Shown here: positions 1 to 64,000 of the stretch, one piece after another
Position numbering within the stretch: the stretch's first letter is position 1
Layout of the letters: each line of letters begins with the position of its first letter
DNA from: Stieleria magnilauensis
GTDB lineage: Bacteria; Planctomycetota; Planctomycetia; Pirellulales; Pirellulaceae
Direction of reading: 5' to 3'
NCBI GenBank assembly: GCA_007753675.1
Contig: CP036432.1
Span: 9,581,381 to 9,645,380, forward strand
DNA length: 64,000 bases
Notes under the pieces: model-generated
The model's database searches: none
What the model was told of the DNA's origin: nothing
The model's input: the letters and a program-made list of their open reading frames with translations, nothing else
Made by a program: the position numbers and the translations under genes

Positions 1-513
1 GTGGTGACGGTCGATGATGTCACCGGCGTGGTCTCCAAGATCCGCATCCGAGCCACCTCGATCACCAACTGGGACCGCAAGGAATACGTCGTTCCCAACA
101 AGGAATTCATCACCGGTCGGTTGCTCAACTGGACGCTGTCGGACAAGGTCAATCGAATCGTGATCGAGGTCGGTCTGGCGTATGGATCCGACACCGAACG
201 GGCCCGCGAGATCCTGCTCAAAACGGCCAACGACCACCCGCTGATTCTCGACGATCCGCCTTCGATCGCGACGTTTGAAGGGTTCGGCGACAACGCATTG
301 AACCTCTCGTTGCGGACCTACCTTCCGACCCTGGACAATCGGCTCGAAGTGATTCATCAGCTGCACACCCAGATCGATCAAGCGTTCCGCCGGGCGGGAA
401 TCGAAGTCGCCTTCCCGCAACGCGATCTGCACATTCGCACCATGCCGGCGGCGGCCGCCTTGGGGCTGGAGGGAGATCGTCAGCAGTCCAAGTCGATCAG
501 CGAAGCGGCGTAG
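1..513 (+). CDS. MscS-family mechanosensitive channel, C-terminal part (truncated by window start)
   Basis: This is the C-terminal 170 residues of a small-conductance mechanosensitive channel. The visible part opens in the beta domain that follows the pore helix (VDDVTGVVSKIRIRATSI, then the N-rich stretch around VVPNKEFITG) and continues into the alpha/beta C-terminal domain, ending near residue 150 with FPQRDLHIR, typical of MscS/MscK proteins. The membrane segments lie upstream of the window, so the GTG at base 1 is an edge artefact and not the true start. Such channels release solutes from the cytoplasm under hypo-osmotic shock. It leads a run of ion-transport genes on the same strand. 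The family call is firm; whether it is a short MscS or a long MscK/MscM type cannot be judged. Confidence 0.9.
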   Translation: MVTVDDVTGVVSKIRIRATSITNWDRKEYVVPNKEFITGRLLNWTLSDKVNRIVIEVGLAYGSDTERAREILLKTANDHPLILDDPPSIATFEGFGDNALNLSLRTYLPTLDNRLEVIHQLHTQIDQAFRRAGIEVAFPQRDLHIRTMPAAAALGLEGDRQQSKSISEAA

Positions 514-851
514 GGCTCTACCGCAGCTCAACATTCGGGTAGTGGACGAGGCGACGAGTCCGCTGTAGACGAGCCCGCTGTAGTCGGCAGATTGGCCAGG
601 ACTCGTCGCCTCGTCCACTACCGCCGACCCAAAAACCAAGGTGCGGATCACCCTTCGGGCCGTTTGGATTTTGGTACCTGCCTCCTTTTCCGCTCGCGCT
701 TCGTTTGGACGGTTGCGGTGTCAACCGGCCGTTGAACCCGCTATAGTGGAGTGGTCGTGCGATATGCGATCCGGGCGAATTTCCCGGCGGGATCGTGGTC
801 TTTGCGACCACAACCTCCTGCCCTCAAGCTGCTGACCACAAGTCTGTTCTC
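514..851. other. Intergenic region between MscS and PP2C genes
   Basis: About 340 bp without a convincing gene. Its first half carries a perfect 23-bp inverted repeat (539-561 and 599-621). The rest is ordinary GC-rich sequence leading to the phosphatase start. Short open frames on both strands show no protein-like composition. I see no clear promoter hexamers. Confidence 0.6.
539..621. repeat. Palindromic repeat, 23-bp perfect arms
   Basis: Arms at 539-561 and 599-621 are exact reverse complements (starting GTAGTGGACGAGGCGACG), separated by 37 bp. The centre contains two further related pieces around GCTGTAGACGAG and GCTGTAGTCGGC. It begins 26 bp after the MscS stop codon and has no T-run, so it looks more like a REP-type palindrome than a classical intrinsic terminator, although the RNA hairpin could still protect or end the mscS transcript. 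Confidence 0.8.
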
Positions 852-2084
852 ATGGTGATCGTCGCAACGGCAATCAGTGACAAGGGATTGAAACGCGACG
901 GAAACGAAGATCAGTACCTGATCGACGAGAGCCTGGGGTTGTACGTCGTTTGCGACGGGATGGGCGGCCATGCGGCCGGCGAAGTGGCGGCCGAGCGGGC
1001 GATCGAGTTTGCGTCGGAACATCTGTCCAAAAACCGCGATCTGATCCATTCGGCCGGCGAGTCGCCCGACGGGGTGTTCCGAGTGTTGAAGGTCGTCGAA
1101 GAAGCCGTCCAGCAGGCGAGCCAGGGGCTCAATCAACTGGCCCGGGCCACCCCGGACTATGCCGGCATGGGGACCACGCTGACCCTGTTGGTCGTCGTCG
1201 AGGACAAAGGGGTGATGGCCCACGTCGGCGACTCGCGGCTGTATTTATTTCGACAAACCGAAGTCCATCAACTCAGCAGCGACCACACGTTGGCCAATGA
1301 GCTGTTTCTATCCGGGGACCTGACCCGAGAAGAAGCCTGCAACAGCCGCTATCGACACGTCCTGACCCGCAGCATCGGTCCGCACGAATACGTCGACGTG
1401 GATACCTTGCTGTTTGATTTGATTCCCGGCGACCGCCTGTTGCTCTGCTCCGACGGGCTGAGCAACTATTTCGAGAACACGTCGTGCGTCGCCGAATTCA
1501 TGTCCGAACCGGACATCATCACGCAACCCGACAAGCTGGTGGAGTTTGCCAAGGAATCCGGCGGTGCCGACAACATCACCGCGATCGTGGTCGAAGTCCA
1601 AGGCGAGGCAACCGATCACCCGGCCGCGGATGTTCAAAAGAAGATTGAATGCCTGCAGAGCCTGTTCTTGTGCAAGAAGCTTTCCGTTCGCCGCCTGATG
1701 CACCTGGCTTCGATCACCAAGACGATCCAGTGCGCCGCGGGCAAAGAGTTGATTTCCATGGATGCCGGCGTGCCCGGTCTGTACGTCGTCCTGGACGGTG
1801 GATTTCGCGTGATCGACGACGATGTGATCGAAGGGGAACTTGGACCGGGCGACTATTTTGGTGAAGCGTCCTTGTTGACCGAGGTCCGGTCATCGGCATC
1901 GCTTGTCGCCATCGAACCGTCGCGGGTGCTCGTGATCAGCCGCAAGGAATTCGGAAAGCTGACGCGTCGGCTGCCACGGTTAGGCAACGTGATGCTGCGT
2001 AACCTTGGAAAGCTGCTCGCCAAACAAATCATCAAAAAACAAACCCGACCGCTGAACCTGGATGACACGGGACCACTGGCATGA
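852..2084 (+). CDS. PP2C-type Ser/Thr phosphatase with C-terminal cyclic-nucleotide-binding-like domain
   Basis: The protein has about 410 residues. Residues 1-240 are a PP2C phosphatase with the metal-binding motifs RDGNEDQ near the N-terminus, VVCDGMGGHAAGE, GMGTTLT, HVGDSRLY, LCSDGL and GADNITAIVV. Residues 280-390 form a cNMP-binding-like domain with the cassette pattern GDYFGEASLL...RSSAS, including the Gly-Glu and Arg positions used for phosphate contact. It is predicted cytoplasmic, dephosphorylating Ser/Thr-phosphoproteins in response to a nucleotide or similar ligand; the ligand is inferred. I chose the ATG at 852 because homology begins there, although the frame stays open from an alternative start at 795. 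Its stop overlaps the next start (ATGA), so it is probably translationally coupled to the two channel genes. Confidence 0.9.
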   Translation: MVIVATAISDKGLKRDGNEDQYLIDESLGLYVVCDGMGGHAAGEVAAERAIEFASEHLSKNRDLIHSAGESPDGVFRVLKVVEEAVQQASQGLNQLARATPDYAGMGTTLTLLVVVEDKGVMAHVGDSRLYLFRQTEVHQLSSDHTLANELFLSGDLTREEACNSRYRHVLTRSIGPHEYVDVDTLLFDLIPGDRLLLCSDGLSNYFENTSCVAEFMSEPDIITQPDKLVEFAKESGGADNITAIVVEVQGEATDHPAADVQKKIECLQSLFLCKKLSVRRLMHLASITKTIQCAAGKELISMDAGVPGLYVVLDGGFRVIDDDVIEGELGPGDYFGEASLLTEVRSSASLVAIEPSRVLVISRKEFGKLTRRLPRLGNVMLRNLGKLLAKQIIKKQTRPLNLDDTGPLA

Positions 2085-3184
2085 ATCACTTCGGCCGCAT
2101 CTGCATCGTCCAACTGTTGGTCCTGGGCACGCTGTGTTGCGTGAGCGATCTGGCATCCGGCCAACAAGCATCCGAGCAGCAAGCACCCGAGCAGCCGATC
2201 ATCGTCGGGACCAAGCACAGTCCCCCGTTTGCGATCAAGAATGACGACGGGACCTGGAGCGGCATCAGCATCGAATTGTGGAAGAACCTCTGTGGCGAAT
2301 TGGATCTGGAATATGAATTCCGTGAACTGACGCTGGAGCAAATGTTGCGAGGGCTGGAGCGTGGTGAGATCGATGCGGGCGTGGCAGCGATCAGCGTCAC
2401 GGCGGATCGTCACCACCGGATGGAGTTCTGTCATCCCCACTATTCAACCGGGCTGGGGATCGCGGTTTCGAGACAGCATCGCGCCAGTCTCTGGGCGTCG
2501 ATCCGTCAGGTTTTCTCTTTTCGGTTAGTCCTGTTTGTCCTCAGCATGACCTGCATCGTTGCGATGTGCGGCTGGTTGTTCTGGTTGTTTGAACGCAAAC
2601 GCAATGAAACGGTATTCGGCAGCGGACGGCGACAGGGGGTGTCGATGGGCATCTGGTGGTCGATCGTGGTGCTGCTGGGCCACAAGGGGATCAGTCCGGT
2701 CAGCATTTGGGGCAGGGTGTTGGCGACGATTTCGATGCTGGCCAGTATCGCGGTCATCAGCCTGATCACCGGCGTCGTTGCATCGGCATTGACGGTCCGA
2801 GAATTGGACATCGGAATCGGGCACCCCAGCGATCTGCGGGATGTCCGAGTCGCCACGGTGTCGTCCAGCACCAGCGCCGAGTATCTCCGCAATCGACGCA
2901 TCGCCTTTCGCACGTACCCCACACCCGAAGAAGCCATTCAGGCGGTCGATGAAGGCAAAGCGGACGCGGTGGTGTATGACCGAGCGATCCTGAGGTACCT
3001 GGCGATGCTGAAGTTCAACGACCGCATCGACGTGTTGCCCGTTTCGTTTAACCTGCAAGAGTACGCGATCGCCCTGAAACCCGGCAGCGACCTGAGGCGA
3101 CCGCTCAATGAGGAATTGCTGCGGTATCGTGCAACGGACGCCTGGAGCGATCTGCTGTATCGCTATTTGGGAGACACCCAATGA
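2081..3184 (+). CDS. Glutamate-receptor-like channel subunit with degenerate pore
   Basis: The 367-residue protein has a signal peptide (1-28), the first half of a family-3 solute-binding domain (about 39-130), a membrane segment (146-170), a pore-loop region and a second long membrane segment (about 211-237), then the second half of the binding domain (about 245-365). This is the topology of GluR0-type bacterial ionotropic glutamate receptors. The place where a K+ filter would stand reads VVLLGHKGIS, about two residues shorter than in the next gene and lacking TVGYG. It may be a non-conducting or differently selective subunit. It overlaps the phosphatase upstream and the second channel gene downstream by 4 bp each, so the three are probably one operon. 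The ligand is unknown, probably an amino acid. Confidence 0.85.
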   Translation: MNHFGRICIVQLLVLGTLCCVSDLASGQQASEQQAPEQPIIVGTKHSPPFAIKNDDGTWSGISIELWKNLCGELDLEYEFRELTLEQMLRGLERGEIDAGVAAISVTADRHHRMEFCHPHYSTGLGIAVSRQHRASLWASIRQVFSFRLVLFVLSMTCIVAMCGWLFWLFERKRNETVFGSGRRQGVSMGIWWSIVVLLGHKGISPVSIWGRVLATISMLASIAVISLITGVVASALTVRELDIGIGHPSDLRDVRVATVSSSTSAEYLRNRRIAFRTYPTPEEAIQAVDEGKADAVVYDRAILRYLAMLKFNDRIDVLPVSFNLQEYAIALKPGSDLRRPLNEELLRYRATDAWSDLLYRYLGDTQ

Positions 3185-4326
3185 TCCGTCTGCGCGTTGT
3201 CCCGCTGTTCCTCTGGCTGCTCGTCCTACTCTGCTGCGTGGCCTCAAGCGGCAGCCACAGCTTCGCTCAATCGACCGATCCGCCGGAAACGCTGGCGATT
3301 CCCGATCAGCTGGTCGTCGCCACGCGCGACGTTCCGCCTTTCGCGATGCAGAACGAAAACGGCGGTTGGGACGGCATCAGCATCGACCTGATGCGTTCCA
3401 TCAAAGCGGACCTGGAAGAGGAATCCAAGCACGAGATCCAGCTTCGCTTTGAATCCTATCCGCTCGACGAGATGCTCGACGCGGTCGCGGCCGGACGGAT
3501 TGATATCGCCGTCGCCGCGCTGACCGTCAATGCGGAGCGTGAGCGGCGGATGGATTTCACGCACGCGTTCTTCAGCTCCGGACTGGGGATCGCCGTCGGG
3601 GCGGCGCAGCGGAAATCGGGCTGGTCGGGAATCGTCGACGCCGTCCTCTCGCCCACGTTTCTGCGTATTTTGTCCGGCTTGCTGGCCGCGATGTTGATCA
3701 GCGCGGTCGCGGTGTACTTTTTTGAACGGAAGCACCACGGCAGCGATTTCAAATACGGGATCGTGCGGGGGATCGGTGTCGGGCTGTGGTGGGCGGCAGT
3801 CACACTGACCACCGTCGGCTACGGTGATAAAGTTCCCAAGACGTTGCCGGGTCGGCTGATCGGATTGATCTGGATGTTTTCGGGGCTGTTCATCATCGCC
3901 AGTTTCACCGCGGCGGTCACGTCGGCATTGACCGTCAACCAGCTGCGATCACGGGTCGCCGGGCCGGCGGACCTGCCGCGCGTCAAGGTTGCGACGGTGG
4001 CCGGTTCGACGTCGGCCGACTACCTGCGCTCGCGTCACATCCGCTTTCGTTCCTTCGAGACCGTCGAATTGGCGCTGCAATGCCTCGCCGAAGAACGCTG
4101 CGACGCGGTGGTCTATGACGCGCCCATTCTTCGGCACCTTGTCTTCCAAGCCGAGGCGGGTGATCTTTTCGTTTTGCCGGTGACCTTCGAACGCCAGAGT
4201 TACGCGTTTGCGCTCCCCAGCAATAGTCCGTTACGCGAGCCGATCAATCAAAGCCTGCTGCATCGAACCTCGTCGCCTGCCTGGGAAGACACGCTACAAA
4301 GCTATCTCGGGAACGCTGTTGAATGA
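3181..4326 (+). CDS. GluR0-like ligand-gated potassium channel subunit
   Basis: The 381-residue protein has a signal peptide (1-29), a solute-binding half-domain (about 42-140, with RRMDFTHAFFSSGLGIAV), a membrane segment (160-181), a pore loop with the canonical K+ selectivity filter TTVGYGD (210-216), a second membrane segment (223-250), and the second binding half-domain to the C-terminus. This is the GluR0 architecture, a potassium channel gated by an extracytoplasmic amino-acid-like ligand. It is a paralogue of the preceding gene, which has lost the filter, and starts inside that gene's stop codon (ATGA). Four subunits normally form a channel, so hetero-tetramers with the upstream partner are possible; that is inference. 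Confidence 0.92.
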   Translation: MIRLRVVPLFLWLLVLLCCVASSGSHSFAQSTDPPETLAIPDQLVVATRDVPPFAMQNENGGWDGISIDLMRSIKADLEEESKHEIQLRFESYPLDEMLDAVAAGRIDIAVAALTVNAERERRMDFTHAFFSSGLGIAVGAAQRKSGWSGIVDAVLSPTFLRILSGLLAAMLISAVAVYFFERKHHGSDFKYGIVRGIGVGLWWAAVTLTTVGYGDKVPKTLPGRLIGLIWMFSGLFIIASFTAAVTSALTVNQLRSRVAGPADLPRVKVATVAGSTSADYLRSRHIRFRSFETVELALQCLAEERCDAVVYDAPILRHLVFQAEAGDLFVLPVTFERQSYAFALPSNSPLREPINQSLLHRTSSPAWEDTLQSYLGNAVE

Positions 4327-4406
4327 GACGACGGTTTGATCGCAGGCATTTCGACAATTTTTAACGACCACGTTTGCGGTCGGCATCCAACGCCAGGAAT
4401 GGGTCA

Positions 4407-5489
4407 GTGAGTCAGAAAATATTCAAGAAACGGCACACCCGAATTGGCGCCCGCCCCGGCACCCTTGTGATCTCGAAACAGTCGCCGCGGCCGGTCGTTC
4501 GCGGCATCTTCTATAATCCAGAAAGCTTCGAAGACGAGCCCATCGAAGATCTGGATCGGTTACAAAAAGCCTTCAAAAAGGAGACGATCGCCTGGATCGA
4601 CGTGCAGGGATTCGGCGACCGGTCGGTGATGAATAAAGTCGGGTCGGTCTTCGGATTGCACCCGCTGCTTCTGGAAGATGTCGTCAACGTTCCGCAGCGG
4701 CCCAAGACCGAACTGTACGACGACCAGCTTCTGATCGTCGTTCGAATGGTCCGCTTGAAAGATCCCGACGATCAGTCTCGCTATCGTGTCGACATGGAAC
4801 AGGTCAGCATCGTCTTGGCGGAGAACTACGTGATCACGTTCCAAGAACGCTATGGAGACATCCTTGACCCGGTCCGGAAACGGATCAAGGGCGGCAAGGG
4901 CATCATTCGACATCGCGGGTCGGACTACCTTGCCTATGCGATCGCCGACACGATCGTGGACGGCTATTACCCGGTGCTCGAAGGCGTCGGCAACGATTTG
5001 GAGGCGATGGAAGACGAAGTGATTCGCAACCCTTCGCCGGAAGTCCTGGGCGAGCTGAACACGCTGAAAAATCAGCTGATCAATCTTCGGCGTGCGGTCT
5101 GGCCGCAACGCGAAGCGGTCAATTCATTGGTCAGGGGGGATTACGCCCTGATCGGCGAAGACGTTCGCGTCTACCTGCGCGACACCCACGATCACTGCAT
5201 CCAGACGTCGGAGGTCGCCGAAATGTATCGCGAGATGGCGACGGGATTGATGAACACCTACCTGTCCTCGGTCGCCAACCGGACCAACGAGGTCATGAAG
5301 GTGCTGACCATCATGGCCAGTCTGTTCATTCCGTTGACGTTCATGGCCGGAATCTACGGCATGAATTTTGAACACATGCCTGAACTGCACTACCGCTATT
5401 CCTATCCCATGCTGTGGCTGGTGATGACGCTGACCGGTGTCGCGATGCTGTACTTTTTCTGGCGCAAAGGCTGGATCGGGCGCGGCTAA
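4407..5489 (+). CDS. corA: CorA-family magnesium/cobalt transporter
   Basis: This is an inner-membrane divalent-cation channel of the CorA family. The soluble N-terminal domain (about 45-270) is followed by the long stalk helix and two C-terminal membrane helices, with the signature YGMNFE just after the first one (VLTIMASLFIPLTFMAGIYGMNF). The short positive tail (FWRKGWIGRG) is typical. About 360 residues is normal for the family. I prefer the GTG at 4407, which has AGGAA about 8-10 bp upstream; a TTG at 4374 gives eleven more residues. It lies 80 bp after the channel operon and is followed by mgtE, so two unrelated Mg2+ import systems stand side by side. Confidence 0.93.
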   Translation: MSQKIFKKRHTRIGARPGTLVISKQSPRPVVRGIFYNPESFEDEPIEDLDRLQKAFKKETIAWIDVQGFGDRSVMNKVGSVFGLHPLLLEDVVNVPQRPKTELYDDQLLIVVRMVRLKDPDDQSRYRVDMEQVSIVLAENYVITFQERYGDILDPVRKRIKGGKGIIRHRGSDYLAYAIADTIVDGYYPVLEGVGNDLEAMEDEVIRNPSPEVLGELNTLKNQLINLRRAVWPQREAVNSLVRGDYALIGEDVRVYLRDTHDHCIQTSEVAEMYREMATGLMNTYLSSVANRTNEVMKVLTIMASLFIPLTFMAGIYGMNFEHMPELHYRYSYPMLWLVMTLTGVAMLYFFWRKGWIGRG

Positions 5490-5652
5490 TGCCTCGGCTG
5501 CATTTAGTTTTGGGGTAGCGGAATTCGCCAAGAGTTTCGGCTCCGATAGCGATCCGCCGACAGCCTAACCCTTTTTCTGCTCGGCTTGCCAAGACACGAA
5601 ACGGCGTCAGACTGAAGCAGCTCTCGATCGATTCAAATGAAAGGTTTCCGTT

Positions 5653-7080
5653 TTGACGACACCCGACGAACCCACCGTGCGCGACTCGACCGGCGAACTT
5701 GACTCGCTCTCCGGCGACGTTGCCGTGTCCGACCGCCCCTGGGAAGAACTCTCCCGCTTGGCCGAACAGGGTGACGCCGAGCGGCTGGAAGAATTTCTTT
5801 CGGAACTTTCGACGACCGATCAGGCGCTGGCGCTGAGTCGGTTGGATGAAATCCATCGTGTTCAGGTGTTGGAGGGGTTGGACGCCGAAGACGCCGCGGA
5901 TTTGATCGCGGCGCTGCCCGAAGTCCAGGCCGCCGAGGCGATCGCGTCACTGGAACCGGACACCGCCGCGGCGATCGTCCACGAGTTGCCCAGCGACGAA
6001 CAGGCAGACGTCCTGGGCGATTTGAGCGACCGACAGGCAGCGGCCATTCTGGACGTCTTGCCCGACACCGAGGCCGACGCGGCCCGCCAATTGGCGGCCT
6101 ACGAAGACGACGTCGCCGGCGGAATGATGGTGCTGGAGATGCTTCGCTTTACCCCCGACATGACCGTCGCGGACGTCATCGCCGAGCTGAATTCCAACGC
6201 CGAGATCTACAGCGATTTTGATGTCCGCTACGCCTACGTCTGTGAACACGACGGTTCGCTGGTCGGTGTGCTGCCGATGCAAAACCTGTTGTTCGTCAAA
6301 CGCGGATCCAAACTGGCCGATCTGATGATCACCGATCCGATCTCGGTGCTCGACACCACGCCGCTGGATGACCTGATCGAACTGTTCGACGCCCATCACT
6401 TTCTGGGCGTTCCGGTGGTCGACCACGACGGACGCCTGAAAGGAGTCCTGCACCGTGAAGCGGTCAATTACGAAGAAACCCGCGCGGCCGAAAGCGACTA
6501 CCTGAAAAGCCAGGGGATCGTGGGCGGCGAGGAACTGCGTTCGATGCCGCTGTGGCTTCGTGCCCGCCGACGACTGAGTTGGTTGAGTATCAACATCTTG
6601 CTCAATATCGGTGCCGCCGCAGTGATCGCCTACTTTCAAGAAACCCTGCAGGCGGTGATCGCGCTGGCCGTCTTTCTGCCGATCATCAGCGACATGAGCG
6701 GCTGCAGCGGCAACCAGGCGGTCGCGGTCAGCATGCGTGAACTGTCGCTCGGTTTGGTGCGTCCCTCGGAAGTCTTTCGCGTTTGGTGGAAAGAGGTTTC
6801 GGTGGGGTTGATCAACGGCGCGGTCTTGGGGTTACTGGTCGCCATCTGTGCCGTGATCTTTGACGGCAACGGCTACCTGGGGCTGGTCGTCGGGGTCGCG
6901 TTATTCGCCAACACGATCGTCGCGGTTTCCATCGGCGGCGTGGTGCCGCTGGTGCTGAAACGATTCGGGTTTGACCCCGCGGTCGCCAGCGGACCGTTGC
7001 TGACCACGGTGACCGACATGTGCGGCTTCTTCTTCGTGTTGGGTTTAGCCACACTGCTGCTCTCACGCCTCGTCAGCTGA
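5653..7080 (+). CDS. mgtE: MgtE-family magnesium transporter
   Basis: The 475-residue protein has the full MgtE layout: an acidic alpha-helical N domain with repeated LxxLxxxDAADL/ELPxExAA pattern (about 35-150), two CBS domains (about 150-280), a plug helix, and five C-terminal membrane helices (about 310-475) with FLPIISDMSGCSGNQA, the conserved segment lining the Mg2+ path. It imports Mg2+ and closes when cytosolic Mg2+ fills the N and CBS domains. The start is a TTG at 5653 with GAAAGG ending about 8 bp upstream. The first 30 residues are poorly conserved and acidic. Confidence 0.93.
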   Translation: MTTPDEPTVRDSTGELDSLSGDVAVSDRPWEELSRLAEQGDAERLEEFLSELSTTDQALALSRLDEIHRVQVLEGLDAEDAADLIAALPEVQAAEAIASLEPDTAAAIVHELPSDEQADVLGDLSDRQAAAILDVLPDTEADAARQLAAYEDDVAGGMMVLEMLRFTPDMTVADVIAELNSNAEIYSDFDVRYAYVCEHDGSLVGVLPMQNLLFVKRGSKLADLMITDPISVLDTTPLDDLIELFDAHHFLGVPVVDHDGRLKGVLHREAVNYEETRAAESDYLKSQGIVGGEELRSMPLWLRARRRLSWLSINILLNIGAAAVIAYFQETLQAVIALAVFLPIISDMSGCSGNQAVAVSMRELSLGLVRPSEVFRVWWKEVSVGLINGAVLGLLVAICAVIFDGNGYLGLVVGVALFANTIVAVSIGGVVPLVLKRFGFDPAVASGPLLTTVTDMCGFFFVLGLATLLLSRLVS

Positions 7081-7084
7081 CAAA

Positions 7085-7164
7085 GTGGCCCAAGCATTCC
7101 GAGTGGCCTAAGCTTCCAGAGTGGCGTAAGCTTCCAGCTTGCGTCCCGGCAAGCGAAGCTTGCC
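7085..7164. repeat. Cluster of family-A repeat copies (TAAGCTTCCAGCTTGC type)
   Basis: Three degenerate direct copies of a GTGGCSTAAGCTTCCAG-like unit begin 5 bp after the mgtE stop and end in a small perfect palindrome, GGCAAGC-GAA-GCTTGCC (7148-7164). The unit is the reverse complement of the GCAAGCTGGAAGCTTACCCC repeat found at five other places in the window. It may act in 3'-end formation of the mgtE transcript. Confidence 0.75.
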
Positions 7165-7228
7165 CCCGTGCAACACGCCAAGCGAAGTTTATCGTAGAGT
7201 GGAGTTTTCCCACGCGAAGGTACAACCC

Positions 7229-7538
7229 ATGTCAACTCAAATTTCAGCGAACATTTCACCAGAAACTCGCGAGTTGCTGGAACGTTACGTGGCGACACAC
7301 GGCGTGAAAAAGTCTCACTTGATCGAGACGGCTGTTGCGAGCAACCTTCGATCTCGCCCGCGAAATGGCAGAGCGAACCGGATGCGTCGGGGTGGTGGTC
7401 GATGCCAAACCGGATGCGACTGAATTTTACGAGCGATATGGCTTCGAAACACTCGATGTGCTTTGCGGGAAACTCGGCGATCGCCCGGCTCCTCAGCCGA
7501 TGTTCCTCACGCTCGGTTCGATTCCGAAACGCTCGTAG
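7229..7538 (+). pseudogene. Remnant of an RHH antitoxin / GNAT-acetyltransferase toxin module
   Basis: From the ATG at 7229 the frame encodes MSTQISANISPETRELLER then HGVKKSHLIETAVAS, which resembles the N-terminal DNA-binding part of a CopG/DUF1778-like antitoxin. After about 7345 the protein-like sequence continues in a different frame: DLAREMAERTGCVGVVVDAK, then DATEFYERYGFE, then PMFLTLGSI, ending at 7538. That is the C-terminal acetyl-CoA-fold end of a GNAT toxin of the TacT type. The middle and start of the toxin and the end of the antitoxin are missing, so a single deletion probably fused the two genes out of frame. It should no longer make either product, although a truncated antitoxin peptide of about 64 residues could be made. 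Confidence 0.7.
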
Positions 7539-7591
7539 ATAACGGACTCGTTACGAAACGGCGAGAGATTCGAGTCCTGGAGTCTTTGCCT

Positions 7592-10500
7592 TTACTGTCC
7601 TGCGACCTCGAAGACCACTTCGCCCGCCTGCAATTCACCGCCATCAAGATCGCTGACCACATAAGTCAAGAAACACTCAAGTCCGTCGGTGACGGTGAGA
7701 TTGGTCTCCGCTGGATGTCCTTTGCCGATATCAAAACCCCAAACCGGCGTGATGTATCCGAGGGCCAGCGGCTTTCCACGCTTGACTGTTGGAGTTTCGC
7801 CGATGCTGGTCGCCACTGCGCCGCCGATCGTTTTTTCACCGACTTCGACAACGTCCAAGACGTTACCGTCTGCATCCTTCGCGATGAGCTTTTGATGCGA
7901 GAAGATGTTTGAAATTGTTGCGTCAATCGGTTTACCAGAAATACTTCGATAGACGAACTCCGTCTTGATCGGCTGACCGACTTGATAGGTTCGCTGACCT
8001 GGGATCAACCGAACACCCGCTTGCAAGCCCACATCATTTGGCTGGCCCCAATGGACCACACCGTCCGTCGCCGAGTCGACCGAAACGTGCTGCTGGCGTA
8101 CTAAGAACGCGTACGTGTGGCCAGGCTTTGCAACTTGGGGCATCACGATTCTCACCGACCAAATCCTGAAGGTGTCACCGTCTAGGCTCCCGAAACTCGG
8201 AATCACTTCCAGTTTCGCCCCGTCTGGAATTTGGTGAGTCAGTGCGATCTCTTGAAAGTCCGCGAAAGTTTTGTTGTCAACCGAAGCTTCATTGCGTCGC
8301 GAGTTCCAATCCACAATCGCGGCCAGCACTTCATTGATAGTAAGCGGCGGCTGACGCTTGCCATCGACGGAATGATGCATCGCGTTGAACTCGGTGATCG
8401 CAGCGGCCAACGGCGTTGCCCGCTCAATCGCGGCGGGCTGTCTGGGAGCCTGGAAGTTCACGGGTGGGGCACGGTATCGTTTGCGAACGAGAACCTTTGA
8501 GTGTGTGTAACGGTTAACCAATTCAATGGTGTAAATCTTGATCTCTCCATCATCCGCCACGACCTCCGATTGGCCTCCTTCGATCGTCCATTGCGCTGGC
8601 AAAGAGCGTCCGATTCCGAGGTTAGTTAGCAAATCTTTGACTTCGGCGGAAAGCTCGCCATCGGTCTGCAGTTTCCAATGGCTTAGCGAAAGCAATTCGT
8701 CGACGGTGAGCCGAGGCTGGTGATCGTCGCCATTGGCTGCGACCATGATATGATTGAACGTTTCGACTTTGCCAGTCAATGTAATGGAGTCCGCAAACGC
8801 ACCTGCCGCTTGGAATTCGCCGTCACCACGAAGATTGGATGCTGCGTTGCGAATCAAATGAAAATGCCTGTGGTCGATGTAGACCACTTTGATTGCATCG
8901 CGCTGGCGAATTGAATGGGGGATCGGATAATCGACTGCTTGTTTTTCGTCGAAATAGACCGTGCATTTGTAATGCGCGTGGTGCAGTTGTGCTGGACCAA
9001 TCAGAGGATACACGCGAGGAGGATCGATGTAGTCTGCGATTTCCTCTTTCGTTATTCGCACATTCTTTCGCTGCGTTTTCCATAGCGATGAAATGTTGCC
9101 CTTGGCAATGTGTTCCGACTCTAGAACCCGGATGATTTCCTGAGCGCTGGGGGGATCCAGGGCAATTGCATTGCCGCCTTGCGTGGTTGGGCCAAGTACT
9201 GGCACGAACTTGGCGGGGGGACGCTTTTTGCTGGGAAACGTTTTTTCTGGCTCGTGAACCGCTGTCGATGGGGCAAACTCATCCAGATTATGTCGATCGC
9301 CGAAACCGTGCACGCCCAATTCATGCACCTTGTCCGGTGCCAAGCGGACATTGATCTTCGCCAACCAAGTCTCGCCGCGTTTCAATGTCACGCGGTCGCC
9401 CGAGAGATGAACGTCGGTTGCTTCGCCATCGACTTCGATGCGGTAATTGCCCGCACTCAGCCGCGTCGTGGCTCCGCCGAGAGCAACGGTGAGTTTGTCG
9501 ACGATTTCTTCGCCTTGAATGATCCGAATCGGCACGTCAGCCTGTGAATTACTTTCGATACGAATGATGCCTTTGTTCGTTTCAAGAATGATCACGGTTG
9601 CGAGGACCACAAAAAACGCAAATGCGGCGGTGGCAATCAGCCATTTTGCGAATCGGCCTCGTGAACCGTTGGCGCTAGCCTTGAAAGTCGACGTGTTGGT
9701 TGGAAGACCCGCGGCTAGCCCCGTCGGCTCAGGCGGACGGACCAAGCTGTCAGGTTGTTGCAAATGGACATGCCAGTTTTTCAAAATCTCGGCTACTTCG
9801 GCGGCCGCTTGAAAACGCTCGTCAGGCGATTTGGCGAGCAACTTCATAACGATTTGCCCTAACCACTCGGGGACGTCGGCGTTGATGGACCGAATACCGC
9901 GGGGTTCGTCGTTGCCGATCCGATTAAGAACGCCCATCGTCGTCTCGGCGCGGAAGGGGCTGCGGCCGGCAAGCATGAAGTAGATCAAGCTGCCGAGTGA
10001 AAACAGATCGCTGCGGTGGTCGATCGTGTCGCCGTGAGCTTGTTCAGGGGACATGTATTGCGGTGTGCCGGCGATCACGCCCGAGCGCGTCATGCTGGCG
10101 TCGTCGACGGCGCGGGCCAAACCGAAGTCGGTGATTTGCACGCGTTCGACGCCGTTTTCCAGCAACACGTTGGCTGGCTTGATGTCGCGGTGGACGAGTC
10201 CCTGGTCATGGGCGGCGGCAAGCCCTTCGGCGACTTGGGAGGCGATGCGGACGGTTTCGATGACCGACAACGGGCCGTCCGCGTCGACTCGCTGTTGTAG
10301 ACTTTGGCCTTCGACAACCGGCATCACCAAGTACGGCAGCCCGTTGTATTCATCGACGGTTTGAATCGGGACGACATGCGGGTGCACGACGGCGGCGGCA
10401 CTTCTGGCTTCGCGAGAAAACCGCCGGCGGGCAGCGGCACTGCTGGCCAGTTCGGGGGCCAGGACTTTCACGGCACAATGTCGACCGAGTGACGTATCAA

Positions 10501-10840
10501 GAGCCTGCATCACAATTCCCATGCCTCCACGACCGAGAATGCGTTCGATTTCGTAGCGGGCGAATCGACCGATCGAGCCAGGATGGTCAGACGGTTGAAG
10601 GAATGCGGGGTAAGCTTCCAGCTTGCCGCGTTCCTGCTCCGCAAGCTGGAAGCTTACCCCACCACGCAGCAACTCACCCGCCTTGTCCATCGTCAATCCA
10701 ACCTGCATCAGCGATTCTAGCGCCGACTGACACTCGCCGCACTCTTGGACGTGCGACGCGATCTCAGCCGTTTCGGAGCCAGCCTCTTCATCCAAAAAGC
10801 GAGTCAGCGTTTTGCGGTCATAATGAAAACGGGCAATCAT
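7592..10840 (-). CDS. Transmembrane Ser/Thr protein kinase with N-terminal zinc-finger and large extracytoplasmic region
   Basis: The 1082-residue protein has an anti-sigma-like HxxxCxxC motif (H30, C34, C37), a Hanks-type kinase domain (about 94-360: GRGGMG 103-108, K125, HRDIKPAN 217-224, DFG 238-240, APE-like SPEQ), one membrane segment (about 400-420), and about 660 residues outside the cytoplasm. The external part begins with a PEGA-like beta stretch and then has no domain I recognise. It overlaps the upstream ECF sigma gene by 23 bp, so the kinase probably controls that sigma factor. Oddly, residues 61-78 are encoded by a perfect palindromic repeat (10607-10660) inserted in frame between the zinc motif and the kinase. 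Kinase call firm; ligand unknown. Confidence 0.9.
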   Translation of the reverse strand: MIARFHYDRKTLTRFLDEEAGSETAEIASHVQECGECQSALESLMQVGLTMDKAGELLRGGVSFQLAEQERGKLEAYPAFLQPSDHPGSIGRFARYEIERILGRGGMGIVMQALDTSLGRHCAVKVLAPELASSAAARRRFSREARSAAAVVHPHVVPIQTVDEYNGLPYLVMPVVEGQSLQQRVDADGPLSVIETVRIASQVAEGLAAAHDQGLVHRDIKPANVLLENGVERVQITDFGLARAVDDASMTRSGVIAGTPQYMSPEQAHGDTIDHRSDLFSLGSLIYFMLAGRSPFRAETTMGVLNRIGNDEPRGIRSINADVPEWLGQIVMKLLAKSPDERFQAAAEVAEILKNWHVHLQQPDSLVRPPEPTGLAAGLPTNTSTFKASANGSRGRFAKWLIATAAFAFFVVLATVIILETNKGIIRIESNSQADVPIRIIQGEEIVDKLTVALGGATTRLSAGNYRIEVDGEATDVHLSGDRVTLKRGETWLAKINVRLAPDKVHELGVHGFGDRHNLDEFAPSTAVHEPEKTFPSKKRPPAKFVPVLGPTTQGGNAIALDPPSAQEIIRVLESEHIAKGNISSLWKTQRKNVRITKEEIADYIDPPRVYPLIGPAQLHHAHYKCTVYFDEKQAVDYPIPHSIRQRDAIKVVYIDHRHFHLIRNAASNLRGDGEFQAAGAFADSITLTGKVETFNHIMVAANGDDHQPRLTVDELLSLSHWKLQTDGELSAEVKDLLTNLGIGRSLPAQWTIEGGQSEVVADDGEIKIYTIELVNRYTHSKVLVRKRYRAPPVNFQAPRQPAAIERATPLAAAITEFNAMHHSVDGKRQPPLTINEVLAAIVDWNSRRNEASVDNKTFADFQEIALTHQIPDGAKLEVIPSFGSLDGDTFRIWSVRIVMPQVAKPGHTYAFLVRQQHVSVDSATDGVVHWGQPNDVGLQAGVRLIPGQRTYQVGQPIKTEFVYRSISGKPIDATISNIFSHQKLIAKDADGNVLDVVEVGEKTIGGAVATSIGETPTVKRGKPLALGYITPVWGFDIGKGHPAETNLTVTDGLECFLTYVVSDLDGGELQAGEVVFEVAGQ
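10607..10660. repeat. Family-A palindrome inserted in frame within a kinase gene
   Basis: Perfect 20-bp inverted arms, GGGGTAAGCTTCCAGCTTGC at 10607-10626 and its reverse complement at 10641-10660, enclose a 14-bp loop. The 54-bp element is a multiple of three and is read through on the minus strand as roughly GVSFQLAEQERGKLEAYP. Other copies of the same unit are intergenic, so this one looks like an insertion tolerated in the linker between zinc-finger and kinase domains. Confidence 0.9.
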
Positions 10841-11435
10841 CGTCCTGTACCTCTTTTCGTAGTCTTGCCAACACGCGGCAACGGGCCACGCGAACGCCTC
10901 CTTCGGTCTTTCCCAGTTTCTTGGCGGCTTCCGCGATCGAAATCCCCTCGACGGCCGTCATCCAGAACGCATCCCAAATGGGTTGGCTGATCGAACCTCG
11001 CATACGTTCGGCGGCCCTCGCCAACAGGGCGCGCTGGTGCTCAATCCGCAGCATGGTCAGTGTTTCGTCGCGTGCCGGTTGCGCCCCCAGCATCGCTTGC
11101 ACGTCCGAATCACCGCTGCCGACTTCACGAGGGCCGCGCGTCAGTTTGTTGACGACCTGGTCGCGGGTGATCTTCAACAACCAGCCACGAAACGAACCGC
11201 ATCGTCCAAAATCGAACTCACCAACCTTGCGGCCAACGGTGGCGAAAACATCCTGCGCTAAATCTTCGGCGTCGGCATGTTGCAGCCCACGCCCGCGAGC
11301 GACCCGATAGACGACCGGTTGGTACAAATCGATAAACTCCGTCCAGGCATCGTGTGACGCCGGATCATGTAGCTGGCCGATCAGCGACGGTCGTGTTTCG
11401 GGATCCTGCAAAATTTGTCTCCACGAGCTACCCAC
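10818..11435 (-). CDS. ECF-type RNA polymerase sigma factor
   Basis: The 205-residue protein has sigma region 2 (about 30-95: DLYQPVVYRVARGRGLQHADAEDLAQDVF, then FRGWLLKITRDQVVNKL) and region 4 (about 145-195: AVEGISIAEAAKKLGKTEGGVRVARCRVLARLRKE). It would direct RNA polymerase to a dedicated promoter set. Start is GTG at 11435. Its 3' end overlaps the start of the transmembrane kinase gene, the arrangement seen in planctomycetal ECF-kinase pairs, so activity is probably controlled by phosphorylation and not by a classical anti-sigma factor; that is inference. The tail after region 4 is short and acidic (VQDDDCPFSL). Confidence 0.92.
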   Translation of the reverse strand: MGSSWRQILQDPETRPSLIGQLHDPASHDAWTEFIDLYQPVVYRVARGRGLQHADAEDLAQDVFATVGRKVGEFDFGRCGSFRGWLLKITRDQVVNKLTRGPREVGSGDSDVQAMLGAQPARDETLTMLRIEHQRALLARAAERMRGSISQPIWDAFWMTAVEGISIAEAAKKLGKTEGGVRVARCRVLARLRKEVQDDDCPFSL

Positions 11436-11487
11436 ATCCCGGTGTCAATTGTTACAGGAAAAAGGTCGCTTCCCGCGGGTGTCCGAT

Positions 11488-11510
11488 GGCAAGCAGGATG
11501 CTTACCCCAC
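11488..11510. repeat. Family-A repeat, single copy
   Basis: A copy of the GGCAAGCTGGAAGCTTACCC-type unit with two mismatches (GGCAAGCAGGATGCTTACCC, followed by CAC) ends 2 bp from the stop codon of the PP2C gene. The position directly behind a stop codon matches other copies in the window. Confidence 0.7.
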
Positions 11511-11512
11511 CG

Positions 11513-12316
11513 CTAGGGCGTCAGCATGACGATACTCAAGTCGTCCGGCTTGCCGTGCTCGGAGTGCATCCGCTGGGTCGACTGATCGACCAGCGAGCGC
11601 ATGCGTTTGATCGGCGGACCGACCCTGGCGAGCGCGCAAACCTCGTCCAGATGCAAGTTATCGAACAGCCCATCGCTTGCCAGCAGGATCGTATCGAGTG
11701 CGGCCAGGCGAACGGCCGGTCCGATTTCGATGTGCATGCTCTTGGAACCGACCAGATTGGAGACGTAGTGGCGTTCGTCGTGGTGCATCGCTTCGTCTTC
11801 GCCCATCATGCCGGACTGGATGGCATAGCCTACCGGTGAATGGGACGTCGATTTCCACTTGATCAAACCACGTTGGCCGACGACGAGCGCCATGGAGTCA
11901 CCGACTTGGTAGCCGCGGGCGACGCGATCCTGAACTTCGATCACGGTCAGCGTGGTCGCCGCGCCGATCGCGAGTTCCAGGATTTCGGAATTGGCCCGCT
12001 CGATCCCGTCGAGAATCAACGGCCGGAGATCACCGCTGGCGGTTTGGGACGCCACGCTGTCGCGCAGACATTGCATGGCGATGGCCGACGCCTTGTGCCC
12101 GACCGGAGCCCCCCCGACACCGTCGGCGACGGCCAACACCAACCCGCCATCCAAGGTTCCGATGACCGCAGCACTGTCGTCATTGGGGTCCTGCTTGCCC
12201 GGGCAGGTGCGGGCAAACGCCAGCACACGACCTTGGTCATGGCTGAGGACCTCAGGTTCGTCCATCGCGCTTTCGAGATAGAGTCGCGTCGGTGAGGGAG
12301 AGTTGTCGGGGAGCAA
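11513..12316 (-). CDS. PP2C-like Ser/Thr protein phosphatase
   Basis: A short phosphatase of at most 267 residues with the metal-site motifs DDSAAVIG, VLAVADGVGGAPVGHKAS, YQVGDSMALVV and LASDGLFDNL. The usual C-terminal DDxS/DNxT-type motif is KPDDLSIVML. No membrane segment, so cytoplasmic. The start is uncertain: Met18 (MDEPEVLSHDQG) at 12265 is as likely as the first one. It lies 48 bp downstream of a soluble kinase gene on the same strand, so the two probably form a kinase/phosphatase pair acting on shared substrates. Confidence 0.88.
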   Translation of the reverse strand: MLPDNSPSPTRLYLESAMDEPEVLSHDQGRVLAFARTCPGKQDPNDDSAAVIGTLDGGLVLAVADGVGGAPVGHKASAIAMQCLRDSVASQTASGDLRPLILDGIERANSEILELAIGAATTLTVIEVQDRVARGYQVGDSMALVVGQRGLIKWKSTSHSPVGYAIQSGMMGEDEAMHHDERHYVSNLVGSKSMHIEIGPAVRLAALDTILLASDGLFDNLHLDEVCALARVGPPIKRMRSLVDQSTQRMHSEHGKPDDLSIVMLTP

Positions 12317-12364
12317 ACGTGAGCCCTGCGGCGTCGGTGTGGAAACAAAGTGCCCGGAAACGAT

Positions 12365-13210
12365 TTAACTCGATTTTCGTTTACGAATGGCGTGGCGAAT
12401 CGCCTTCATCCGTGATTTCTCCCAATCCTGGGCCATTTTACCGGCATCGGCGTACCGATCGCGCGGTTTGACGGCAACGGATTTACGGATGATGCCGATC
12501 AGGTCCGGATGAACGCGTTTGCGAATCGTCGCCGCGCCGGGAAAAGGCCAGTCGAAGGGATACTCCGGCCATTTGCTGGAAAACAGGCGATAGGCGATCA
12601 AGCCGAGCGAAAACACATCGCTGCGGGTCGACGGTTTTCCCATCGCCTGCTCCGGGGGCATGTAGCCGAGTGTTCCGGTCCCGGAACCGTTGATCGTTTG
12701 CTGAGCGACCTTGGCGATCCCGAAATCAGCCAGCCGCAACCAGTCGTCATCAAACAGCAGGACGTTTTCGGGCTTGATGTCGCAGTGAATCACGCCCATC
12801 GAATGGGCATAAGAGACCGCTTCGAGCAATTGCGACATCAATTCGAAGCCGAGTTCGAAACGCATGCGTTTGGTCAACCGATCATTGAGCGTTCGTTTGG
12901 CCAGCGGAGACACGATGACAAAATGCCCGTCAATGAACCGGGCGTCGCGGATCGGCAGGATATTGGGGTGATCCAATTCGATCGTCAACTTGACCTCGCG
13001 GCGAAACTCATCGATCAGCTCGGGCGTGACCCATCGTGAATTCGGGATTTTCAGTGCCACCTTGGTCGAAAGCAGGGTATCGGTGGCGGCGTAGACGTCG
13101 GCGAATCCTCCCTGTCCGATCCGTCGGTTGAGCCGATATTTTCCCAGACGGCTTCCGACTCGAAGTCGCGGGGCATCGCTGGAGATGGGGTAGTCAGTTC
13201 GTTTTGCCAT
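12365..13210 (-). CDS. Soluble Ser/Thr protein kinase
   Basis: A compact Hanks-type kinase of 281 residues: GQGGFADVY 32-40, catalytic Lys K54, HCDIKPEN 142-149, DFG 162-164, GTLGYMPPEQ, and a basic C-terminus (KAIRHAIRKRKSS). The catalytic loop has Cys for Arg (HCD), common in some bacterial kinases. There is no membrane segment or sensor domain, so control must come through partners. It heads a two-gene unit with the PP2C gene downstream and is divergent from the deacylase/RimK genes, with a 17-bp tandem repeat array between. Confidence 0.92.
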   Translation of the reverse strand: MAKRTDYPISSDAPRLRVGSRLGKYRLNRRIGQGGFADVYAATDTLLSTKVALKIPNSRWVTPELIDEFRREVKLTIELDHPNILPIRDARFIDGHFVIVSPLAKRTLNDRLTKRMRFELGFELMSQLLEAVSYAHSMGVIHCDIKPENVLLFDDDWLRLADFGIAKVAQQTINGSGTGTLGYMPPEQAMGKPSTRSDVFSLGLIAYRLFSSKWPEYPFDWPFPGAATIRKRVHPDLIGIIRKSVAVKPRDRYADAGKMAQDWEKSRMKAIRHAIRKRKSS

Positions 13211-13296
13211 GCCTTTGTCGTCAACACCTGATGACCAGGGGACCCGTTTGTCGTCGCTCGTCGTTTTCGCTCCGCATCACTTTAGCGTCCATCCGG

Positions 13297-13363
13297 CGAC
13301 TGCTGCGAGCGGTCGACTGCTGCGAGCGGTCGACTGCTGCGAGCGGTCGACTGCTGCGACGCA
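13297..13363. repeat. 17-bp direct tandem repeats in divergent promoter region
   Basis: Three exact copies of GCGAGCGGTCGACTGCT (13305-13321, 13322-13338, 13339-13355), preceded by half a unit (CGACTGCT, 13297-13304) and followed by a partial one. Each unit contains the palindrome GTCGAC. The array sits between the start of the soluble kinase gene (minus) and the deacylase gene (plus), so it may be an operator array, but a neutral slippage repeat is equally possible. Confidence 0.85.
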
Positions 13364-13376
13364 GAGAATCGCCCGC

Positions 13377-13405
13377 TGCAAAGAACGCACCACTTTCCCT
13401 ATAAT
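13377..13405 (+). promoter_or_regulatory. Possible sigma-70-like promoter for the deacylase/RimK operon
   Basis: A perfect TATAAT stands at 13400-13405, about 60 bp before the likely start codon at 13464. Seventeen bp upstream is TGCAAA, matching only half of TTGACA. The box lies just downstream of the 17-bp repeat array. Weak support, based on one hexamer. Confidence 0.3.
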
Positions 13406-13463
13406 AGGAGACGATTTGCCCAATACTCATTGAAAGCTGCGCGCTTTGCGATCGTCTTTTCCC

Positions 13464-14534
13464 ATGGTCCCAGGTTCTTCTCATTCTTCCAGCCAAACTT
13501 GGTTCGGCAAGTCCGTCGCTCCCGGCGAATCGGTCAACTCGGAATTGTTGATCACCGAAAGCTACAGCAGTCGGGATGTTGGGATTTCCTTGCGGGTGAT
13601 TCGGGGGCTTCGCGACGGACCCACGGTTTTCGTCTCCGGCGCGCTCCACGGCGATGAAATCAACGGCACCGGTGCGATCCGGTCCCTGATCGCCGACAAC
13701 GACTTACAACTCACCGCGGGCACGGTCGTCCTGATTCCGGTGTTGAACGTGCTGGGGTTCGAGCGGCACTCACGCTATTTGCCCGACCGCCGAGATCTGA
13801 ATCGTTGCTTTCCCGGCAACGCCAGCGGCAGCATGGCGACACGGATGGCCAAGGTGATCTTTGATGCCATCGTACGCCGCTGTGATTACGGAGTCGACCT
13901 CCACACCGCCGCGGTGCGGCGGACGAATTACCCGAACGTCCGAGCCGACTTTCGCAATCCCGACTGCATGCGACTGGCCGAAGCCTTCGGAGCCGGCGTG
14001 ATCCTCGATGGCAAAGGCCCCAAAGGCTCGCTGCGCCGCGAAGCCACCCTGGCGGACTGCCCGACGATCGTGGTCGAAGGCGGCGAAGTCTGGAAGGTCG
14101 AACCGTCGATCGTCGAATGCATGAGACGCGGCGTCCTGAACGTGCTGAAAAAACTGGAGATGATGGAGGGTGATCCTGAACTGCCGATCGGGCAGGTCAA
14201 GATCAGGCAAACCAAGTGGATTCGCGCCGAACGTGGCGGATTCATGGACTTGCACGTCTCCCCGGGCAGCACCGTCACCGCCGGGCAGCCGATCGCGACC
14301 AATAGCACGTTGGTGCACCAAGACCAGAACCAACTGCTCGCCCCCTTTGACGGGATCGTGATCGGGATGTCAACCCTGCCCGCGGTCCAGCCCGGCGAGC
14401 CCGTCGTCCATCTGGGACGACTAGCCGGAGCCAAAAGCGCGCGCCGTGTGGAAAAGCACTCACAAGCCGACGAAGTGCAACGGACCGCCCAGGAACATCT
14501 CTCGACCAACATCCAAATCGTCGATCCGAATTAA
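13464..14534 (+). CDS. M14/AstE-AspA-like zinc deacylase (succinylglutamate desuccinylase/aspartoacylase family)
   Basis: About 356 residues. Zinc ligands appear in SGALHGDEINGTGAI (His and Glu) and GVDLHTAAVRRTNYPNV (third His). The second half carries a beta-rich domain (KWIRAERGGFMDLHVSPGSTVTAGQPIA) with a biotinyl/lipoyl-like fold, common in this family. Enzymes of this family hydrolyse amide bonds of N-acyl amino acids or, in carboxypeptidase relatives, remove C-terminal amino acids. The RimK-like ligase gene follows after 24 bp, so this enzyme may remove or trim what the ligase adds; that is inference. I prefer the ATG at 13464; 13446 is possible. Confidence 0.88.
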   Translation: MVPGSSHSSSQTWFGKSVAPGESVNSELLITESYSSRDVGISLRVIRGLRDGPTVFVSGALHGDEINGTGAIRSLIADNDLQLTAGTVVLIPVLNVLGFERHSRYLPDRRDLNRCFPGNASGSMATRMAKVIFDAIVRRCDYGVDLHTAAVRRTNYPNVRADFRNPDCMRLAEAFGAGVILDGKGPKGSLRREATLADCPTIVVEGGEVWKVEPSIVECMRRGVLNVLKKLEMMEGDPELPIGQVKIRQTKWIRAERGGFMDLHVSPGSTVTAGQPIATNSTLVHQDQNQLLAPFDGIVIGMSTLPAVQPGEPVVHLGRLAGAKSARRVEKHSQADEVQRTAQEHLSTNIQIVDPN

Positions 14535-14558
14535 CCCCCAACCCTTGACCGCAACGCC

Positions 14559-15788
14559 ATGAAACTCGGAATCCTCTCGCGAAGCATCCGCTGCTACAGC
14601 ACCCGCCGACTGCGCGAGGCCGCCATCCAACGCGGTCATCAGGTGAAAGTCCTGGACACGTTGAAATTTGCCATCGACCTGAAACCCGCCGAACCGGATC
14701 TGTTCTTTCGCGGCAGGCACCTGTCCCATTACGACGCCGTGCTGCCTCGAATCGGAGCCTCCATCACCCAGTTCGGTACCGCGGTGGTCCGGCAGTTCGA
14801 ACAGATGGATATCTTCACCACCAACTCCTCGGCCGGCATCTCCAATTCCCGCGACAAGCTTCGCAGTCTGCAGATCCTCAGTCGACACCAGATCGGGATC
14901 CCCGAAACGACCTTCGTTCGCGACAAACGGGACGTGCTGCCGGCCATCGAACGCGTCGGCGGCTCCCCGGTCATCATCAAACTGCTGGAAGGCACCCAGG
15001 GCATCGGCGTGCTGTTGGCTGAATCGGTCAAGGCCGCCGAAGCGATCGTGGAGCTGCTGCAAAGTCAGAAGCAAAACGTGCTGATCCAAAAGTTTGTCGC
15101 CGAAAGCAAGGGCAAAGACATTCGTGCGTTCGTCGTCGGAGACCAGGTCGTCGGCGCCATGCGGCGCGTCGCTCAAGGCCAAGAGTTTCGTAGCAATGTG
15201 CACCGGGGTGGCGTGACCGAACCGGTCGATCTGCCCGATGACTATCGCGAGGCCGCCGTCCGGACCACCCAAATCATGGGACTGAGAGTCGCCGGCGTCG
15301 ACATGCTCGAAGGCAAAGACGGCCCCCAGATCATGGAGGTCAATTCCTCCCCGGGACTGGAAGGGATTGAGCACTGCACGCAATTGGACATCGCCGGGTC
15401 CATCATCGACTACATCGCCGCCCAAGTCGATTTCCCCGAAATCGATTTGCGGCAACGGCTGACCGTCAGCCGCGGTTACGGTGTGGCCGAAATCCATATC
15501 CCCGAAGGATCCGAGTTCGTCAACAAGACCGTTCAGTCATCGGGACTGCGCGAAAAAGACATCAACGCGCTGACACTCTACCGGGGTTCAACCGTCATCC
15601 CCAACCCACGCTCGGATCGCGAATTGATGGCCGGCGATCGACTGCTGTGCTTCGGCAAACTGGAACTGATGCGAGGTTTGATTCCCAAGAAGACGCGGCG
15701 CATTCGCAAGCCCAAAGTGCTCCACCTGCCCGACCTGCCCGTCGCCCACGAAGCCATGACCAGCGATCCCGAAGAGTCGAGTTCGTAA
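14559..15788 (+). CDS. RimK-like ATP-grasp ligase with C-terminal TrkA-C domain
   Basis: The 409-residue protein has the RimK N-terminal domain (1-95: MKLGILSR...CYSTRRLREAA), an ATP-grasp domain (about 97-290, with IIKLLEGTQGIGV, the IQKFV region, RVAGVDMLEG and the metal-binding MEVNSSPGLEGIE), and an extra domain at about 306-376 (VAEIHIPEGSEFVNKTV ... NPRSDRELMAGDRLLCFG) that matches TrkA-C/RCK-C. RimK enzymes add glutamate to protein C-termini or make poly-glutamate. TrkA-C domains bind small regulators in K+ transporters, so here it may sense a nucleotide or ion. E. coli RimK is about 300 residues and lacks it. Confidence 0.88.
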   Translation: MKLGILSRSIRCYSTRRLREAAIQRGHQVKVLDTLKFAIDLKPAEPDLFFRGRHLSHYDAVLPRIGASITQFGTAVVRQFEQMDIFTTNSSAGISNSRDKLRSLQILSRHQIGIPETTFVRDKRDVLPAIERVGGSPVIIKLLEGTQGIGVLLAESVKAAEAIVELLQSQKQNVLIQKFVAESKGKDIRAFVVGDQVVGAMRRVAQGQEFRSNVHRGGVTEPVDLPDDYREAAVRTTQIMGLRVAGVDMLEGKDGPQIMEVNSSPGLEGIEHCTQLDIAGSIIDYIAAQVDFPEIDLRQRLTVSRGYGVAEIHIPEGSEFVNKTVQSSGLREKDINALTLYRGSTVIPNPRSDRELMAGDRLLCFGKLELMRGLIPKKTRRIRKPKVLHLPDLPVAHEAMTSDPEESSS

Positions 15789-15858
15789 GTGGTCAATCGC
15801 GGTCGATCGCCCCATCGATGCCATGCATGAACCCGGCAAGGAACGCTGGGATGCATTT

Positions 15859-15939
15859 GTTAGCGGCAGGGCGCGAGCCCTCCGGTCGTGTACCGCGTTT
15901 TCAACGCCGGATACCGCACGGCTCGCGCCGTTCCGCTAA
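15859..15939. repeat. Family-C palindromic repeat, copy 1
   Basis: The left arm TTAGCGGCAGGGCGCGAGCC and the right arm (GGCTCGCGCCGTTCCGCTAA) are imperfect reverse complements around a variable centre. The same arms recur at 16018-16095 and 53028-53094. This is a REP-like intergenic element; function unknown. Confidence 0.85.
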
Positions 15940-16017
15940 AAGATCGACTCGCTGCAATCCCTTCAGGGAAATGGAATCGCTTGCGTTTTCCGTTAACGAC
16001 AAACCGAGCGTTTTCTG

Positions 16018-16095
16018 TTAGCGGCAGGGCGCGAGCCCTCCGGTCTTGCACCGCGTTTCCAGGCAGATACCGGACGGCTCGCGCCGTTCCGCTAA
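16018..16095. repeat. Family-C palindromic repeat, copy 2
   Basis: Same arms as copy 1 with a different centre (TTGCACCGCGTTTCCAGGCA). The outer arms are nearly identical between copies while centres differ, as expected for elements kept for their hairpin. Confidence 0.85.
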
Positions 16096-16298
16096 CAGCT
16101 GCCGTTTTCTTATTAGCGACAGAACGCAAGCCGATCCCACCCGCACGCCCCCCTGCGTGAAATATCACAGGGCCAGTGCGCAATAATACATACCCTCCGC
16201 GGCGGCGATGCCTACACTGTAGGGACACCACGGACCGCTCTCCTCACGCCTCCCAATCGAGTCACTGCGAATTCCCCAAGCAGGTTGACCCATAGCCC

Positions 16299-19200
16299 AT
16301 GAAAACCCTGACGTCCTTCTTCAGTCTTCTGATCGCCGGCGTGATCCTCTTGCCGGGCCAGTCGTCCCACGGCGACGACATCCAGGTGTTGTTTCTTGGT
16401 GACAACGGACACCATCAACCCGGCATCCGGTTCCGCGAACTCGAACCGGTCTTGCGGACCCGCGGCATCGCGATGACGTACACCGACCAGATGTCGGATT
16501 TGACGTCGTCGAAGCTGGAGCAATACGACGTCTTGGCGGTCTATGCCAACATTGACGAAATCGCACCCGACCAGGCCGACGCCATCCTGGAATACGTCCG
16601 CGGGGGCGGTGGGTTTGTGCCGTTGCACTGTGCGACGTACTGCTTTCGCAATGCCCCCGAAATCGTCGCCTTGATGGGCGCCCAATTTCAACGCCACGGC
16701 ACCGGCGTTTTCCGATCCGAAGTCGCCGCGCCCGACCACGAACTGATGAAGGGATACGGTGGGTTCCAGAGCTGGGATGAGACCTACGTGCATCATTTGC
16801 ACAACGACACCAACCGCACCGTTTTGGAGTACCGCACCGACCAGGAGGGCCGCGAACCGTGGACGTGGATTCGGACCGAGGGACAAGGCCGCGTTTTCTA
16901 TACCGCTTGGGGACACGACTCGCGGACTTGGACGAACCCCGGATTCCAGAATCTGGTCGAACGCGGGATCCGCTGGGCGGCGAAACAGGATCCATCGGCC
17001 GCCGGCACCTACCTGGCCGATCAAGCCTTTCCCGTTCCCGCGATGACCAAGATCCCCAGCGACGCAGCGGCATTTGAATACGTCGACGTCGGTGGCCAGA
17101 TCCCCAACTACACGCCATCGAAGCAATGGGGCGTTCAGGGCAAACCGCTGAACCTGATGCAAAAACCGCTCGCGCCCGAAGCGTCGATGCAACACCTGGT
17201 GGTCCCCGAAGGCTTTCATGTCGAACTGTTCGTCTCCGAGCCGACGCTCGGCGGCAAGCCGATCTGCATGGCATGGGATGAGCGTGGACGGTTGTGGGTC
17301 GCCGAGACCATGGACTATCCCAACGAACTGCAACCGCCTGGCACGGGGCGCGATCGCATCCGCATCTGCGAAGACAGCGACGGCGACGGCCGGGCCGATA
17401 CGTTCACGGTGTTCGCCGAGAACCTCAGCATCCCGACCAGCATCGCGTTTTCTCGCGGTGGCGTGATCGTCCAGAACGCGGTCGAGACGCTTTACCTGAA
17501 AGACACCGACGGAGACGATCGGGCGGACGAACGTCGCGTGTTGGTTTCCGGATGGGATCTCGGCGACACCCACGGCGGTGTCAGCAACTTCCAATACGGT
17601 CTGGACAATTGGATCTGGGCGATGCAGGGGTACAACAATTCTCAGCCCGTCGCGGGTGGTCAGACCGAGCGATTTCGGATGGGATTCTTTCGCATGCGTC
17701 CCGACGGAAGCGAAATCGAGTTCATCCGCTCGACCAACAACAACACGTGGGGACTGGGGATCAGCGAAGAGGGCTTGATTTTCGGATCGACGGCCAACGG
17801 ATGCCCGAGTGTGTTCATGCCGATCCCCAACCGGTACTACGAACGCGTCCGCGGCTGGACACCGTCGCTGACGCTGCAGTCGATCGCCGACACCAATGAT
17901 TTTCAACCGATCACCGACAAGGTGCGGCAGGTCGATCATCACGGCGGATACACCGCCGGCGCCGGCCACGCCCTCTACACCGCCCGCGAGTATCCTCGCG
18001 AATACTGGAATCGAGTCGCCTTCGTCAACGGTCCGACCGGACACCTGGTCGGCACGTTCGTGTTGCGTAGCGAGGGCAGTGATTTCCAATCGACCAGCCC
18101 CTTCAATCTGCTGGCCAGCGACGACGAATGGACCGCGCCGATCATGGCCGAAGTCGGCCCCGATGGGCATGTCTGGGTGATCGACTGGTACAACTACATC
18201 GTGCAGCACAACCCGACGCCGGAAGGTTTCAAAACCGGCAAGGGTCGTGCGTATGAGACGGAACTGAGAGACAAAAAGCACGGTCGTATTTACCGCGTCG
18301 TTCCGGATGGTTCTGCGGGAGCCGCCGTGCCTGATCTGCCCAAAGCCGATGCGGCCGGACTCGTTGCCGCGCTGACCCACCCGACCATGCTGGTTCGCAA
18401 ACACGCCCAGCGGTTGTTGGTCGAACGCGGCCAGCGCGATGTCGCCGACGCCTTGATCGAATTGGTGAGCGACCGTCAGGTGGATGAGATTGGTTTGAAT
18501 GTCGCCGCGATCCATGCCCTTTGGACGATGCACGGCCTGGGCGTATTCAACGGTGATCACGCAGCGGCCGACCAAGCGGTTGTTTCCGCGCTCCGGCACC
18601 CGTCGGCCGGAGTTCGCCGCAACGCCGTCGCCGTGCTGCCCCCGTCGGTCGACTCGACCCAAGCGATCCTGGACTCCAACTTGCTCGCCGATCGAGACGC
18701 CCATGTGCGGGTCGCAGCGTTGCTGGCCCTGTCCGATTTACCGACCCAATCCAATGCGGCAACGGCGCTGACGGCGGTGCTCACCCATCCGGTCTCGATG
18801 GCTGACCGCTGGACACGCGATGCGCTGACCAGCGCCGCGGCCAACAGCAGCGGTCCGTTTCTGAAATCGTTGGCGTTCGTCGCCGAGGTGTCCGATCAAG
18901 CCATCGAACTGATCACGATCGTCAGCGAACACCACGCCCGCGGCGGTGACAACGACGATGCAGCCGAATTGCTCGCCGCGCTCCACGCCGCCCACCCCGC
19001 CGTCGTCGAAGCGGTGTTGCAAGGATTCAGTCAGGGCTGGAAACCCGGACAAACGGTCACGCTCGACGACACCGTCGAGGCCAACTTGGAGAAATTGGTC
19101 GAACGCGTTTCGCCGGGGTCCAAGGGCTTGCTGGTGCGACTGGCAACCCGCTGGGGCAGCAAACGATTCTCTCGCTACGGCAAAGAGATCGCCGACGGAT

Positions 19201-20666
19201 TGTTGACCGTCGTTCGTGATCCGCAAGCCGAGGAAGCAGACCGAGTCGCCGCCGCGTCTCAGCTGGTCGAATTCATGCAGGATGACGGCGACGTCGTGAT
19301 GGACTTGCTCGACGAAGTGACTCCGCAAACACCGCCGTCGGTTTCGCTAGGAATCATCGCGGCCTTGGAAAAGAGTCGTTGGGAAGACGTCGGTGTCGAA
19401 CTGGTCGATCGTCTCGCCACCATGACGCCGGCGCTCAAAAAGGCGACGTTCTCGCAATTGCTCAAGCGACCCACGTCGACCGCCGCGCTGCTGGACGCCG
19501 CCGAATCGGGTGATGTGTCATTGGATGAATTGGCACTCGATCAAAAACAATCGCTCGCGGCGCACCCGGACCGTCGACTTCAACGCCGCGCCCAGAAACT
19601 GTTTGAACAAGGCGGATCGCTGCCCAACGCCGATCGACAACAGGTCCTGGACAAATACCTGGTGACGACCGATCGGAGCGGCGACGCGGACAAGGGACTG
19701 GCGGTCTTCAAAGAACATTGCTCCAAGTGCCATGTTCACGGTGACATCGGCGTCGCAATCGGCCCCAATCTGACCGGGATGGCGGTTCACCCCAAGAAGG
19801 AATTGCTCACGCACATCCTCGACCCCAGCCGAAATGTCGAAGGCAACTTCAGGGCGTACAGCCTGCTGAGCGTCGATGGGATCGTGCTGACGGGGATGCT
19901 GGCGTCCGAATCGCGGACGGCCGTCGAGTTGATCGACACCGAAGGCAAGAAGAAGAGCGTGCTGCGCGAAGACATCGAACAATTGCGGATGTCGACCAAA
20001 TCGATCATGCCCGAAGGATTCGAGAAATCAATCTCCATCGAATCGATGACCGACTTGTTGGAATTCCTTACCCAGCGGGGCCAGTTCGTTCCGCTGCCCC
20101 TGGATAAATTCGCCACCGCGGTCAGCACCAAGGGGCTGTTCAGCATGTCCGACAACGGCCCGGATCGAATGGTCTTCTCGGATTGGAAACCAAAAACGTT
20201 CAAAGACGTTCCGTTCCTGCTGACCGATCCGCTGGGTCAGACCAAGCCGAACATCATCTTGCTGCACGGCCCCAACGGCCCCTTGCCGCCCAAGATGCCC
20301 AAGTCGGTTTCGCTCCCGTGCAACAGCCCCGCCAAAGCGATCCACTTGCTGAGCGGAGTCGGCGGTTGGAGTTTTCCCTACGATCGCAGCAAGACCGTGT
20401 CGATGATCGTGCGACTGCATTACGCGGGCGGTGAAACCGAAGACCATGAATTGGTCAACGGTGTCCACTTTGCCGATTACATTCGACGCGTCGATGTTCC
20501 GGAGAGCGAATTCGCGTTTGCCCTTGGCGGACAGCAGATCCGCTATCTGGCCGTGATGCCGAAGCGGCACGACGTGATCGACACGATCGAACTGGTCAAA
20601 GGCCCCGACAACACCGCACCGATCGTGATGGCCGTGACGGTCGAGTCGCTGGACGCAAAACATTGA
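16299..20666 (+). CDS. Secreted ThuA / PVC-type dehydrogenase / HEAT-repeat / cytochrome c protein
   Basis: The 1455-residue protein has a signal peptide (1-25), a ThuA-like domain (about 27-232: LFLGDNGHHQPGIRF, FVPLHCATYCF, TAWGHDSRTW), a PVC-type membrane-bound-dehydrogenase beta-propeller (about 295-680: DERGRLWVAETMDYPNE, DSDGDGRADTF, WVIDWYNYIVQHN), helical HEAT-like repeats (about 690-1090), and a cytochrome c domain with heme site CSKCH (C1141-H1145) and NLTGM as probable axial Met. The C-terminal 300 residues include the usual post-heme domain. It is probably periplasmic, oxidising a sugar or polyol and passing electrons to its heme; substrate unknown. Such fusions are a hallmark of planctomycetes and relatives. 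Confidence 0.9.
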   Translation: MKTLTSFFSLLIAGVILLPGQSSHGDDIQVLFLGDNGHHQPGIRFRELEPVLRTRGIAMTYTDQMSDLTSSKLEQYDVLAVYANIDEIAPDQADAILEYVRGGGGFVPLHCATYCFRNAPEIVALMGAQFQRHGTGVFRSEVAAPDHELMKGYGGFQSWDETYVHHLHNDTNRTVLEYRTDQEGREPWTWIRTEGQGRVFYTAWGHDSRTWTNPGFQNLVERGIRWAAKQDPSAAGTYLADQAFPVPAMTKIPSDAAAFEYVDVGGQIPNYTPSKQWGVQGKPLNLMQKPLAPEASMQHLVVPEGFHVELFVSEPTLGGKPICMAWDERGRLWVAETMDYPNELQPPGTGRDRIRICEDSDGDGRADTFTVFAENLSIPTSIAFSRGGVIVQNAVETLYLKDTDGDDRADERRVLVSGWDLGDTHGGVSNFQYGLDNWIWAMQGYNNSQPVAGGQTERFRMGFFRMRPDGSEIEFIRSTNNNTWGLGISEEGLIFGSTANGCPSVFMPIPNRYYERVRGWTPSLTLQSIADTNDFQPITDKVRQVDHHGGYTAGAGHALYTAREYPREYWNRVAFVNGPTGHLVGTFVLRSEGSDFQSTSPFNLLASDDEWTAPIMAEVGPDGHVWVIDWYNYIVQHNPTPEGFKTGKGRAYETELRDKKHGRIYRVVPDGSAGAAVPDLPKADAAGLVAALTHPTMLVRKHAQRLLVERGQRDVADALIELVSDRQVDEIGLNVAAIHALWTMHGLGVFNGDHAAADQAVVSALRHPSAGVRRNAVAVLPPSVDSTQAILDSNLLADRDAHVRVAALLALSDLPTQSNAATALTAVLTHPVSMADRWTRDALTSAAANSSGPFLKSLAFVAEVSDQAIELITIVSEHHARGGDNDDAAELLAALHAAHPAVVEAVLQGFSQGWKPGQTVTLDDTVEANLEKLVERVSPGSKGLLVRLATRWGSKRFSRYGKEIADGLLTVVRDPQAEEADRVAAASQLVEFMQDDGDVVMDLLDEVTPQTPPSVSLGIIAALEKSRWEDVGVELVDRLATMTPALKKATFSQLLKRPTSTAALLDAAESGDVSLDELALDQKQSLAAHPDRRLQRRAQKLFEQGGSLPNADRQQVLDKYLVTTDRSGDADKGLAVFKEHCSKCHVHGDIGVAIGPNLTGMAVHPKKELLTHILDPSRNVEGNFRAYSLLSVDGIVLTGMLASESRTAVELIDTEGKKKSVLREDIEQLRMSTKSIMPEGFEKSISIESMTDLLEFLTQRGQFVPLPLDKFATAVSTKGLFSMSDNGPDRMVFSDWKPKTFKDVPFLLTDPLGQTKPNIILLHGPNGPLPPKMPKSVSLPCNSPAKAIHLLSGVGGWSFPYDRSKTVSMIVRLHYAGGETEDHELVNGVHFADYIRRVDVPESEFAFALGGQQIRYLAVMPKRHDVIDTIELVKGPDNTAPIVMAVTVESLDAKH

Positions 20667-20855
20667 CGGCGCCTGCGAAGGATGGTGCGGAAATGCAACC
20701 GTTGGTGTTTAGCCTTGGGGCGATTCCCGGTCGCTGCGACGCAGCGATCGGATTCTCCCACGATGCTCGCGATTTCGTTTATCCTGGTTGATCCTATGAC
20801 GTGCACCCCGAATCGAAGGTGCGCCATCCAACCTCCCGCCCTCCAAGAACGAACC

Positions 20856-22268
20856 ATGCTCCGTGTCACCGCGATCCGCTTTGCGCTGATTTGCTTTGCC
20901 TTGTTCCTGCCGCGTTGTCTCTCTGCGGCGGACGCCAAACCGAACTTTGTGATCATCTTCGCCGACGACCAGGGCTACGGCGACCTGGGCTGTTTCGGAT
21001 CGACCAAAATCAAAACGCCGAACATCGATCGGATGGCCGCCGAAGGCCGACGATTCACCAATTTCATGGTCGCCTCCCCGGTCTGCACTCCGTCTCGGGC
21101 CGCCCTGCTGACCGGGTGCTATCCGAAACGCGTCGGGATGCACCAGCACGTCTTGTTCCCCGCGTCGACCAAGGGACTCAATCCGACCGAGCACACCATC
21201 GCCGATCATCTGAAAGCCCAAGGCTATGCAACGGCCTGCTTCGGCAAATGGCACTTGGGGCATCATCCCGAAACGCTGCCACAACAAAACGGGTTCGACA
21301 CGTACTTGGGGATCCCCTACTCCAACGACATGAACCATCCCGACAACAAGGGCAAGCCCAGGGTGCCGTCGGACGAGTTGTGGAAGAACCAGGAAAGCGC
21401 GATCACGCTGTGGAACACGCCGCTGATGGAAAACGAAAAGATCGTCGAGTTGCCGGTCGATCAACGCACCGTCACCCGACGTTACACCGACCGAGCGGTC
21501 GAGTTCATCAAAGCGAATCAAGACAGTCCGTTCTTCGTGTACCTGCCGCATTCGATGCCGCACATCCCGTTGTACGTCCCCGAAGACGCGTATGACCCCG
21601 ATCCGCAAAACGCGTACACCTGCGTGATCGAGCACATCGACGCCGAAGTCGGACGGGTGATGGACACGATTCGCGAACTCGACTTGGCCGACAACACGTA
21701 CGTGATCTACACGTCCGACAACGGTCCCTGGTTGCAATTCAAGAACCACGGCGGTTCGGCCGGTCCGTTGCGGGCCGGCAAAGGCACGACGTTCGAAGGC
21801 GGCCAACGGGTGCCCTGCGTGATGTGGGGTCCCGGTCGCATCCCCGCCGGAACCGAGTGCGACGAGCTTGTCGGCACCATCGACTTGCTGCCCACGATCG
21901 CCGCGATCACCGAATCGCCACTTGCCAAAGACCGCAAGATCGATGGCATGGACGTCTCGGGGCTGCTGACCGGAACCTGGGATCAAACGCCGCGTGAGGA
22001 GTACCTGTACTACACGTCGCAAGGCGCGATCGAAGGCCTGCGGAAAGGCAAATGGAAACTGTTGGTCAAAAAGAATCGTCCACCCCGCAATCGGCCGAAC
22101 GCCAAAGTTCCGCCGCCGGAGATTCTGTTGTTCGATTTGTCGCAAGACATCGGCGAACAGACCAACCTGGCTTCGGAAAAACCAGAACTCGTCGCTTCGA
22201 TGCGTTCCCGAATGGAAGAGTTGGACGCCGAGATCACCGCCAACGCGAGAGAACCCTGGCAAAAGTAG
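20856..22268 (+). CDS. Secreted sulfatase (formylglycine-dependent)
   Basis: About 470 residues from the ATG at 20856, chosen because a signal peptide follows directly (MLRVTAIRFALICFALF... SAAD). Longer in-frame starts up to 20682 would bury it. Motifs: metal site FADDQGYGDLG, formylglycine site CTPSRAALLTG (C77 converted by FGE), GKWHLGHH, and a second metal site TSDNGPW. It is an arylsulfatase A-like enzyme that hydrolyses sulfate esters, probably from marine polysaccharide; substrate not predictable. It follows the ThuA/cytochrome gene by 190 bp on the same strand. Confidence 0.92.
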   Translation: MLRVTAIRFALICFALFLPRCLSAADAKPNFVIIFADDQGYGDLGCFGSTKIKTPNIDRMAAEGRRFTNFMVASPVCTPSRAALLTGCYPKRVGMHQHVLFPASTKGLNPTEHTIADHLKAQGYATACFGKWHLGHHPETLPQQNGFDTYLGIPYSNDMNHPDNKGKPRVPSDELWKNQESAITLWNTPLMENEKIVELPVDQRTVTRRYTDRAVEFIKANQDSPFFVYLPHSMPHIPLYVPEDAYDPDPQNAYTCVIEHIDAEVGRVMDTIRELDLADNTYVIYTSDNGPWLQFKNHGGSAGPLRAGKGTTFEGGQRVPCVMWGPGRIPAGTECDELVGTIDLLPTIAAITESPLAKDRKIDGMDVSGLLTGTWDQTPREEYLYYTSQGAIEGLRKGKWKLLVKKNRPPRNRPNAKVPPPEILLFDLSQDIGEQTNLASEKPELVASMRSRMEELDAEITANAREPWQK

Positions 22269-22277
22269 CAAGAGTAG

Positions 22278-22345
22278 GTCACGCTGTGCGTGACGGAACG
22301 TAGGTCACGCTGTGCGTGACAGTTGTATGCACAGCATGCCCTACG
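22278..22345. repeat. Family-D palindromic repeats (GTCACGCTGTGCGTGAC)
   Basis: Two copies of the hairpin GTCACGC-TGT-GCGTGAC (22278-22294 and 22304-22320) are followed by TATGCACAGCATGCCCTACG. The block fills the convergent gap between the sulfatase and the amidohydrolase genes and may act as a bidirectional terminator. A related block lies at 35393-35439. Confidence 0.85.
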
Positions 22346-22347
22346 GT

Positions 22348-23685
22348 TCACGGACTCTCGTACTTCCGGCGATACTTCTCCGCCAGCGTCTTGTGCTTGC
22401 TGCCCAGGTCCACTTCCGCACCGGCGACGTAGGCGGCGGTGACGTTGGATTCGGTCTGCAAGACATCGCCATCGACGACGATCAACGTGGCGTCTTTGCC
22501 GACGGTAATCGAACCGACGCGATCGCCCACCCCCATGATCTCCGCCGGTGACAACGTGATCGCTCGGAGAGCTTGATCGGCCGGCAAACCGTATGCCACC
22601 GCGACGGCGGCATGGTACGGCAAGTTCCTGGCCGCCGCTCCGCCACCGGGACTGCCCGCCCCCGCACCACCGATCGCGAAACGGATCCCTGCGTCCATCA
22701 ACCGGCGTGGCAGCGTGTAGGGGTGGTCATAGGGATCGTGGCGTCGCAGTGGCAATCGATACGTCGCGTGGACGATGACCGGCACATCGTATTTCTTCAA
22801 CATCGCCGCACACAGCGGTGCGTCATAGCCGCCATAGATGATCGGCCGGATCCCGCGTGCAACGCAAAACGAAACGGCCGCCTCGATTTCACGCCGCGAA
22901 TCGGCGTCGATGATCATCGGCGTCGTGCCTTCCAGGACCGGCACCAACGCTTCGAGTCGCAGATCCGTCGGTGTCGCATCGGGGCGTGCCTGTCGGGCGA
23001 TGGCATAACGAGCCGCAGTCTCCAAACGATCCGAAAGTCGTTTCAATCGTTCATCGCGTTCTTTGGCACGATCCGCTTCGTTGCTTTTGCGCGAATCATA
23101 ACCGCGCCAGTCGACCACCAACCCGGTATCGCCCTTGAGCAGCATGTCTTTGTAGGTCCAGCCGTCCAACTGAATCACGCCCGACTGACCACGGATGTCT
23201 CCGCGTTTGGGTGCGATCGACGCCAGCAGCACGCCTCCGGCCCGGGCGACCGGGATCCATTCGCTGTCGGCATTGACCGCGACCCAGGGTCGGAGGTTTC
23301 CGTTTTCGTGTCCGACCTCATCGGTATCGATCGTGGAACGCACCGCGTTGACTTCGGCCAGACCGATGTTGGACAGCGATTCCATCAGCCCGGGATAGAC
23401 GTGTTTGCCGGCGACGTCGACTCTCTGGCATCCCTTCGGCAACGCCACCTTTTTCCCCACCGCCGTCACCGTGCCTTGATCAAAGACGACGGTGCCGTTT
23501 TCGATTTGACGGCCATCGACGGGATGAATCGTCCCGCCGACGAGTGCGATCGGTTTGGATTGCGGCGTCCCCGGAATCTGGTCGTGCGCGGCGGCGGTGC
23601 AGGCGAGGCCAATCATCATCGCAGCGACCGTCGCAACAGCCAGCGCGGCGAGGGACTCTTTCGTCAAACTGTTTCGCATCTTCAT
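22348..23685 (-). CDS. Exported amidohydrolase-like protein lacking the first metal motif
   Basis: About 445 residues from the ATG at 23685, which overlaps the stop of the upstream gene by 4 bp (ATGA); longer starts are unlikely. A signal peptide is present (LAALAVATVAAMMIGLACTAAAHDQ). The fold signs are those of imidazolonepropionase-like amidohydrolases: the N-terminal beta module (ALVGGTIHPVDG... VDVAGKHVYPGLMES) and the C-terminal ALRAITLSPAEIMGVGDRVGSITVGKDATLIVVDG. The expected HxH after PGL is replaced by LMESLSNIG, so metal binding is doubtful. It may be a structural partner of the upstream protein. Confidence 0.85.
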   Translation of the reverse strand: MKMRNSLTKESLAALAVATVAAMMIGLACTAAAHDQIPGTPQSKPIALVGGTIHPVDGRQIENGTVVFDQGTVTAVGKKVALPKGCQRVDVAGKHVYPGLMESLSNIGLAEVNAVRSTIDTDEVGHENGNLRPWVAVNADSEWIPVARAGGVLLASIAPKRGDIRGQSGVIQLDGWTYKDMLLKGDTGLVVDWRGYDSRKSNEADRAKERDERLKRLSDRLETAARYAIARQARPDATPTDLRLEALVPVLEGTTPMIIDADSRREIEAAVSFCVARGIRPIIYGGYDAPLCAAMLKKYDVPVIVHATYRLPLRRHDPYDHPYTLPRRLMDAGIRFAIGGAGAGSPGGGAAARNLPYHAAVAVAYGLPADQALRAITLSPAEIMGVGDRVGSITVGKDATLIVVDGDVLQTESNVTAAYVAGAEVDLGSKHKTLAEKYRRKYESP

Positions 23686-26600
23686 CGTTGCACTCCACCG
23701 TGGTTGTGTCCGGCGTGTTGGTCTTGTTCGTCGTGGTGGTCGTGCCCATGACAATACTCGTCATATCTCAACCAGCGATCTTCTTCTGCGACCTCCCCTT
23801 CTTCGCGACTCGATGCGCCGAAGTCTTTGTCGAGTATTTTTCCGATCAGCAAGGATCGCCACCGCGCATCCCGCTGACGACGCTGGCGATCCTGATCGAT
23901 TGAAAACATCATCCGGCCGTCAACCCAAGTCTGTTCGCAGCGGGAAAGTGTCGACAGCGGCTGTCCGCTCCAGACGACCAGGTCGGCGTCTTTGCCGATT
24001 TCGATGGAACCCACTCGGTCGTCGATCCGCAACTGTTTGGCCGGATTGAGCGTCACAAACTTCAGCGCCTCTTGCGGTGGCACACCGCCGTATTTGACCG
24101 CTTTGGCGGCTTCGGTGTTCAAATGCCGCGCCAGTTCGCGATCGTCACTGTTGAACGAAACGACGATGCCGACGTCATGCATGATCGCGCCGTTGTAAGG
24201 GATCGCGTCGTAGACTTCGAATTTGTACGCCCACCAGTCCGAGAACGCCGACGCCATCGCACCGTGCTGCTTCATACGGTCGGCGACCTTGTAACCTTCC
24301 AAAATGTGTTGCAATGTTCCGATCGTGACATCAAACGTGTCCAGCAAATCCAACAGCGCCACGATCTCGTCCTGCCGATAACTGTGGCAATGGATCCAAC
24401 GTTCGCCGCGGAGGATTTCCGCCACCGCTTCGAGTTCGTTGTCCACGCGCGGTGGCAACCCGTCTCGCAGCCCGCTGCGCCAACGCCGATGTTGTTCGTC
24501 GTATTCTTTGGCGGCCAGAAACCGATCGCGAAACAACTGCTCGACACCCATCCGGCTGGAAGGGTAGCGTGTCGGTGACTCGGAACGATTGCTGCGTTTG
24601 ACGTTTTCTCCGAGCGCGAACTTGATGCCCGACGGGGCCTCGGCGAACTTCATCGCCTGCATGCCATCGCCCCAGCGCAACTTGATCACTTGGTTTTGCC
24701 CGCCGATCGGATTGGCCGATCCGTGCAAGATGTTGGACGTCGTCAATCCTCCGGCGAGTTGACGATAGATGTTGATGTCGCTGTTGTCGATAAAGTCGCC
24801 GACGCGAACTTCTGCCGTCACCGCTTGCCCCGATTCGTTGACACCGCCGTCGGTGGCCATGTGCGAGTGGCAATCGATCAACCCCGGCGACAGGTGCTTG
24901 CCACGGGCGTCCACAATCACGCACCCTTGGGGCGGTTCCAGCGAAACGCCGATGGCAGTGATCTTGCCCTCGACGACCAACACGTCCGTGTTTTCAAGCA
25001 CGCCGAGGTCACCACAGGTCCAAACGGTCGCGCCGCGAAACAGAACCGCGGCTGCAACAGGTACGGGCTCGGTCACGCCGAGCCCACCGAGCGGATGCGT
25101 GATGGCGATTTCATTCAGAATCGAATCGTCCGTTTGATCCGCATCGGATTTCACCTCGTCGGAATCATCGCTCGCAGCGTCCTCCTGATTGTCCTCCTGA
25201 TTGTCTTCGTCCGACTTCGCGGCATCCGTATCAGGCGATTCGGCACGTTGCCAGTCCAATGTTTGCGACGTTCCGTCGGGCAGCGTCAGGGTCGAAAACA
25301 CGGTCAACGCATCCGCATCAGCGACACTGACGATGGTGATCCGTGTCGGTCCGTCGGGCAGTCGATCGTCGGTACCGCCCAGGTCAGCCCAAGCGGTCAA
25401 GCGATCGACCGCACGGGTGACCTTGTTCAGCTTCGCCGAAGCCTCATTTTCTTTCTCTTCGTTTTTCTTTTCGTCTTCTTTCTCGTTTTTCTTTGCGTCA
25501 GAGTCTTTCTTTTTCTTCGATGCATTGCCGGCCGATTGCGTTGGGGGTGGATTCTCGCTGACCACCTTGCCGGACCACTTTTTCTTTTCCCGTTTCAATT
25601 CCAGACGTACTGGGATCCGTTTTCCATCGATCCTGATGTTTGTTTTCCAGTGGCCGACCAGCGCATCGGGATCCGGGTCGGACGAAGCGTCGTGTTCGAA
25701 TCGTTTTCCCGCCACCCAGGTCTCCAAGACCTTGCCGTCTTTGTCGAACAGGTCTCCCTCGGTCACGACCAGGTTGGCGAGCGAACCGACGCGTACTTGA
25801 CCGACCAGATCCTCGACGCCGAACAACCGCGCGGGTGTGGTCGTGACTGCGGCCAAGGCGACATCGGGCGACAAGCCGCGATCGACCGCCGCACGGATGT
25901 TCTTAAGAAACGTCTTGGGGTCGTCCAACCCGTCGGACGTCAAACAAAACGTCGCACCGGCCGCGGCGAGCAAGGCGGGGTTTTCGGGGGCAAAATGCCA
26001 GTGCATCAATTCCAGCGACGTCACATCGTCGGCGGCGGCTTCGGAGCTGACATCCGGTGCGTCGGGAAAATCGACGGGAACCAACAGCGGTCGGCCGGCG
26101 TCGGTGATCGCGTCCAAGTCGCGATACTCCCGCCCCGATCCGCGGATCACCAGATCGAGCGAAAACTCATCGGCGAGTTGATCGGCTCGCAGTGCCATCC
26201 GTTCGTTCGGGGCATCAATGATAAACAGACCACCGGTTCGGTCGTCGGCCAGACGGGTCAGGTCGTCATTCCGGGTCGGTCGCGGCAATTCGGGTTTGGC
26301 GTTGTACGCTTGCCAGGCACGCGTGTACCACTCTGCGTCGGCCAGCGTTTGACGCAGTAGCGCGATCGCGCCCATCGGCGAATTCGGATAGCTGTCGCGG
26401 CGTTTGTCGCGTGGCACGGTCAGTTGTATGTGCTGCGCGACGTCACGATCAACCAGACTGACGCGACTGGTTCCATCGAGCAATACCAAACAACTCGAAC
26501 CCTTGACGATCGCGCCCTGGGGCGCAATCAACCGCATCGTCACACCCTGCGTTCTCGATGCCGCGACATTCGAAACCGACTCGATGGCCGCTGCGGCGGC

Positions 26601-26984
26601 GCGTCGCGGCAGGACGTTCCCGTTCCAGTGGCCGGTGCCTCCGGTCGGCGGTTCCGGCGTGTCCACTTCGCCATAACCATCAATCAGTCCGGCGTAGATC
26701 GTTTTGCCGGTGCAGTCGATGACGAGTGCACCGGCTGGAGGCGTGATGTCGATACCCACGGCGACGATCGACGTGCCCTGAATCGAGACCGACGCCGATT
26801 CCAATACTTGACCGGGCTGAACGACAACGCGGGCGTCCTTCAAAAACACACGATCCGGGGGATTCTCTCGGAGCCCCACGACGGGTCGGGCGTCTCCGGG
26901 ATCTTGCGCGACCGCAGCTGAAATGGCGAACAGGGTCAGTAAACAGCCGAGTAGGCATTTGCGTTGGCGCAGCATCGGGATCAC
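23682..26984 (-). CDS. Exported double amidohydrolase with one degenerate and one intact module
   Basis: The 1100-residue protein has a signal peptide (1-27). The N-terminal amidohydrolase module (to about residue 440) has LIDGYGEVDT where the HxH motif belongs. A lysine/glutamate-rich linker (near residues 490-525) and a beta domain follow. The second module, from about residue 655, has an intact LIDCHSHMATDG, IHCHSYRQDE, and NPAKQLRIDDRVGSIEIGKDADLVVWSG. The tail is histidine-rich (CHGHDHHDEQDQHAGHNHGG), probably metal-binding. Only the second module is likely catalytic, hydrolysing a cyclic amide or peptide-like bond. Translation is coupled to the next gene. Confidence 0.88.
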   Translation of the reverse strand: MIPMLRQRKCLLGCLLTLFAISAAVAQDPGDARPVVGLRENPPDRVFLKDARVVVQPGQVLESASVSIQGTSIVAVGIDITPPAGALVIDCTGKTIYAGLIDGYGEVDTPEPPTGGTGHWNGNVLPRRAAAAAIESVSNVAASRTQGVTMRLIAPQGAIVKGSSCLVLLDGTSRVSLVDRDVAQHIQLTVPRDKRRDSYPNSPMGAIALLRQTLADAEWYTRAWQAYNAKPELPRPTRNDDLTRLADDRTGGLFIIDAPNERMALRADQLADEFSLDLVIRGSGREYRDLDAITDAGRPLLVPVDFPDAPDVSSEAAADDVTSLELMHWHFAPENPALLAAAGATFCLTSDGLDDPKTFLKNIRAAVDRGLSPDVALAAVTTTPARLFGVEDLVGQVRVGSLANLVVTEGDLFDKDGKVLETWVAGKRFEHDASSDPDPDALVGHWKTNIRIDGKRIPVRLELKREKKKWSGKVVSENPPPTQSAGNASKKKKDSDAKKNEKEDEKKNEEKENEASAKLNKVTRAVDRLTAWADLGGTDDRLPDGPTRITIVSVADADALTVFSTLTLPDGTSQTLDWQRAESPDTDAAKSDEDNQEDNQEDAASDDSDEVKSDADQTDDSILNEIAITHPLGGLGVTEPVPVAAAVLFRGATVWTCGDLGVLENTDVLVVEGKITAIGVSLEPPQGCVIVDARGKHLSPGLIDCHSHMATDGGVNESGQAVTAEVRVGDFIDNSDINIYRQLAGGLTTSNILHGSANPIGGQNQVIKLRWGDGMQAMKFAEAPSGIKFALGENVKRSNRSESPTRYPSSRMGVEQLFRDRFLAAKEYDEQHRRWRSGLRDGLPPRVDNELEAVAEILRGERWIHCHSYRQDEIVALLDLLDTFDVTIGTLQHILEGYKVADRMKQHGAMASAFSDWWAYKFEVYDAIPYNGAIMHDVGIVVSFNSDDRELARHLNTEAAKAVKYGGVPPQEALKFVTLNPAKQLRIDDRVGSIEIGKDADLVVWSGQPLSTLSRCEQTWVDGRMMFSIDQDRQRRQRDARWRSLLIGKILDKDFGASSREEGEVAEEDRWLRYDEYCHGHDHHDEQDQHAGHNHGGVQR

Positions 26985-27077
26985 ACAGTCGGCGGGTCGA
27001 GTGGGTAGGCAGCGGCCTATTGTAGCTCGACTCTCGCGGCAGTCGTGTCTTCACAAATCGATTTCCCTTGCGTCAGA

Positions 27078-28355
27078 TCAACGCAGATGCTCTGAAATCC
27101 GCTGATCGAGGTTTGCCTGGGCGTCGGTAAACGACGCCAGCCCCGCCAATGTCATCAGACTGTCAATCGCGAGGTCGCCGCGGACGATCCGATCTTGCCA
27201 GCGTTGGTGGTTGGGGATCTTTCCGTCTTCGGCAATCGTGCTCAGTTGCTCGTCCGCCATCACCGGGAACAGGTCCTCAAGATCGTAATCGGCGGCCATC
27301 TCTCGCAACTGGTCACCATCGGTTGGGGGTGAGAGAATCGCCTTTTGCACGAAGGACCGCTCGATCTTTCGCACCGCCCACAATTTTTCCAAGTGCACCG
27401 TTTCAGGATCAATCTTGTCGAAGAGATGAACGTCGTAGGTGTCGTGAAGTTGAGATTGCCAGGGATCCTGCAGTGTCTCTTCCGCCTGGCGCGCGACTTT
27501 CAGAGGCATCGTGATCACATCGACACCGGCCAGACGCGGCAATTGCGAAGCCTCGCGGAGGCTGGCGGCGATCTGTCGCGTGTCGGTCCTTGACAATCCG
27601 CGGGTGAACGTCGCGACTTCGCCTTGGCTGGCCAACGTCGTTTTCTCTCCGACCAGATTTCCGTCGCCCAACTGATTCTCAGCGACGTATGAATTCAATC
27701 GCCCCAGAAACACATTCACGAACGAGGGCCGTGAGAGTGCCGTGGCGACGTAGTTCTGCCGGGCGCTGAACCCGAGCGTACAATTGACGCGAATGTCTTC
27801 ATCACGGAGTTGCTTGATCGCGATCAGGCCGGCAGGAGTCAGCGGCACCTTGACGATGAAAAACTCGGGACAGATCTGATGACAGCGTCTCGCGTAAGCC
27901 AAAGTCGCTTCGGTGTCATTGGCGACATCGGTGTGAAGTTCGACACTCACATCGCAACGGAACCGCTCGACCAACCGCAACGCATGCCTGACATTCAGGA
28001 TGAATGCGATCTCACGCAGCAACGCTTGTCCACGCAGGTTGCCAACCAAGTCTTGAGCCGACGGGATGAGGTCGTCATAGATTCCGTTTTGAATCTCGCG
28101 GTTCAACAACGTGTTATTGGTCGTCAGCCCACTGAACTGTTCGTTCCAGAGCGAATCGATCGACTCGATATCACCGCTATCGATCCACAGCGACGTTTCG
28201 GCACCGTTGATCCGCTGCCAGAACGAACTCGGCTGGACCTCACGTGGTGGCGAATCCAGGTCGATGCCATCGTGGACAAAGGCAGCAATGCGTTCGACCT
28301 GCGGAGAATCGGGGGAGATGATTTCAATTGATTTGGCGGTGTCTAGGTTTGACAT
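27078..28355 (-). CDS. Transaldolase-family protein
   Basis: The 425-residue protein has transaldolase features: SLWIDSGDIESIDSLW at the first strand, GLTTNNTLLNREI, the Schiff-base strand FFIVKVPLTPAGLIAIKQL with the candidate catalytic Lys, NCTLGFSARQNY and FVNVFLGRLNSYV. Standard transaldolases have 220-340 residues; this one has extra N- and C-terminal parts of about 50 and 90 residues, the latter helical. It could transfer dihydroxyacetone units in the pentose-phosphate pathway or act on another sugar phosphate. No signal peptide. It stands alone between the amidohydrolase and DedA genes on the same strand. Confidence 0.8.
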   Translation of the reverse strand: MSNLDTAKSIEIISPDSPQVERIAAFVHDGIDLDSPPREVQPSSFWQRINGAETSLWIDSGDIESIDSLWNEQFSGLTTNNTLLNREIQNGIYDDLIPSAQDLVGNLRGQALLREIAFILNVRHALRLVERFRCDVSVELHTDVANDTEATLAYARRCHQICPEFFIVKVPLTPAGLIAIKQLRDEDIRVNCTLGFSARQNYVATALSRPSFVNVFLGRLNSYVAENQLGDGNLVGEKTTLASQGEVATFTRGLSRTDTRQIAASLREASQLPRLAGVDVITMPLKVARQAEETLQDPWQSQLHDTYDVHLFDKIDPETVHLEKLWAVRKIERSFVQKAILSPPTDGDQLREMAADYDLEDLFPVMADEQLSTIAEDGKIPNHQRWQDRIVRGDLAIDSLMTLAGLASFTDAQANLDQRISEHLR

Positions 28356-28430
28356 GTTCGCTTACTCCTATCGTTGAATTGTTTCAGATTGAGAGTTTTG
28401 GATCTGTAAGGTTGCGGGCAAAGCGTTTCG

Positions 28431-29045
28431 TCACGGTTTGGCCGCGTGCTGGATCCATCCGGCTTTGACGAATCGAATGAGCCACCACACAAACAGGCTC
28501 GCAACAACGGCAGTGCTCACCCAACTCAGTGGCGTCACCAATTGCGAGTAGTGATCAGCCAACCACCAACCCAAGGAGGCGAGTAGTGCCGTCCAAAGTA
28601 CTGTTCCAAACGCGGTGTACAGACAGAACTTCCCGATCGGCATGGCGGCGAATCCCGCCGGCACGCTGATCAGCGTCCGCAACCCTGGAATCATGCGGCA
28701 ACTGAACACCGCCCAATGCCCCCATCGCTCGAACCACTTGTCCATCCGCTCGATATCGGAACGAGAAAGGGTCAACCACCAACCGTGTCGTTGCACCCAC
28801 GCGGTCAATCGTTCTTGCCCCAACCATTTCGCAAAGAGATACCACAGCAGGGCGCCGATGAACGAACCAACGCTACCCGCCGTGACCACGCCCACGAAGG
28901 ACAGGTCACCTTGACTGACGGCGTAGCCAGCCCATGGCATGACGACTTCCGACGGGATGGGGGGAAAAATGTTCTCGGCCAGCATCATCAGACCGACACC
29001 GACAAGCCCGAACTGATCAAGAATGTCGTGAATCCAGTCGCTCAT
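28431..29045 (-). CDS. DedA-family membrane protein
   Basis: About 204 residues with the DedA signatures ENIFPPIPSEVVMPWAGY, GALLWYLFAKWLG, and the CRMIPGLRTLISVPAGFAAMP motif with conserved Arg residues. Four or more membrane helices. DedA proteins act as lipid flippases or support membrane energetics and undecaprenyl-phosphate recycling in other bacteria. The ATG at 29045 gives MSDWIHDILDQFG as N-terminus, typical of the family; the frame upstream of it is not conserved-looking. Confidence 0.92.
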   Translation of the reverse strand: MSDWIHDILDQFGLVGVGLMMLAENIFPPIPSEVVMPWAGYAVSQGDLSFVGVVTAGSVGSFIGALLWYLFAKWLGQERLTAWVQRHGWWLTLSRSDIERMDKWFERWGHWAVFSCRMIPGLRTLISVPAGFAAMPIGKFCLYTAFGTVLWTALLASLGWWLADHYSQLVTPLSWVSTAVVASLFVWWLIRFVKAGWIQHAAKP

Positions 29046-29476
29046 ACCCGTTGTTCCTCGAAAGAGACCAAAACCGTAGGCGTTGCAAATGAAATGCCGA
29101 TCCGGAGTCGCGGTCTGGCGCGAGCGCGGCATTGGAAAGCCCTAGACCGCTACGCGAAGCGTCATTTCGTCGGGTTGAAGCCCGTAAGGCTCGCGACAAA
29201 CGGCTGATCGTCGTTTGAGATCAGCCGGTTCGCGCCAGCGTCCGGGCGTCCCCTATTGATGCCCACTCAGCGGTATTGCCCGAAAGCGTGGAAACTGGAA
29301 TCGCGTCACACAGATCGCCACAAAGCCCGGGGGCATGGTCGATTTCGGAGCACCCGTTGGCCGGTGACGCACCCCATTGACCGGCTCGACACCTGATCGA
29401 CAAACGGATCTTCCACTCTCGACGCTCGATTTGGTATGGGCTCGATTGCAGTCGCTTCGCCACCAACCGCCTCGCC
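29046..29476. other. Divergent intergenic region with a hairpin
   Basis: About 430 bp between dedA (minus) and the secretin-domain gene (plus). It contains a 9-bp perfect inverted repeat, CGGCTGATC with GATCAGCCG (29201-29209 and 29219-29227, loop 9 bp), and decayed repeat-like pieces around 29119-29200. Promoters for both flanking genes should lie here but I see no strong hexamers. Confidence 0.5.
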
Positions 29477-30436
29477 ATGGAAGAAATGATGTCCCCCACC
29501 CGGATTGCTAGCTTTGCGTGTGTTGTCGTCCTCGGAGTTTGCACGGCGGCGGGTGCGGATCCGCCGGTCACCGGCTCGGGACCGTTCGCCGACGGCAAGG
29601 TGATTCACGCGGTCGGCAGCGGGACGGTTGCTTCGCGGGCGTTGCAGAAAACGTCGTTCACCGTCCCCAAGGGTCAAATCAAGTTTGAGGTTCAAATCCT
29701 GTCGGTGGATTCGGAAACGCGCGACAAGATTTACGCCGAACTGGGTGACGAAAAAGTCCAGACGCAGATCACGCAGGTGACCGATCCGTCCGCCGAAATG
29801 ATCGCCGATGAGGAACTGGACCTTGGCAGCCGACACACCGTGACGACCAGCAGCATTGTCTCCACCGCCGTGATCAGTGCCGATCAAGTCGAGCGACTGT
29901 ATGTGCTGGCGCAAGAGAGCGACAACAGCAAGGTGCTCGCGCGTCCGAACATCATCGCCGGCGACGGACAAGCCGCCTCGCTGCAACAGCAAGTGCAACG
30001 GCCGTTTCTGTCGGATCTGCAGGAGGTCGAGCACGAAGGACAGGTCGCGGTGCAAACTGGCATCCACGTACTCAGCGAAGGCACCGACGTGACGGTCCTG
30101 GGCGAGGTCGACGGCGAAGCATTGAAGGTGCGGACCAAGATCCAACATTCACGAGTGGCCGATGTCAGGCAGCACCACATCTACGGTGTCGGCGAAGGGC
30201 AAAAGACGATCCAGGTGCCCAGCCATGAAGTGCGACAGGCGACCGCGACGGCAAGGTTGTTGCCCAAGCAAACGCTGTTGCTCGATCCTTATTTTCAGTC
30301 CACCGATCGACCCGAGGCCGTCACGGGTACACCGATCCTGTCGAACCTTCCCTACCTGCAAAAGACGTTCAAGCAAGCCGAACCGAAAGCCGTTACGATG
30401 AACACGATCGTGCTGCTCAAAGCGAAACAGTTGTAG
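29477..30436 (+). CDS. Exported stand-alone secretin-domain-like protein
   Basis: A 319-residue protein with a signal peptide (to about residue 27, TAAGADP). The rest resembles the C-terminal domain of type II/III secretion secretins: FEVQILSVDSETRD early on, then KVLARPNIIAGDGQAASLQQQ, a central hydrophilic part, and TGTPILSNLPYLQKTFKQ near the end followed by VLLKAKQL. The N-terminal ring-building domains of secretins are absent and no secretion genes are nearby. It may be a minor outer-membrane or periplasmic protein derived from a secretin. The ATG at 29489, 5 bp after GGAAG, is an alternative start. Confidence 0.7.
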   Translation: MEEMMSPTRIASFACVVVLGVCTAAGADPPVTGSGPFADGKVIHAVGSGTVASRALQKTSFTVPKGQIKFEVQILSVDSETRDKIYAELGDEKVQTQITQVTDPSAEMIADEELDLGSRHTVTTSSIVSTAVISADQVERLYVLAQESDNSKVLARPNIIAGDGQAASLQQQVQRPFLSDLQEVEHEGQVAVQTGIHVLSEGTDVTVLGEVDGEALKVRTKIQHSRVADVRQHHIYGVGEGQKTIQVPSHEVRQATATARLLPKQTLLLDPYFQSTDRPEAVTGTPILSNLPYLQKTFKQAEPKAVTMNTIVLLKAKQL

Positions 30437-30461
30437 CAGAGACAAAGGGGTCAGCAGAGAC

Positions 30462-30582
30462 AAAGGGGTCAGGCCTCTTTGTTGAGCGAATTGCATCAAA
30501 GAGGCCTGACCCCTTTTTCGGAATTGAGCGAATTGCATCAAAGAGGCCTGACCCCTTTTTCGGAACTGACCCCTTTTTCGGA
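30462..30582. repeat. Family-E palindrome and direct repeats (GGGGTCAGGCCTCTTT)
   Basis: AAAGGGGTCAGGCCTCTTT at 30462-30480 pairs perfectly with 30498-30516. The right arm with its flank (TTGAGCGAATTGCATCAAAG and on to TTTTTCGGA) is repeated directly at about 30523-30564, and a third fragment (CTGACCCCTTTTTCGGA) ends at 30582, ten bp before the next start codon. The hairpin plus T-run could terminate the upstream gene. Confidence 0.9.
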
Positions 30583-30591
30583 AACCACGTC

Positions 30592-32736
30592 ATGTCGCGC
30601 GTCGGGAAACTCTTGATCTTGTTGGTGAGTTTGCTCGTTGCGTTTCCTTTTGCGTATCCGCTGTGCCGTTCGTACTTCCGCGGTGATGTCGCGACGATGC
30701 AACCGCGTGCCGGTGCGACCAATCGCGTGTCTCCGGCTGGACCGGCCACGGGGAATCCTCCCGTCGCCGACTCGCCGTCGACCGTGCCAGATCTACCGAG
30801 CCCCGATTTGGTTGCTCCATCGACCGAAGTCTCTCAATCGGGTGGGCAACAAAACTGGCGACTGATGTTGCAAACGCCGGGGGCAGAGCTGAAACCGTTT
30901 CGATTGCTTGTGGCTGCCAGTGGTCGATCGTCTGTCCATCCGAACAAGCCGATTCTCGCCAGCCCACGCGGACGCAACGTTCAGTACTGGGACTTGGAAA
31001 CCGCATCGCTGATCGAAACACGGCGTATCGATCCATCGGCCGACCACACGTTGTTCACCAGCGCAACCTATTCTCCCGATGGTCAGCTGCTCGCATTCGG
31101 TTCTCCCTACGGCCCGATGAAATTGCTGCGACTGGCTGACGACACTCTGGTGCCGATCCCCACCGATCGCAGCATCAACGCGGATCGGATCGCATTCCAT
31201 CCCGACGGCCAGCGATTCGTGGCGGTCGGTGAACGCACCCCGGAGGGACGCAACATTCCCAACGCTCATTGGGTCGATTTACGCAGCGAACAGTCGCATC
31301 CATTGGTGTCCGATGAAGTCAAAGTGGTCGATGCAAACGTCAGTGACGACGGAGCATTCATAGCCATCGCGGAAACGCAAGCGATTTCGATTTACGAAAC
31401 CTCGTCACTGCAACAGCGAGTGCGATTTCCGCTTGCCGAGGAACCGACGCTCGTCACCCCCAGCCCAGACGGAAATTGGATCATCGGATTGACCGACGGA
31501 ACCGTGCGAACCTGGTCCGCCCGAACCGGTGAGTTTGTGGAAAACGGGAATCTTCAATTCGGCCCCCGACGTGTGATCGCCATGGACCGATTCGACGACA
31601 GCAATCGATTCTGTGTCTTGACGGGCGAGGAAGAGATACTGATCTGGGACCGTGACACGGGGACGACTCGTGTCATCGGGCACCACGAGACCGCGCACTG
31701 CATCAGCGCCCTTGGCGGGCAGAAGGGCGTCATCACGGTCGGATACAACAACGGAACACGCACTTGGCACCTACCTAGCGAGGACGCCATCGGTTCGGGG
31801 TCTGGTCGCGAGTCTTCTGCCGATTCGGTCTTGGCTTGGTCACTGGTCACCACTTCGTCAGACGGTTCAAGAATCGCGGCCGTCGGCAAGCACGTTCACG
31901 TCTGGAATGTCGGCGACGGGAAATGCATCACAGCATTCGAGCCTAAAACGCGTTGGATTCATGACGTTCACTTGTCGCCCGATGGATCGTTGATCGCGCT
32001 GGTCGGTCAGGGATTGACGACGGAGGTCTGGTCGGTGAACGACGGCCGTCCGCTTGCCGACTATGCCGATCCCGCGGGGGAATCTCGATGGCCGACCAAT
32101 ATTGATCGTCGATCCCGATGTGTCCGTTTTTCTGAGAATGGCCAACAACTTTTGGTGGCCGAACAGGATGCACTTCGAATCTACAATGTTCGTTCGCGAG
32201 AGCGGGTGGTCGAATTGGCCGAAGTCGCACGACGAACCGGCAACGTCCGAATCTCGATGATCCAAGCCATCGACATCGACGAGCGAATCGGGCGAATCGC
32301 ACTGGCACAAACCGACCGAATCGTGATCTGGGACCCTGAAGAAGAACGTGTATTGAAAACAGTGCAAACCCGAGGTTCGCTCGATTCGGAACACCCGGGT
32401 GTGTTCTTCTCGGTCGACGGAAAACGCTTGGTCGTCGGCCATTTATTCCGCGTTGTGGTCTACGACATCGCCTCCGGACGCAACATTGACGAATTGAGAT
32501 CACACTGGGTGCACGGCAGACTGGGTGATGATTGGCTGGTCAGCGATCGTGGCGGCCAGCTGTCACGGTGGTCACCGGCGACCGAATTCGTTCCCGTTTA
32601 CGAGCGCAGACAGCGCGGCGAGAACTTGCAGCCCCTGATGAAAGTGCGCGGCCAGTTGAAGGCCATTGCGTTGACAGGGGATCGACAGATGGTGCTGATC
32701 GACCAGGACGAGAAGCCCCTGCTGTATCGCAGGTGA
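30592..32736 (+). CDS. Membrane-anchored WD40-like beta-propeller protein
   Basis: The 714-residue protein has an N-terminal membrane anchor (about 6-24, LLILLVSLLVAFPFAYPL), a Pro-rich linker, and from about residue 110 a series of WD40-like blades: NVQYWDLETASLI, LFTSATYSPDGQLLAFGSPYG, TLVTPSPDGNWIIGLTDGTVRTWSARTGEF, EEILIWDRDTGTTRV, DGSRIAAVGKHVHVWNVGDGKC, IALAQTDRIVIWDPEEERVL. Most blades are degenerate but there are enough for one or two propellers. Probably a scaffold for protein contacts on the outer face of the cytoplasmic membrane. No partner is evident. The start lies just after a repeat block that supplies the only GGA-like Shine-Dalgarno. Confidence 0.85.
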   Translation: MSRVGKLLILLVSLLVAFPFAYPLCRSYFRGDVATMQPRAGATNRVSPAGPATGNPPVADSPSTVPDLPSPDLVAPSTEVSQSGGQQNWRLMLQTPGAELKPFRLLVAASGRSSVHPNKPILASPRGRNVQYWDLETASLIETRRIDPSADHTLFTSATYSPDGQLLAFGSPYGPMKLLRLADDTLVPIPTDRSINADRIAFHPDGQRFVAVGERTPEGRNIPNAHWVDLRSEQSHPLVSDEVKVVDANVSDDGAFIAIAETQAISIYETSSLQQRVRFPLAEEPTLVTPSPDGNWIIGLTDGTVRTWSARTGEFVENGNLQFGPRRVIAMDRFDDSNRFCVLTGEEEILIWDRDTGTTRVIGHHETAHCISALGGQKGVITVGYNNGTRTWHLPSEDAIGSGSGRESSADSVLAWSLVTTSSDGSRIAAVGKHVHVWNVGDGKCITAFEPKTRWIHDVHLSPDGSLIALVGQGLTTEVWSVNDGRPLADYADPAGESRWPTNIDRRSRCVRFSENGQQLLVAEQDALRIYNVRSRERVVELAEVARRTGNVRISMIQAIDIDERIGRIALAQTDRIVIWDPEEERVLKTVQTRGSLDSEHPGVFFSVDGKRLVVGHLFRVVVYDIASGRNIDELRSHWVHGRLGDDWLVSDRGGQLSRWSPATEFVPVYERRQRGENLQPLMKVRGQLKAIALTGDRQMVLIDQDEKPLLYRR

Positions 32737-32778
32737 AACAAGTCGTCACAGGCAGTGTCCACTGCGCTCGGCCGCGGG

Positions 32779-34281
32779 CTACTTCGATTTCCAGACCGGG
32801 TCGTGATGGGACTCGCTGGACGATTCGAACCAGCGGGTGAGTGTCATCTTTTGGCGGGTATAAAAGTGGACGCCTTCGGTGCCTTGAATGTGCAGGTCCC
32901 CAAAGAACGATTGATTCCAACCGGTAAACGGCAGCCATGCCATCGGCGCGGGCACGCCGACGTTGATGCCGATCATGCCGGCATTGAAGTGACGTTTGAA
33001 TTCGCGTGCCGCGTACCCGTCACTGGTGAAGATCGAGGCGCCGTTTCCGAACGGACAGGACTTGCCGATCGCCAGCGCCTCTTGCAACGAATCTGCGCGC
33101 ACGACCGACAACACCGGACCAAAGATTTCTTCTTTCCACAGCGGCATGTCCGTGGTGACTTGATCGACGACGCTGGGACCGAGCAGAAAGGCGTCACCGG
33201 CATCCACTTGGCGTCCGTCCAAAACGACCTTGGCCCCCGCTCGCTCGGCCGTTGCTAAATAACCTGCCACACGATCGCGATGGTCGGCGCTGATCACCGG
33301 TCCCATCTCGGCTGCGTCATTGTTGTCGGTCGGTGCGACTTTTAGATTGCCCGCGAAACCGACCAATTGATCGAGCAACGGTTCCGCGGCTGAACCGACG
33401 GCGATCGCGACCGAACCGGCCATGCATCGTTGACCGGCACAGCCGAATGCCGATGCGGCGAGCGCCTTGGAAGACTGGTCCACGTCGGCGTCGGGCATGA
33501 TGATCAAATGGTTTTTGGCTCCGCCGGCAGCCTGCACCCGCTTCCCGGCCGCGGTTCCGACTTGGTACACATGTTTGGCGACCGATGTCGAACCGACGAA
33601 CGACACCGCTGCGACGCCGCGATGTTGCAGCAGCGCGTCGACGACTTCTTTGCCGCCGTGGATCAGATTGAGCACCCCGTCGGGAAGTCCCGCCTGGATC
33701 AATAACTCGACCAATCGGATCGCACTCAGCGGCACCTTCTCGCTGGGTTTGAGCACGAACGTGTTTCCGCACGTGATCGCGATCGGAAACATCCACAGCG
33801 GAACCATGTGGGGAAAATTGTAGGGCGTGATTCCCACACAGACGCCGACGGGATGTCGATTCGTTTCACCATCAACACTCTCGGCGATTTGCGGAAACGT
33901 GTCGCCGGAGAGCATCACGGGAACGCTGCAGGCGAATTCGACCATTTCCAGTCCGCGTTGGACTTCCGCACGGGCTTCCCCGTAGGTCTTGCCGTGTTCG
34001 CGAGTGACCAGCCGGGCCAATTCCTCGAAGTGACGGGCGATCAGTTCGCGATAGGCGAACATCACGCGAGCCCGCTCGACAACCGGGGTTTCAGCCCACT
34101 CGGGCAGGGCATCCCCGGCCGCGGCGACAGCGGCATCGACGTCGGAGACCGAGCCGACCGGAGTTTTTGCGATGATTTCGCCGGTCGACGGATTGAACAC
34201 CGGGGTCGAAGCGTTAGCAGCTCCGCTGTCCATCCATTTCGATCCGATCCGCAGCTTCGCCGTCGGTGTCTCTGTACTCAT
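32779..34281 (-). CDS. mmsA: CoA-acylating (methyl)malonate-semialdehyde dehydrogenase
   Basis: About 500 residues from the ATG at 34281 (MSTETPTAKLRIG). Aldehyde dehydrogenase superfamily with ITPYNFPHMVPLWMFPIAITCGNTFVLKPSE, the Rossmann site FVGSTSVAKHVYQ, catalytic Cys in FGCAGQRCMA and the C-terminal signature FFGDLHIQGTEGVHFYTRQK, which marks MmsA. It turns malonate semialdehyde or methylmalonate semialdehyde into acetyl- or propionyl-CoA with NAD+ and CoA. It is divergent from the beta-ureidopropionase gene and fits as the last step of uracil/beta-alanine breakdown, as well as valine or inositol breakdown. Confidence 0.94.
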   Translation of the reverse strand: MSTETPTAKLRIGSKWMDSGAANASTPVFNPSTGEIIAKTPVGSVSDVDAAVAAAGDALPEWAETPVVERARVMFAYRELIARHFEELARLVTREHGKTYGEARAEVQRGLEMVEFACSVPVMLSGDTFPQIAESVDGETNRHPVGVCVGITPYNFPHMVPLWMFPIAITCGNTFVLKPSEKVPLSAIRLVELLIQAGLPDGVLNLIHGGKEVVDALLQHRGVAAVSFVGSTSVAKHVYQVGTAAGKRVQAAGGAKNHLIIMPDADVDQSSKALAASAFGCAGQRCMAGSVAIAVGSAAEPLLDQLVGFAGNLKVAPTDNNDAAEMGPVISADHRDRVAGYLATAERAGAKVVLDGRQVDAGDAFLLGPSVVDQVTTDMPLWKEEIFGPVLSVVRADSLQEALAIGKSCPFGNGASIFTSDGYAAREFKRHFNAGMIGINVGVPAPMAWLPFTGWNQSFFGDLHIQGTEGVHFYTRQKMTLTRWFESSSESHHDPVWKSK

Positions 34282-34407
34282 CACGCATTCCGTTGAGCTG
34301 GCGTTCGCTTGAATTTGGGAGTGAAATCGGCTGGCGATTACCTGCCGATTCAAGTCGTATCACGAAAATGACCCGATGTTGTTAAGCTTAGCGTTGACGT
34401 GATTGAA

Positions 34408-34497
34408 GTGGGATAGGCTTTCAGGCTGTCGTCCAGGCAATGGCAAGCTGGAAGCGTTACCCCACTTTAGACGCGGCAAGCTGGAAGCTTACTCCAC
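34408..34497. repeat. Family-A repeats, three copies
   Basis: Two direct copies of the GGCAAGCTGGAAGCTTACCC unit (34442-34464 and 34475-34497) and one degenerate inverted copy (34408-34436). They occupy the divergent gap between mmsA and the beta-ureidopropionase gene, ending 26 bp before its start. Confidence 0.85.
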
Positions 34498-34523
34498 TTT
34501 TAGACAACTAGGAAATTTGACCG

Positions 34524-35396
34524 ATGGCACGAATCGTCCGAGGGGCTTTGATCCAGGCAAAGCTTTGTGAACCCGCGACATCGCCGGTGGACAAGATCAA
34601 GGCGTCGATGATCGACTTGCACGTCGATCTGATCGCCCAGGCGGCCGACCAAGGTGCACAGGTCTGCTGTTTGCAAGAACTGTTTTACGGCCCGTACTTT
34701 TGCGCCGAACAAGACGCCAAGTGGTACGAGATGACCGAGCGGGTCCCCGATGGCCCCACGACGAAATTGATGATGGAACTGGCCAAGAAGCATCAAATGG
34801 TGATGATCGTGCCGGTCTACGAGGAAGACCTGACGGGGGTTTATTACAACGCGGCCGCGGTGATCGATGCCGACGGCTCGTACCTGGGCAAGTTTCGCAA
34901 GATCCATATCCCGCACTGCAGCCCCGGGTTTTGGGAGAAGTTTTACTTCCGCCCCGGCAACCTCGGCTATCCGGTCTTCGACACGCGGATCGGAAAAGTC
35001 GGCGTCTACATTTGTTACGACAGACACTTCCCCGACGGGGCGCGTTGCCTGGGGCTCGGCGGGGCAGAGATCGTGTTCAACCCCAGTGCGACCGTCGCCG
35101 GCCTGAGCGAATACTTGTGGAAACTCGAGCAACCGGCTCACGCCGTCGCCAATCAGTACTTCGTCGGTGCGATCAATCGCCCCGGCACCGAAGCCCCCTG
35201 GAACATCGGCCAGTTCTACGGCCAAAGTTATTTCTGTGACCCACGCGGCCAGCTGTTCGCCCAGAGTGAGAAACGCGACGAAACGGACATCGTGATCGGA
35301 GAGATGGACTTCGACATGATCCGCGAAGTCCGCAACACCTGGCAATTTTTCCGCGATCGACGCCCGGAGACGTACGGGGCGATCACGGAGCTGTAG
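34524..35396 (+). CDS. Beta-ureidopropionase / N-carbamoyl-beta-alanine amidohydrolase (nitrilase superfamily)
   Basis: The 290-residue protein has the nitrilase Glu-Lys-Cys triad in LQELFYGPYFC, GKFRKIHIPH and VGVYICYDRHFPDG. The sequence EEDLTGVYYNAAAVIDADG and CSPGFWEKFYFRPGN are typical of the N-carbamoyl-beta-alanine/putrescine amidase branch. Together with the uracil-type permease, aminotransferase and PreA-like genes downstream, the best reading is hydrolysis of N-carbamoyl-beta-alanine to beta-alanine, CO2 and ammonia. N-carbamoylputrescine amidase is the main alternative. No signal peptide. The stop codon lies inside a family-D repeat. Confidence 0.88.
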   Translation: MARIVRGALIQAKLCEPATSPVDKIKASMIDLHVDLIAQAADQGAQVCCLQELFYGPYFCAEQDAKWYEMTERVPDGPTTKLMMELAKKHQMVMIVPVYEEDLTGVYYNAAAVIDADGSYLGKFRKIHIPHCSPGFWEKFYFRPGNLGYPVFDTRIGKVGVYICYDRHFPDGARCLGLGGAEIVFNPSATVAGLSEYLWKLEQPAHAVANQYFVGAINRPGTEAPWNIGQFYGQSYFCDPRGQLFAQSEKRDETDIVIGEMDFDMIREVRNTWQFFRDRRPETYGAITEL

Positions 35397-35439
35397 GTCA
35401 CGCTGTGCGTGACGTTCGGCATGCACAGCATGCCCTACG
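35393..35439. repeat. Family-D palindromic repeat with compensated arms
   Basis: Two successive hairpins: GTCACGC-TGT-GCGTGAC, then GGCATGC-ACA-GCATGCC. The flanks GTAG and CTAC also pair, so the whole block is an imperfect palindrome. Where the second hairpin differs from the first, both sides of its stem differ together. The repeat overlaps the stop codon (TAG) of the ureidopropionase gene. Confidence 0.85.
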
Positions 35440-35458
35440 ATCTCTCCCACTCTTTTTC

Positions 35459-36868
35459 ATGCAAAACAAAGTCATCTACGGACTAGACGATCGGCCGCCG
35501 CTTGGGAAAGCGGTGGTGCTGGCGATGCAACATGTGCTGACCATGTTCGGTTCGACCGTGGCGGTTCCCTTGTTACTCGGTCCGGCGATGGGCATGGACA
35601 CCGCGGCGATTGCGTTGTTGATTTCCAGCGTGATGCTTTGCTCGGGGATCGCGACGCTGATCCAAACGACGTTCGGCTCTCGATTGCCGATCATCCAAGG
35701 GGTCAGTTTTTCGTTCCTCGCGGCGTTCTTCATGATCATCGCGACGATCCACCCCGAAGGCGAAACCGTCACGCCGGGCGCCGCGATGCCGTACATCGCC
35801 GGTGCGATCCTCGTCGGCGCCGTTTTCGAGATCGTGGTCGGTTTCAGCGGGCTGATGGGCCAAATTCGCAAAGTGCTCTCGCCGGTCGTCGTCGGCCCGG
35901 TGATCATGCTGATCGGATTGGCGCTGTACTCTGCCGGCGCCCCGATCGCCGCGTCCCACTGGCCGATCTCCATTTTGACGATGGTGTTGATCACCACGTT
36001 TTCGTTTATCTGGGCGCGTCACCATTTGATTTTCCAAATGTTTCCAATGCTGTTGGCGATTGTCGGTGCGGTCTCGGTTTGCGCCCTCTGTTCATTGCTT
36101 GGCATCTTTGGTCCCGGGCATCCGGCGCGGCCGAATTTGGACGCCTTCGAGCAGGCGTCTTGGTTTCGCCTCAACGATGTCGTGTTGCCCTGGGGCATGC
36201 CCAAGTTTCAACTGGGATTCATCGTCGCGGTGATCGCCGGATACTTGGCGTCGATGATCGAAAGTTTTGGCGACTACCACGCCTGCAAGCAGATGGCCGG
36301 TGGTGGTGATCCGACGCCGGAAGAAATCTCCCGGGGGATCGGCTGCGAAGGCATCGGTTGCGCGCTGACGGGGATCTTTGGCGGTTTCAGTTCGACGTCC
36401 TATTCGGAAAACGTCGGGCTAATCGGATTGACCAAAGTCGGCTCGCGCTATGTCGTTCAGCTCGGGGCCGTGATCCTGATCCTGCTGGGATTATTCGGAA
36501 AATTCGGAGCCCTGGCTGCCGCGATCCCGCAACCGGTCGTCGGCGGGTTGTATTGTGTGATGTTCGGGTTGATCTCTGCGGTCGGCATTCGACAGTTCGC
36601 CAGGGCCGAATTGTCCAGTGACCGCAACCTGTTTATCGGAGGATTCGCATTGTTCATGGGAATCAGTGTCCCCTACTATTTCGCCAACGGCGGCTCCGAA
36701 GCAGTCCAAGCGACGTTCATTGATGGCTTGGACGATGTGATCAACGCGATCGGACAAACGGGAATGGCGGTCGCGGCAATCCTCGGGATCACGCTGGACA
36801 ATCTCATTCCAGGAACACGTCGAGAACGCGGCCTGGAGCCGCAGGAACCTTTCACGGAGCCATCGTGA
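35459..36868 (+). CDS. NCS2-family nucleobase permease (uracil/xanthine type)
   Basis: About 469 residues from the ATG at 35459 (MQNKVIYGLDDRPPLGK). About 14 membrane segments with the NCS2 motifs MQHVLTMFGSTVAVPLLLGPA, ESFGDYHACKQM (substrate-binding Glu) and GGFSSTSYSENVGLIGLTKVGSRYV. It imports a nucleobase with protons or Na+. UraA-like uracil transport is favoured by the neighbouring pyrimidine-degradation genes. Its stop codon overlaps the next start by one base (TGATG), so it is coupled to the aminotransferase. Confidence 0.92.
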   Translation: MQNKVIYGLDDRPPLGKAVVLAMQHVLTMFGSTVAVPLLLGPAMGMDTAAIALLISSVMLCSGIATLIQTTFGSRLPIIQGVSFSFLAAFFMIIATIHPEGETVTPGAAMPYIAGAILVGAVFEIVVGFSGLMGQIRKVLSPVVVGPVIMLIGLALYSAGAPIAASHWPISILTMVLITTFSFIWARHHLIFQMFPMLLAIVGAVSVCALCSLLGIFGPGHPARPNLDAFEQASWFRLNDVVLPWGMPKFQLGFIVAVIAGYLASMIESFGDYHACKQMAGGGDPTPEEISRGIGCEGIGCALTGIFGGFSSTSYSENVGLIGLTKVGSRYVVQLGAVILILLGLFGKFGALAAAIPQPVVGGLYCVMFGLISAVGIRQFARAELSSDRNLFIGGFALFMGISVPYYFANGGSEAVQATFIDGLDDVINAIGQTGMAVAAILGITLDNLIPGTRRERGLEPQEPFTEPS

Positions 36869-38250
36869 TGCCACCTGTCGATCTGCCCCAAGCCCAATTG
36901 CCGCCCTGTCGCCATACCCCAGAACCCTACGACGGCCCTTCGCGTGATGAAGTGCTGGCGATGCGCCACCAATACGTCAATCCGGGCGTGCTGACGTATT
37001 ATCGCGAACCGCTGATGATCGTCGAAGGGAACATGCAGTACCTGTGGGACGAGACCGGCAAACGCTACCTGGATGCATTCGCGGGGATCGTCACCGTCAG
37101 TGTCGGGCACTGTCATCCCCACGTGGCCCAAGCGGTCCAATCACAAGCCGGCCGGCTGCAGCACACCACCACGATCTACCTGCACCCGACGATCGCCCAA
37201 TTTGCCGCCAAGCTGGCGTCCAAAATGCCGTCCGACCCCGCCGGTGTTCCGCTGGACCGAACCTATTTCACCAACTCGGGCAGCGAAGCCAATGAGATCG
37301 CGGTGCTGATGTCGCGCGAGTTCACGGGAAATCAAGACGTCGTCGCGCTCCGCAACGGCTATCACGGCGGCACCACCACCGCGATGGGCATGACGGCGCA
37401 CGGCACCTGGAAATTTCCCAGCAACCCGCAACCCAACATCACCCACAGCGTGCCCGGTTACTGCTATCGCTGCCCGCTGGGCCTGCAGTATCCCAGTTGT
37501 GAACTGAAATGTGCCCACGACATCAAGAATGTGATCGAGTACCAGACACCGGGCCAAATCGCTTGCTTCATCGGTGAACCGATCCAAGGTGTCGGCGGAG
37601 CGGTTGTGCCGCCGCCGGAATTCTTTTCCATCGTGTATGACATCGTGCGTCAGCACGGCGGGCTGTGCATCGCCGACGAAGTTCAAGGGGGATTCGGACG
37701 CACCGGAAAACACTACTGGTCGCACCAGAACTGGGGCGTCAGACCCGACATCATCACGATGGCCAAAGGGATCGGCAACGGCGCGCCGCTGGCCGCCGTG
37801 ACCGCCACCGGGCCCGTGGCGTCAACGATGACCCACCGAGTCCACTTCAACACCTTTGGCGGAAACCCCGTTTCGATGGCGTCGGGATTGGCGACCATGG
37901 AAGTGATCGACGCCGAGGGAATCCAAGAGAACGCGGCCGTGATCGGCGAGTTTCTCCTCGATGGTCTGATGCAGCTGAAAGAGAAACATTCGCTGATCGG
38001 AGACGTCCGCGGCATGGGACTGATGCTGGGCGTCGAACTGGTCAAAGATCGAACGTCCAAAGAACCGGCGTCGGCCGAAGCCGCGGAACTGATGGAACAG
38101 ACGAAACGCCGCGGCTTGATCCTCGGCAAAGGCGGTTTGTTCGGCAATACCATGCGGATCAAACCGCCAATGTGTCTCACCAAAGATGACGCCCAATTCA
38201 TGCTGGCGACGATCGATGAATGTTTAAAAGAGATTCATACCGTGGGATAG
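36868..38250 (+). CDS. Class III PLP aminotransferase (beta-alanine / AGXT2-like)
   Basis: About 460 residues from the ATG at 36868; a GTG directly before it is also possible. Motifs: LDAFAGIVTVSVGHCHPHV, FTNSGSEANEIAV, CIADEVQGGFGRTG with the PLP-binding Asp, the Schiff-base Lys in IITMAKGIGNGAPLAAV, and HFNTFGGNPVSMASG. The sequence is closest in style to alanine-glyoxylate aminotransferase 2, which also uses beta-alanine and D-3-aminoisobutyrate. In this cluster it would convert beta-alanine to malonate semialdehyde, feeding the dehydrogenase encoded divergently. Four Cys lie close together (CYRCPLGLQYPSCELKC), unusual for the core fold. Confidence 0.9.
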   Translation: MPPVDLPQAQLPPCRHTPEPYDGPSRDEVLAMRHQYVNPGVLTYYREPLMIVEGNMQYLWDETGKRYLDAFAGIVTVSVGHCHPHVAQAVQSQAGRLQHTTTIYLHPTIAQFAAKLASKMPSDPAGVPLDRTYFTNSGSEANEIAVLMSREFTGNQDVVALRNGYHGGTTTAMGMTAHGTWKFPSNPQPNITHSVPGYCYRCPLGLQYPSCELKCAHDIKNVIEYQTPGQIACFIGEPIQGVGGAVVPPPEFFSIVYDIVRQHGGLCIADEVQGGFGRTGKHYWSHQNWGVRPDIITMAKGIGNGAPLAAVTATGPVASTMTHRVHFNTFGGNPVSMASGLATMEVIDAEGIQENAAVIGEFLLDGLMQLKEKHSLIGDVRGMGLMLGVELVKDRTSKEPASAEAAELMEQTKRRGLILGKGGLFGNTMRIKPPMCLTKDDAQFMLATIDECLKEIHTVG

Positions 38251-38304
38251 GCAAGCTGGAAGCGTACCCCACGACTGCACTGGCAAGCTGGAAGCTTACC
38301 CCAC
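38251..38304. repeat. Family-A repeats, two direct copies
   Basis: GCAAGCTGGAAGCGTACCCC (38251-38270) and GCAAGCTGGAAGCTTACCCC (38283-38302), separated by 12 bp. The first begins with the base after the aminotransferase stop codon. They lie within the operon, so they cannot be full terminators if preA is cotranscribed. Confidence 0.85.
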
Positions 38305-38322
38305 TACTGAAAGACGACTGAG

Positions 38323-39450
38323 ATGCCGACGCTCGAAACGACTGTCCATGGAATCAAATTTCCCAATCCGTTCGTGATCGGATCGGGACCACCGGGAACC
38401 AACGCGCGGGTGATCTGCCGTTCCTTTGCCGACGGTTGGGGCGCGTCGTGCGCGAAAACGGTCAGCCTGGATGCCTCCAAGGTCATCAACGTTGCTCCAC
38501 GCTATGGACGACTGAAAGACAACTCCGGCGAACCCTACGGCTGGGAGAACATCGAGCTGATTTCGACGATGTCGTTCGACCAGTGGATCGATGAATACAA
38601 ACGGGTCAAAGACGCCTATCCCGACAATGTCTTGATCGCATCGATCATGGAAGAGTTCAACAAAGACGCCTGGTTCGAGATCATCGAGCGTTGCGAGGCC
38701 GCGGGCGTGGACATGTTCGAGTGCAACTTCTCTTGCCCCCACGGATTGCCCGAACGCAAGATGGGCGCGGCAATGGGCGAAAATCCAGACATCCTGAGCG
38801 AGGTGTGTACTTGGGTGCGGGCCGCGACGACCAAGCCGGTGTGGGCCAAGATGACGCCGAACATCACACGGATCGAAGACCCCTCACGGGCCTGCCTCGC
38901 TGCGGGCCTGGACGGCATCACCGCGATCAATACCATCCGAAGCGTCATCGGCGTCGACTTGGAAACACTGCGGCCGATGCCCACGGTCGAAGGCTACACG
39001 ACACCGGGCGGTTATTCCTGCAAGGCGGTCAAACCGATCGCGCTGCGGATGAACATGGAGATCGCCACGTTGATCCGTGACGAATTCCCGGGACGCACCC
39101 TTTCAGGCCTGGGAGGGATTGAGACCGGTGAGGACGCCGCAGAATTCTTCCTGCTGGGCGCCGACACGGTTCAAGTCTGCACCGGCGTGATGAAGCACGG
39201 CTACAAGCTGGTGGAAACCATGAAGGAACAGTTGCTCGCGTTCATGGACAAGCACGGCTTCGAAACCCTGGATGATTTCAAAGGCAAAGCCCTGCCCTAT
39301 TTCACGACCCACGCGGATCTGGTCCGGCGTCAGACGGAGGCGAAAGCGGAAAAGGCGGAAGCCAAGGCCAAGCGGGCCGCCGGGATCACGACCGACGAAA
39401 ACTGGGACGGAGACGAGTTCGTCAAGCAGTCGGACGATTTGGTCGGATAG
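38323..39450 (+). CDS. preA: Dihydropyrimidine dehydrogenase PreA-like subunit without ferredoxin tail
   Basis: The 375-residue protein has a DHODH-like FMN barrel: FVIGSGPPGTNARVI, GASCAKTVSLD, the active-site loop NFSCPHGLPERKMGAAMGE with catalytic Cys, WAKMTPNITRIEDP and SGLGGIETGEDAAEFFLLGA with the phosphate-binding glycines. It should reduce uracil and thymine to the dihydro forms, or hydantoin-like compounds. E. coli PreA (about 411 residues) ends in a two-cluster ferredoxin domain; here the C-terminus is a Lys/Glu/Ala-rich tail (about 335-375) with no cysteines, so the electron path must differ. The partner PreT is not in the window. Confidence 0.85.
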   Translation: MPTLETTVHGIKFPNPFVIGSGPPGTNARVICRSFADGWGASCAKTVSLDASKVINVAPRYGRLKDNSGEPYGWENIELISTMSFDQWIDEYKRVKDAYPDNVLIASIMEEFNKDAWFEIIERCEAAGVDMFECNFSCPHGLPERKMGAAMGENPDILSEVCTWVRAATTKPVWAKMTPNITRIEDPSRACLAAGLDGITAINTIRSVIGVDLETLRPMPTVEGYTTPGGYSCKAVKPIALRMNMEIATLIRDEFPGRTLSGLGGIETGEDAAEFFLLGADTVQVCTGVMKHGYKLVETMKEQLLAFMDKHGFETLDDFKGKALPYFTTHADLVRRQTEAKAEKAEAKAKRAAGITTDENWDGDEFVKQSDDLVG

Positions 39451-39457
39451 CGATGGT

Positions 39458-39480
39458 GTTCCCAGGCAGAGCCTGGGAAC
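39458..39480. terminator. Perfect hairpin after preA (possible terminator or repeat)
   Basis: GTTCCCAGGC-AGA-GCCTGGGAAC is a perfect 10-bp stem with a 3-bp loop, 7 bp after the preA stop. No T-run follows on either strand. This palindrome type is common as a dispersed repeat, so terminator function is a guess from its place between convergent genes. Confidence 0.55.
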
Positions 39481-39513
39481 ATGAATTGGTACGTCACGCG
39501 GTGCGTCACGGAC

Positions 39514-39536
39514 GGCAAGCTGGAAGCTTACCCCAC
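39514..39536. repeat. Family-A repeat, single copy at the sigma-factor stop codon
   Basis: GGCAAGCTGGAAGCTTACCC followed by CAC; the last base touches the stop codon of the sigma factor gene on the minus strand. Confidence 0.85.
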
Positions 39537-41209
39537 TATTGCTCGAAATCGATTTCGATGTTGTTTTCGCTGGCGGCGGTTCGAAGTTTCGCCAACGCCC
39601 GTGCTTCGAGCTGTCGAACGCGTTCTTTGGTCACGCCCATTTCTTCACCGACTTCCTTGAGCGTCAGCGGTTCACTGCCGCGCTCAAGTCCGAAACGTGC
39701 AGAGATGATTTTCTGCTCGCGTTCGTCCAATCGATTGAGGATTCGGGACAGTTCGCGTTTGCGGGTGCGTTGAGCGGATTCTTCCACGTAGGGATCGACC
39801 CGTTCGTCTTGTCGCGCCAGGAACAACTCTTCCGTCGTTGTTCGGAACCGATCGCGGTGCTTGAATTCGTTCGGGATCGTGCGGGCGAAGTTTTTCATGA
39901 TCGCCCACGACGCATACGTGCTGAATTTGTTGCCCCGCGAGTAGTCGAATTTCTCCACCGCGCGGATCAACGACATGTTACCGTCGCTGACCAAGGAGAA
40001 GAAATCGTCGGTGCCGGCCAAGTGGCGTTTGGCGATCGACACGACCAGACGCAGGTTGGCCTGGACGATCCGGTTCTTGACCTTGACCGCTTGCTCGTAC
40101 AACGACTCGATCTCGTTCATCACCGCGGACTTCCCGGCAGCCTCGGTTCCGATCGTCTCCCGCAAGCGACTGGCTTTGTGCTTGAGGTAGTTCATCTTTC
40201 GGAACAGATGGTACTCCTGTTCGCGGGTCAGCAGCGGAACGTCGTACAGCGATGCGAGATAGCTGGGCAAATCGTTCGGCACACGGACTTTCCGCGGCGC
40301 GCTGGCCGGTTCCGGCTCGACGCCCAGGTACTCCGCTTCGCGTGAGACCGCTTCGAAGTCTTCGTTGTAGATGTAGTCCAATGGCAGCTCCATGATCCGT
40401 TGACGTCTCATTTCGACCAGGATCCGTTGGATGCTGTTACGGGTTCGCTTGAAGCGTCGGCACAGCTGCGGAACGGATACGCCGCCGAGGTATTGATTGA
40501 AGATCGAGCGTTTGTCGTCGTCGGACAGGATGCCGCGATGGTTGGGGAAAATCGCGATCGACCTGTTGTCGGCGTCGAAGTTCTTGAGCGTGTAACGGAT
40601 CGTTTCCGCGCTCCGTCCCATCTGTTCGGACAACAGGCGAGTCACATCGGCCAGGGCCGCCCCGCCTTCGACCAACTGTCTGGCCCGTTCGATGATTTCG
40701 CTTTTCTCATCTTCGGTCAGCTGGCTGAAGCGTTCTCCGCGCTGGATCTTGGCCTTGTTGCGGGCAACGAACTGCTCCACGCTGCTGTTGAGGAATCCGA
40801 CGCGTTTGCGACCGCCGAAGAGCAACCGACGACTGACCAAGCCGGCTTCGCGCCAACGGCTGATCGTCTTGGTCGACACGTTGAATTGTCGACTGAGGTC
40901 TTGAACGGTGTGAACCTGTTCGGCGATTTCCTCGACCGACAAATCCGCCAACTCGCTGAGATCTTCGATCAGCAAGCGCAAGTCATGAGCCAAATCGGCC
41001 GAGGCAATGTTGTGCCGCCCGGGTCGATCGGAGCGATAATTGGTGATTCGATAGCACAAAAAGTCGTAGGCGTATTCTCGATCGTCTTCGATTTCGCTCA
41101 GTAGTGTTTCTGCAGCGGCAGCCTGCTCAATCAATTTTGTTTTTTGATTGAAGCGAAGCTGATCGCGCAGGTCTTTGATTTTTATGTCGCGGTAATTGTC
41201 GTGCATCAC
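39536..41209 (-). CDS. Sigma-70 family factor with long N-terminal helix-turn-helix extension
   Basis: The 557-residue protein starts with about 300 residues of helical DNA-binding-like segments: a MerR/excisionase-type helix-turn-helix (about 103-155: HTVQDLSRQFNVSTKTISRWREAGLVSRR), then VTRLLSEQMGRSAETIRYTL and VSVPQLCRRFKRTRNSIQRIL. The C-terminal half is a sigma-70 factor: a region 1.2-like stretch (DLPSYLASLYDVPLLTREQEYHLFRKMN), region 2 (RLVVSIAKRHL ... FSLVSDGNMSLIRAVEKFDYSRGNKFSTYASWAIMKNFAR) and region 4 (LDEREQKIISARFGLERG ... LKEVGEEMGVTKERVRQLEARALAKLR). Region 3 is very short. An alternative sigma factor, perhaps reading promoter or operator DNA with its extra domains. Confidence 0.9.
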   Translation of the reverse strand: MMHDNYRDIKIKDLRDQLRFNQKTKLIEQAAAAETLLSEIEDDREYAYDFLCYRITNYRSDRPGRHNIASADLAHDLRLLIEDLSELADLSVEEIAEQVHTVQDLSRQFNVSTKTISRWREAGLVSRRLLFGGRKRVGFLNSSVEQFVARNKAKIQRGERFSQLTEDEKSEIIERARQLVEGGAALADVTRLLSEQMGRSAETIRYTLKNFDADNRSIAIFPNHRGILSDDDKRSIFNQYLGGVSVPQLCRRFKRTRNSIQRILVEMRRQRIMELPLDYIYNEDFEAVSREAEYLGVEPEPASAPRKVRVPNDLPSYLASLYDVPLLTREQEYHLFRKMNYLKHKASRLRETIGTEAAGKSAVMNEIESLYEQAVKVKNRIVQANLRLVVSIAKRHLAGTDDFFSLVSDGNMSLIRAVEKFDYSRGNKFSTYASWAIMKNFARTIPNEFKHRDRFRTTTEELFLARQDERVDPYVEESAQRTRKRELSRILNRLDEREQKIISARFGLERGSEPLTLKEVGEEMGVTKERVRQLEARALAKLRTAASENNIEIDFEQ

Positions 41210-42041
41210 TGTGGTCTCCCAGCGCTATTGGCGTAGACTGGCCAAACGTCCTTGCAATCCCGGCGGATCGCCCAGTCCAATCGCCTCGGTTGCCCGGGGT
41301 CACCTGTCTCCTCCAGGTGATATTGGTCGCTTGGCCTAGGGTTCAATGTCGAGCCGTGGCACGACACGTCTGGTCAAACCGGATGGTTTGACCCCCAGAA
41401 CAAGTTCCCTGCCGACTCCATGTCGACCGAAATGACAGTCGCAGGACAACAGTCGTTAAAAACGGTGCTGTCCACAAATGCGGATGCCTGTAGGACGAGA
41501 GCCTCCGCCGCTCGGTTCACCTCGATTGAATGAGTTTCTAAAAAACCACTCGTTGCTTGGGGATGAAACCCGACACTTTGAGTCGATTTTTTTTCCACTA
41601 TTCCAACTCGATGAGCTTGGCAGCGGTTGCCTGCGTCCAGGACACCTACTAGGAAATTTGGGGCCAATTCTGAAGCGATTTGTCACAAATTTCCAGAATT
41701 TTCACCGCAACCCGTTGACTGACAACAACTTAGAAACCCCAAAACCTTTTCGGGGTCTCGACGATTTTTGCGCCACTGCCTGTTTTGAGTGTAAAAATTT
41801 CAGACAGGCTGCACAAAAGGCAGTCTCGCATTGCGACCCGCTGTCTAAGAATCGACTTTACCGAACACGACGGCTACACACGTTTGGGGCCCGGGAACTG
41901 CCCCCGGAATCGTCTCGAGCGGGGCAATTCGGCTGAACCGCCCCGCGGCGGACGGTCGATCATTGCGAGACAGGCGATCCCCCAAGCCGCCGCGCCGCGT
42001 GCCGCGAGGGTCGATCCGCCGTTTCCGGACTGCCCACCGAA
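41210..42041. other. Long structured noncoding region upstream of the sigma factor gene
   Basis: About 830 bp between divergent genes with no credible protein. The part at 41380-41880 is more A+T-rich than its surroundings. Hairpins: TCACCTG/CAGGTGA (41300-41306, 41314-41320), a perfect 9-bp stem GGTCAAACC-GGAT-GGTTTGACC (41372-41393), CCCCAAAA-CC-TTTTCGGGG (41737-41755), and a T8 run at 41587-41594. It may be a long leader of the sigma gene, an unannotated small RNA, or both. I find no tRNA-like cloverleaf. Confidence 0.45.
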
Positions 42042-43559
42042 ATGGACTTTCAGATGCCCAGCCACGACGCCATCGCCAATCGTCGCTCTTTTCTCGCCAG
42101 CTCCCTCGCATTCGCATCGGCCTCGCTTGCGTCCCCCAGTCGGGCGGCGATCGTTTCGACCGGATCGGCAACCATCGCCGCGGCGCCCCAGGAACTGATG
42201 CGGGTGCGGATCGAGATGGATGTCAAAGGAAACGTCAGGGTTTCCGACAATGCGATCGCATCCAAAGAGACGCGTCAAACGTTCCCGATCACGTCCCAGG
42301 CGGTGCTGGACTACGAAGAGCGTTATCGGCGGCCCGCCGATGCGGCCGCGTCGTCCGAGGTGGTTGCCGCCGAGCGGTATTACCACACCGCGTCCAACAA
42401 GAGCGTATTGAACAAGACATCCAGCGAGCAGGATCTGCGAAAATCGATGCGACACGCGATCGTGCGCCGCGAATCGCTGCCCGAAACGATCTATTCGCCG
42501 GACAATTTCTTCACCCACGGCGAGCTTTCGCTGCTCAAATCACCCGTCTCCAGCGTCTCGGTCGACCGTTTCTTGCCAGGCGAAAGCGTGATCGAAGGAG
42601 ACCGCTATGAGATCAATGCGGACGCCTTGTGCTCCGTTTTGAATCTGACGTCGGTCGACAGCGGCCGGGTGGAAAGCACGGTCGTCGGGGTTGCCGAGGA
42701 CGCGGTGCGTTTCAAACTCGAAGGCGACATCGAGGGTTCGATCGACGGCGTCGGCACCCGGCTTCGTCTGATCGGCAAAATGACGTTCGATCGCAACGCA
42801 AACACCTGCACCTGGCTGGCGCTTGCGATCCACGAGACCCGCGAAATCAGCCGCGCCGAACCCGGATTCGACGTCTCGGCCACCATCCGAATGGTGCGTC
42901 GCCCGATGGCCCAACCGGTGGCACTGCCGGCCGAGCGGGCGATGATTGAATTTGACCAGCCGCTTCCTGCGGAGCGGATGTACGTCGAGCTGCAAAGTCG
43001 GCAGCTGGAGGTCGGGACGATGATGGACCGCAAATGGCGGATGATCAGTGACGCCCCCGGTTCGGCGGTGATGCGAATGATCGACCATGATCTTAGTATC
43101 GCCCAGTGCAATCTACGCCCACTGGTCAAGTTGCCCGAAGGCAAACCGTGGACGTTGGAGGCATTTGAGGCGGCCGTCCGCCAGACGCTCGGCGAAAAGC
43201 TGACACGGCTGGTGGAGGGGGATCAGCGAGTCAGTGCGCAAGGATTACAGGTTTTGCGCGTCGTCGTTGACGGAGAAACCCAAGGCGTCCCGATTCGATG
43301 GATTATGATGCACTTCTCCGATGACGAGGGGCGACGCGTTCAAGCAACGTTCACACTGTCGGCCGACAAGCTGGAAGCGTTTGCCGGCAATGACGCCCAA
43401 CTCGCCGATTCCCTGCGATTTCTCGACCCCTCGGAAATCCACGACGGAAAGCCGGCTGACGAAAAATCGATTGCCGGAGCGCCCGGGGCCGACCGGGAGA
43501 TCGCCAGTCGCCCCCCGACCGATGACACCGAAACCCTCAGTTCCAGTGATTTGAAGTAG
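42042..43559 (+). CDS. Exported protein of unknown function with twin-Arg-like leader
   Basis: I do not recognise a family. The 505-residue protein begins with RRSFLASSLAFASASLASPSRA, a signal sequence with twin arginine, cleaved near residue 36. The mature part is mixed alpha/beta with no membrane segment and no cysteine cluster; positions 60-270 look like a beta-rich domain, and the C-terminal 30 residues are low-complexity (ADEKSIAGAPGADREIASRP). An ATG at 42054 is an alternative start. The next gene on the same strand, 60 bp downstream, is also an exported unknown, so the two may act together. Confidence 0.75.
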   Translation: MDFQMPSHDAIANRRSFLASSLAFASASLASPSRAAIVSTGSATIAAAPQELMRVRIEMDVKGNVRVSDNAIASKETRQTFPITSQAVLDYEERYRRPADAAASSEVVAAERYYHTASNKSVLNKTSSEQDLRKSMRHAIVRRESLPETIYSPDNFFTHGELSLLKSPVSSVSVDRFLPGESVIEGDRYEINADALCSVLNLTSVDSGRVESTVVGVAEDAVRFKLEGDIEGSIDGVGTRLRLIGKMTFDRNANTCTWLALAIHETREISRAEPGFDVSATIRMVRRPMAQPVALPAERAMIEFDQPLPAERMYVELQSRQLEVGTMMDRKWRMISDAPGSAVMRMIDHDLSIAQCNLRPLVKLPEGKPWTLEAFEAAVRQTLGEKLTRLVEGDQRVSAQGLQVLRVVVDGETQGVPIRWIMMHFSDDEGRRVQATFTLSADKLEAFAGNDAQLADSLRFLDPSEIHDGKPADEKSIAGAPGADREIASRPPTDDTETLSSSDLK

Positions 43560-43618
43560 GCCGACGCCGGCCGCCGAAGATCGATCCGCTCATCCAAATC
43601 TTTGACCGAGTTCCTGAC

Positions 43619-44668
43619 ATGACCCTTGCTGAAAATCAATTCACGCCCGTGCGGCTGACTCCGCACCGCGCTACGGTGCTGTTGGGATCGATGCTGGTTT
43701 GTCTGGCGGCGGTTCGCTGCCCCCACGCAAACGCCCAAGCATCCGGTCAACCCCAAGACGCCACGATGGAGCAGGCGACCCAATTCGCCCCCGGCGTGGT
43801 GACGATCGTCCCCGGGGATGCCAGCCCCGAAGAAACCTTTGACGGCCCGCTGACGCTGAAGACGTTTCTCAGCGCCCACCCCGAACTGGAGTGGAAAGCG
43901 CCGACCTTCGAAAACGGCGCGCCGCATTTCGATCCCCGCTCGCGCACGCTGGTCGAAATGGCCAAGCAGGTCGTCTTGCGCCGCGAAATCTATTGCTTGG
44001 AATTTTCGTTCAAACCGCTCCGTCAAATGTATGTCGACGTGCCCGTCGGCAGCGGCAAACTGCAACGCAAACTGATCTGGTACATGGTCTATCGGGTGCG
44101 GTACCGGGGCGGCGATCTGCGCCCGGCGGCCGATGAAGTGGGCGGTTCCAAACTGTATCAACGGCTCGAATCGGTCTCCTATGACTCGCGACGTTTCTTT
44201 CCTCTGGTCACCCTGAAAGATCATGTCAGCGGCCAAGAGTACCTGGACCGGATCATCCCCAGCGCCAAGGAAATGATCGCCGCACGAGAACAGATCACCG
44301 CGCCGCTGTACAACAGCGTCGAAATCACTCGCCAACGGATTCCGCTTTCCAGCGACGAGAGCGCCCCGGGTGTCTGGGGCATTCTGACCTGGATGGATGT
44401 CAATCCGAATGTCGATTACGTCTCGCTGTACGTCTCAGGACTGACCAACGCGTTCCAGCAAGACGGCGAAGGCGATGACGCACCGTACCGCCGCAAAGCG
44501 TTGCAATTGAATTTCTTTCGGCCCGGCGACGCGATGAGTCAGACCGAAGACACCATCCGATTCGGAATGCCTTCGTTCGAAGACTCCGAAGAGCAAGCGT
44601 ACATTCTGGACAAGTACAACATGTCCGAACCCCTCAACTATCGCTGGGTCTTTCGCTCGGTGAAGTGA
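43619..44668 (+). CDS. Exported protein of unknown function
   Basis: The 349-residue protein has an N-terminal hydrophobic signal (about 18-40: RATVLLGSMLVCLAAV, ending AHANAQ-like at NAQA). The mature region is rich in aromatic residues (LIWYMVYRVRYRGGD, YDSRRFFPLVTL, LNYRWVFRSVK) and predicted beta-rich. I do not recognise the family, though the style resembles conserved planctomycetal secreted proteins. Its last 31 bp overlap the end of the convergent sulfatase gene. Confidence 0.75.
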   Translation: MTLAENQFTPVRLTPHRATVLLGSMLVCLAAVRCPHANAQASGQPQDATMEQATQFAPGVVTIVPGDASPEETFDGPLTLKTFLSAHPELEWKAPTFENGAPHFDPRSRTLVEMAKQVVLRREIYCLEFSFKPLRQMYVDVPVGSGKLQRKLIWYMVYRVRYRGGDLRPAADEVGGSKLYQRLESVSYDSRRFFPLVTLKDHVSGQEYLDRIIPSAKEMIAAREQITAPLYNSVEITRQRIPLSSDESAPGVWGILTWMDVNPNVDYVSLYVSGLTNAFQQDGEGDDAPYRRKALQLNFFRPGDAMSQTEDTIRFGMPSFEDSEEQAYILDKYNMSEPLNYRWVFRSVK

Positions 44669-46041
44669 TCGGTTCGCTCGCGCAACCGTTCCCGCAACCC
44701 CTTGAGCACCTCGGCGTATTGAGATTGATTCGCCAGGTTGGTCGTTTCACCGGGGTCGTTGTGCATGTCATAAAGCTCTTCGCTGTCGTCGTTGTAACGC
44801 ATCATGTGCCAGCGGTCGGTGCGAATCGACGTTCCGTTTTGAAACGAGAGCGCTTCGGATTTGACGCTGGCGGTCGAGTCGGCAAGCACCGGCATCAGGC
44901 TCGTTCCCTCGGCGGCCGCTGCGATTGGTACACCGACCAAGTCACAGATCGTCGGGTACAGATCCACCAACTCGGCGAGCGAATCGGTTTGCCCGGATGG
45001 CATGCCCGGGGCGTCGATCAGCAACGGAACGCGAATCACTTCTTCGTGCAGATTGCTTTTCTGCCAGAACCCATGCTCCCCGAGATGGTAACCGTGATCG
45101 CTGGTGAAGATCACGGCCGTCTGATCGCGGTGGGGTGAATCCTCAAGGGCGTCCAGGATTCGACCGACCTGATGATCCATGAAGGTCACGCTGGCGTAGT
45201 AGGCCGCCCACATGCGTTTCTGGTTGTCGGGATACTTTCCGATCGAGTTCTTCCGGTTGTTGGTCTTGGCGATCCCCAGTTTCGGAATGTCATCGGTGTC
45301 GTCGTGCCAGTTGGCCGGCATTTTGATGCGCTCAATGCCATACGGCTCAAAATACTCGCTCGGGGCAACCATCGGGTAATGCGGTCGCACCAACCCGACG
45401 GCGAGAAAGAACGGGCGTTCGGGCGACTGTTTCAACAGCTCAATCGCTTTGCTGGCCGATTTATAATCCGGTTGCTCGGTTCCATCGGCGTCGCCTTTGA
45501 CCGAAACGAACATGCGGTGGGGCATTCGCGTCGATTGCCGATTCTGCAAATCACGCGTCACGATGTTCAGATTCAAACACGCGTACTCACCCGGCGTGTG
45601 GGCCTCCGGTCCGGGCGAATTGAATCGCGCCGACCAACACTCCGGATGGTCCTGGCCGTCGGTCCCGGCGATGATGTCGCCCGGGACACGCATGTGAAAG
45701 ATCTTGCCGACACGCGTGCTGCTGAATCCGTGTGTTTGTAAATGTTGTCCCAGCGAAACATTCTCTTTGTCGCGATAGCGGCCGAACATGAAAGAGATTC
45801 GCGACGGCAAACACCACGTGCCCTGACAGTAAGCGCGTTGGAAAACCATTCCGTTGCGGGCCAGGCGGTCCAGGTTGGGTGTCGCACAGACCTCGTCGCC
45901 ATAACACCCCAGCACACTCGCCTTGAGATCGTCCGCAACGATCATCACGACGTTTTTGATTTCACGCGGCGGCTGGGCGGCAGCGATGCCTGGCGCGAAA
46001 GTGAATGCGGCCAGGCAAGCAAACAGCAATCTTGGGATCAT
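44638..46041 (-). CDS. Secreted sulfatase (iduronate/choline-sulfatase-like)
   Basis: About 467 residues from the ATG at 46041, which puts a signal peptide at the N-terminus (MIPRLLFACLAAFTFAPGIAAAQ). Motifs: metal site MIVADDLKASVLGCYGD, formylglycine site WCLPSRISFMFGR with C77, RVGKIFHM, FFLAVGLVRPHYP, and TSDHGYHLGEHGFWQK. This arrangement is that of iduronate-2-sulfatase-like enzymes acting on sulfated glycans. The frame stays open upstream to 46140 but those residues do not look like a signal. It converges on and overlaps by 31 bp the exported protein gene. Confidence 0.92.
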   Translation of the reverse strand: MIPRLLFACLAAFTFAPGIAAAQPPREIKNVVMIVADDLKASVLGCYGDEVCATPNLDRLARNGMVFQRAYCQGTWCLPSRISFMFGRYRDKENVSLGQHLQTHGFSSTRVGKIFHMRVPGDIIAGTDGQDHPECWSARFNSPGPEAHTPGEYACLNLNIVTRDLQNRQSTRMPHRMFVSVKGDADGTEQPDYKSASKAIELLKQSPERPFFLAVGLVRPHYPMVAPSEYFEPYGIERIKMPANWHDDTDDIPKLGIAKTNNRKNSIGKYPDNQKRMWAAYYASVTFMDHQVGRILDALEDSPHRDQTAVIFTSDHGYHLGEHGFWQKSNLHEEVIRVPLLIDAPGMPSGQTDSLAELVDLYPTICDLVGVPIAAAAEGTSLMPVLADSTASVKSEALSFQNGTSIRTDRWHMMRYNDDSEELYDMHNDPGETTNLANQSQYAEVLKGLRERLRERTDHFTERKTQR

Positions 46042-46161
46042 CGTCGTGGTTGTTGCGGGGGTGGAGCGATACAGATCGATCATCCCGCGATTGTAACCCA
46101 AGACGTGTCCGGCATGCTGTGCAAGCCGATGGTCATGCACGGCGCGACCGACAGCGTTTGT

Positions 46162-48201
46162 TCACCGGCTGGGCAGTTGAATCCCGCCGGTCGGACCGCC
46201 GGTCGGACTGCCGGGCATCGTCACAGGGGCCGGAACCGTGGACTTTAGAATCTTGATCCCGTCGCTTTCACCGGGTGTGATCAGCAATCGTTCCAGCTGG
46301 ACGATATCCAGCGGCGGCGCGAAGATATAGCCTTGGGCGAGGTCACATCCCCACTGTTGCAGCAAATTCAATTGCTGAGCCGACTCGACGCCCTGGCAGA
46401 CGATGTTTGCCATCAGGTGGTGCGCGAGTTGAACGATGGCTTGGGTGATGATCGCATGCCCATGGTCAATGGTGATCGACGCGGTGAACGTGCGATCGAT
46501 CTTCACGGTTTCGATCGGATAGTCGTGAAAGCAGGTCAGTGACGAATTGCCTTTGCCGAAATCGTCGATATGAATCCCGACGCCGCTTTGGTGCAGATCC
46601 AACATCGTTTGAAGTGACCGTTCGTTGTGACGGGTGTCACCGTTTTCCGACATTTCCAGTTTCAACGACCACTTGAACCGCGTACGATCGATGATGGCTT
46701 GCAGTCGATCAATGAAAAAGGGATCGGCGAGCTGACGTCGCGAGATATTGACGCCCAGATAGACTTGCGGTCGCTGTGCATCCTCAAACGACGCCATCAT
46801 GGCGCTGAATTCACGCATCGATCGTTCCAGCACCCATTCGCCGAAGTGGTTGATCAATCCGATCTCTTCGGCCACGGGCACAAATTCGCTCGGGGGCACG
46901 TATTCTCCATCGTCACCGCGCCAACGCGACAAGACTTCGACGCCTTGAATCTGGCAGGTTTTCAGATTCACGATCGGCTGGTATCGCAGTTCAAATTTTT
47001 CTTCCCGCAGTGCGACGCGAAGCTGTGCTTCCAACTCATGCCGGGCGACGACCGCGTCGTGCATGGTTTGGTCGAACACCGCGATTTGGCCTTTGCCGGA
47101 GTTTTTGGCCTGATACATCGCCGTGTCGGCGTTGCGCAGGGCTTCGTGGCCGTCGGCCAGGGAGTCATCGATGAAGGCGACTCCCACACTGGTGCCGACG
47201 GTGACCAGTCGATCACCGAGCGAAAACGGTTCACAGATTCGCTGGACGATACGGCGGGCGACCAACAAGGCGTCATCGCGATGGGCCAACCGTTCCAGCA
47301 GCACGACGAACTCATCGCCCCCCAAACGGATCGTTTCATCGCCGGCCGCATCGTTGCTGGTATCAACCGAATCGCTGCAGCGGGAGGCGGTATCGTGATC
47401 GCGGACGCATTCTTGAAGCCGGACGGCGACCTGATTGAGCAAGTCGTCACCGGCCTCGTGCCCGAGGCTGTCGTTGATGATTTTAAAGTTATCCAGATCG
47501 AGAAACAGCAGCGCGTCATGGGAGCGCCGTCGCGGTCCTTGATTGGCGAGAACTTGTTCCAGTTTTTCGATCAAGAACGGGCGGTTGGGAAGCGCGGTGA
47601 GCGCATCCCGATGCGCCATGTCTCTCAGTTCCGATTCCGCTTTGCGGCGCCGATTCACTTCGCTCTTGAGCAGTTCCAGTTTCTCTTCCTGGCGGATCGA
47701 GAGTCGGTATTTCTCACTGAGCGCCAACGCCAATTGGCGGGCTTCGTCATGTTCAAACGGTTTGCGAAGCAGCAACAACTTGTCGCTATAGCCGAGGCTG
47801 CGAACGATGTCGTCCCAGGTGTGATCGCTGTAGGCGGTACAGATCACGACTTGCAAATCGGAATCGATCCGCCACAGCCGACGGATGGTCGCCAATCCGT
47901 CCATTCCCCGAGGCATCCGCATGTCGACAAAGGCGACCGAAAATCGCTCTCCCGCGTCGACGGATTTCTGGACTTCATAGACGCCTTCTTCGCCACTGTA
48001 GGCGTGCGTCAGCGCAAAGACCGGTGCACTGGACGCCTGGCGTTCTTGCGGTTCGGAATCATCCAACAGGAACCGCGCTTCGAAATCATCCAATTCATGT
48101 TCACTGCGGTGATCGCACTGAAAAATTCGCGCAAACGTTTCGTGAATCTGTGATTGGTCATCAATGATCAGAACGCGGCGTTCCGTTTCAAAGTCTGTCA
48201 T
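46162..48201 (-). CDS. Response regulator with GGDEF and degenerate EAL domains
   Basis: The 679-residue protein has a receiver domain (about 8-155; Asp acceptor D93 in FVDMRMPRG, K147 in LLRKPFE), a coiled linker (about 160-195), GGDEF (about 200-375, intact GGDEF at 294-298, so probably a diguanylate cyclase, with a short insert before it and no RxxD inhibitory site), and EAL (about 390-640). In EAL, E422, N485, E516, D546/D547, K567 and Q623 are present, but the AEGVE motif reads CQGVE, putting Gln603 in place of the catalytic-base Glu. It probably makes c-di-GMP and only binds it through EAL. The upstream sensor kinase gene ends 22 bp before this start. Confidence 0.93.
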   Translation of the reverse strand: MTDFETERRVLIIDDQSQIHETFARIFQCDHRSEHELDDFEARFLLDDSEPQERQASSAPVFALTHAYSGEEGVYEVQKSVDAGERFSVAFVDMRMPRGMDGLATIRRLWRIDSDLQVVICTAYSDHTWDDIVRSLGYSDKLLLLRKPFEHDEARQLALALSEKYRLSIRQEEKLELLKSEVNRRRKAESELRDMAHRDALTALPNRPFLIEKLEQVLANQGPRRRSHDALLFLDLDNFKIINDSLGHEAGDDLLNQVAVRLQECVRDHDTASRCSDSVDTSNDAAGDETIRLGGDEFVVLLERLAHRDDALLVARRIVQRICEPFSLGDRLVTVGTSVGVAFIDDSLADGHEALRNADTAMYQAKNSGKGQIAVFDQTMHDAVVARHELEAQLRVALREEKFELRYQPIVNLKTCQIQGVEVLSRWRGDDGEYVPPSEFVPVAEEIGLINHFGEWVLERSMREFSAMMASFEDAQRPQVYLGVNISRRQLADPFFIDRLQAIIDRTRFKWSLKLEMSENGDTRHNERSLQTMLDLHQSGVGIHIDDFGKGNSSLTCFHDYPIETVKIDRTFTASITIDHGHAIITQAIVQLAHHLMANIVCQGVESAQQLNLLQQWGCDLAQGYIFAPPLDIVQLERLLITPGESDGIKILKSTVPAPVTMPGSPTGGPTGGIQLPSR

Positions 48202-48223
48202 CTATTCTCTCCGTGATTTCCCT

Positions 48224-50506
48224 TCATCGATGGCTGCCGGTCGATCCGGTGGCGGTACCGACCAGATCGGGGTCTTGGCTGGAATGCCCGGGGTCACTTT
48301 CGTCGGATGGTTTGACGACCGGCACTTCAAGAATGAAGGTAGCCCCCCGGTCGGGACCGTCGCTTTCGGCGTGAATGGCGCCACCGATTCGTTTCATTGC
48401 GATCGCGCAGAAATGCAACCCCAGTCCGCTTCCCGACTGGCGGGTCGTGAAGTGGGCATCAAAGACGCGGGCCAGGGTCGCTTCGTCCATCCCGCAACCG
48501 TTGTCGCGGAATTGAAGCTGGACGGTCGATTGATTGCGGATCAGATCAATCGTGAGCGTCGGCTGGCGGTGACGAATGTCCTGTGTGGCGTTGCCGGCGT
48601 TGGTGATGATGTTGATCAGAATTTGCAGCAACAGCGATCGATCGGTCCAGATGTGAACCACATCCTCTCGCTTGAAGTCGACCGAGACGTTGTCCTTTTC
48701 CAACCGAGCCTGACTGCACCGGACCGCCTCGGCGATCACACCGTTGACATCCAGGTGGGCCCATTTGATCGGCTGATTGGCATGCCGCCGCTGGTCACGA
48801 ATCACTTGGTGAATGTGCTGGATGTTGTCATTGAGCGTTTGCAGCAGCGCAGCCAAATCGTCTTTGTCGTCTTCCAAGGTCGCGCTCAAACGCTGCAGAT
48901 AATCCGGCGTCGCGCGTTGCAGGGCGACGTCGACGTCGTCCTGTCGCAACCGGGAGGCGAGCTTTTCGAGCGGTTCGATCCGCAGGCTTTCCACACGCCG
49001 CGTCGCGGTTTCGATCAGGCTGTTAACGTTCGTCAGCACATTCCCGACGTTGTGAATCACCGTGTCGGCCACCAGACTCATTCCCGCCGCGTGCGATGCG
49101 TCGGAAAGACGTCGCTGGGCATCGCCCAATCGCGTCCGCATCCGATCGAAGGACTGGGCCAACTGGCCGATCTCGTCGTGACCGGCGACTCGCAAAACCG
49201 GCGCGCTGGTCGCTTCGGAAATGATCCCGGTGCGTGCAATCTGTTCGGTGTGCTCACGAATCCTTTCGATTCGCCCGATGACGATCCGCTGCAACAACAG
49301 CAACAACAGCAGCAGCGAGGCACACGCCCCGCACAGTGAAAGGTAGCGTGCAAAGGCGGTGGTCCGGTTGCTGCGACTGGTGACCTCACGTGGCAAATGG
49401 ACGGTCAGTTCAGCCAACGGGTTGCCGGACGGGCTCAACAGCGGCCATTGGACACACAGCAGCGAACTGTCGGTCGGTTCCACCTCAATGGACTGTTTCA
49501 ACGTCGCATCGTGCAACAGGGGGCGAACGGAAAACAGAACGCTGGTTCGTTGCTGAAGATCCGTCATCACCGCATCACCGAACTGGCGGCCGACGACGTA
49601 GAACGACGCCGGCGCCTGCCAATCCGCCTTTCCGCGGGTGTTTCGAAGCGACGATCCGTTGGTGTGATGGTGCAGTGGAACGGCGGCGAACAAGTACAAC
49701 TGGCCGTCACTGCCGCGAGTCATGCCGCGAACCGTGTCCGCATCGTCCGAGCCGCTCGGTTCGTCTCGCTGAGCCGCAATCCGCTCCGCGATCCCCGGGA
49801 ACACGAGGTCGGCCACGTCGGGCCGTGTTGATGGCGCCTGGTCGGCCGAGTCGGGCGGAGTCGTCGCCAGCCACGTCCAACGCCCGTCGGGACGGGTGAT
49901 CGCAGCCCACTCGACGCGTTTGCCCTGCCCGAGCATCCCGAGTGGCAACGCGGTGGCAAGCTGTTCGGCAGGATCACCTCCGTTCTGTGCCCGCAGATGG
50001 AGATCGATTCGGATCGCGTCTTGGGCCGCCGTTTCGGACAGGAATTCGACTTCGGTGTTGATCGCCGAGAGGACTCGATTGGTGTCCTTGAGTGCGGCGA
50101 CGCGTTCCAGGTTGGCGAATTCCGGCGCGATGACTTTTTGCCGAACAATTTCATCGATGCTGACCACCACGCCCAACATCAGCGCGAGCGCCAAGACCAA
50201 TTTGCTGCGAAGTGACTGTGAATGCTCGCTTTCAAATTGACTCGCCGAAAGCGTCGGGATCGACTCGTCTCGATCGCCCGACGTGCCGTCTCGTTCGGGC
50301 GAATCCCGCGCTGAGCGTTTGGTTTGTTTCGTCGCCGCGGTCTCGTCCGAACCCACACCCGGTTCCCGACGCCCGTCTTTGAGACGTCCGGGGGATGCCT
50401 CACCGGTGGCTTCACGGATTGTCTCACCGGCCCCATCCGAAGCGGCACCCGTTGAGGGCTCGTCGGCTGTGGGGGGATCGTGTGAGAAAGGTGATCGCGT
50501 CGACAT
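48224..50506 (-). CDS. Transmembrane sensor histidine kinase
   Basis: The 760-residue protein has a disordered polar N-terminus (1-98), a first membrane helix (about 100-122), an extracytoplasmic sensor region of about 260 residues (CHASE-like in position, not recognised further), a second helix rich in leucine (LLLLLLLLQ, from a CAG/CAA-like run at about 49290-49320), HAMP (IERIREHTEQIARTG), a helical dimerisation region with IHNVGNVLTNVNSL as likely phospho-His, and an HATPase with N-box NIITNAGNAT, DNGCGMD and GSGLGLHFCAIAMKR. It phosphorylates, presumably, the receiver of the adjacent GGDEF/EAL protein. Confidence 0.9.
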   Translation of the reverse strand: MSTRSPFSHDPPTADEPSTGAASDGAGETIREATGEASPGRLKDGRREPGVGSDETAATKQTKRSARDSPERDGTSGDRDESIPTLSASQFESEHSQSLRSKLVLALALMLGVVVSIDEIVRQKVIAPEFANLERVAALKDTNRVLSAINTEVEFLSETAAQDAIRIDLHLRAQNGGDPAEQLATALPLGMLGQGKRVEWAAITRPDGRWTWLATTPPDSADQAPSTRPDVADLVFPGIAERIAAQRDEPSGSDDADTVRGMTRGSDGQLYLFAAVPLHHHTNGSSLRNTRGKADWQAPASFYVVGRQFGDAVMTDLQQRTSVLFSVRPLLHDATLKQSIEVEPTDSSLLCVQWPLLSPSGNPLAELTVHLPREVTSRSNRTTAFARYLSLCGACASLLLLLLLLQRIVIGRIERIREHTEQIARTGIISEATSAPVLRVAGHDEIGQLAQSFDRMRTRLGDAQRRLSDASHAAGMSLVADTVIHNVGNVLTNVNSLIETATRRVESLRIEPLEKLASRLRQDDVDVALQRATPDYLQRLSATLEDDKDDLAALLQTLNDNIQHIHQVIRDQRRHANQPIKWAHLDVNGVIAEAVRCSQARLEKDNVSVDFKREDVVHIWTDRSLLLQILINIITNAGNATQDIRHRQPTLTIDLIRNQSTVQLQFRDNGCGMDEATLARVFDAHFTTRQSGSGLGLHFCAIAMKRIGGAIHAESDGPDRGATFILEVPVVKPSDESDPGHSSQDPDLVGTATGSTGSHR

Positions 50507-50710
50507 GCGGTGGGTTCCTGGGGGCCGAAGACTCAGGCAACCCTAGGTTTCGCAATTTGAAACTGGCCCCGCACGATTCGACGAACCAGACCGGAGGGGA
50601 ATAGCGGGGACCGATCCTGTCGACTGGACCGATCATGACGCTCGCCCGCCGAGCCGCTTGCCTTCAGACGGCTCCGGTGAGAGCAGACAAGGAGGGGGGC
50701 TGCGAGCCCC

Positions 50711-52993
50711 TTACCGCGATTCGATGTCGAGCGATTCGAAGTAGCCTCGCGCGGCATGATGGAGATCCAATCCCTGCCATTCGGCGGCACGTTCTCTGGG
50801 GATCAGGTCGACGAACAGACGCGGAGATTGGTAGAGCAGTTCCAGCGTGGTTTGCACCAGGGCCGAGGGAGCATCCCGGCGGGTGACCAAGAAGGCGGTG
50901 GTGCCGACCGTCGCCAGCCCTCCCTCGGGGATGCCGGCGGTCGGGTAATCCGTTGGGTCGATCGTGATCGTCCGCAAGGTCGGGTGTTGCATGGAAATCG
51001 TGATGCCTTGCGGAATCGCAACCAACCGCCAGTCGCGCCGCAGCAATTGGGAAACCAGCTCACTGCCTCGCCCGACACAGATCAGTGCGACATCGGGCGC
51101 GTCGGTTGATTGCAGCCGGTCCCAGGGGATGACTTCACGCGGCGTGGCGTCGGCGGGAAGTTTTAGCGAGTCGAGAATCATGTCCGCGGCGCGGCGCGAT
51201 CCGCTGCCGATCGGACCGACCGCGATCCGTTGTCCGGCCAGAAACTGCAAGCCGAAGGAATCTTGGTGTTCCAACAGTTCGGGGGCGCGGACAAGCAGAT
51301 GCGCCGCTTCATAAAACAACGGTGCGATAACACACAGCTCGTCGCCGCTGATCGCCGAGGCCTGCATCGGTGCCAGCTGGACCTCTCGGGCGATCAACCG
51401 TTGGCGGTTGTCCAGCGAGCCACCGCTGGCGACGACACGTGTCGCCACTCCGGCGGATTGTTCCAACCGATCGGCGAGCGCCTGCGAGACGCGATTGTAG
51501 GTGCCTTGATCCAGCCCGCCGGCGAGCGTCACCGATTGCGGCATCGCTTCGATATGGTGACTCCACAGCATCGCCCCGATGACAAACAGGAATGGCGACA
51601 GGGCCAACAGCAACAGCATCGCGGCTTGGAAACGGCGGTGTCCCGGTGAGGTCCGCACGATCTTGCGACCGATCAGGGCGCCGACCAAGGGGACGCCCGC
51701 CACCCAGTGCCACATTTTCAGCAACCGCCCGCGGGGCCGCGCCAGAATCGGCCGGCCCTCCATGAACGCATCCAGATCTTCGGCGAGGTCTCGGGCTGAC
51801 TGATAGCGTTTGCGTGGTTCCTTTTCCAGACACTTGGCAACAATCGTCTCCAAATCCGTCGGCACGTTGCTGCGAAACGAACGCATCGCCGGCGGCGGCT
51901 CGTGCACGACCTGCATCAATGTCTCCACGACCGAGTCGCCGACCAGCGGTGGCCGCCCGGTGACACAGGCAAACAGAATCGCGCCGAGGGAATACACGTC
52001 ACTTTGCCGCGTGGCACGATCACTGTGCCCGCCGGCCTGCTCGGGTGCCATGTAATTGGGCGTGCCGACAGCCGCCCCGCTGCCGGTCACGCTGCTGTCG
52101 GTGCTCAGATTCTTGGCCAAGCCAAAGTCGGTGATGTGAACCCGATCCTTTTGATCGATCAGAATGTTGGCGGGCTTCATGTCGCGATGCAGCAAGTCGT
52201 TCTGATGGGCATGTTCCAATGCCCGCGCCACGTCGCGAACGTATCTGGCGGCATCTTCGATCGGCAGCTCGCCGTCGTTGATCTTGCGTTGCAGATCGGT
52301 CCCTTCGATCAACGCCATCGAAAAGAAGTGATGGCCGGCTTCGTGACCGAATTGATAGACGGGCACGATTCCCGGATGGTGCAACCGGGCGGCGGCCTGG
52401 GCTTCGGTGTAAAACCGCCGCACATCGTTCTCACAGGCCAACATGCCGCCGCGAATCATTTTCACCGCCACGGTTCGATTGAGCATCCGTTGGGTCGCCC
52501 GATACACGACGCCCATCCCACCGCGGCCGATCACCTCCAACAATTCATAGTCGCCGAGCGTGTACGGCAGCGTCGGTCCCGGATCCCCTTTGGGGCGATG
52601 TGCCTCGGGAAGGGTCGCGGCGGGGTCGTCGCCGGAATCGTCGGGGCCGGCGACCATCACATCGACGGTGTCCGCGGCGGCGGCGGCTTGAGCGACTTCG
52701 CCCGAGTCCGGGACGCTCGCCCCGGTGAATCGATGAATCGCGTCGGCCGCGTCCATCAAACTCTTCAGTTCCTCGGCCATCTCGGGAAACTGTGCCAAGA
52801 ACTCTTCTCGCGAACCGACGGATCCTTCATCGCACGAACGCAGATAGGCTGCGAATGCTTCGTCGATCGGATCGTCGGCTTCGGACGGAACGGGCATGGA
52901 AACGTCAGCGGAAGAATCGGAGGAAGGGGTGGCGTCTTCGCATCGACCACCATCAGGGGCCGCAACGGAGGTGGCATGGGGCGCGCGCCCCAT
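50711..52993 (-). CDS. Receptor Ser/Thr kinase fused to a TAXI-type solute-receptor domain
   Basis: The 760-residue protein has an N-terminal helical segment common in planctomycetal kinases (about 42-88: DEAFAAYLRSCDEG), a Hanks kinase (about 149-410: GRGGMG 156-161, K178, HRDMKPAN 269-276, DFG 289-291), one membrane segment (about 458-477) and an extracytoplasmic domain (about 488-750) that resembles TAXI/NMT1-like periplasmic receptors: GGLDQGTYNRVSQALADRL, VVASGGSLDNRQRLI, IAPLFYEAAHLLVRAPELL, LAGQRIAVGPIGSGSRRAAD. It would sense a small ligand outside and signal by phosphorylation inside, likely to the ECF factor encoded upstream. Met33 at 52897 is an alternative start. Confidence 0.88.
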   Translation of the reverse strand: MGRAPHATSVAAPDGGRCEDATPSSDSSADVSMPVPSEADDPIDEAFAAYLRSCDEGSVGSREEFLAQFPEMAEELKSLMDAADAIHRFTGASVPDSGEVAQAAAAADTVDVMVAGPDDSGDDPAATLPEAHRPKGDPGPTLPYTLGDYELLEVIGRGGMGVVYRATQRMLNRTVAVKMIRGGMLACENDVRRFYTEAQAAARLHHPGIVPVYQFGHEAGHHFFSMALIEGTDLQRKINDGELPIEDAARYVRDVARALEHAHQNDLLHRDMKPANILIDQKDRVHITDFGLAKNLSTDSSVTGSGAAVGTPNYMAPEQAGGHSDRATRQSDVYSLGAILFACVTGRPPLVGDSVVETLMQVVHEPPPAMRSFRSNVPTDLETIVAKCLEKEPRKRYQSARDLAEDLDAFMEGRPILARPRGRLLKMWHWVAGVPLVGALIGRKIVRTSPGHRRFQAAMLLLLALSPFLFVIGAMLWSHHIEAMPQSVTLAGGLDQGTYNRVSQALADRLEQSAGVATRVVASGGSLDNRQRLIAREVQLAPMQASAISGDELCVIAPLFYEAAHLLVRAPELLEHQDSFGLQFLAGQRIAVGPIGSGSRRAADMILDSLKLPADATPREVIPWDRLQSTDAPDVALICVGRGSELVSQLLRRDWRLVAIPQGITISMQHPTLRTITIDPTDYPTAGIPEGGLATVGTTAFLVTRRDAPSALVQTTLELLYQSPRLFVDLIPRERAAEWQGLDLHHAARGYFESLDIESR

Positions 52994-53027
52994 GCTACTT
53001 ACTTTGGCGCCAAACGGGGGACTTTTG

Positions 53028-53127
53028 TTAGCGGCAGGGCGCGAGCCCTCCGGTCTTTCAACGTCAAACCGGACGGCTCGCGCCGTTCCGCTAGCTCCTT
53101 CGGTATTTGTTAGCGGCAGGGCGCGAG
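53028..53127. repeat. Family-C repeat, one full and one partial copy
   Basis: A full palindrome at 53028-53094 has the same arms as 15859-15939. A truncated left arm (TTAGCGGCAGGGCGCGAG) follows at 53110-53127. Both lie between the ECF gene and the receptor kinase gene. Confidence 0.85.
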
Positions 53128-53158
53128 AGTGGTCTGCCGCCCCGGCCTGCTTTTGAAC

Positions 53159-53800
53159 CTACATGTACGGATTGTTCTTCGGATCAATGATCGTTCGCAA
53201 CTTTTGCAGACCTCGTTTTAACAAGCCGGCGACGGCGGTGTCGGATTTTCCCATCCGCTCGACGATCATTGCCAGCGGTAAACCTTCCATGTAACGCAAT
53301 CGGATCGCTTCGGCCTGCGTTTCGGGCAATTGGTGCAAGGCTTCCAGTAAGGCGATGGCGGTTTCTTCTTTGATCACCACACCGGATGGGCTGGTGGTGC
53401 TGCCTGGCAACTGGGCGATCCAGGGTGCACCGCCGGAATCGTTTCCCGCCTTCGCATCGGCATTGACTTCACGTCGAATACTCCGCTTTTGCGTCATCAC
53501 GTGACGCGTCACGGCGGTGGCGACGTTGTTTTTCAGCATTCCGCGCAACCACGCGGCGAACTCTCCCGGTGAATCCCCGCGAAACGAATGCAGGTCGCGT
53601 TTTGCTTCCAAAAAAGTGATTTGAACGATGTCTCCCGGATCGACCCGGCGGCGAAGCTGTTCGGACAAATTGCGATGCGCCAACATCAACAAGTACCCGC
53701 GATACTGTTCCAGCAATTGCCCCAACGCCGAATTGTCGCCGGCTTTGGACGCGACCACTAATTCGGTCGTCGACATGTCTCCATCAGTTGCGGTCATCAA
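53159..53800 (-). CDS. ECF-type RNA polymerase sigma factor
   Basis: A 213-residue protein with region 2 (about 30-95: LEQYRGYLLMLAHRNLSEQLRRRVDPGDIVQITFLEAKRDLHSF, then FAAWLRGMLKNNVATAVTRH) and region 4 (about 150-205: ALLEALHQLPETQAEAIRLRYMEGLPLAMIVERMGKSDTAVAGLLKRGLQKLR). The pattern RRVDPGDIVQ is typical of planctomycetal ECF groups linked to Ser/Thr kinases. Its partner is the TAXI-domain kinase, 165 bp downstream on the same strand. A start at Met9 (53776) is also possible. Confidence 0.9.
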   Translation of the reverse strand: MMTATDGDMSTTELVVASKAGDNSALGQLLEQYRGYLLMLAHRNLSEQLRRRVDPGDIVQITFLEAKRDLHSFRGDSPGEFAAWLRGMLKNNVATAVTRHVMTQKRSIRREVNADAKAGNDSGGAPWIAQLPGSTTSPSGVVIKEETAIALLEALHQLPETQAEAIRLRYMEGLPLAMIVERMGKSDTAVAGLLKRGLQKLRTIIDPKNNPYM

Positions 53801-53944
53801 TCAAATTCTGGACAATGTTGGTGCTCGGCGGATGCGAGACAGTTTATCTCATGAATGGTGGTCCCAAAGCCAACGGAGCCTGTTCGTCGCCGATTTTTCG
53901 CCTCTTCACCGTCCTTCCCTCCCCAACTTCGGCAGACTTCAACG

Positions 53945-54823
53945 ATGTCCATGCGTCACACCGATCAAAGGCCTTTCCGACAACGGGCTCGGAAGCTGTC
54001 CCGTGTTCTGGTCGTCTTGGCAGCCGCCCTCGTCATCGGCTGCGGCGGCGCGCCGAGCGACAGCCCGCCGCCCGAACCGGCCGCGGTCGACGCCGGCGAT
54101 TCGGCGGTCAGCGAGAACGCCGGCGAATCAACCACCCCCACGGCACCGGCGATATCCGCGTCCCAGACGCCGGCGGTGCCGGCTGCCGGCACCGGGATAC
54201 AGCTTCCCGATCAAGCCGTCGAAATCGACAATCAAACCGACGCCCCCTCGACTCAAGGACAGCCTGAACCCGGCGGACCGACCCAACCGGGGGCCGGCGG
54301 CATTGAAATGCCCGATCTCGCCCCCGCCCCCCCGTCGGACGAATCGGCTGCCAATGCCGGACCAAGCGACGGCGGCGTGGACTTGCAATTCGCAGCCTGG
54401 CCGGCGATCGAATCCCACGCAAAATCGACCGGAAAAATCACCGTCGTCGACCTCTGGTCCACCGTTTGCGAACCCTGCATCAAGGAATTCCCCGGCCTCG
54501 TCCGGCTCAGCCAATCCATGTCCGACGACGTGGTCTGCATCGGCGTGTCGGTTGACTACGACGGACGAAAATCGCGTCCGCCGGAATACTATTCGGAAAA
54601 GGTCACCGCGTTCCTGCGTGCGATGGGCGCCGACTTTGAAAACTACCTGTGCAACACGCCGAGCGATGACGTCTTTGCAACCGTCGGTCTGCCATCGATT
54701 CCCGCCGTGCTGATTTTTGACGCCGATGGAAAACTGGTCAAACAGTTTGTCGATGCCGGTGACACGGTGGGTTTCTCCTATGAAGCCGACATCATTCCGT
54801 TTGTCGAAAAATTGGCCGGATAG
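53945..54823 (+). CDS. Thioredoxin-like (TlpA-type) lipoprotein
   Basis: About 292 residues from the ATG at 53945. The leader LSRVLVVLAAALVIGCGG ends in a lipobox with C33, so it is probably lipid-anchored. A long Pro/Ala/acidic linker (about 34-135) leads to a thioredoxin fold (about 140-290): VVDLWSTVCEPCIKEFPGLVRL with the CxxC active site CEPC, VVCIGVSVDYDG and GLPSIPAVLIFDADGKLV with the cis-Pro. It would catalyse disulfide exchange or reduce partners outside the cytoplasm. A longer frame from 53855 is unlikely because the lipobox would be too far in. Confidence 0.88.
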   Translation: MSMRHTDQRPFRQRARKLSRVLVVLAAALVIGCGGAPSDSPPPEPAAVDAGDSAVSENAGESTTPTAPAISASQTPAVPAAGTGIQLPDQAVEIDNQTDAPSTQGQPEPGGPTQPGAGGIEMPDLAPAPPSDESAANAGPSDGGVDLQFAAWPAIESHAKSTGKITVVDLWSTVCEPCIKEFPGLVRLSQSMSDDVVCIGVSVDYDGRKSRPPEYYSEKVTAFLRAMGADFENYLCNTPSDDVFATVGLPSIPAVLIFDADGKLVKQFVDAGDTVGFSYEADIIPFVEKLAG

Positions 54824-54879
54824 TGTCGAGCTGGCGCTGATCCTCTGAGCCCGACTGCCGAAACGCTCCACGCGGTGCG

Positions 54880-55698
54880 TTAGGCCAACCGTCCGGGCAG
54901 CCGATCCAAGATCACCCACGTGACCGTGGCGCACGTGACGTGAGCGACCAAGAACACGATGACCGGCATGGACTCGGAAGCGCCATCTAGCCCCGCCCAG
55001 ACAGCCCCCGCGTGCAATGCGAATCCCAACAAAGGCACCGACACGACAAGCACCGCCAGCCGCTTGGCTACCACAAGCCGTTTCCGTGACGCCGACGCAA
55101 ACACCCCCATCAGCGCGGTCAGGCCGACCATCAGCCCGACCGCGACCATCATGACACATTCCTTCACCTCAAGTGAATCGGTCAACCACCACCCGCGCCG
55201 CCGACCAAAATCGATGACCGAAAATCCGATCGCAGCCATCGTCGTCAGCAGGATCAGTGATCGGATCGGAAACTGCAGCGGACTCGTCTCGGTTTTGGCG
55301 CCGACGTCCACCGCAATCTTGGCCTGCTTCCAATGCTGTTCCAACACCTTTGCGCCCGCGATGCAAACAATCGTCTGCACCGTAATCGCGATGGCCCACC
55401 ACGTTGCCCCGGCTTCGCCAAGTCCCCAGTAAAAAATCTGTGATATCCCGTACCAACTCGCAAATGCGGCCATCCATGGCATCGCAATTCGTACCGATTT
55501 GACTTCCCGAACCGTCGTGGACAAGATCACAACCAGCGAACACTGACCGAGCACGACCCCGACCGCAATCACCCGCCGAAGCTCGCCGAAGTACTGCAAC
55601 TTAAAAACCACCAGCCAATAGACGACCGCGTGGATCAACAGGACGCCGCCAAGAACGATTCGCCGAACCCGACGCCTGCGCTGCGGAGATTCGCTCAT
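54880..55698 (-). CDS. Polytopic membrane protein of unknown function
   Basis: About 272 residues from the ATG at 55698, chosen because it overlaps the stop of the upstream VWA gene by 4 bp (ATGA). About eight predicted membrane segments, including VLGGVLLIHAVVYWLVV, VIAVGVVLGQCSLVVIL, WWAIAITVQTIVCIAGA, SLILLTTMAAIGFSVI, VMMVAVGLMVGLTALMG and VIVFLVAHVTCATVTWVIL. No family motif recognised. Coupling to the VWA gene suggests a shared role. Confidence 0.7.
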   Translation of the reverse strand: MSESPQRRRRVRRIVLGGVLLIHAVVYWLVVFKLQYFGELRRVIAVGVVLGQCSLVVILSTTVREVKSVRIAMPWMAAFASWYGISQIFYWGLGEAGATWWAIAITVQTIVCIAGAKVLEQHWKQAKIAVDVGAKTETSPLQFPIRSLILLTTMAAIGFSVIDFGRRRGWWLTDSLEVKECVMMVAVGLMVGLTALMGVFASASRKRLVVAKRLAVLVVSVPLLGFALHAGAVWAGLDGASESMPVIVFLVAHVTCATVTWVILDRLPGRLA

Positions 55699-57890
55699 CG
55701 GCGTCGCGTGTCGTCCATCTTCCGAATCAACTCCGCTTCCTGTTTTTCCACGGCGGCTTCCCATGAGGGCAGTTGATCCAATTGAGCCTTCGCCTGGCGG
55801 GTGGCGAGCGCATCGGGATAGCGTTGGACGATGGCTTCGAGCTGCTGTCGTTTGATCTTCAGTCCCGCGTAGGCGTTCTCGCTGCCGACTTGCAACAGCA
55901 TCCGCCGGGCGTTTAGTTCACAACTGATGCGTTCTTTGCGCAACCGATCGAGCAGCGGATCGCCACCGAACCCCAACTCCAACTGCGCGTTGATCTCATC
56001 CTTCAGTTCGCGATCACGCCGCATCGATGCGTCCCGTGCCGCGACCAATTGTTTCATCGTCAAATCACGCAGTGCGGCATCAGTGAGCGATCGCAGGGTC
56101 GGATCCGGTTGCCCCGTCCTCGCCTCGCGTAGCTTTCGAATCGCCGCCGCCACGTCACCGCGTTGGAGCATCACGTTGGACTCTCCGATGATCTGATCAC
56201 GGATCTGATCGCACATCATCTGGCACACCGCGACGGCCTTGGAACGCGGATGGATTCGCTGGACCAATTGCAATCGCGCAAAGGCTTTTTCGGGGACCTT
56301 TTCGGGGGAGTCTCGGTTCAGGGTGCCCAGGTGATCGGCCACCCGGTCCAACACGCTTGTCGCCGCAACCGAACCCCGCCAACGCAAGATGGCATCACAG
56401 GTGGATTCGACCTGGGACGTGTCGGCCTCGTGTAATCGTCGCGAGAGTTCCCCGGCGACCTTGTCCTGCAAGGACGCAATCGCGAGACGGCGGGGATCGG
56501 TATGGACCAATGCTTCGAGCAACCCGAACAATTCATCCAGGGGAGGAACACTGACGATCGACTCCGATTGTCCGATGACACCATAGGTCTTCTCGAATTC
56601 GTCGACCAACAACTCGGCGTAGGTCCGTTTGGCGCTGCCGGACACCTGATGCGATCCGAATTGGTGGCTCAATTGCCGCTGGCGCCCCGCCCTCGCCTTG
56701 CCCTGCGGCTGACCGACCATCGTCTTGGCGTCGGCGATCAACTGGGCCTGCGTCCTGCCGGAGGCGTTGACAAAACGGTACTCACCGCCGGTCAGCTCGG
56801 CCAGACGTTTCATGTTCTTGCAACTGCGCGGATCTTCAAAGGCGATTGCGTGGATCGGGATCGAACTGCCGGAGGCTTGGACGATCGAATAGGCGTCTCC
56901 GCCGGCGTTCAATAGACTGCCCCGCTTCTGCGTCTTCGTTTCAGTGAATTCTCCGTCGGACAGCATGAACACCGCACTCGGCTTCATCCTCAGCGCGGTC
57001 CGCAGCGAGGAATTGGGATTGGTCCCGCCGCCGGCGCCGATCGTCGCCAACCAAGCCTCCAGTTTGTCCTTGTTCTCCGCAGTCGCCTCCATCATCGCCA
57101 TCGGTCGAGACCCTTGAAACATCGGCGTGCTGGAACTGCTAAAGAGCACCACAAAGAATTTTTGGTCCTCCCGCAGCTCACGAACCGATCGCTTCAATTC
57201 TTCGATCGCGCGTCGATAGCGGACCCCGTTCATGCTTCCCGACCGATCGACGATATAAACAAACTCTTGTCCGACCGCTTCGATGCCGAAAAATGAACCG
57301 CGCGATCCGCCACTGACATTGCCGACGGATTGACCGGGTTTGGTTTTCAAACCGGAAAGTTTGATGACCGGACGAGCCACGTACATCGAAACATCAACCG
57401 GCTCAAGCATCTCCGCTTCCGGCTCCAGCTCGCTCAGCAACGAGGAGTCATCGGTCGCCGTTTCATCGACCAACATCATCGGAATCGGAATCTCCGGTTG
57501 ATCGTCGTTGAGCGTCATCACCAAGACTTGCGTCCTATCGCCCCCGAAATCCGCCGGGACGATCAGAAAGGCGATCAGCAGCACGATCACCGCGTGAACG
57601 AAGATCGAGCCGAACCAGCCGGCCGACTTTTGCCGACTCCCGGCCTCCGCCGTCCGCCGCGCGGTTTGAATCTGAGCCAACGTCGGAAACAGGCGGACGC
57701 TGTCACCGTCGCCGTCGTGGGTGTGTGAAACCATGCAAGCAACCGGCGGTGAGCCGCGGTAGATCACCGAATCGGCCGCGGCGCGTCGTTCGCCAGGAAT
57801 CGGGGGCGGAAAATCGATCGGCAAGGATTCACGGTCATCCAAGCCGAGATCAAGTCCGTCGGTCAGCCATCGTTTCCGAGCTGAAGCCAT
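55695..57890 (-). CDS. VWA-domain membrane protein
   Basis: About 731 residues from the ATG at 57890 (MASARKRWLTDGLDLG); an upstream start at 57968 is possible. A membrane segment near residue 100 (SIFVHAVIVLLIAFLIVP) is followed by a von Willebrand A domain with MIDAS motif DRSGSM in EFVYIVDRSGSMNGVRYRRAI and the later strand KPSAVFMLSDGEFTE. The C-terminal 350 residues are mostly helical (RRDRELKDEINAQLELGFGGDPL and similar) with no known motif. VWA proteins bind partners through the metal site. It is coupled to a polytopic membrane protein downstream. Confidence 0.85.
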   Translation of the reverse strand: MASARKRWLTDGLDLGLDDRESLPIDFPPPIPGERRAAADSVIYRGSPPVACMVSHTHDGDGDSVRLFPTLAQIQTARRTAEAGSRQKSAGWFGSIFVHAVIVLLIAFLIVPADFGGDRTQVLVMTLNDDQPEIPIPMMLVDETATDDSSLLSELEPEAEMLEPVDVSMYVARPVIKLSGLKTKPGQSVGNVSGGSRGSFFGIEAVGQEFVYIVDRSGSMNGVRYRRAIEELKRSVRELREDQKFFVVLFSSSSTPMFQGSRPMAMMEATAENKDKLEAWLATIGAGGGTNPNSSLRTALRMKPSAVFMLSDGEFTETKTQKRGSLLNAGGDAYSIVQASGSSIPIHAIAFEDPRSCKNMKRLAELTGGEYRFVNASGRTQAQLIADAKTMVGQPQGKARAGRQRQLSHQFGSHQVSGSAKRTYAELLVDEFEKTYGVIGQSESIVSVPPLDELFGLLEALVHTDPRRLAIASLQDKVAGELSRRLHEADTSQVESTCDAILRWRGSVAATSVLDRVADHLGTLNRDSPEKVPEKAFARLQLVQRIHPRSKAVAVCQMMCDQIRDQIIGESNVMLQRGDVAAAIRKLREARTGQPDPTLRSLTDAALRDLTMKQLVAARDASMRRDRELKDEINAQLELGFGGDPLLDRLRKERISCELNARRMLLQVGSENAYAGLKIKRQQLEAIVQRYPDALATRQAKAQLDQLPSWEAAVEKQEAELIRKMDDTRRR

Positions 57891-58309
57891 TTCGGGTGCC
57901 TCGATCCGGTCCTTTGAACAATCAGCAACGTGAGAGAATTCAATCCAGCAATCAGCCCACCGCGCCAAACCGACAGCGCCGTGATCCGTCCTTCGGCAGA
58001 CGAGTGATAAGATGAATAAGAGATGACGTCACGCCCGCCTACGTGCGTTAGCGTGGCGAATTCAAGTGGCGTTGTCAAATCTTAGCTGCCAAACCCGACG
58101 TGTCGGTCGTCACACGGAGGTCAACATAGCAAATCGCCGGACCTTTATTTTTGTACACTCATTTGGCTTTTCCCGTTCCCTCACCGACCGGCCGGTAAAC
58201 CCAATAAAAAGTCAAAAAATTGCCTGACCGGCTGACAGATTTGCTCGCCCGGCGTGTGTAGGAATCCAGAAGACGTTCCGAATTGGCCGGCTGATCGTGT
58301 CGATCTTCC
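57891..58309. other. Divergent intergenic region before the third ECF/kinase module
   Basis: About 420 bp between the VWA gene (minus) and the ECF gene (plus). The stretch 58085-58215 is A+T-richer (ATTTTTGTACACTCATTTGG, AATAAAAAGTCAAAAAATTG) and is the best place for the promoter of the ECF operon. No repeat copy and no clear hexamers. Confidence 0.45.
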
Positions 58310-58933
58310 ATGCAACCTCCCTGTCGAATGCCTGTTCCCGAAACACGACCGAGCCTGCTGATGCGAATCCGCGATCCGCGTGATCGCCAAGCGTGGGATG
58401 AGTTTTCAGACCTGTATCGTCCCGTCGTCTGCCGAATGGCACGCCATCGGGGCATGCAACCGGCCGACGCGGATGATTTGGCACAGCAAGTCTTGCTGGC
58501 CATTTCGCGAGCGATCGAAGGATTTACCCCAGACCATGGACAGGCAAAATTTCGGACTTGGCTCAAAACGATCGCCCGCCGCGCGATCATCAATGCCCTC
58601 TCCCGCAGCGCGCCCGATCTCGCGATCGGAGGAAGTGATGTCCTGGATTTGCTGAATCAACAGCCCGCCGCCGATGAGCAAACGCAAACGCTGCTGCTGC
58701 AGTACCGGCGAGAAATTTTTCTCGTTGCCGCCTCACAAATCCGCGAGGAATTCCGTGGCGAGACCTGGCAAGCGTTCTGGTCCAGCGTGGTGCTCGGTCA
58801 AGACGTTCAACAGGTCGCCGAATCGTTGAATCGCTCCCCTGGAAGTGTCTACACCGCCCGTAGCCGCGTCATGAAACGCCTGAAAGACAAGGTCCAGGAA
58901 CTCGATCTGCGGCGGGAGCACGACGAACCATGA
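58310..58933 (+). CDS. ECF-type RNA polymerase sigma factor
   Basis: A 207-residue protein with region 2 (about 25-95: RDRQAWDEFSDLYRPVVCRMARHRGMQPADADDLAQQVLLAISRAI, then FRTWLKTIARRAIINAL) and region 4 (about 145-195: VLGQDVQQVAESLNRSPGSVYTARSRVMKRLKDK). It resembles the ECF factor at 10818-11435, including the order and the QPADADDLAQQV core, so the two modules are probably paralogous. An ATG at 58328 is an alternative start. Its stop overlaps the kinase start (ATGA). Confidence 0.92.
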   Translation: MQPPCRMPVPETRPSLLMRIRDPRDRQAWDEFSDLYRPVVCRMARHRGMQPADADDLAQQVLLAISRAIEGFTPDHGQAKFRTWLKTIARRAIINALSRSAPDLAIGGSDVLDLLNQQPAADEQTQTLLLQYRREIFLVAASQIREEFRGETWQAFWSSVVLGQDVQQVAESLNRSPGSVYTARSRVMKRLKDKVQELDLRREHDEP

Positions 58934-60423
58934 AAGCATCAAGCCCCCCCTGTCGATTCGATCAATTGGATGCGTTTCTGGCCGGTGAGCTTTCCGCCGC
59001 GCAAGTGGAACAACTCGAACGACATCTGGATGCCTGCCCACACTGTGACAAAGAACTGACGCTGCGGACCGCCGACGATTCGTTCTGGGACGATGCCAAA
59101 ACCTTTCTCAGCTCGGCAGAGGACCTGCCATTGGACCACGACACCGATCACCATCCGCTGCCCACGACGCCGGATCAGAATCGGTGCAACCCGCCGGACC
59201 AAGACAATCAGCTTGGACAACTGAGCTTTTTGGATCCCACCGACGACCCGCACCGACTGGGACGTTTCGGCGGCTACGAGATCTCGGGCATCATCGGCCA
59301 AGGCGGCATGGGCGTGGTGATGAAGGGCTGGGATGTCTCGCTTGATCGCTTCGTCGCGATCAAGGTGCTCAGCCCCGCGTACGCCGGCCACTCGGCGGCA
59401 CGGAAACGATTTGCCCGTGAAGCACAAGCCGCCGCGGCGATTCTTCACGACAACGTGATCGCCATCTATGGCGTCGATCATTGGAAGGAAATGCCCTATC
59501 TGGTCATGCCCTACATCAAGGGCGAATCGCTGCAGCATCGCATCGACCGCTCCGCTCCGCTGTCACTGGAAAACATCCTCGAGATCTCGCTACAAATCGC
59601 GCGGGGCTTGGCGGCCGCTCATGATCAAGGCCTGATACACCGCGACATCAAACCGGCAAACATCTTGATGCCCGCGAGCGTTTCGCGGGTGATCATCACC
59701 GACTTTGGTCTGGCACGCACCGCCGATGATGCGAGCTTGACACGCAGCGGCGTGCTGGCCGGAACTCCCCAGTACATGTCGCCCGAACAAGCCAAGGGTG
59801 AATCGATCGACGGCCGCACCGATCTGTTCAGTCTCGGCAGTGTCATGTACGCGATGGCGTGCGGCCGACCGCCGTTCCGCGCCGAAACACCCTACGGCGT
59901 GCTTCGTAAAATCACCGACCAACCGCATCGCCCTCTTTCGCAGCTTCGTGAAGATCTGCCCCCATGGCTGGAAACCATCGTCGGCCGACTGCTACAAAAA
60001 GATCCCTCCAAGCGATTTGATGACGCCCATCAACTGGCTGACTATCTCGAAGATTGCCTCGCGCATCTGCGTCAGCCGACGACGACACTCCTGCCCAAAA
60101 TCGAAGCACCGACGAAACGACTGCGACCAGCAATCCCGCTCGTCTTATCGTTCGCCGCTCTGCTCCTGGTCGGAGGGTGGTTCGCGATCGATCGATTCAC
60201 CACTCGCAATCGAAACGCCCCGCCATCGGCTTTCGATCCGGGCGACGCCTCCGCTGCGCCGCGTTCCCCGGATCCTGATCCCTCGCCTTCGGACCCACCG
60301 CCGACTCACTTGGAATGGGAGTTCGATGCGACACCACTGGATCAATTGGAAACCGAACTCGATCTGCTGCTGAACGAAACCGTCACCGATCCATTCGCCG
60401 ATCCGTCACCCACATCGGAGTAA
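58930..60423 (+). CDS. Transmembrane Ser/Thr kinase with zinc-finger anti-sigma-like N-terminus
   Basis: The 497-residue protein has an HxxxCxxC zinc motif (H32, C36, C39) in FLAGELSAAQVEQLERHLDACPHC, as in anti-sigma factors, then a Hanks kinase (about 115-380: GQGGMG 123-128, K145, HRDIKPAN 237-244, DFG 258-260), one membrane segment (about 400-421) and a short Pro/Asp-rich outer tail of about 75 residues. It is the counterpart of the kinase at 7592-10840 but without the large outer domain. It overlaps the ECF gene by 4 bp, so zinc-finger binding and/or phosphorylation probably controls that factor. The TPR gene follows 4 bp later. Confidence 0.92.
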   Translation: MKASSPPCRFDQLDAFLAGELSAAQVEQLERHLDACPHCDKELTLRTADDSFWDDAKTFLSSAEDLPLDHDTDHHPLPTTPDQNRCNPPDQDNQLGQLSFLDPTDDPHRLGRFGGYEISGIIGQGGMGVVMKGWDVSLDRFVAIKVLSPAYAGHSAARKRFAREAQAAAAILHDNVIAIYGVDHWKEMPYLVMPYIKGESLQHRIDRSAPLSLENILEISLQIARGLAAAHDQGLIHRDIKPANILMPASVSRVIITDFGLARTADDASLTRSGVLAGTPQYMSPEQAKGESIDGRTDLFSLGSVMYAMACGRPPFRAETPYGVLRKITDQPHRPLSQLREDLPPWLETIVGRLLQKDPSKRFDDAHQLADYLEDCLAHLRQPTTTLLPKIEAPTKRLRPAIPLVLSFAALLLVGGWFAIDRFTTRNRNAPPSAFDPGDASAAPRSPDPDPSPSDPPPTHLEWEFDATPLDQLETELDLLLNETVTDPFADPSPTSE

Positions 60424-60427
60424 CACG

Positions 60428-61957
60428 ATGAAACGTATGCATTTCAAAACACTCGCGTTCGCGCTGCTAGGCATCCTGGCGATGCAGCTCAGCGTGACGC
60501 CCCGCGCGACCGCCGAACTGTTGCCGGCGGACCAACTCGCATCGTGCCAATTGCACGTCATCGGCATCTACGCGCCCGAGGACCACAACACCGACGACCG
60601 CGTGTTCGTCGACGTGCAGCCCACCGGCAAACCGATCGTGCTGGCGTTAACCGGCTACTATGGTGCCCAATGGAACGTGAAGATTTCAGCTGACGCGGAC
60701 GTCCGTCAAGTGATTGTCGCCGGCTACTTCGAACACTCCGTGCGTGGACTCCCGGAAAGCGTTCCCACGGAAATGCTCACGTATTTTCCCGACGCAGACA
60801 AAACGCGTAAGGATTTCTTTTGGGCCTATTCATGGCATACCAAGAATGGTCGTGACCTGCGTTTGCGTCTCAAAGAACTCACCGGACTGGACATCAGCAC
60901 CTTTCAGGGCCAGTATTCGGCAAAGCGGTTCGTCGTGGACGGAAAGAATGGCGACGTTGCAGCATTTCTCGCTGCGGATCCGCCAAAATCCAAACCGACG
61001 GCCAACGCAACTGGCCTCGAGAAACAATTGCGTGACCATGGACTGGCCGCCAAGCTGAAACTGCTTCAGCTGTCCAATCAATTCAGTCAGAATCACCCTG
61101 CGGTCAAGCAACTTGAGCGAAGCATTGAACTGATCGACACGGAACTGAAACGGTTGGGCGCCGCCCCACTCGAACCGGCAACTGAGCAACCGGCAGCTGA
61201 GCAACTGGCGACATCAACACCACCGACAGAAACCGATTCGCACAAGGTGATCGAAGCGTTGGTGCGACAATCATTCGAGCTGCAGATGCAGCTACAAACG
61301 GCCCGCGTGGAAAAAGCCGAAGCCGACCTGCAACGCATCAAGCTTCAATTGCAGCAACGCGTCGACTCGGCCGAAGACATCATCGCCGCTCGCGTGAAGG
61401 AATTGATCCGTCGTGACGTGGCCAAGTCAAAGACGGGGGAACAGCCGGAGGAAGAGGTCCCCGCCTCCGTCCTCACCGACGAGGGCTGGAAGGCGTGGCG
61501 ATCTCGCGATACACGCAACGCCCTGAAAAGCTTTCTTTCGGCACTGAAATCCGAACCGGAGAATGAATCGGCACGCAACGGTTTGGGATGGACCTACGTG
61601 CATCTGGGGGAATACGGCAAAGCGATCACGGAATTCAAAAAGATCGACAAAGACTCCCCGGTTCAATCCGCAGCCCTCAATGGGATCGGCCAAAGCCTGC
61701 TCGCGTTGGGAAAACTGGATGAAGCCGAAAAGGTGTTGCTCGACGCGACCGAAGAGATGATTGCCAAATCCGGAGAAGCCCAAGCGGCCAAGATGGGACT
61801 GGCCGCCTGGTATGGTCTGGTCCGCACCTACCTGCAACAGAAAAACTACGAGCAGGCCAAACAGTGGAGTCAGCGTTACCTCAAGCACAAGCCCGATGAC
61901 AAACTGATGAAGGACATGCTGGAGCAAGCGGAATCGGAAACCGAAGTGAATCAGTAG
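60428..61957 (+). CDS. Exported TPR-repeat protein of the ECF/kinase operon
   Basis: The 509-residue protein has a signal peptide (1-29, ending PRATA), a beta-rich N-terminal domain (about 30-185: CQLHVIGIYAPEDHNTDDRVFVDV, ALTGYYGAQWNVKI) of unknown family, a charged coiled-coil stretch (about 270-345), and TPR repeats (about 355-500: GWKAWRSRDTRNALKSFLSALKSEPEN, ARNGLGWTYVHLGEYGKAITEFKKI, GQSLLALGKLDEAEKVLLDA, YLQQKNYEQAKQWSQRYLKHKP). It follows the kinase by 4 bp and may present a signal to the kinase outer tail; that is inference. The gene has little else to define its substrate. Confidence 0.85.
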   Translation: MKRMHFKTLAFALLGILAMQLSVTPRATAELLPADQLASCQLHVIGIYAPEDHNTDDRVFVDVQPTGKPIVLALTGYYGAQWNVKISADADVRQVIVAGYFEHSVRGLPESVPTEMLTYFPDADKTRKDFFWAYSWHTKNGRDLRLRLKELTGLDISTFQGQYSAKRFVVDGKNGDVAAFLAADPPKSKPTANATGLEKQLRDHGLAAKLKLLQLSNQFSQNHPAVKQLERSIELIDTELKRLGAAPLEPATEQPAAEQLATSTPPTETDSHKVIEALVRQSFELQMQLQTARVEKAEADLQRIKLQLQQRVDSAEDIIAARVKELIRRDVAKSKTGEQPEEEVPASVLTDEGWKAWRSRDTRNALKSFLSALKSEPENESARNGLGWTYVHLGEYGKAITEFKKIDKDSPVQSAALNGIGQSLLALGKLDEAEKVLLDATEEMIAKSGEAQAAKMGLAAWYGLVRTYLQQKNYEQAKQWSQRYLKHKPDDKLMKDMLEQAESETEVNQ

Positions 61958-61993
61958 TGCGACTTCGTTTGACACCAAACGGAGTAGTTTTGG

Positions 61994-62020
61994 GTAGCGG
62001 TAGGGCGCAAGCCCTTTGGC
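61994..62020. repeat. Family-C repeat, decayed fragment
   Basis: GTAGCGGTAGGGCGCAAGCC is a diverged left arm of the family-C palindrome, lying in the short gap between the convergent TPR and asparagine-synthetase-like genes. Confidence 0.6.
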
Positions 62021-62031
62021 ACCACGTCCCG

Positions 62032-63837
62032 TCACCGCACGACGCCCGTCATGTCGCGGTCGACGACGACGCGGCGCCACAGTTCGAACGTCATCAGCAT
62101 CCACAGCCGCATGCCGTAGCGACCGGCACCTTCTTCGATGTCGTAGCGCAACAGCTGTCGGATCCGATCGGGATCAAACAACTCGGCCTCCCGGACGTGC
62201 CACGATGCCAGCGTCTTTTTGGCCATCCGCCGCATTTCACCGCGAAACCAATAATGGACCGGGACCCGCATCCCGCTCTTGGGCCGCGCGATCACTTCGC
62301 GCGGCAAGTCGTCTTCGTAGGCTCGTTTGAGCACCCATTTCTCGTCACCGCTGCGGAGCTTCATGCGCGGCGGCATTTGGAAACTCAACCGAATTAATTC
62401 CTCGTCGAACAACGGTGCCAGCGGTGTCAGGCCCGACGCGGCCAACATCCGTTCGACTTTGGGCAGAATGAGATGGGCCCCCTTGAGACGAATATTGATT
62501 GCCATCAGCTTGTTCAAGAACGAACGCACCGATGTCTGTTCAAAGAACGGTGCCAGAATCGATACGAGATCGCGTTCGGGGTCAATCTGGTCTCGAATCC
62601 GCGGGTGCAACACACGAGACCATTCCTCATACGCCCGTCGATAGGACGCCAGGTACGCCTTTTCGCGGAAGCCCGGTTCTCGTGGAACACCGTACCAGTG
62701 CTGCATCATCATCGGCAAATTTTTGGGGCCGCCGAACAGCGGGTCGCCCCCTTCGCCGTTGAACACATACCGCACGTCTTGGCTGACGCGTCGGGCGAGT
62801 TCAAAATTCGGCTGCGTGATCGGATCGCCGATCGGATCGTCTAGATGCCAAATCATCTGACGCAGTCGCGGCGCAAATTGCCTGGGATTGACCATGACTT
62901 CATGGTGGTCGGTCCCCAGTCGGTCTGCGACGCTGCGGGCAAATCCCAACTCGTTGGGATAGTGTTTACCGAAGTGAATCGCATAGGTCAGCACGCGATG
63001 GCTGTGCTGACGGGCGACTTCGGCGGCGACGATGCTGGAGTCCAAACCGCCGGACAAAAAGATGCCGACGGGCTCGCCCGACGGCAAACGCCGCGCGACG
63101 GCATCACTGATCACACGCCGTGACTCGGCCACCCAGTGTCGATGATCCTCGCCGTCACCCAGGCCGTCCCATTCGTCCTCTTCAAACGGAAACAGATTCG
63201 TCAGCGTGCTGGACGCATCACTGCCAAGCGTGACCGCATGCCCGGCGGGCAATTCGTAAACATCCTTCAGCATCGTGCCGCTACCGGGTACGAAACTGAA
63301 GGCCAAATACTGCGCGATCGCCGCCGGTCTAATCTCCGCGGCATACTCCGGTGCCGAAGTGATCGCCTTGGGCTCCGACGCGACCAGCCAACGCGACATC
63401 GCGGCTGACGTGTCGGTGTATCGTCCGTAAAAAACCGTCCGCACTCCGGCGCCGATTCTCGCAACATGCAGTGCGCCGGCGGTCTCGTCAGAAATCGCCA
63501 CGATCGCCGCCCCCTGTAATCGCGACATTGCGGCCACCCCGCGTGCCCGATAATCCGCGGTCAAGCCGGACAGCGAGACCGATCCGCCGACAGATTCATT
63601 TCCGTCTCGGGTCAGGAAGCCACAGACCAGCAACGTCACATCGTCGTCGATCAACCAACGCCGATCCAAACGCAGACCGACGGCGTGGTCGTCGCTCAGT
63701 TGCAACCTGGCCAACGATGCGGTGCTCGACTGCAGAAGCCGATCGCCGGACGTCGTCCCTCGATGTGTGAGCGTCGCGACCATCGACCGCAACAACGCCT
63801 CTGCCGGCGGCCCCGTCAATCCGACCAGTGCATCCAT
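62032..63837 (-). CDS. Asparagine-synthetase-like protein lacking the glutaminase nucleophile
   Basis: The 601-residue protein has an N-terminal Ntn-type glutaminase-like domain (1-200) and a C-terminal synthetase domain with the PP-loop SGGLDSSIVAAEVA (about 262-275), NGEGGDPLFGG, and LPREVIARPKSGMRVPVHYW. The N-terminus reads MDALVGLTG where AsnB has MCGIxG, so the Cys2 nucleophile is replaced by Asp and glutamine cannot be used as ammonia source by that route. It may use free ammonia, another amine, or form an amide in a biosynthetic pathway, as AsnB-like amidotransferases and beta-lactam synthetases do. Five bases separate its start from the stop of the preceding partial gene. Confidence 0.88.
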   Translation of the reverse strand: MDALVGLTGPPAEALLRSMVATLTHRGTTSGDRLLQSSTASLARLQLSDDHAVGLRLDRRWLIDDDVTLLVCGFLTRDGNESVGGSVSLSGLTADYRARGVAAMSRLQGAAIVAISDETAGALHVARIGAGVRTVFYGRYTDTSAAMSRWLVASEPKAITSAPEYAAEIRPAAIAQYLAFSFVPGSGTMLKDVYELPAGHAVTLGSDASSTLTNLFPFEEDEWDGLGDGEDHRHWVAESRRVISDAVARRLPSGEPVGIFLSGGLDSSIVAAEVARQHSHRVLTYAIHFGKHYPNELGFARSVADRLGTDHHEVMVNPRQFAPRLRQMIWHLDDPIGDPITQPNFELARRVSQDVRYVFNGEGGDPLFGGPKNLPMMMQHWYGVPREPGFREKAYLASYRRAYEEWSRVLHPRIRDQIDPERDLVSILAPFFEQTSVRSFLNKLMAINIRLKGAHLILPKVERMLAASGLTPLAPLFDEELIRLSFQMPPRMKLRSGDEKWVLKRAYEDDLPREVIARPKSGMRVPVHYWFRGEMRRMAKKTLASWHVREAELFDPDRIRQLLRYDIEEGAGRYGMRLWMLMTFELWRRVVVDRDMTGVVR

Positions 63838-63841
63838 GAAT

Positions 63842-64000
63842 TCACTCGGCCCGTTGCCCAGCCAGCATCGCTCGCACCGCCGTCGCCTCGGCCAGGTAGA
63901 TGCTGCGCGACTGTTTCACGATGTCTTGCAATTGCTGCTCCGCCTGCTGGTTGTTGCCATCGATCAGCTCAATGAAAGCCAGTTTGTAGCGTGCCTTGTC
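63842..64000 (-). CDS. Partial protein, C-terminus only (helical repeat type)
   Basis: The minus strand reads a 52-residue C-terminus entering from the window edge: DKARYKLAFIELIDGNNQQ, then AEQQLQDIVKQSRSIYLAE and ATAVRAMLAGQRAE, stop at 63842-63844. It is helical and looks like the end of a TPR-type or coiled-coil protein, not identifiable. Its stop lies 4 bp before the start of the asparagine-synthetase-like gene, so the two are probably in one operon. Confidence 0.55.
   Translation of the reverse strand, partial: DKARYKLAFIELIDGNNQQAEQQLQDIVKQSRSIYLAEATAVRAMLAGQRAE

Follow-up and report, generated by a model that had tools for sequence, protein, structure and literature searches.

The locus described here lies in the single-contig, 10.77-Mb genome of Stieleria magnilauensis, within a stretch of 64,000 nucleotides (contig CP036432.1, positions 9,581,381 to 9,645,380) that we refer to as the window. 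It encodes a predicted receptor Ser/Thr kinase, flanked upstream by a gene for an ECF-type sigma factor and downstream by genes for a histidine kinase and a GGDEF-EAL protein (Table 1). The ORF of the receptor kinase, read from an ATG, spans exactly 50711-52993 on the minus strand and encodes 760 residues; its start codon is uncertain, with the frame remaining open up to 815 residues. The nearest named relatives of the protein are found in Rhodopirellula sp. SM50 and Stieleria sedimenti.

The domain order agrees with the preliminary description made from the DNA sequence, which had proposed a complete Hanks kinase, one membrane helix and an outer TAXI domain of about 260 residues. The Pfam model Pkinase matches residues 149-398 with an E value of 4.3e-52, and Lys178, the HRD motif at 269-271 and the DFG motif at 289-291 are invariant in all 37 kinase-TAXI proteins, window included. 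Hydropathy analysis indicates one helix, with its best window at residues 458-476. Residues 421-457, immediately before the helix, contain eight Lys or Arg and no Asp or Glu, and this charge pattern fits a cytoplasmic kinase and a TAXI domain on the outside. The length proposed for the outer domain was also about right, its limits being 485-757 when set by family conservation and 501-751 when set by Pfam. With intact catalytic residues, one helix and an outer domain, the protein has the predicted makeup of a Hanks-type receptor kinase.

Table 1. Features of the receptor kinase locus, in window positions. For pocket residues, the first count refers to 37 proteins drawn by a Pfam profile (window included) and the second to 31 rows, comprising the window and 30 of 31 named loci (truncated L116 dropped).
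Feature	Position	Strand	Basis or conservation
Receptor Ser/Thr kinase with TAXI outer domain, 760 aa	50711..52993	-	ORF; Pkinase and NMT1_3; same architecture in 36 relatives
Hanks kinase domain, residues 149-398	51800..52549	-	Pfam and conserved catalytic residues
Single membrane helix, residues ~458-479	51557..51622	-	Hydropathy and positive-inside charge
Predicted TAXI (NMT1_3) ligand-binding domain, residues 485-757	50723..51541	-	Profiles, model, Foldseek
Tyr499 = VcGluP Tyr45 (amino-group contact, key determinant)	51497..51499	-	Y 35/37 and 31/31
Ser526 = VcGluP Ser75 (alpha-carboxylate contact)	51416..51418	-	S 36/37; S 25, T 5, A 1 of 31
Gln544 = VcGluP Gln93 (amino-group contact, key determinant)	51362..51364	-	Q 36/37 and 31/31
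Glu562 = VcGluP Glu125 (amino-group contact)	51308..51310	-	E 33, D 4 of 37; E 31/31, the latter biased because one search pattern contained this residue
Gly598 = VcGluP Gly156 (main-chain contact to alpha-carboxylate)	51200..51202	-	G 35/37 and 31/31
ECF-type sigma factor, TIGR02984 Sig-70_plancto1, 165 bp upstream of kinase	53159..53800	-	NCBIfam profile
HAMP-HATPase histidine kinase, 204 bp downstream of receptor kinase	48224..50506	-	Profiles; kept in 18/40 sigma-linked rows (lower bound)
Response regulator (receiver)-GGDEF-EAL protein, 22 bp downstream of histidine kinase	46162..48201	-	Kept in 20/40 sigma-linked rows (lower bound)

Predicted fold and ligand pocket of the outer domain

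Two profile libraries place the outer domain with the TAXI receptors. NMT1_3 (PF16868) from Pfam matches residues 501-751 (E 1.6e-10; 41.6 bits, cut-off 27), and TRAP_TAXI (TIGR02122) from NCBIfam matches residues 461-752 (E 7e-14); the latter score, 51 bits, lies below the cut-off of 84, which marks this as a diverged TAXI. Seven solved TAXI-type sequences were matched, with E values of 3e-19 to 4e-35, by a profile built from the outer domains of 36 kinase-fused proteins, and the next match of this profile was at E 0.039. Judged by these comparisons, the resemblance of the outer domain to TAXI proteins is far from chance.

An AlphaFold2 model of residues 482-760, built from a 31-row alignment, has a pLDDT of 91.8 and a pTM of 0.89. 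A Foldseek search of the PDB with this model returned 1us4, two chains of 9ibp, 8u79, 9ibo, 8s4j and 4ddd at ranks 1 to 7 (E 3e-21 to 1.5e-17, TM 0.75-0.82), with a drop to E 2e-10 at rank 8, and the same entries were also the best sequence-profile matches. According to their PDB titles, 1us4, 8u79 and 9ibo are glutamate-bound and 8s4j is a glutamate-specific TAXI; 9ibp and 4ddd are titled otherwise, and we read them as TAXI proteins from the name 'immunogenic protein' together with their profile matches. As modeled, the outer domain has the two-lobed fold of TAXI structures, and the structural search proposed in the preliminary description thus came down in favor of its assignment, with TAXI chains as the seven top matches.

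The ligand pocket was compared with that of VcGluP, the equivalences being taken from profile alignments to solved TAXI proteins and from a joint alignment. In VcGluP, according to PMC11574862, Tyr45, Gln93, Glu125 and the main chain of Met201 touch the amino group of the bound glutamate, and Ser75 and Gly156 touch its alpha-carboxylate; its side-chain carboxylate is contacted by the main chain and by water held on Ser40, Tyr46, His123, Tyr200 and others. The same source reports that Tyr45Ala and Gln93Ala cut the affinity 213-fold and 990-fold, respectively, these two being the only critical positions among the residues mutated. The earlier claim of a receptor kinase with a TAXI sensor is strengthened by this comparison as well as by the TAXI-like modeled fold, since most ligand-contact residues are kept in relatives: the equivalents of Tyr45, Ser75, Gln93 and Glu125 are found in 35, 36, 36 and 33 of 37 proteins. 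In that set, 27 of the 279 outer-domain columns are as conserved as these four, and four of the six positions mutated in VcGluP fall within the 27 (chance ~0.0009, ignoring shared descent), while three of the six are invariant in the 31-row set (chance 0.007). The equivalents of Tyr200 and Met201 are not conserved in the kinase-fused proteins, and in one relative (L069) most of the pocket is gone.

The pocket is changed at its side-chain end. In the joint alignment, Ser40 is replaced by Leu494, Tyr46 by Asn500, His123 by Phe560 and Tyr200 by Ile638, and Phe occupies the His123 position in 30 of 31 rows. Because the residues at the amino and carboxylate end are kept and those at the side-chain end differ, the outer domain is likely a sensor for an alpha-amino acid, glutamate not being the sole candidate. 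We did not adopt glutamate itself as the ligand, given this difference from VcGluP.

The grip on the amino group was also examined in TAXI proteins that are not fused to a kinase. In the 22 strongest stand-alone TAXIs of the Pirellulales, used as a control, the Tyr45 position is Phe in 21 (with one gap), and the Gln93 and Glu125 positions are each Asn in all 22, indicating that the amino-acid grip is not common to all TAXIs of these genomes. In 17 other kinase-less TAXIs, some belonging to the order and some not, it is mostly retained (Tyr in 13, Gln in 14 and Glu in 13), and among TAXI proteins at large, the equivalents of Tyr45 and Gln93 are reported in 78% and 54%, respectively (PMC11574862). 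The grip alone is therefore not special to the kinase-TAXI family.

Distribution and genomic setting

NMT1_3 matches were present in 90 of 296 Pirellulales genomes. We examined 40 of these places, picked mostly for long reading frames, and 36 encode a kinase and a TAXI domain together, bringing the number of Pirellulales ORFs with this architecture to 37 with the window; the profile search suggested earlier thus showed that the architecture recurs. Two peptide patterns, run against one genome for each of 84,980 species, identified 31 loci, every one of them kinase-TAXI and from a genome with a planctomycete name; beyond the phylum, the search was by these two patterns only. In a sample of 392 genomes of the phylum, the kinase tail and TAXI were covered together, among the matches listed, only in the genome of the window and in G053, and none of 18 long-frame TAXI stretches from outside the order in this sample had a kinase in the TAXI frame. 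Five candidates were scored per genome in this search, so that the absence of kinase-TAXI proteins outside the order, among the matches listed, is not firm. Two of these 18 stretches (L077 and L085) have a separate kinase-like ORF near the TAXI, on the other strand.

The preliminary description had noted no TRAP membrane gene in the window, and this extends to the genome as a whole: neither PF06808 nor TIGR02123, the models for TRAP membrane components, has a match in its 10.77 Mb. As a control, PF06808 matched in seven and TIGR02123 in six of 14 other genomes. By these models, the window protein has no cognate TRAP membrane component, the feature that would mark it as a TRAP receptor. A TAXI-GltS partnership was considered as well and set aside; a GltS-like gene, at C1:9076434-9077543, is ~0.5 Mb from the kinase locus and not near it.

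The adjoining gene at 53159-53800 matches TIGR02984 above the cut-off (E 1e-65, 220.9 bits against 183.75), in agreement with the earlier view that the kinase sits beside an ECF sigma factor. We placed 62 kinase-TAXI rows, window included, on a tree (midpoint root, some long branches) and found by phmmer that a gene similar to the sigma of the window lies directly upstream of the kinase in 40 of them. The sigma-neighbor label changes three times on the tree, compared to 18.3 times in shuffles, implying that the linkage is stably inherited. In five loci (L103-L107), the sigma and kinase ORFs, taken from their longest starts, overlap by 15-18 bp. The 22 rows without such a neighbor consist of one 19-row Pirellula-type clade together with L043, L058 and L109, and the notion that an ECF gene always adjoins the kinase-TAXI gene was consequently rejected. 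Pairing of this kind is also not peculiar to the TAXI-bearing kinase. The genome contains 67 TIGR02984 matches, 17 of which reach at least 100 bits, and 13 of these 17 lie within 2 kb of a kinase match, as opposed to 4.7% of random places, indicating that sigma-kinase pairing is generic in this genome. ECF groups with kinase neighbors and planctomycete examples have already been described (PMC8999054).

For a comparison of the sigma factors, 20 stretches were taken, one of which (L140) yielded no sigma that could be aligned and is left out of the counts. In region 2.2, a DPxD motif is kept in 20 of 20 close rows, which preserves two acidic residues out of the three in DAED, and eight more distant rows shown have Asp/Glu-x-x-Asp. 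Because these acidic residues are kept rather than replaced by a Thr-bearing motif, the ECF43 mechanism, in which the phosphate supplies a missing charge, does not apply as such, and we did not adopt ECF43-like activation. A Ser-Pro-Ser motif in the sigma linker, considered as a candidate phosphosite, is present in 9 of the 13 TIGR02984 proteins of the genome that are linked to a kinase and in 1 of the 4 that are not, numbers too small to weigh for or against it. A conserved block also precedes the sigma gene.

Downstream of the receptor kinase, relatives of the histidine kinase and GGDEF-EAL genes are found together in at least 18 of the 40 sigma-linked rows, and the GGDEF-EAL gene alone in at least two; these counts are lower bounds because some loci (L057, L035) end early and L037 was left out. 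The histidine kinase at 48224-50506 has no match to a HisKA model. On the tree, these two-component genes are limited to a portion of the sigma-bearing clade. With GGDEF-EAL downstream in half of the sigma-linked rows, mostly accompanied by the histidine kinase, the unit is often one of three or four genes. In 9 of the 22 sigma-less rows, an unrelated protein (F3) is encoded directly downstream, no more than 28 bp away or overlapping the kinase gene; its predicted structure, with a mean pLDDT of 59.9, is too uncertain to be drawn on. The proposal that the whole route from ligand to promoter is contained in two genes is accordingly upheld in part. A receptor kinase gene does lie beside a sigma gene, but the sigma neighbor is present in only 40 of 62 rows, the pairing is generic (13 of 17), and the unit often comprises more genes.

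A candidate amino-acid receptor and competing readings

Taken together, the sequence comparisons, the structural model and the analogies set out below lead us to favor, with a probability of about 0.5, a one-pass receptor kinase in which a TAXI flytrap senses a small alpha-amino acid and the kinase acts on a sigma factor or its partner to alter transcription. The outer domain would be a tethered venus-flytrap sensor, as its fold and pocket suggest. Binding of the ligand would close this domain, the helix would pass the change on, and the closure may alter how the cytoplasmic Hanks kinase pairs or how active it is. The kinase could then phosphorylate the neighboring TIGR02984 sigma factor or a sigma partner, so that an amino acid outside the cell would reset transcription. 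We infer the steps from kinase to sigma from gene linkage and by analogy with the PknS-EcfK and PknT-EcfP pairs; given the retained DPxD, a phosphate on the sigma factor would not have to stand in for an absent charge, as it does in ECF43. In those members of the sigma-bearing clade that have the histidine kinase and GGDEF-EAL genes alongside, these would probably let the locus also set cyclic di-GMP. Because the side-chain pocket residues are unlike those of VcGluP, the protein may bind some amino acid that is not glutamate, and the ligand may vary from one relative to another.

The output of the receptor may be otherwise. An amino acid could be sensed with the histidine kinase/GGDEF-EAL pair or other targets as the main output, the sigma gene being linked only for co-expression. 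Consistent with this, 20 of the 40 sigma-linked rows have GGDEF-EAL downstream, in most cases preceded by the histidine kinase gene, and 22 of the 62 rows are without a sigma neighbor, nine of them having F3 directly downstream. The sigma gene is, however, the more widely conserved neighbor (40 of 62), and the two-component genes are confined to part of the sigma-bearing clade, and we therefore consider such an output unlikely.

Regarding the ligand, the domain could sense a carboxylate that is not an amino acid, such as a dicarboxylate or a keto acid. The side-chain end of the pocket does differ from VcGluP, and just a handful of TAXI substrates are known (PMC12344293). On the other hand, almost every row retains the three side chains that touch the amino group in VcGluP, and these are missing from the strongest stand-alone TAXIs of the order; a ligand of this kind seems improbable to us. 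It is also conceivable that binding of a small ligand has been lost and that the TAXI domain now has a protein-contact or structural role, as might be suspected from the score below the TIGR02122 cut-off and from the loss of most of the pocket in L069. Of the six positions mutated in VcGluP, however, four rank within the 27 best-conserved of the 279 columns, and although the other two (Tyr200 and Met201) are not conserved, we regard such a role as very unlikely.

Extending the amino-acid receptor reading from the window protein to its relatives yields a more tentative picture, one that we consider possible at less than even odds. The Pirellulales proteins may form a family of amino-acid receptors in which a Hanks kinase took over a receptor from transport, with the grip kept and the side-chain pocket varied, such that different outside amino acids would be read via TIGR02984-like sigma factors and, in one clade, via cyclic di-GMP.

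Relation to known systems

The closest structural counterparts, VcGluP (VC0430) and TtGluBP (1us4/1us5), share the fold and the residues at the amino and carboxylate end of the pocket with the outer domain of the window protein. They are free receptors, VcGluP being that of a TRAP transporter, whereas the window TAXI is the C-terminal outer domain of a kinase, has a different side-chain pocket, and comes from a genome in which the TRAP membrane models have no match. Other receptors are known to use solute-receptor families as their sensor domains (PMC9602780), and kinases bearing such domains were listed in 2005 from Streptomyces coelicolor (Glu/Gln solute-binding) and Nostoc (ANF-receptor) (PMC1262709). 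As in the window protein, these combine a Ser/Thr kinase and a solute-receptor domain in one chain, but the receptors are of the ABC-transporter or ANF kind rather than TAXI, and the available portion of that paper mentions no sigma neighbor. In the GlnH-GlnX-PknG system of Actinobacteria, an amino-acid-binding solute receptor has been proposed to control a Ser/Thr kinase (PMC6069109); there, the three components are made as separate proteins and the target is the metabolic regulator GarA, in contrast with the single chain of receptor, helix and kinase, with its adjoining sigma gene, found here. TAXI-GltS is a case of a TAXI domain in use apart from TRAP transporters and, in some bacteria, joined with a further module in one protein (PMC12344293), although it serves transport, whereas our reading of the kinase-TAXI protein is one of signaling.

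For the kinase-sigma pair, precedents include PknS, which directly phosphorylates EcfK (PMC13147305), and PknT-EcfP of group ECF43 (PMC8999054). Both pairs, as well as ECF groups 59, 61, 62 and 217, with their planctomycete examples, resemble the window in having a Hanks kinase gene by an ECF sigma gene (PMC13147305, PMC8999054), while the sigma factor of the window, unlike ECF43, retains acidic residues in region 2.2. Among the literature entries listed, drawn from the open-licence literature, we recognized no description of a kinase-TAXI fusion, and neither 'TAXI' nor 'NMT1' occurs in a survey of planctomycete kinases (PMC11032199). Kinases fused to other solute receptors are thus known, and what appears to be new is the TAXI sensor on a kinase, its amino-acid-type pocket and its genomic setting.

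Here a receptor of the transport type would serve as a built-in sensor, and the TRAP membrane models have no match in the genome that encodes it. Since ligand-bound relatives have been solved and the amino-acid grip is conserved, the class of ligand can be predicted, and a single purified domain would suffice for a test, making the prediction both specific and cheap to check. If correct, the locus would represent a planctomycete sigma-kinase pair with a predictable class of ligand.

Genes around the receptor kinase and its relatives

In part of the kinase-TAXI family, genes without a sigma neighbour (sigma-less) are followed immediately downstream by, or overlap with, a gene encoding a protein that we label F3, of approximately 860-930 aa. 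Besides L111 (L-numbers are stretches fetched from other genomes), F3 was found in L112, L114, L118-L121, L036, and L038. In the two members read (L111 and L118), hydrophobic stretches lie close to both termini and no Pfam match was obtained; the AlphaFold2 model of F3 was of low confidence (59.9).

Features in the window and in other genomes (coordinates within each stretch)
Feature	Location	Remark
F3 gene	L111:6819-9479	adjoins sigma-less kinase-TAXI gene
Kinase-TAXI relative	L069:3426-5423	most pocket residues lost
TAXI protein	L073:2708-4918	ahead of TAXI domain: a membrane helix as well as ~300 residues lacking a Pfam match
Kinase-like ORF, outside Pirellulales	L077:866-2458	strand opposite to nearby TAXI gene
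Kinase-like ORF, outside Pirellulales	L085:5073-6001	strand opposite to nearby TAXI gene
Histidine kinase and receiver-GGDEF-EAL genes	window 46162-50506	directly downstream of receptor kinase
Conserved block GATAAACTGT	window ~53839-53848	~40 bp upstream of sigma ORF

TAXI pockets and architectures

In the strongest stand-alone TAXI proteins of Pirellulales (L003-L024), Phe/Asn/Asn replace the pocket Tyr/Gln/Glu of the glutamate-binding VcGluP, suggesting a ligand other than that of VcGluP. Judging from its residues, the L069 kinase-TAXI protein may have lost ligand binding. The L073 protein is possibly another receptor type. Long proteins from outside the order (L075, L081, L082, L084, L088, and L089; up to ~1300 aa) carry at least two TAXI matches per frame.

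Possible outputs of the receptor-kinase locus

The block GATAAACTGT, identical in six of eight close relatives in the alignment, is a possible promoter element. The histidine kinase and receiver-GGDEF-EAL genes keep the same downstream place in part of the kinase-TAXI family, and this pair could constitute a cyclic di-GMP arm of the locus.
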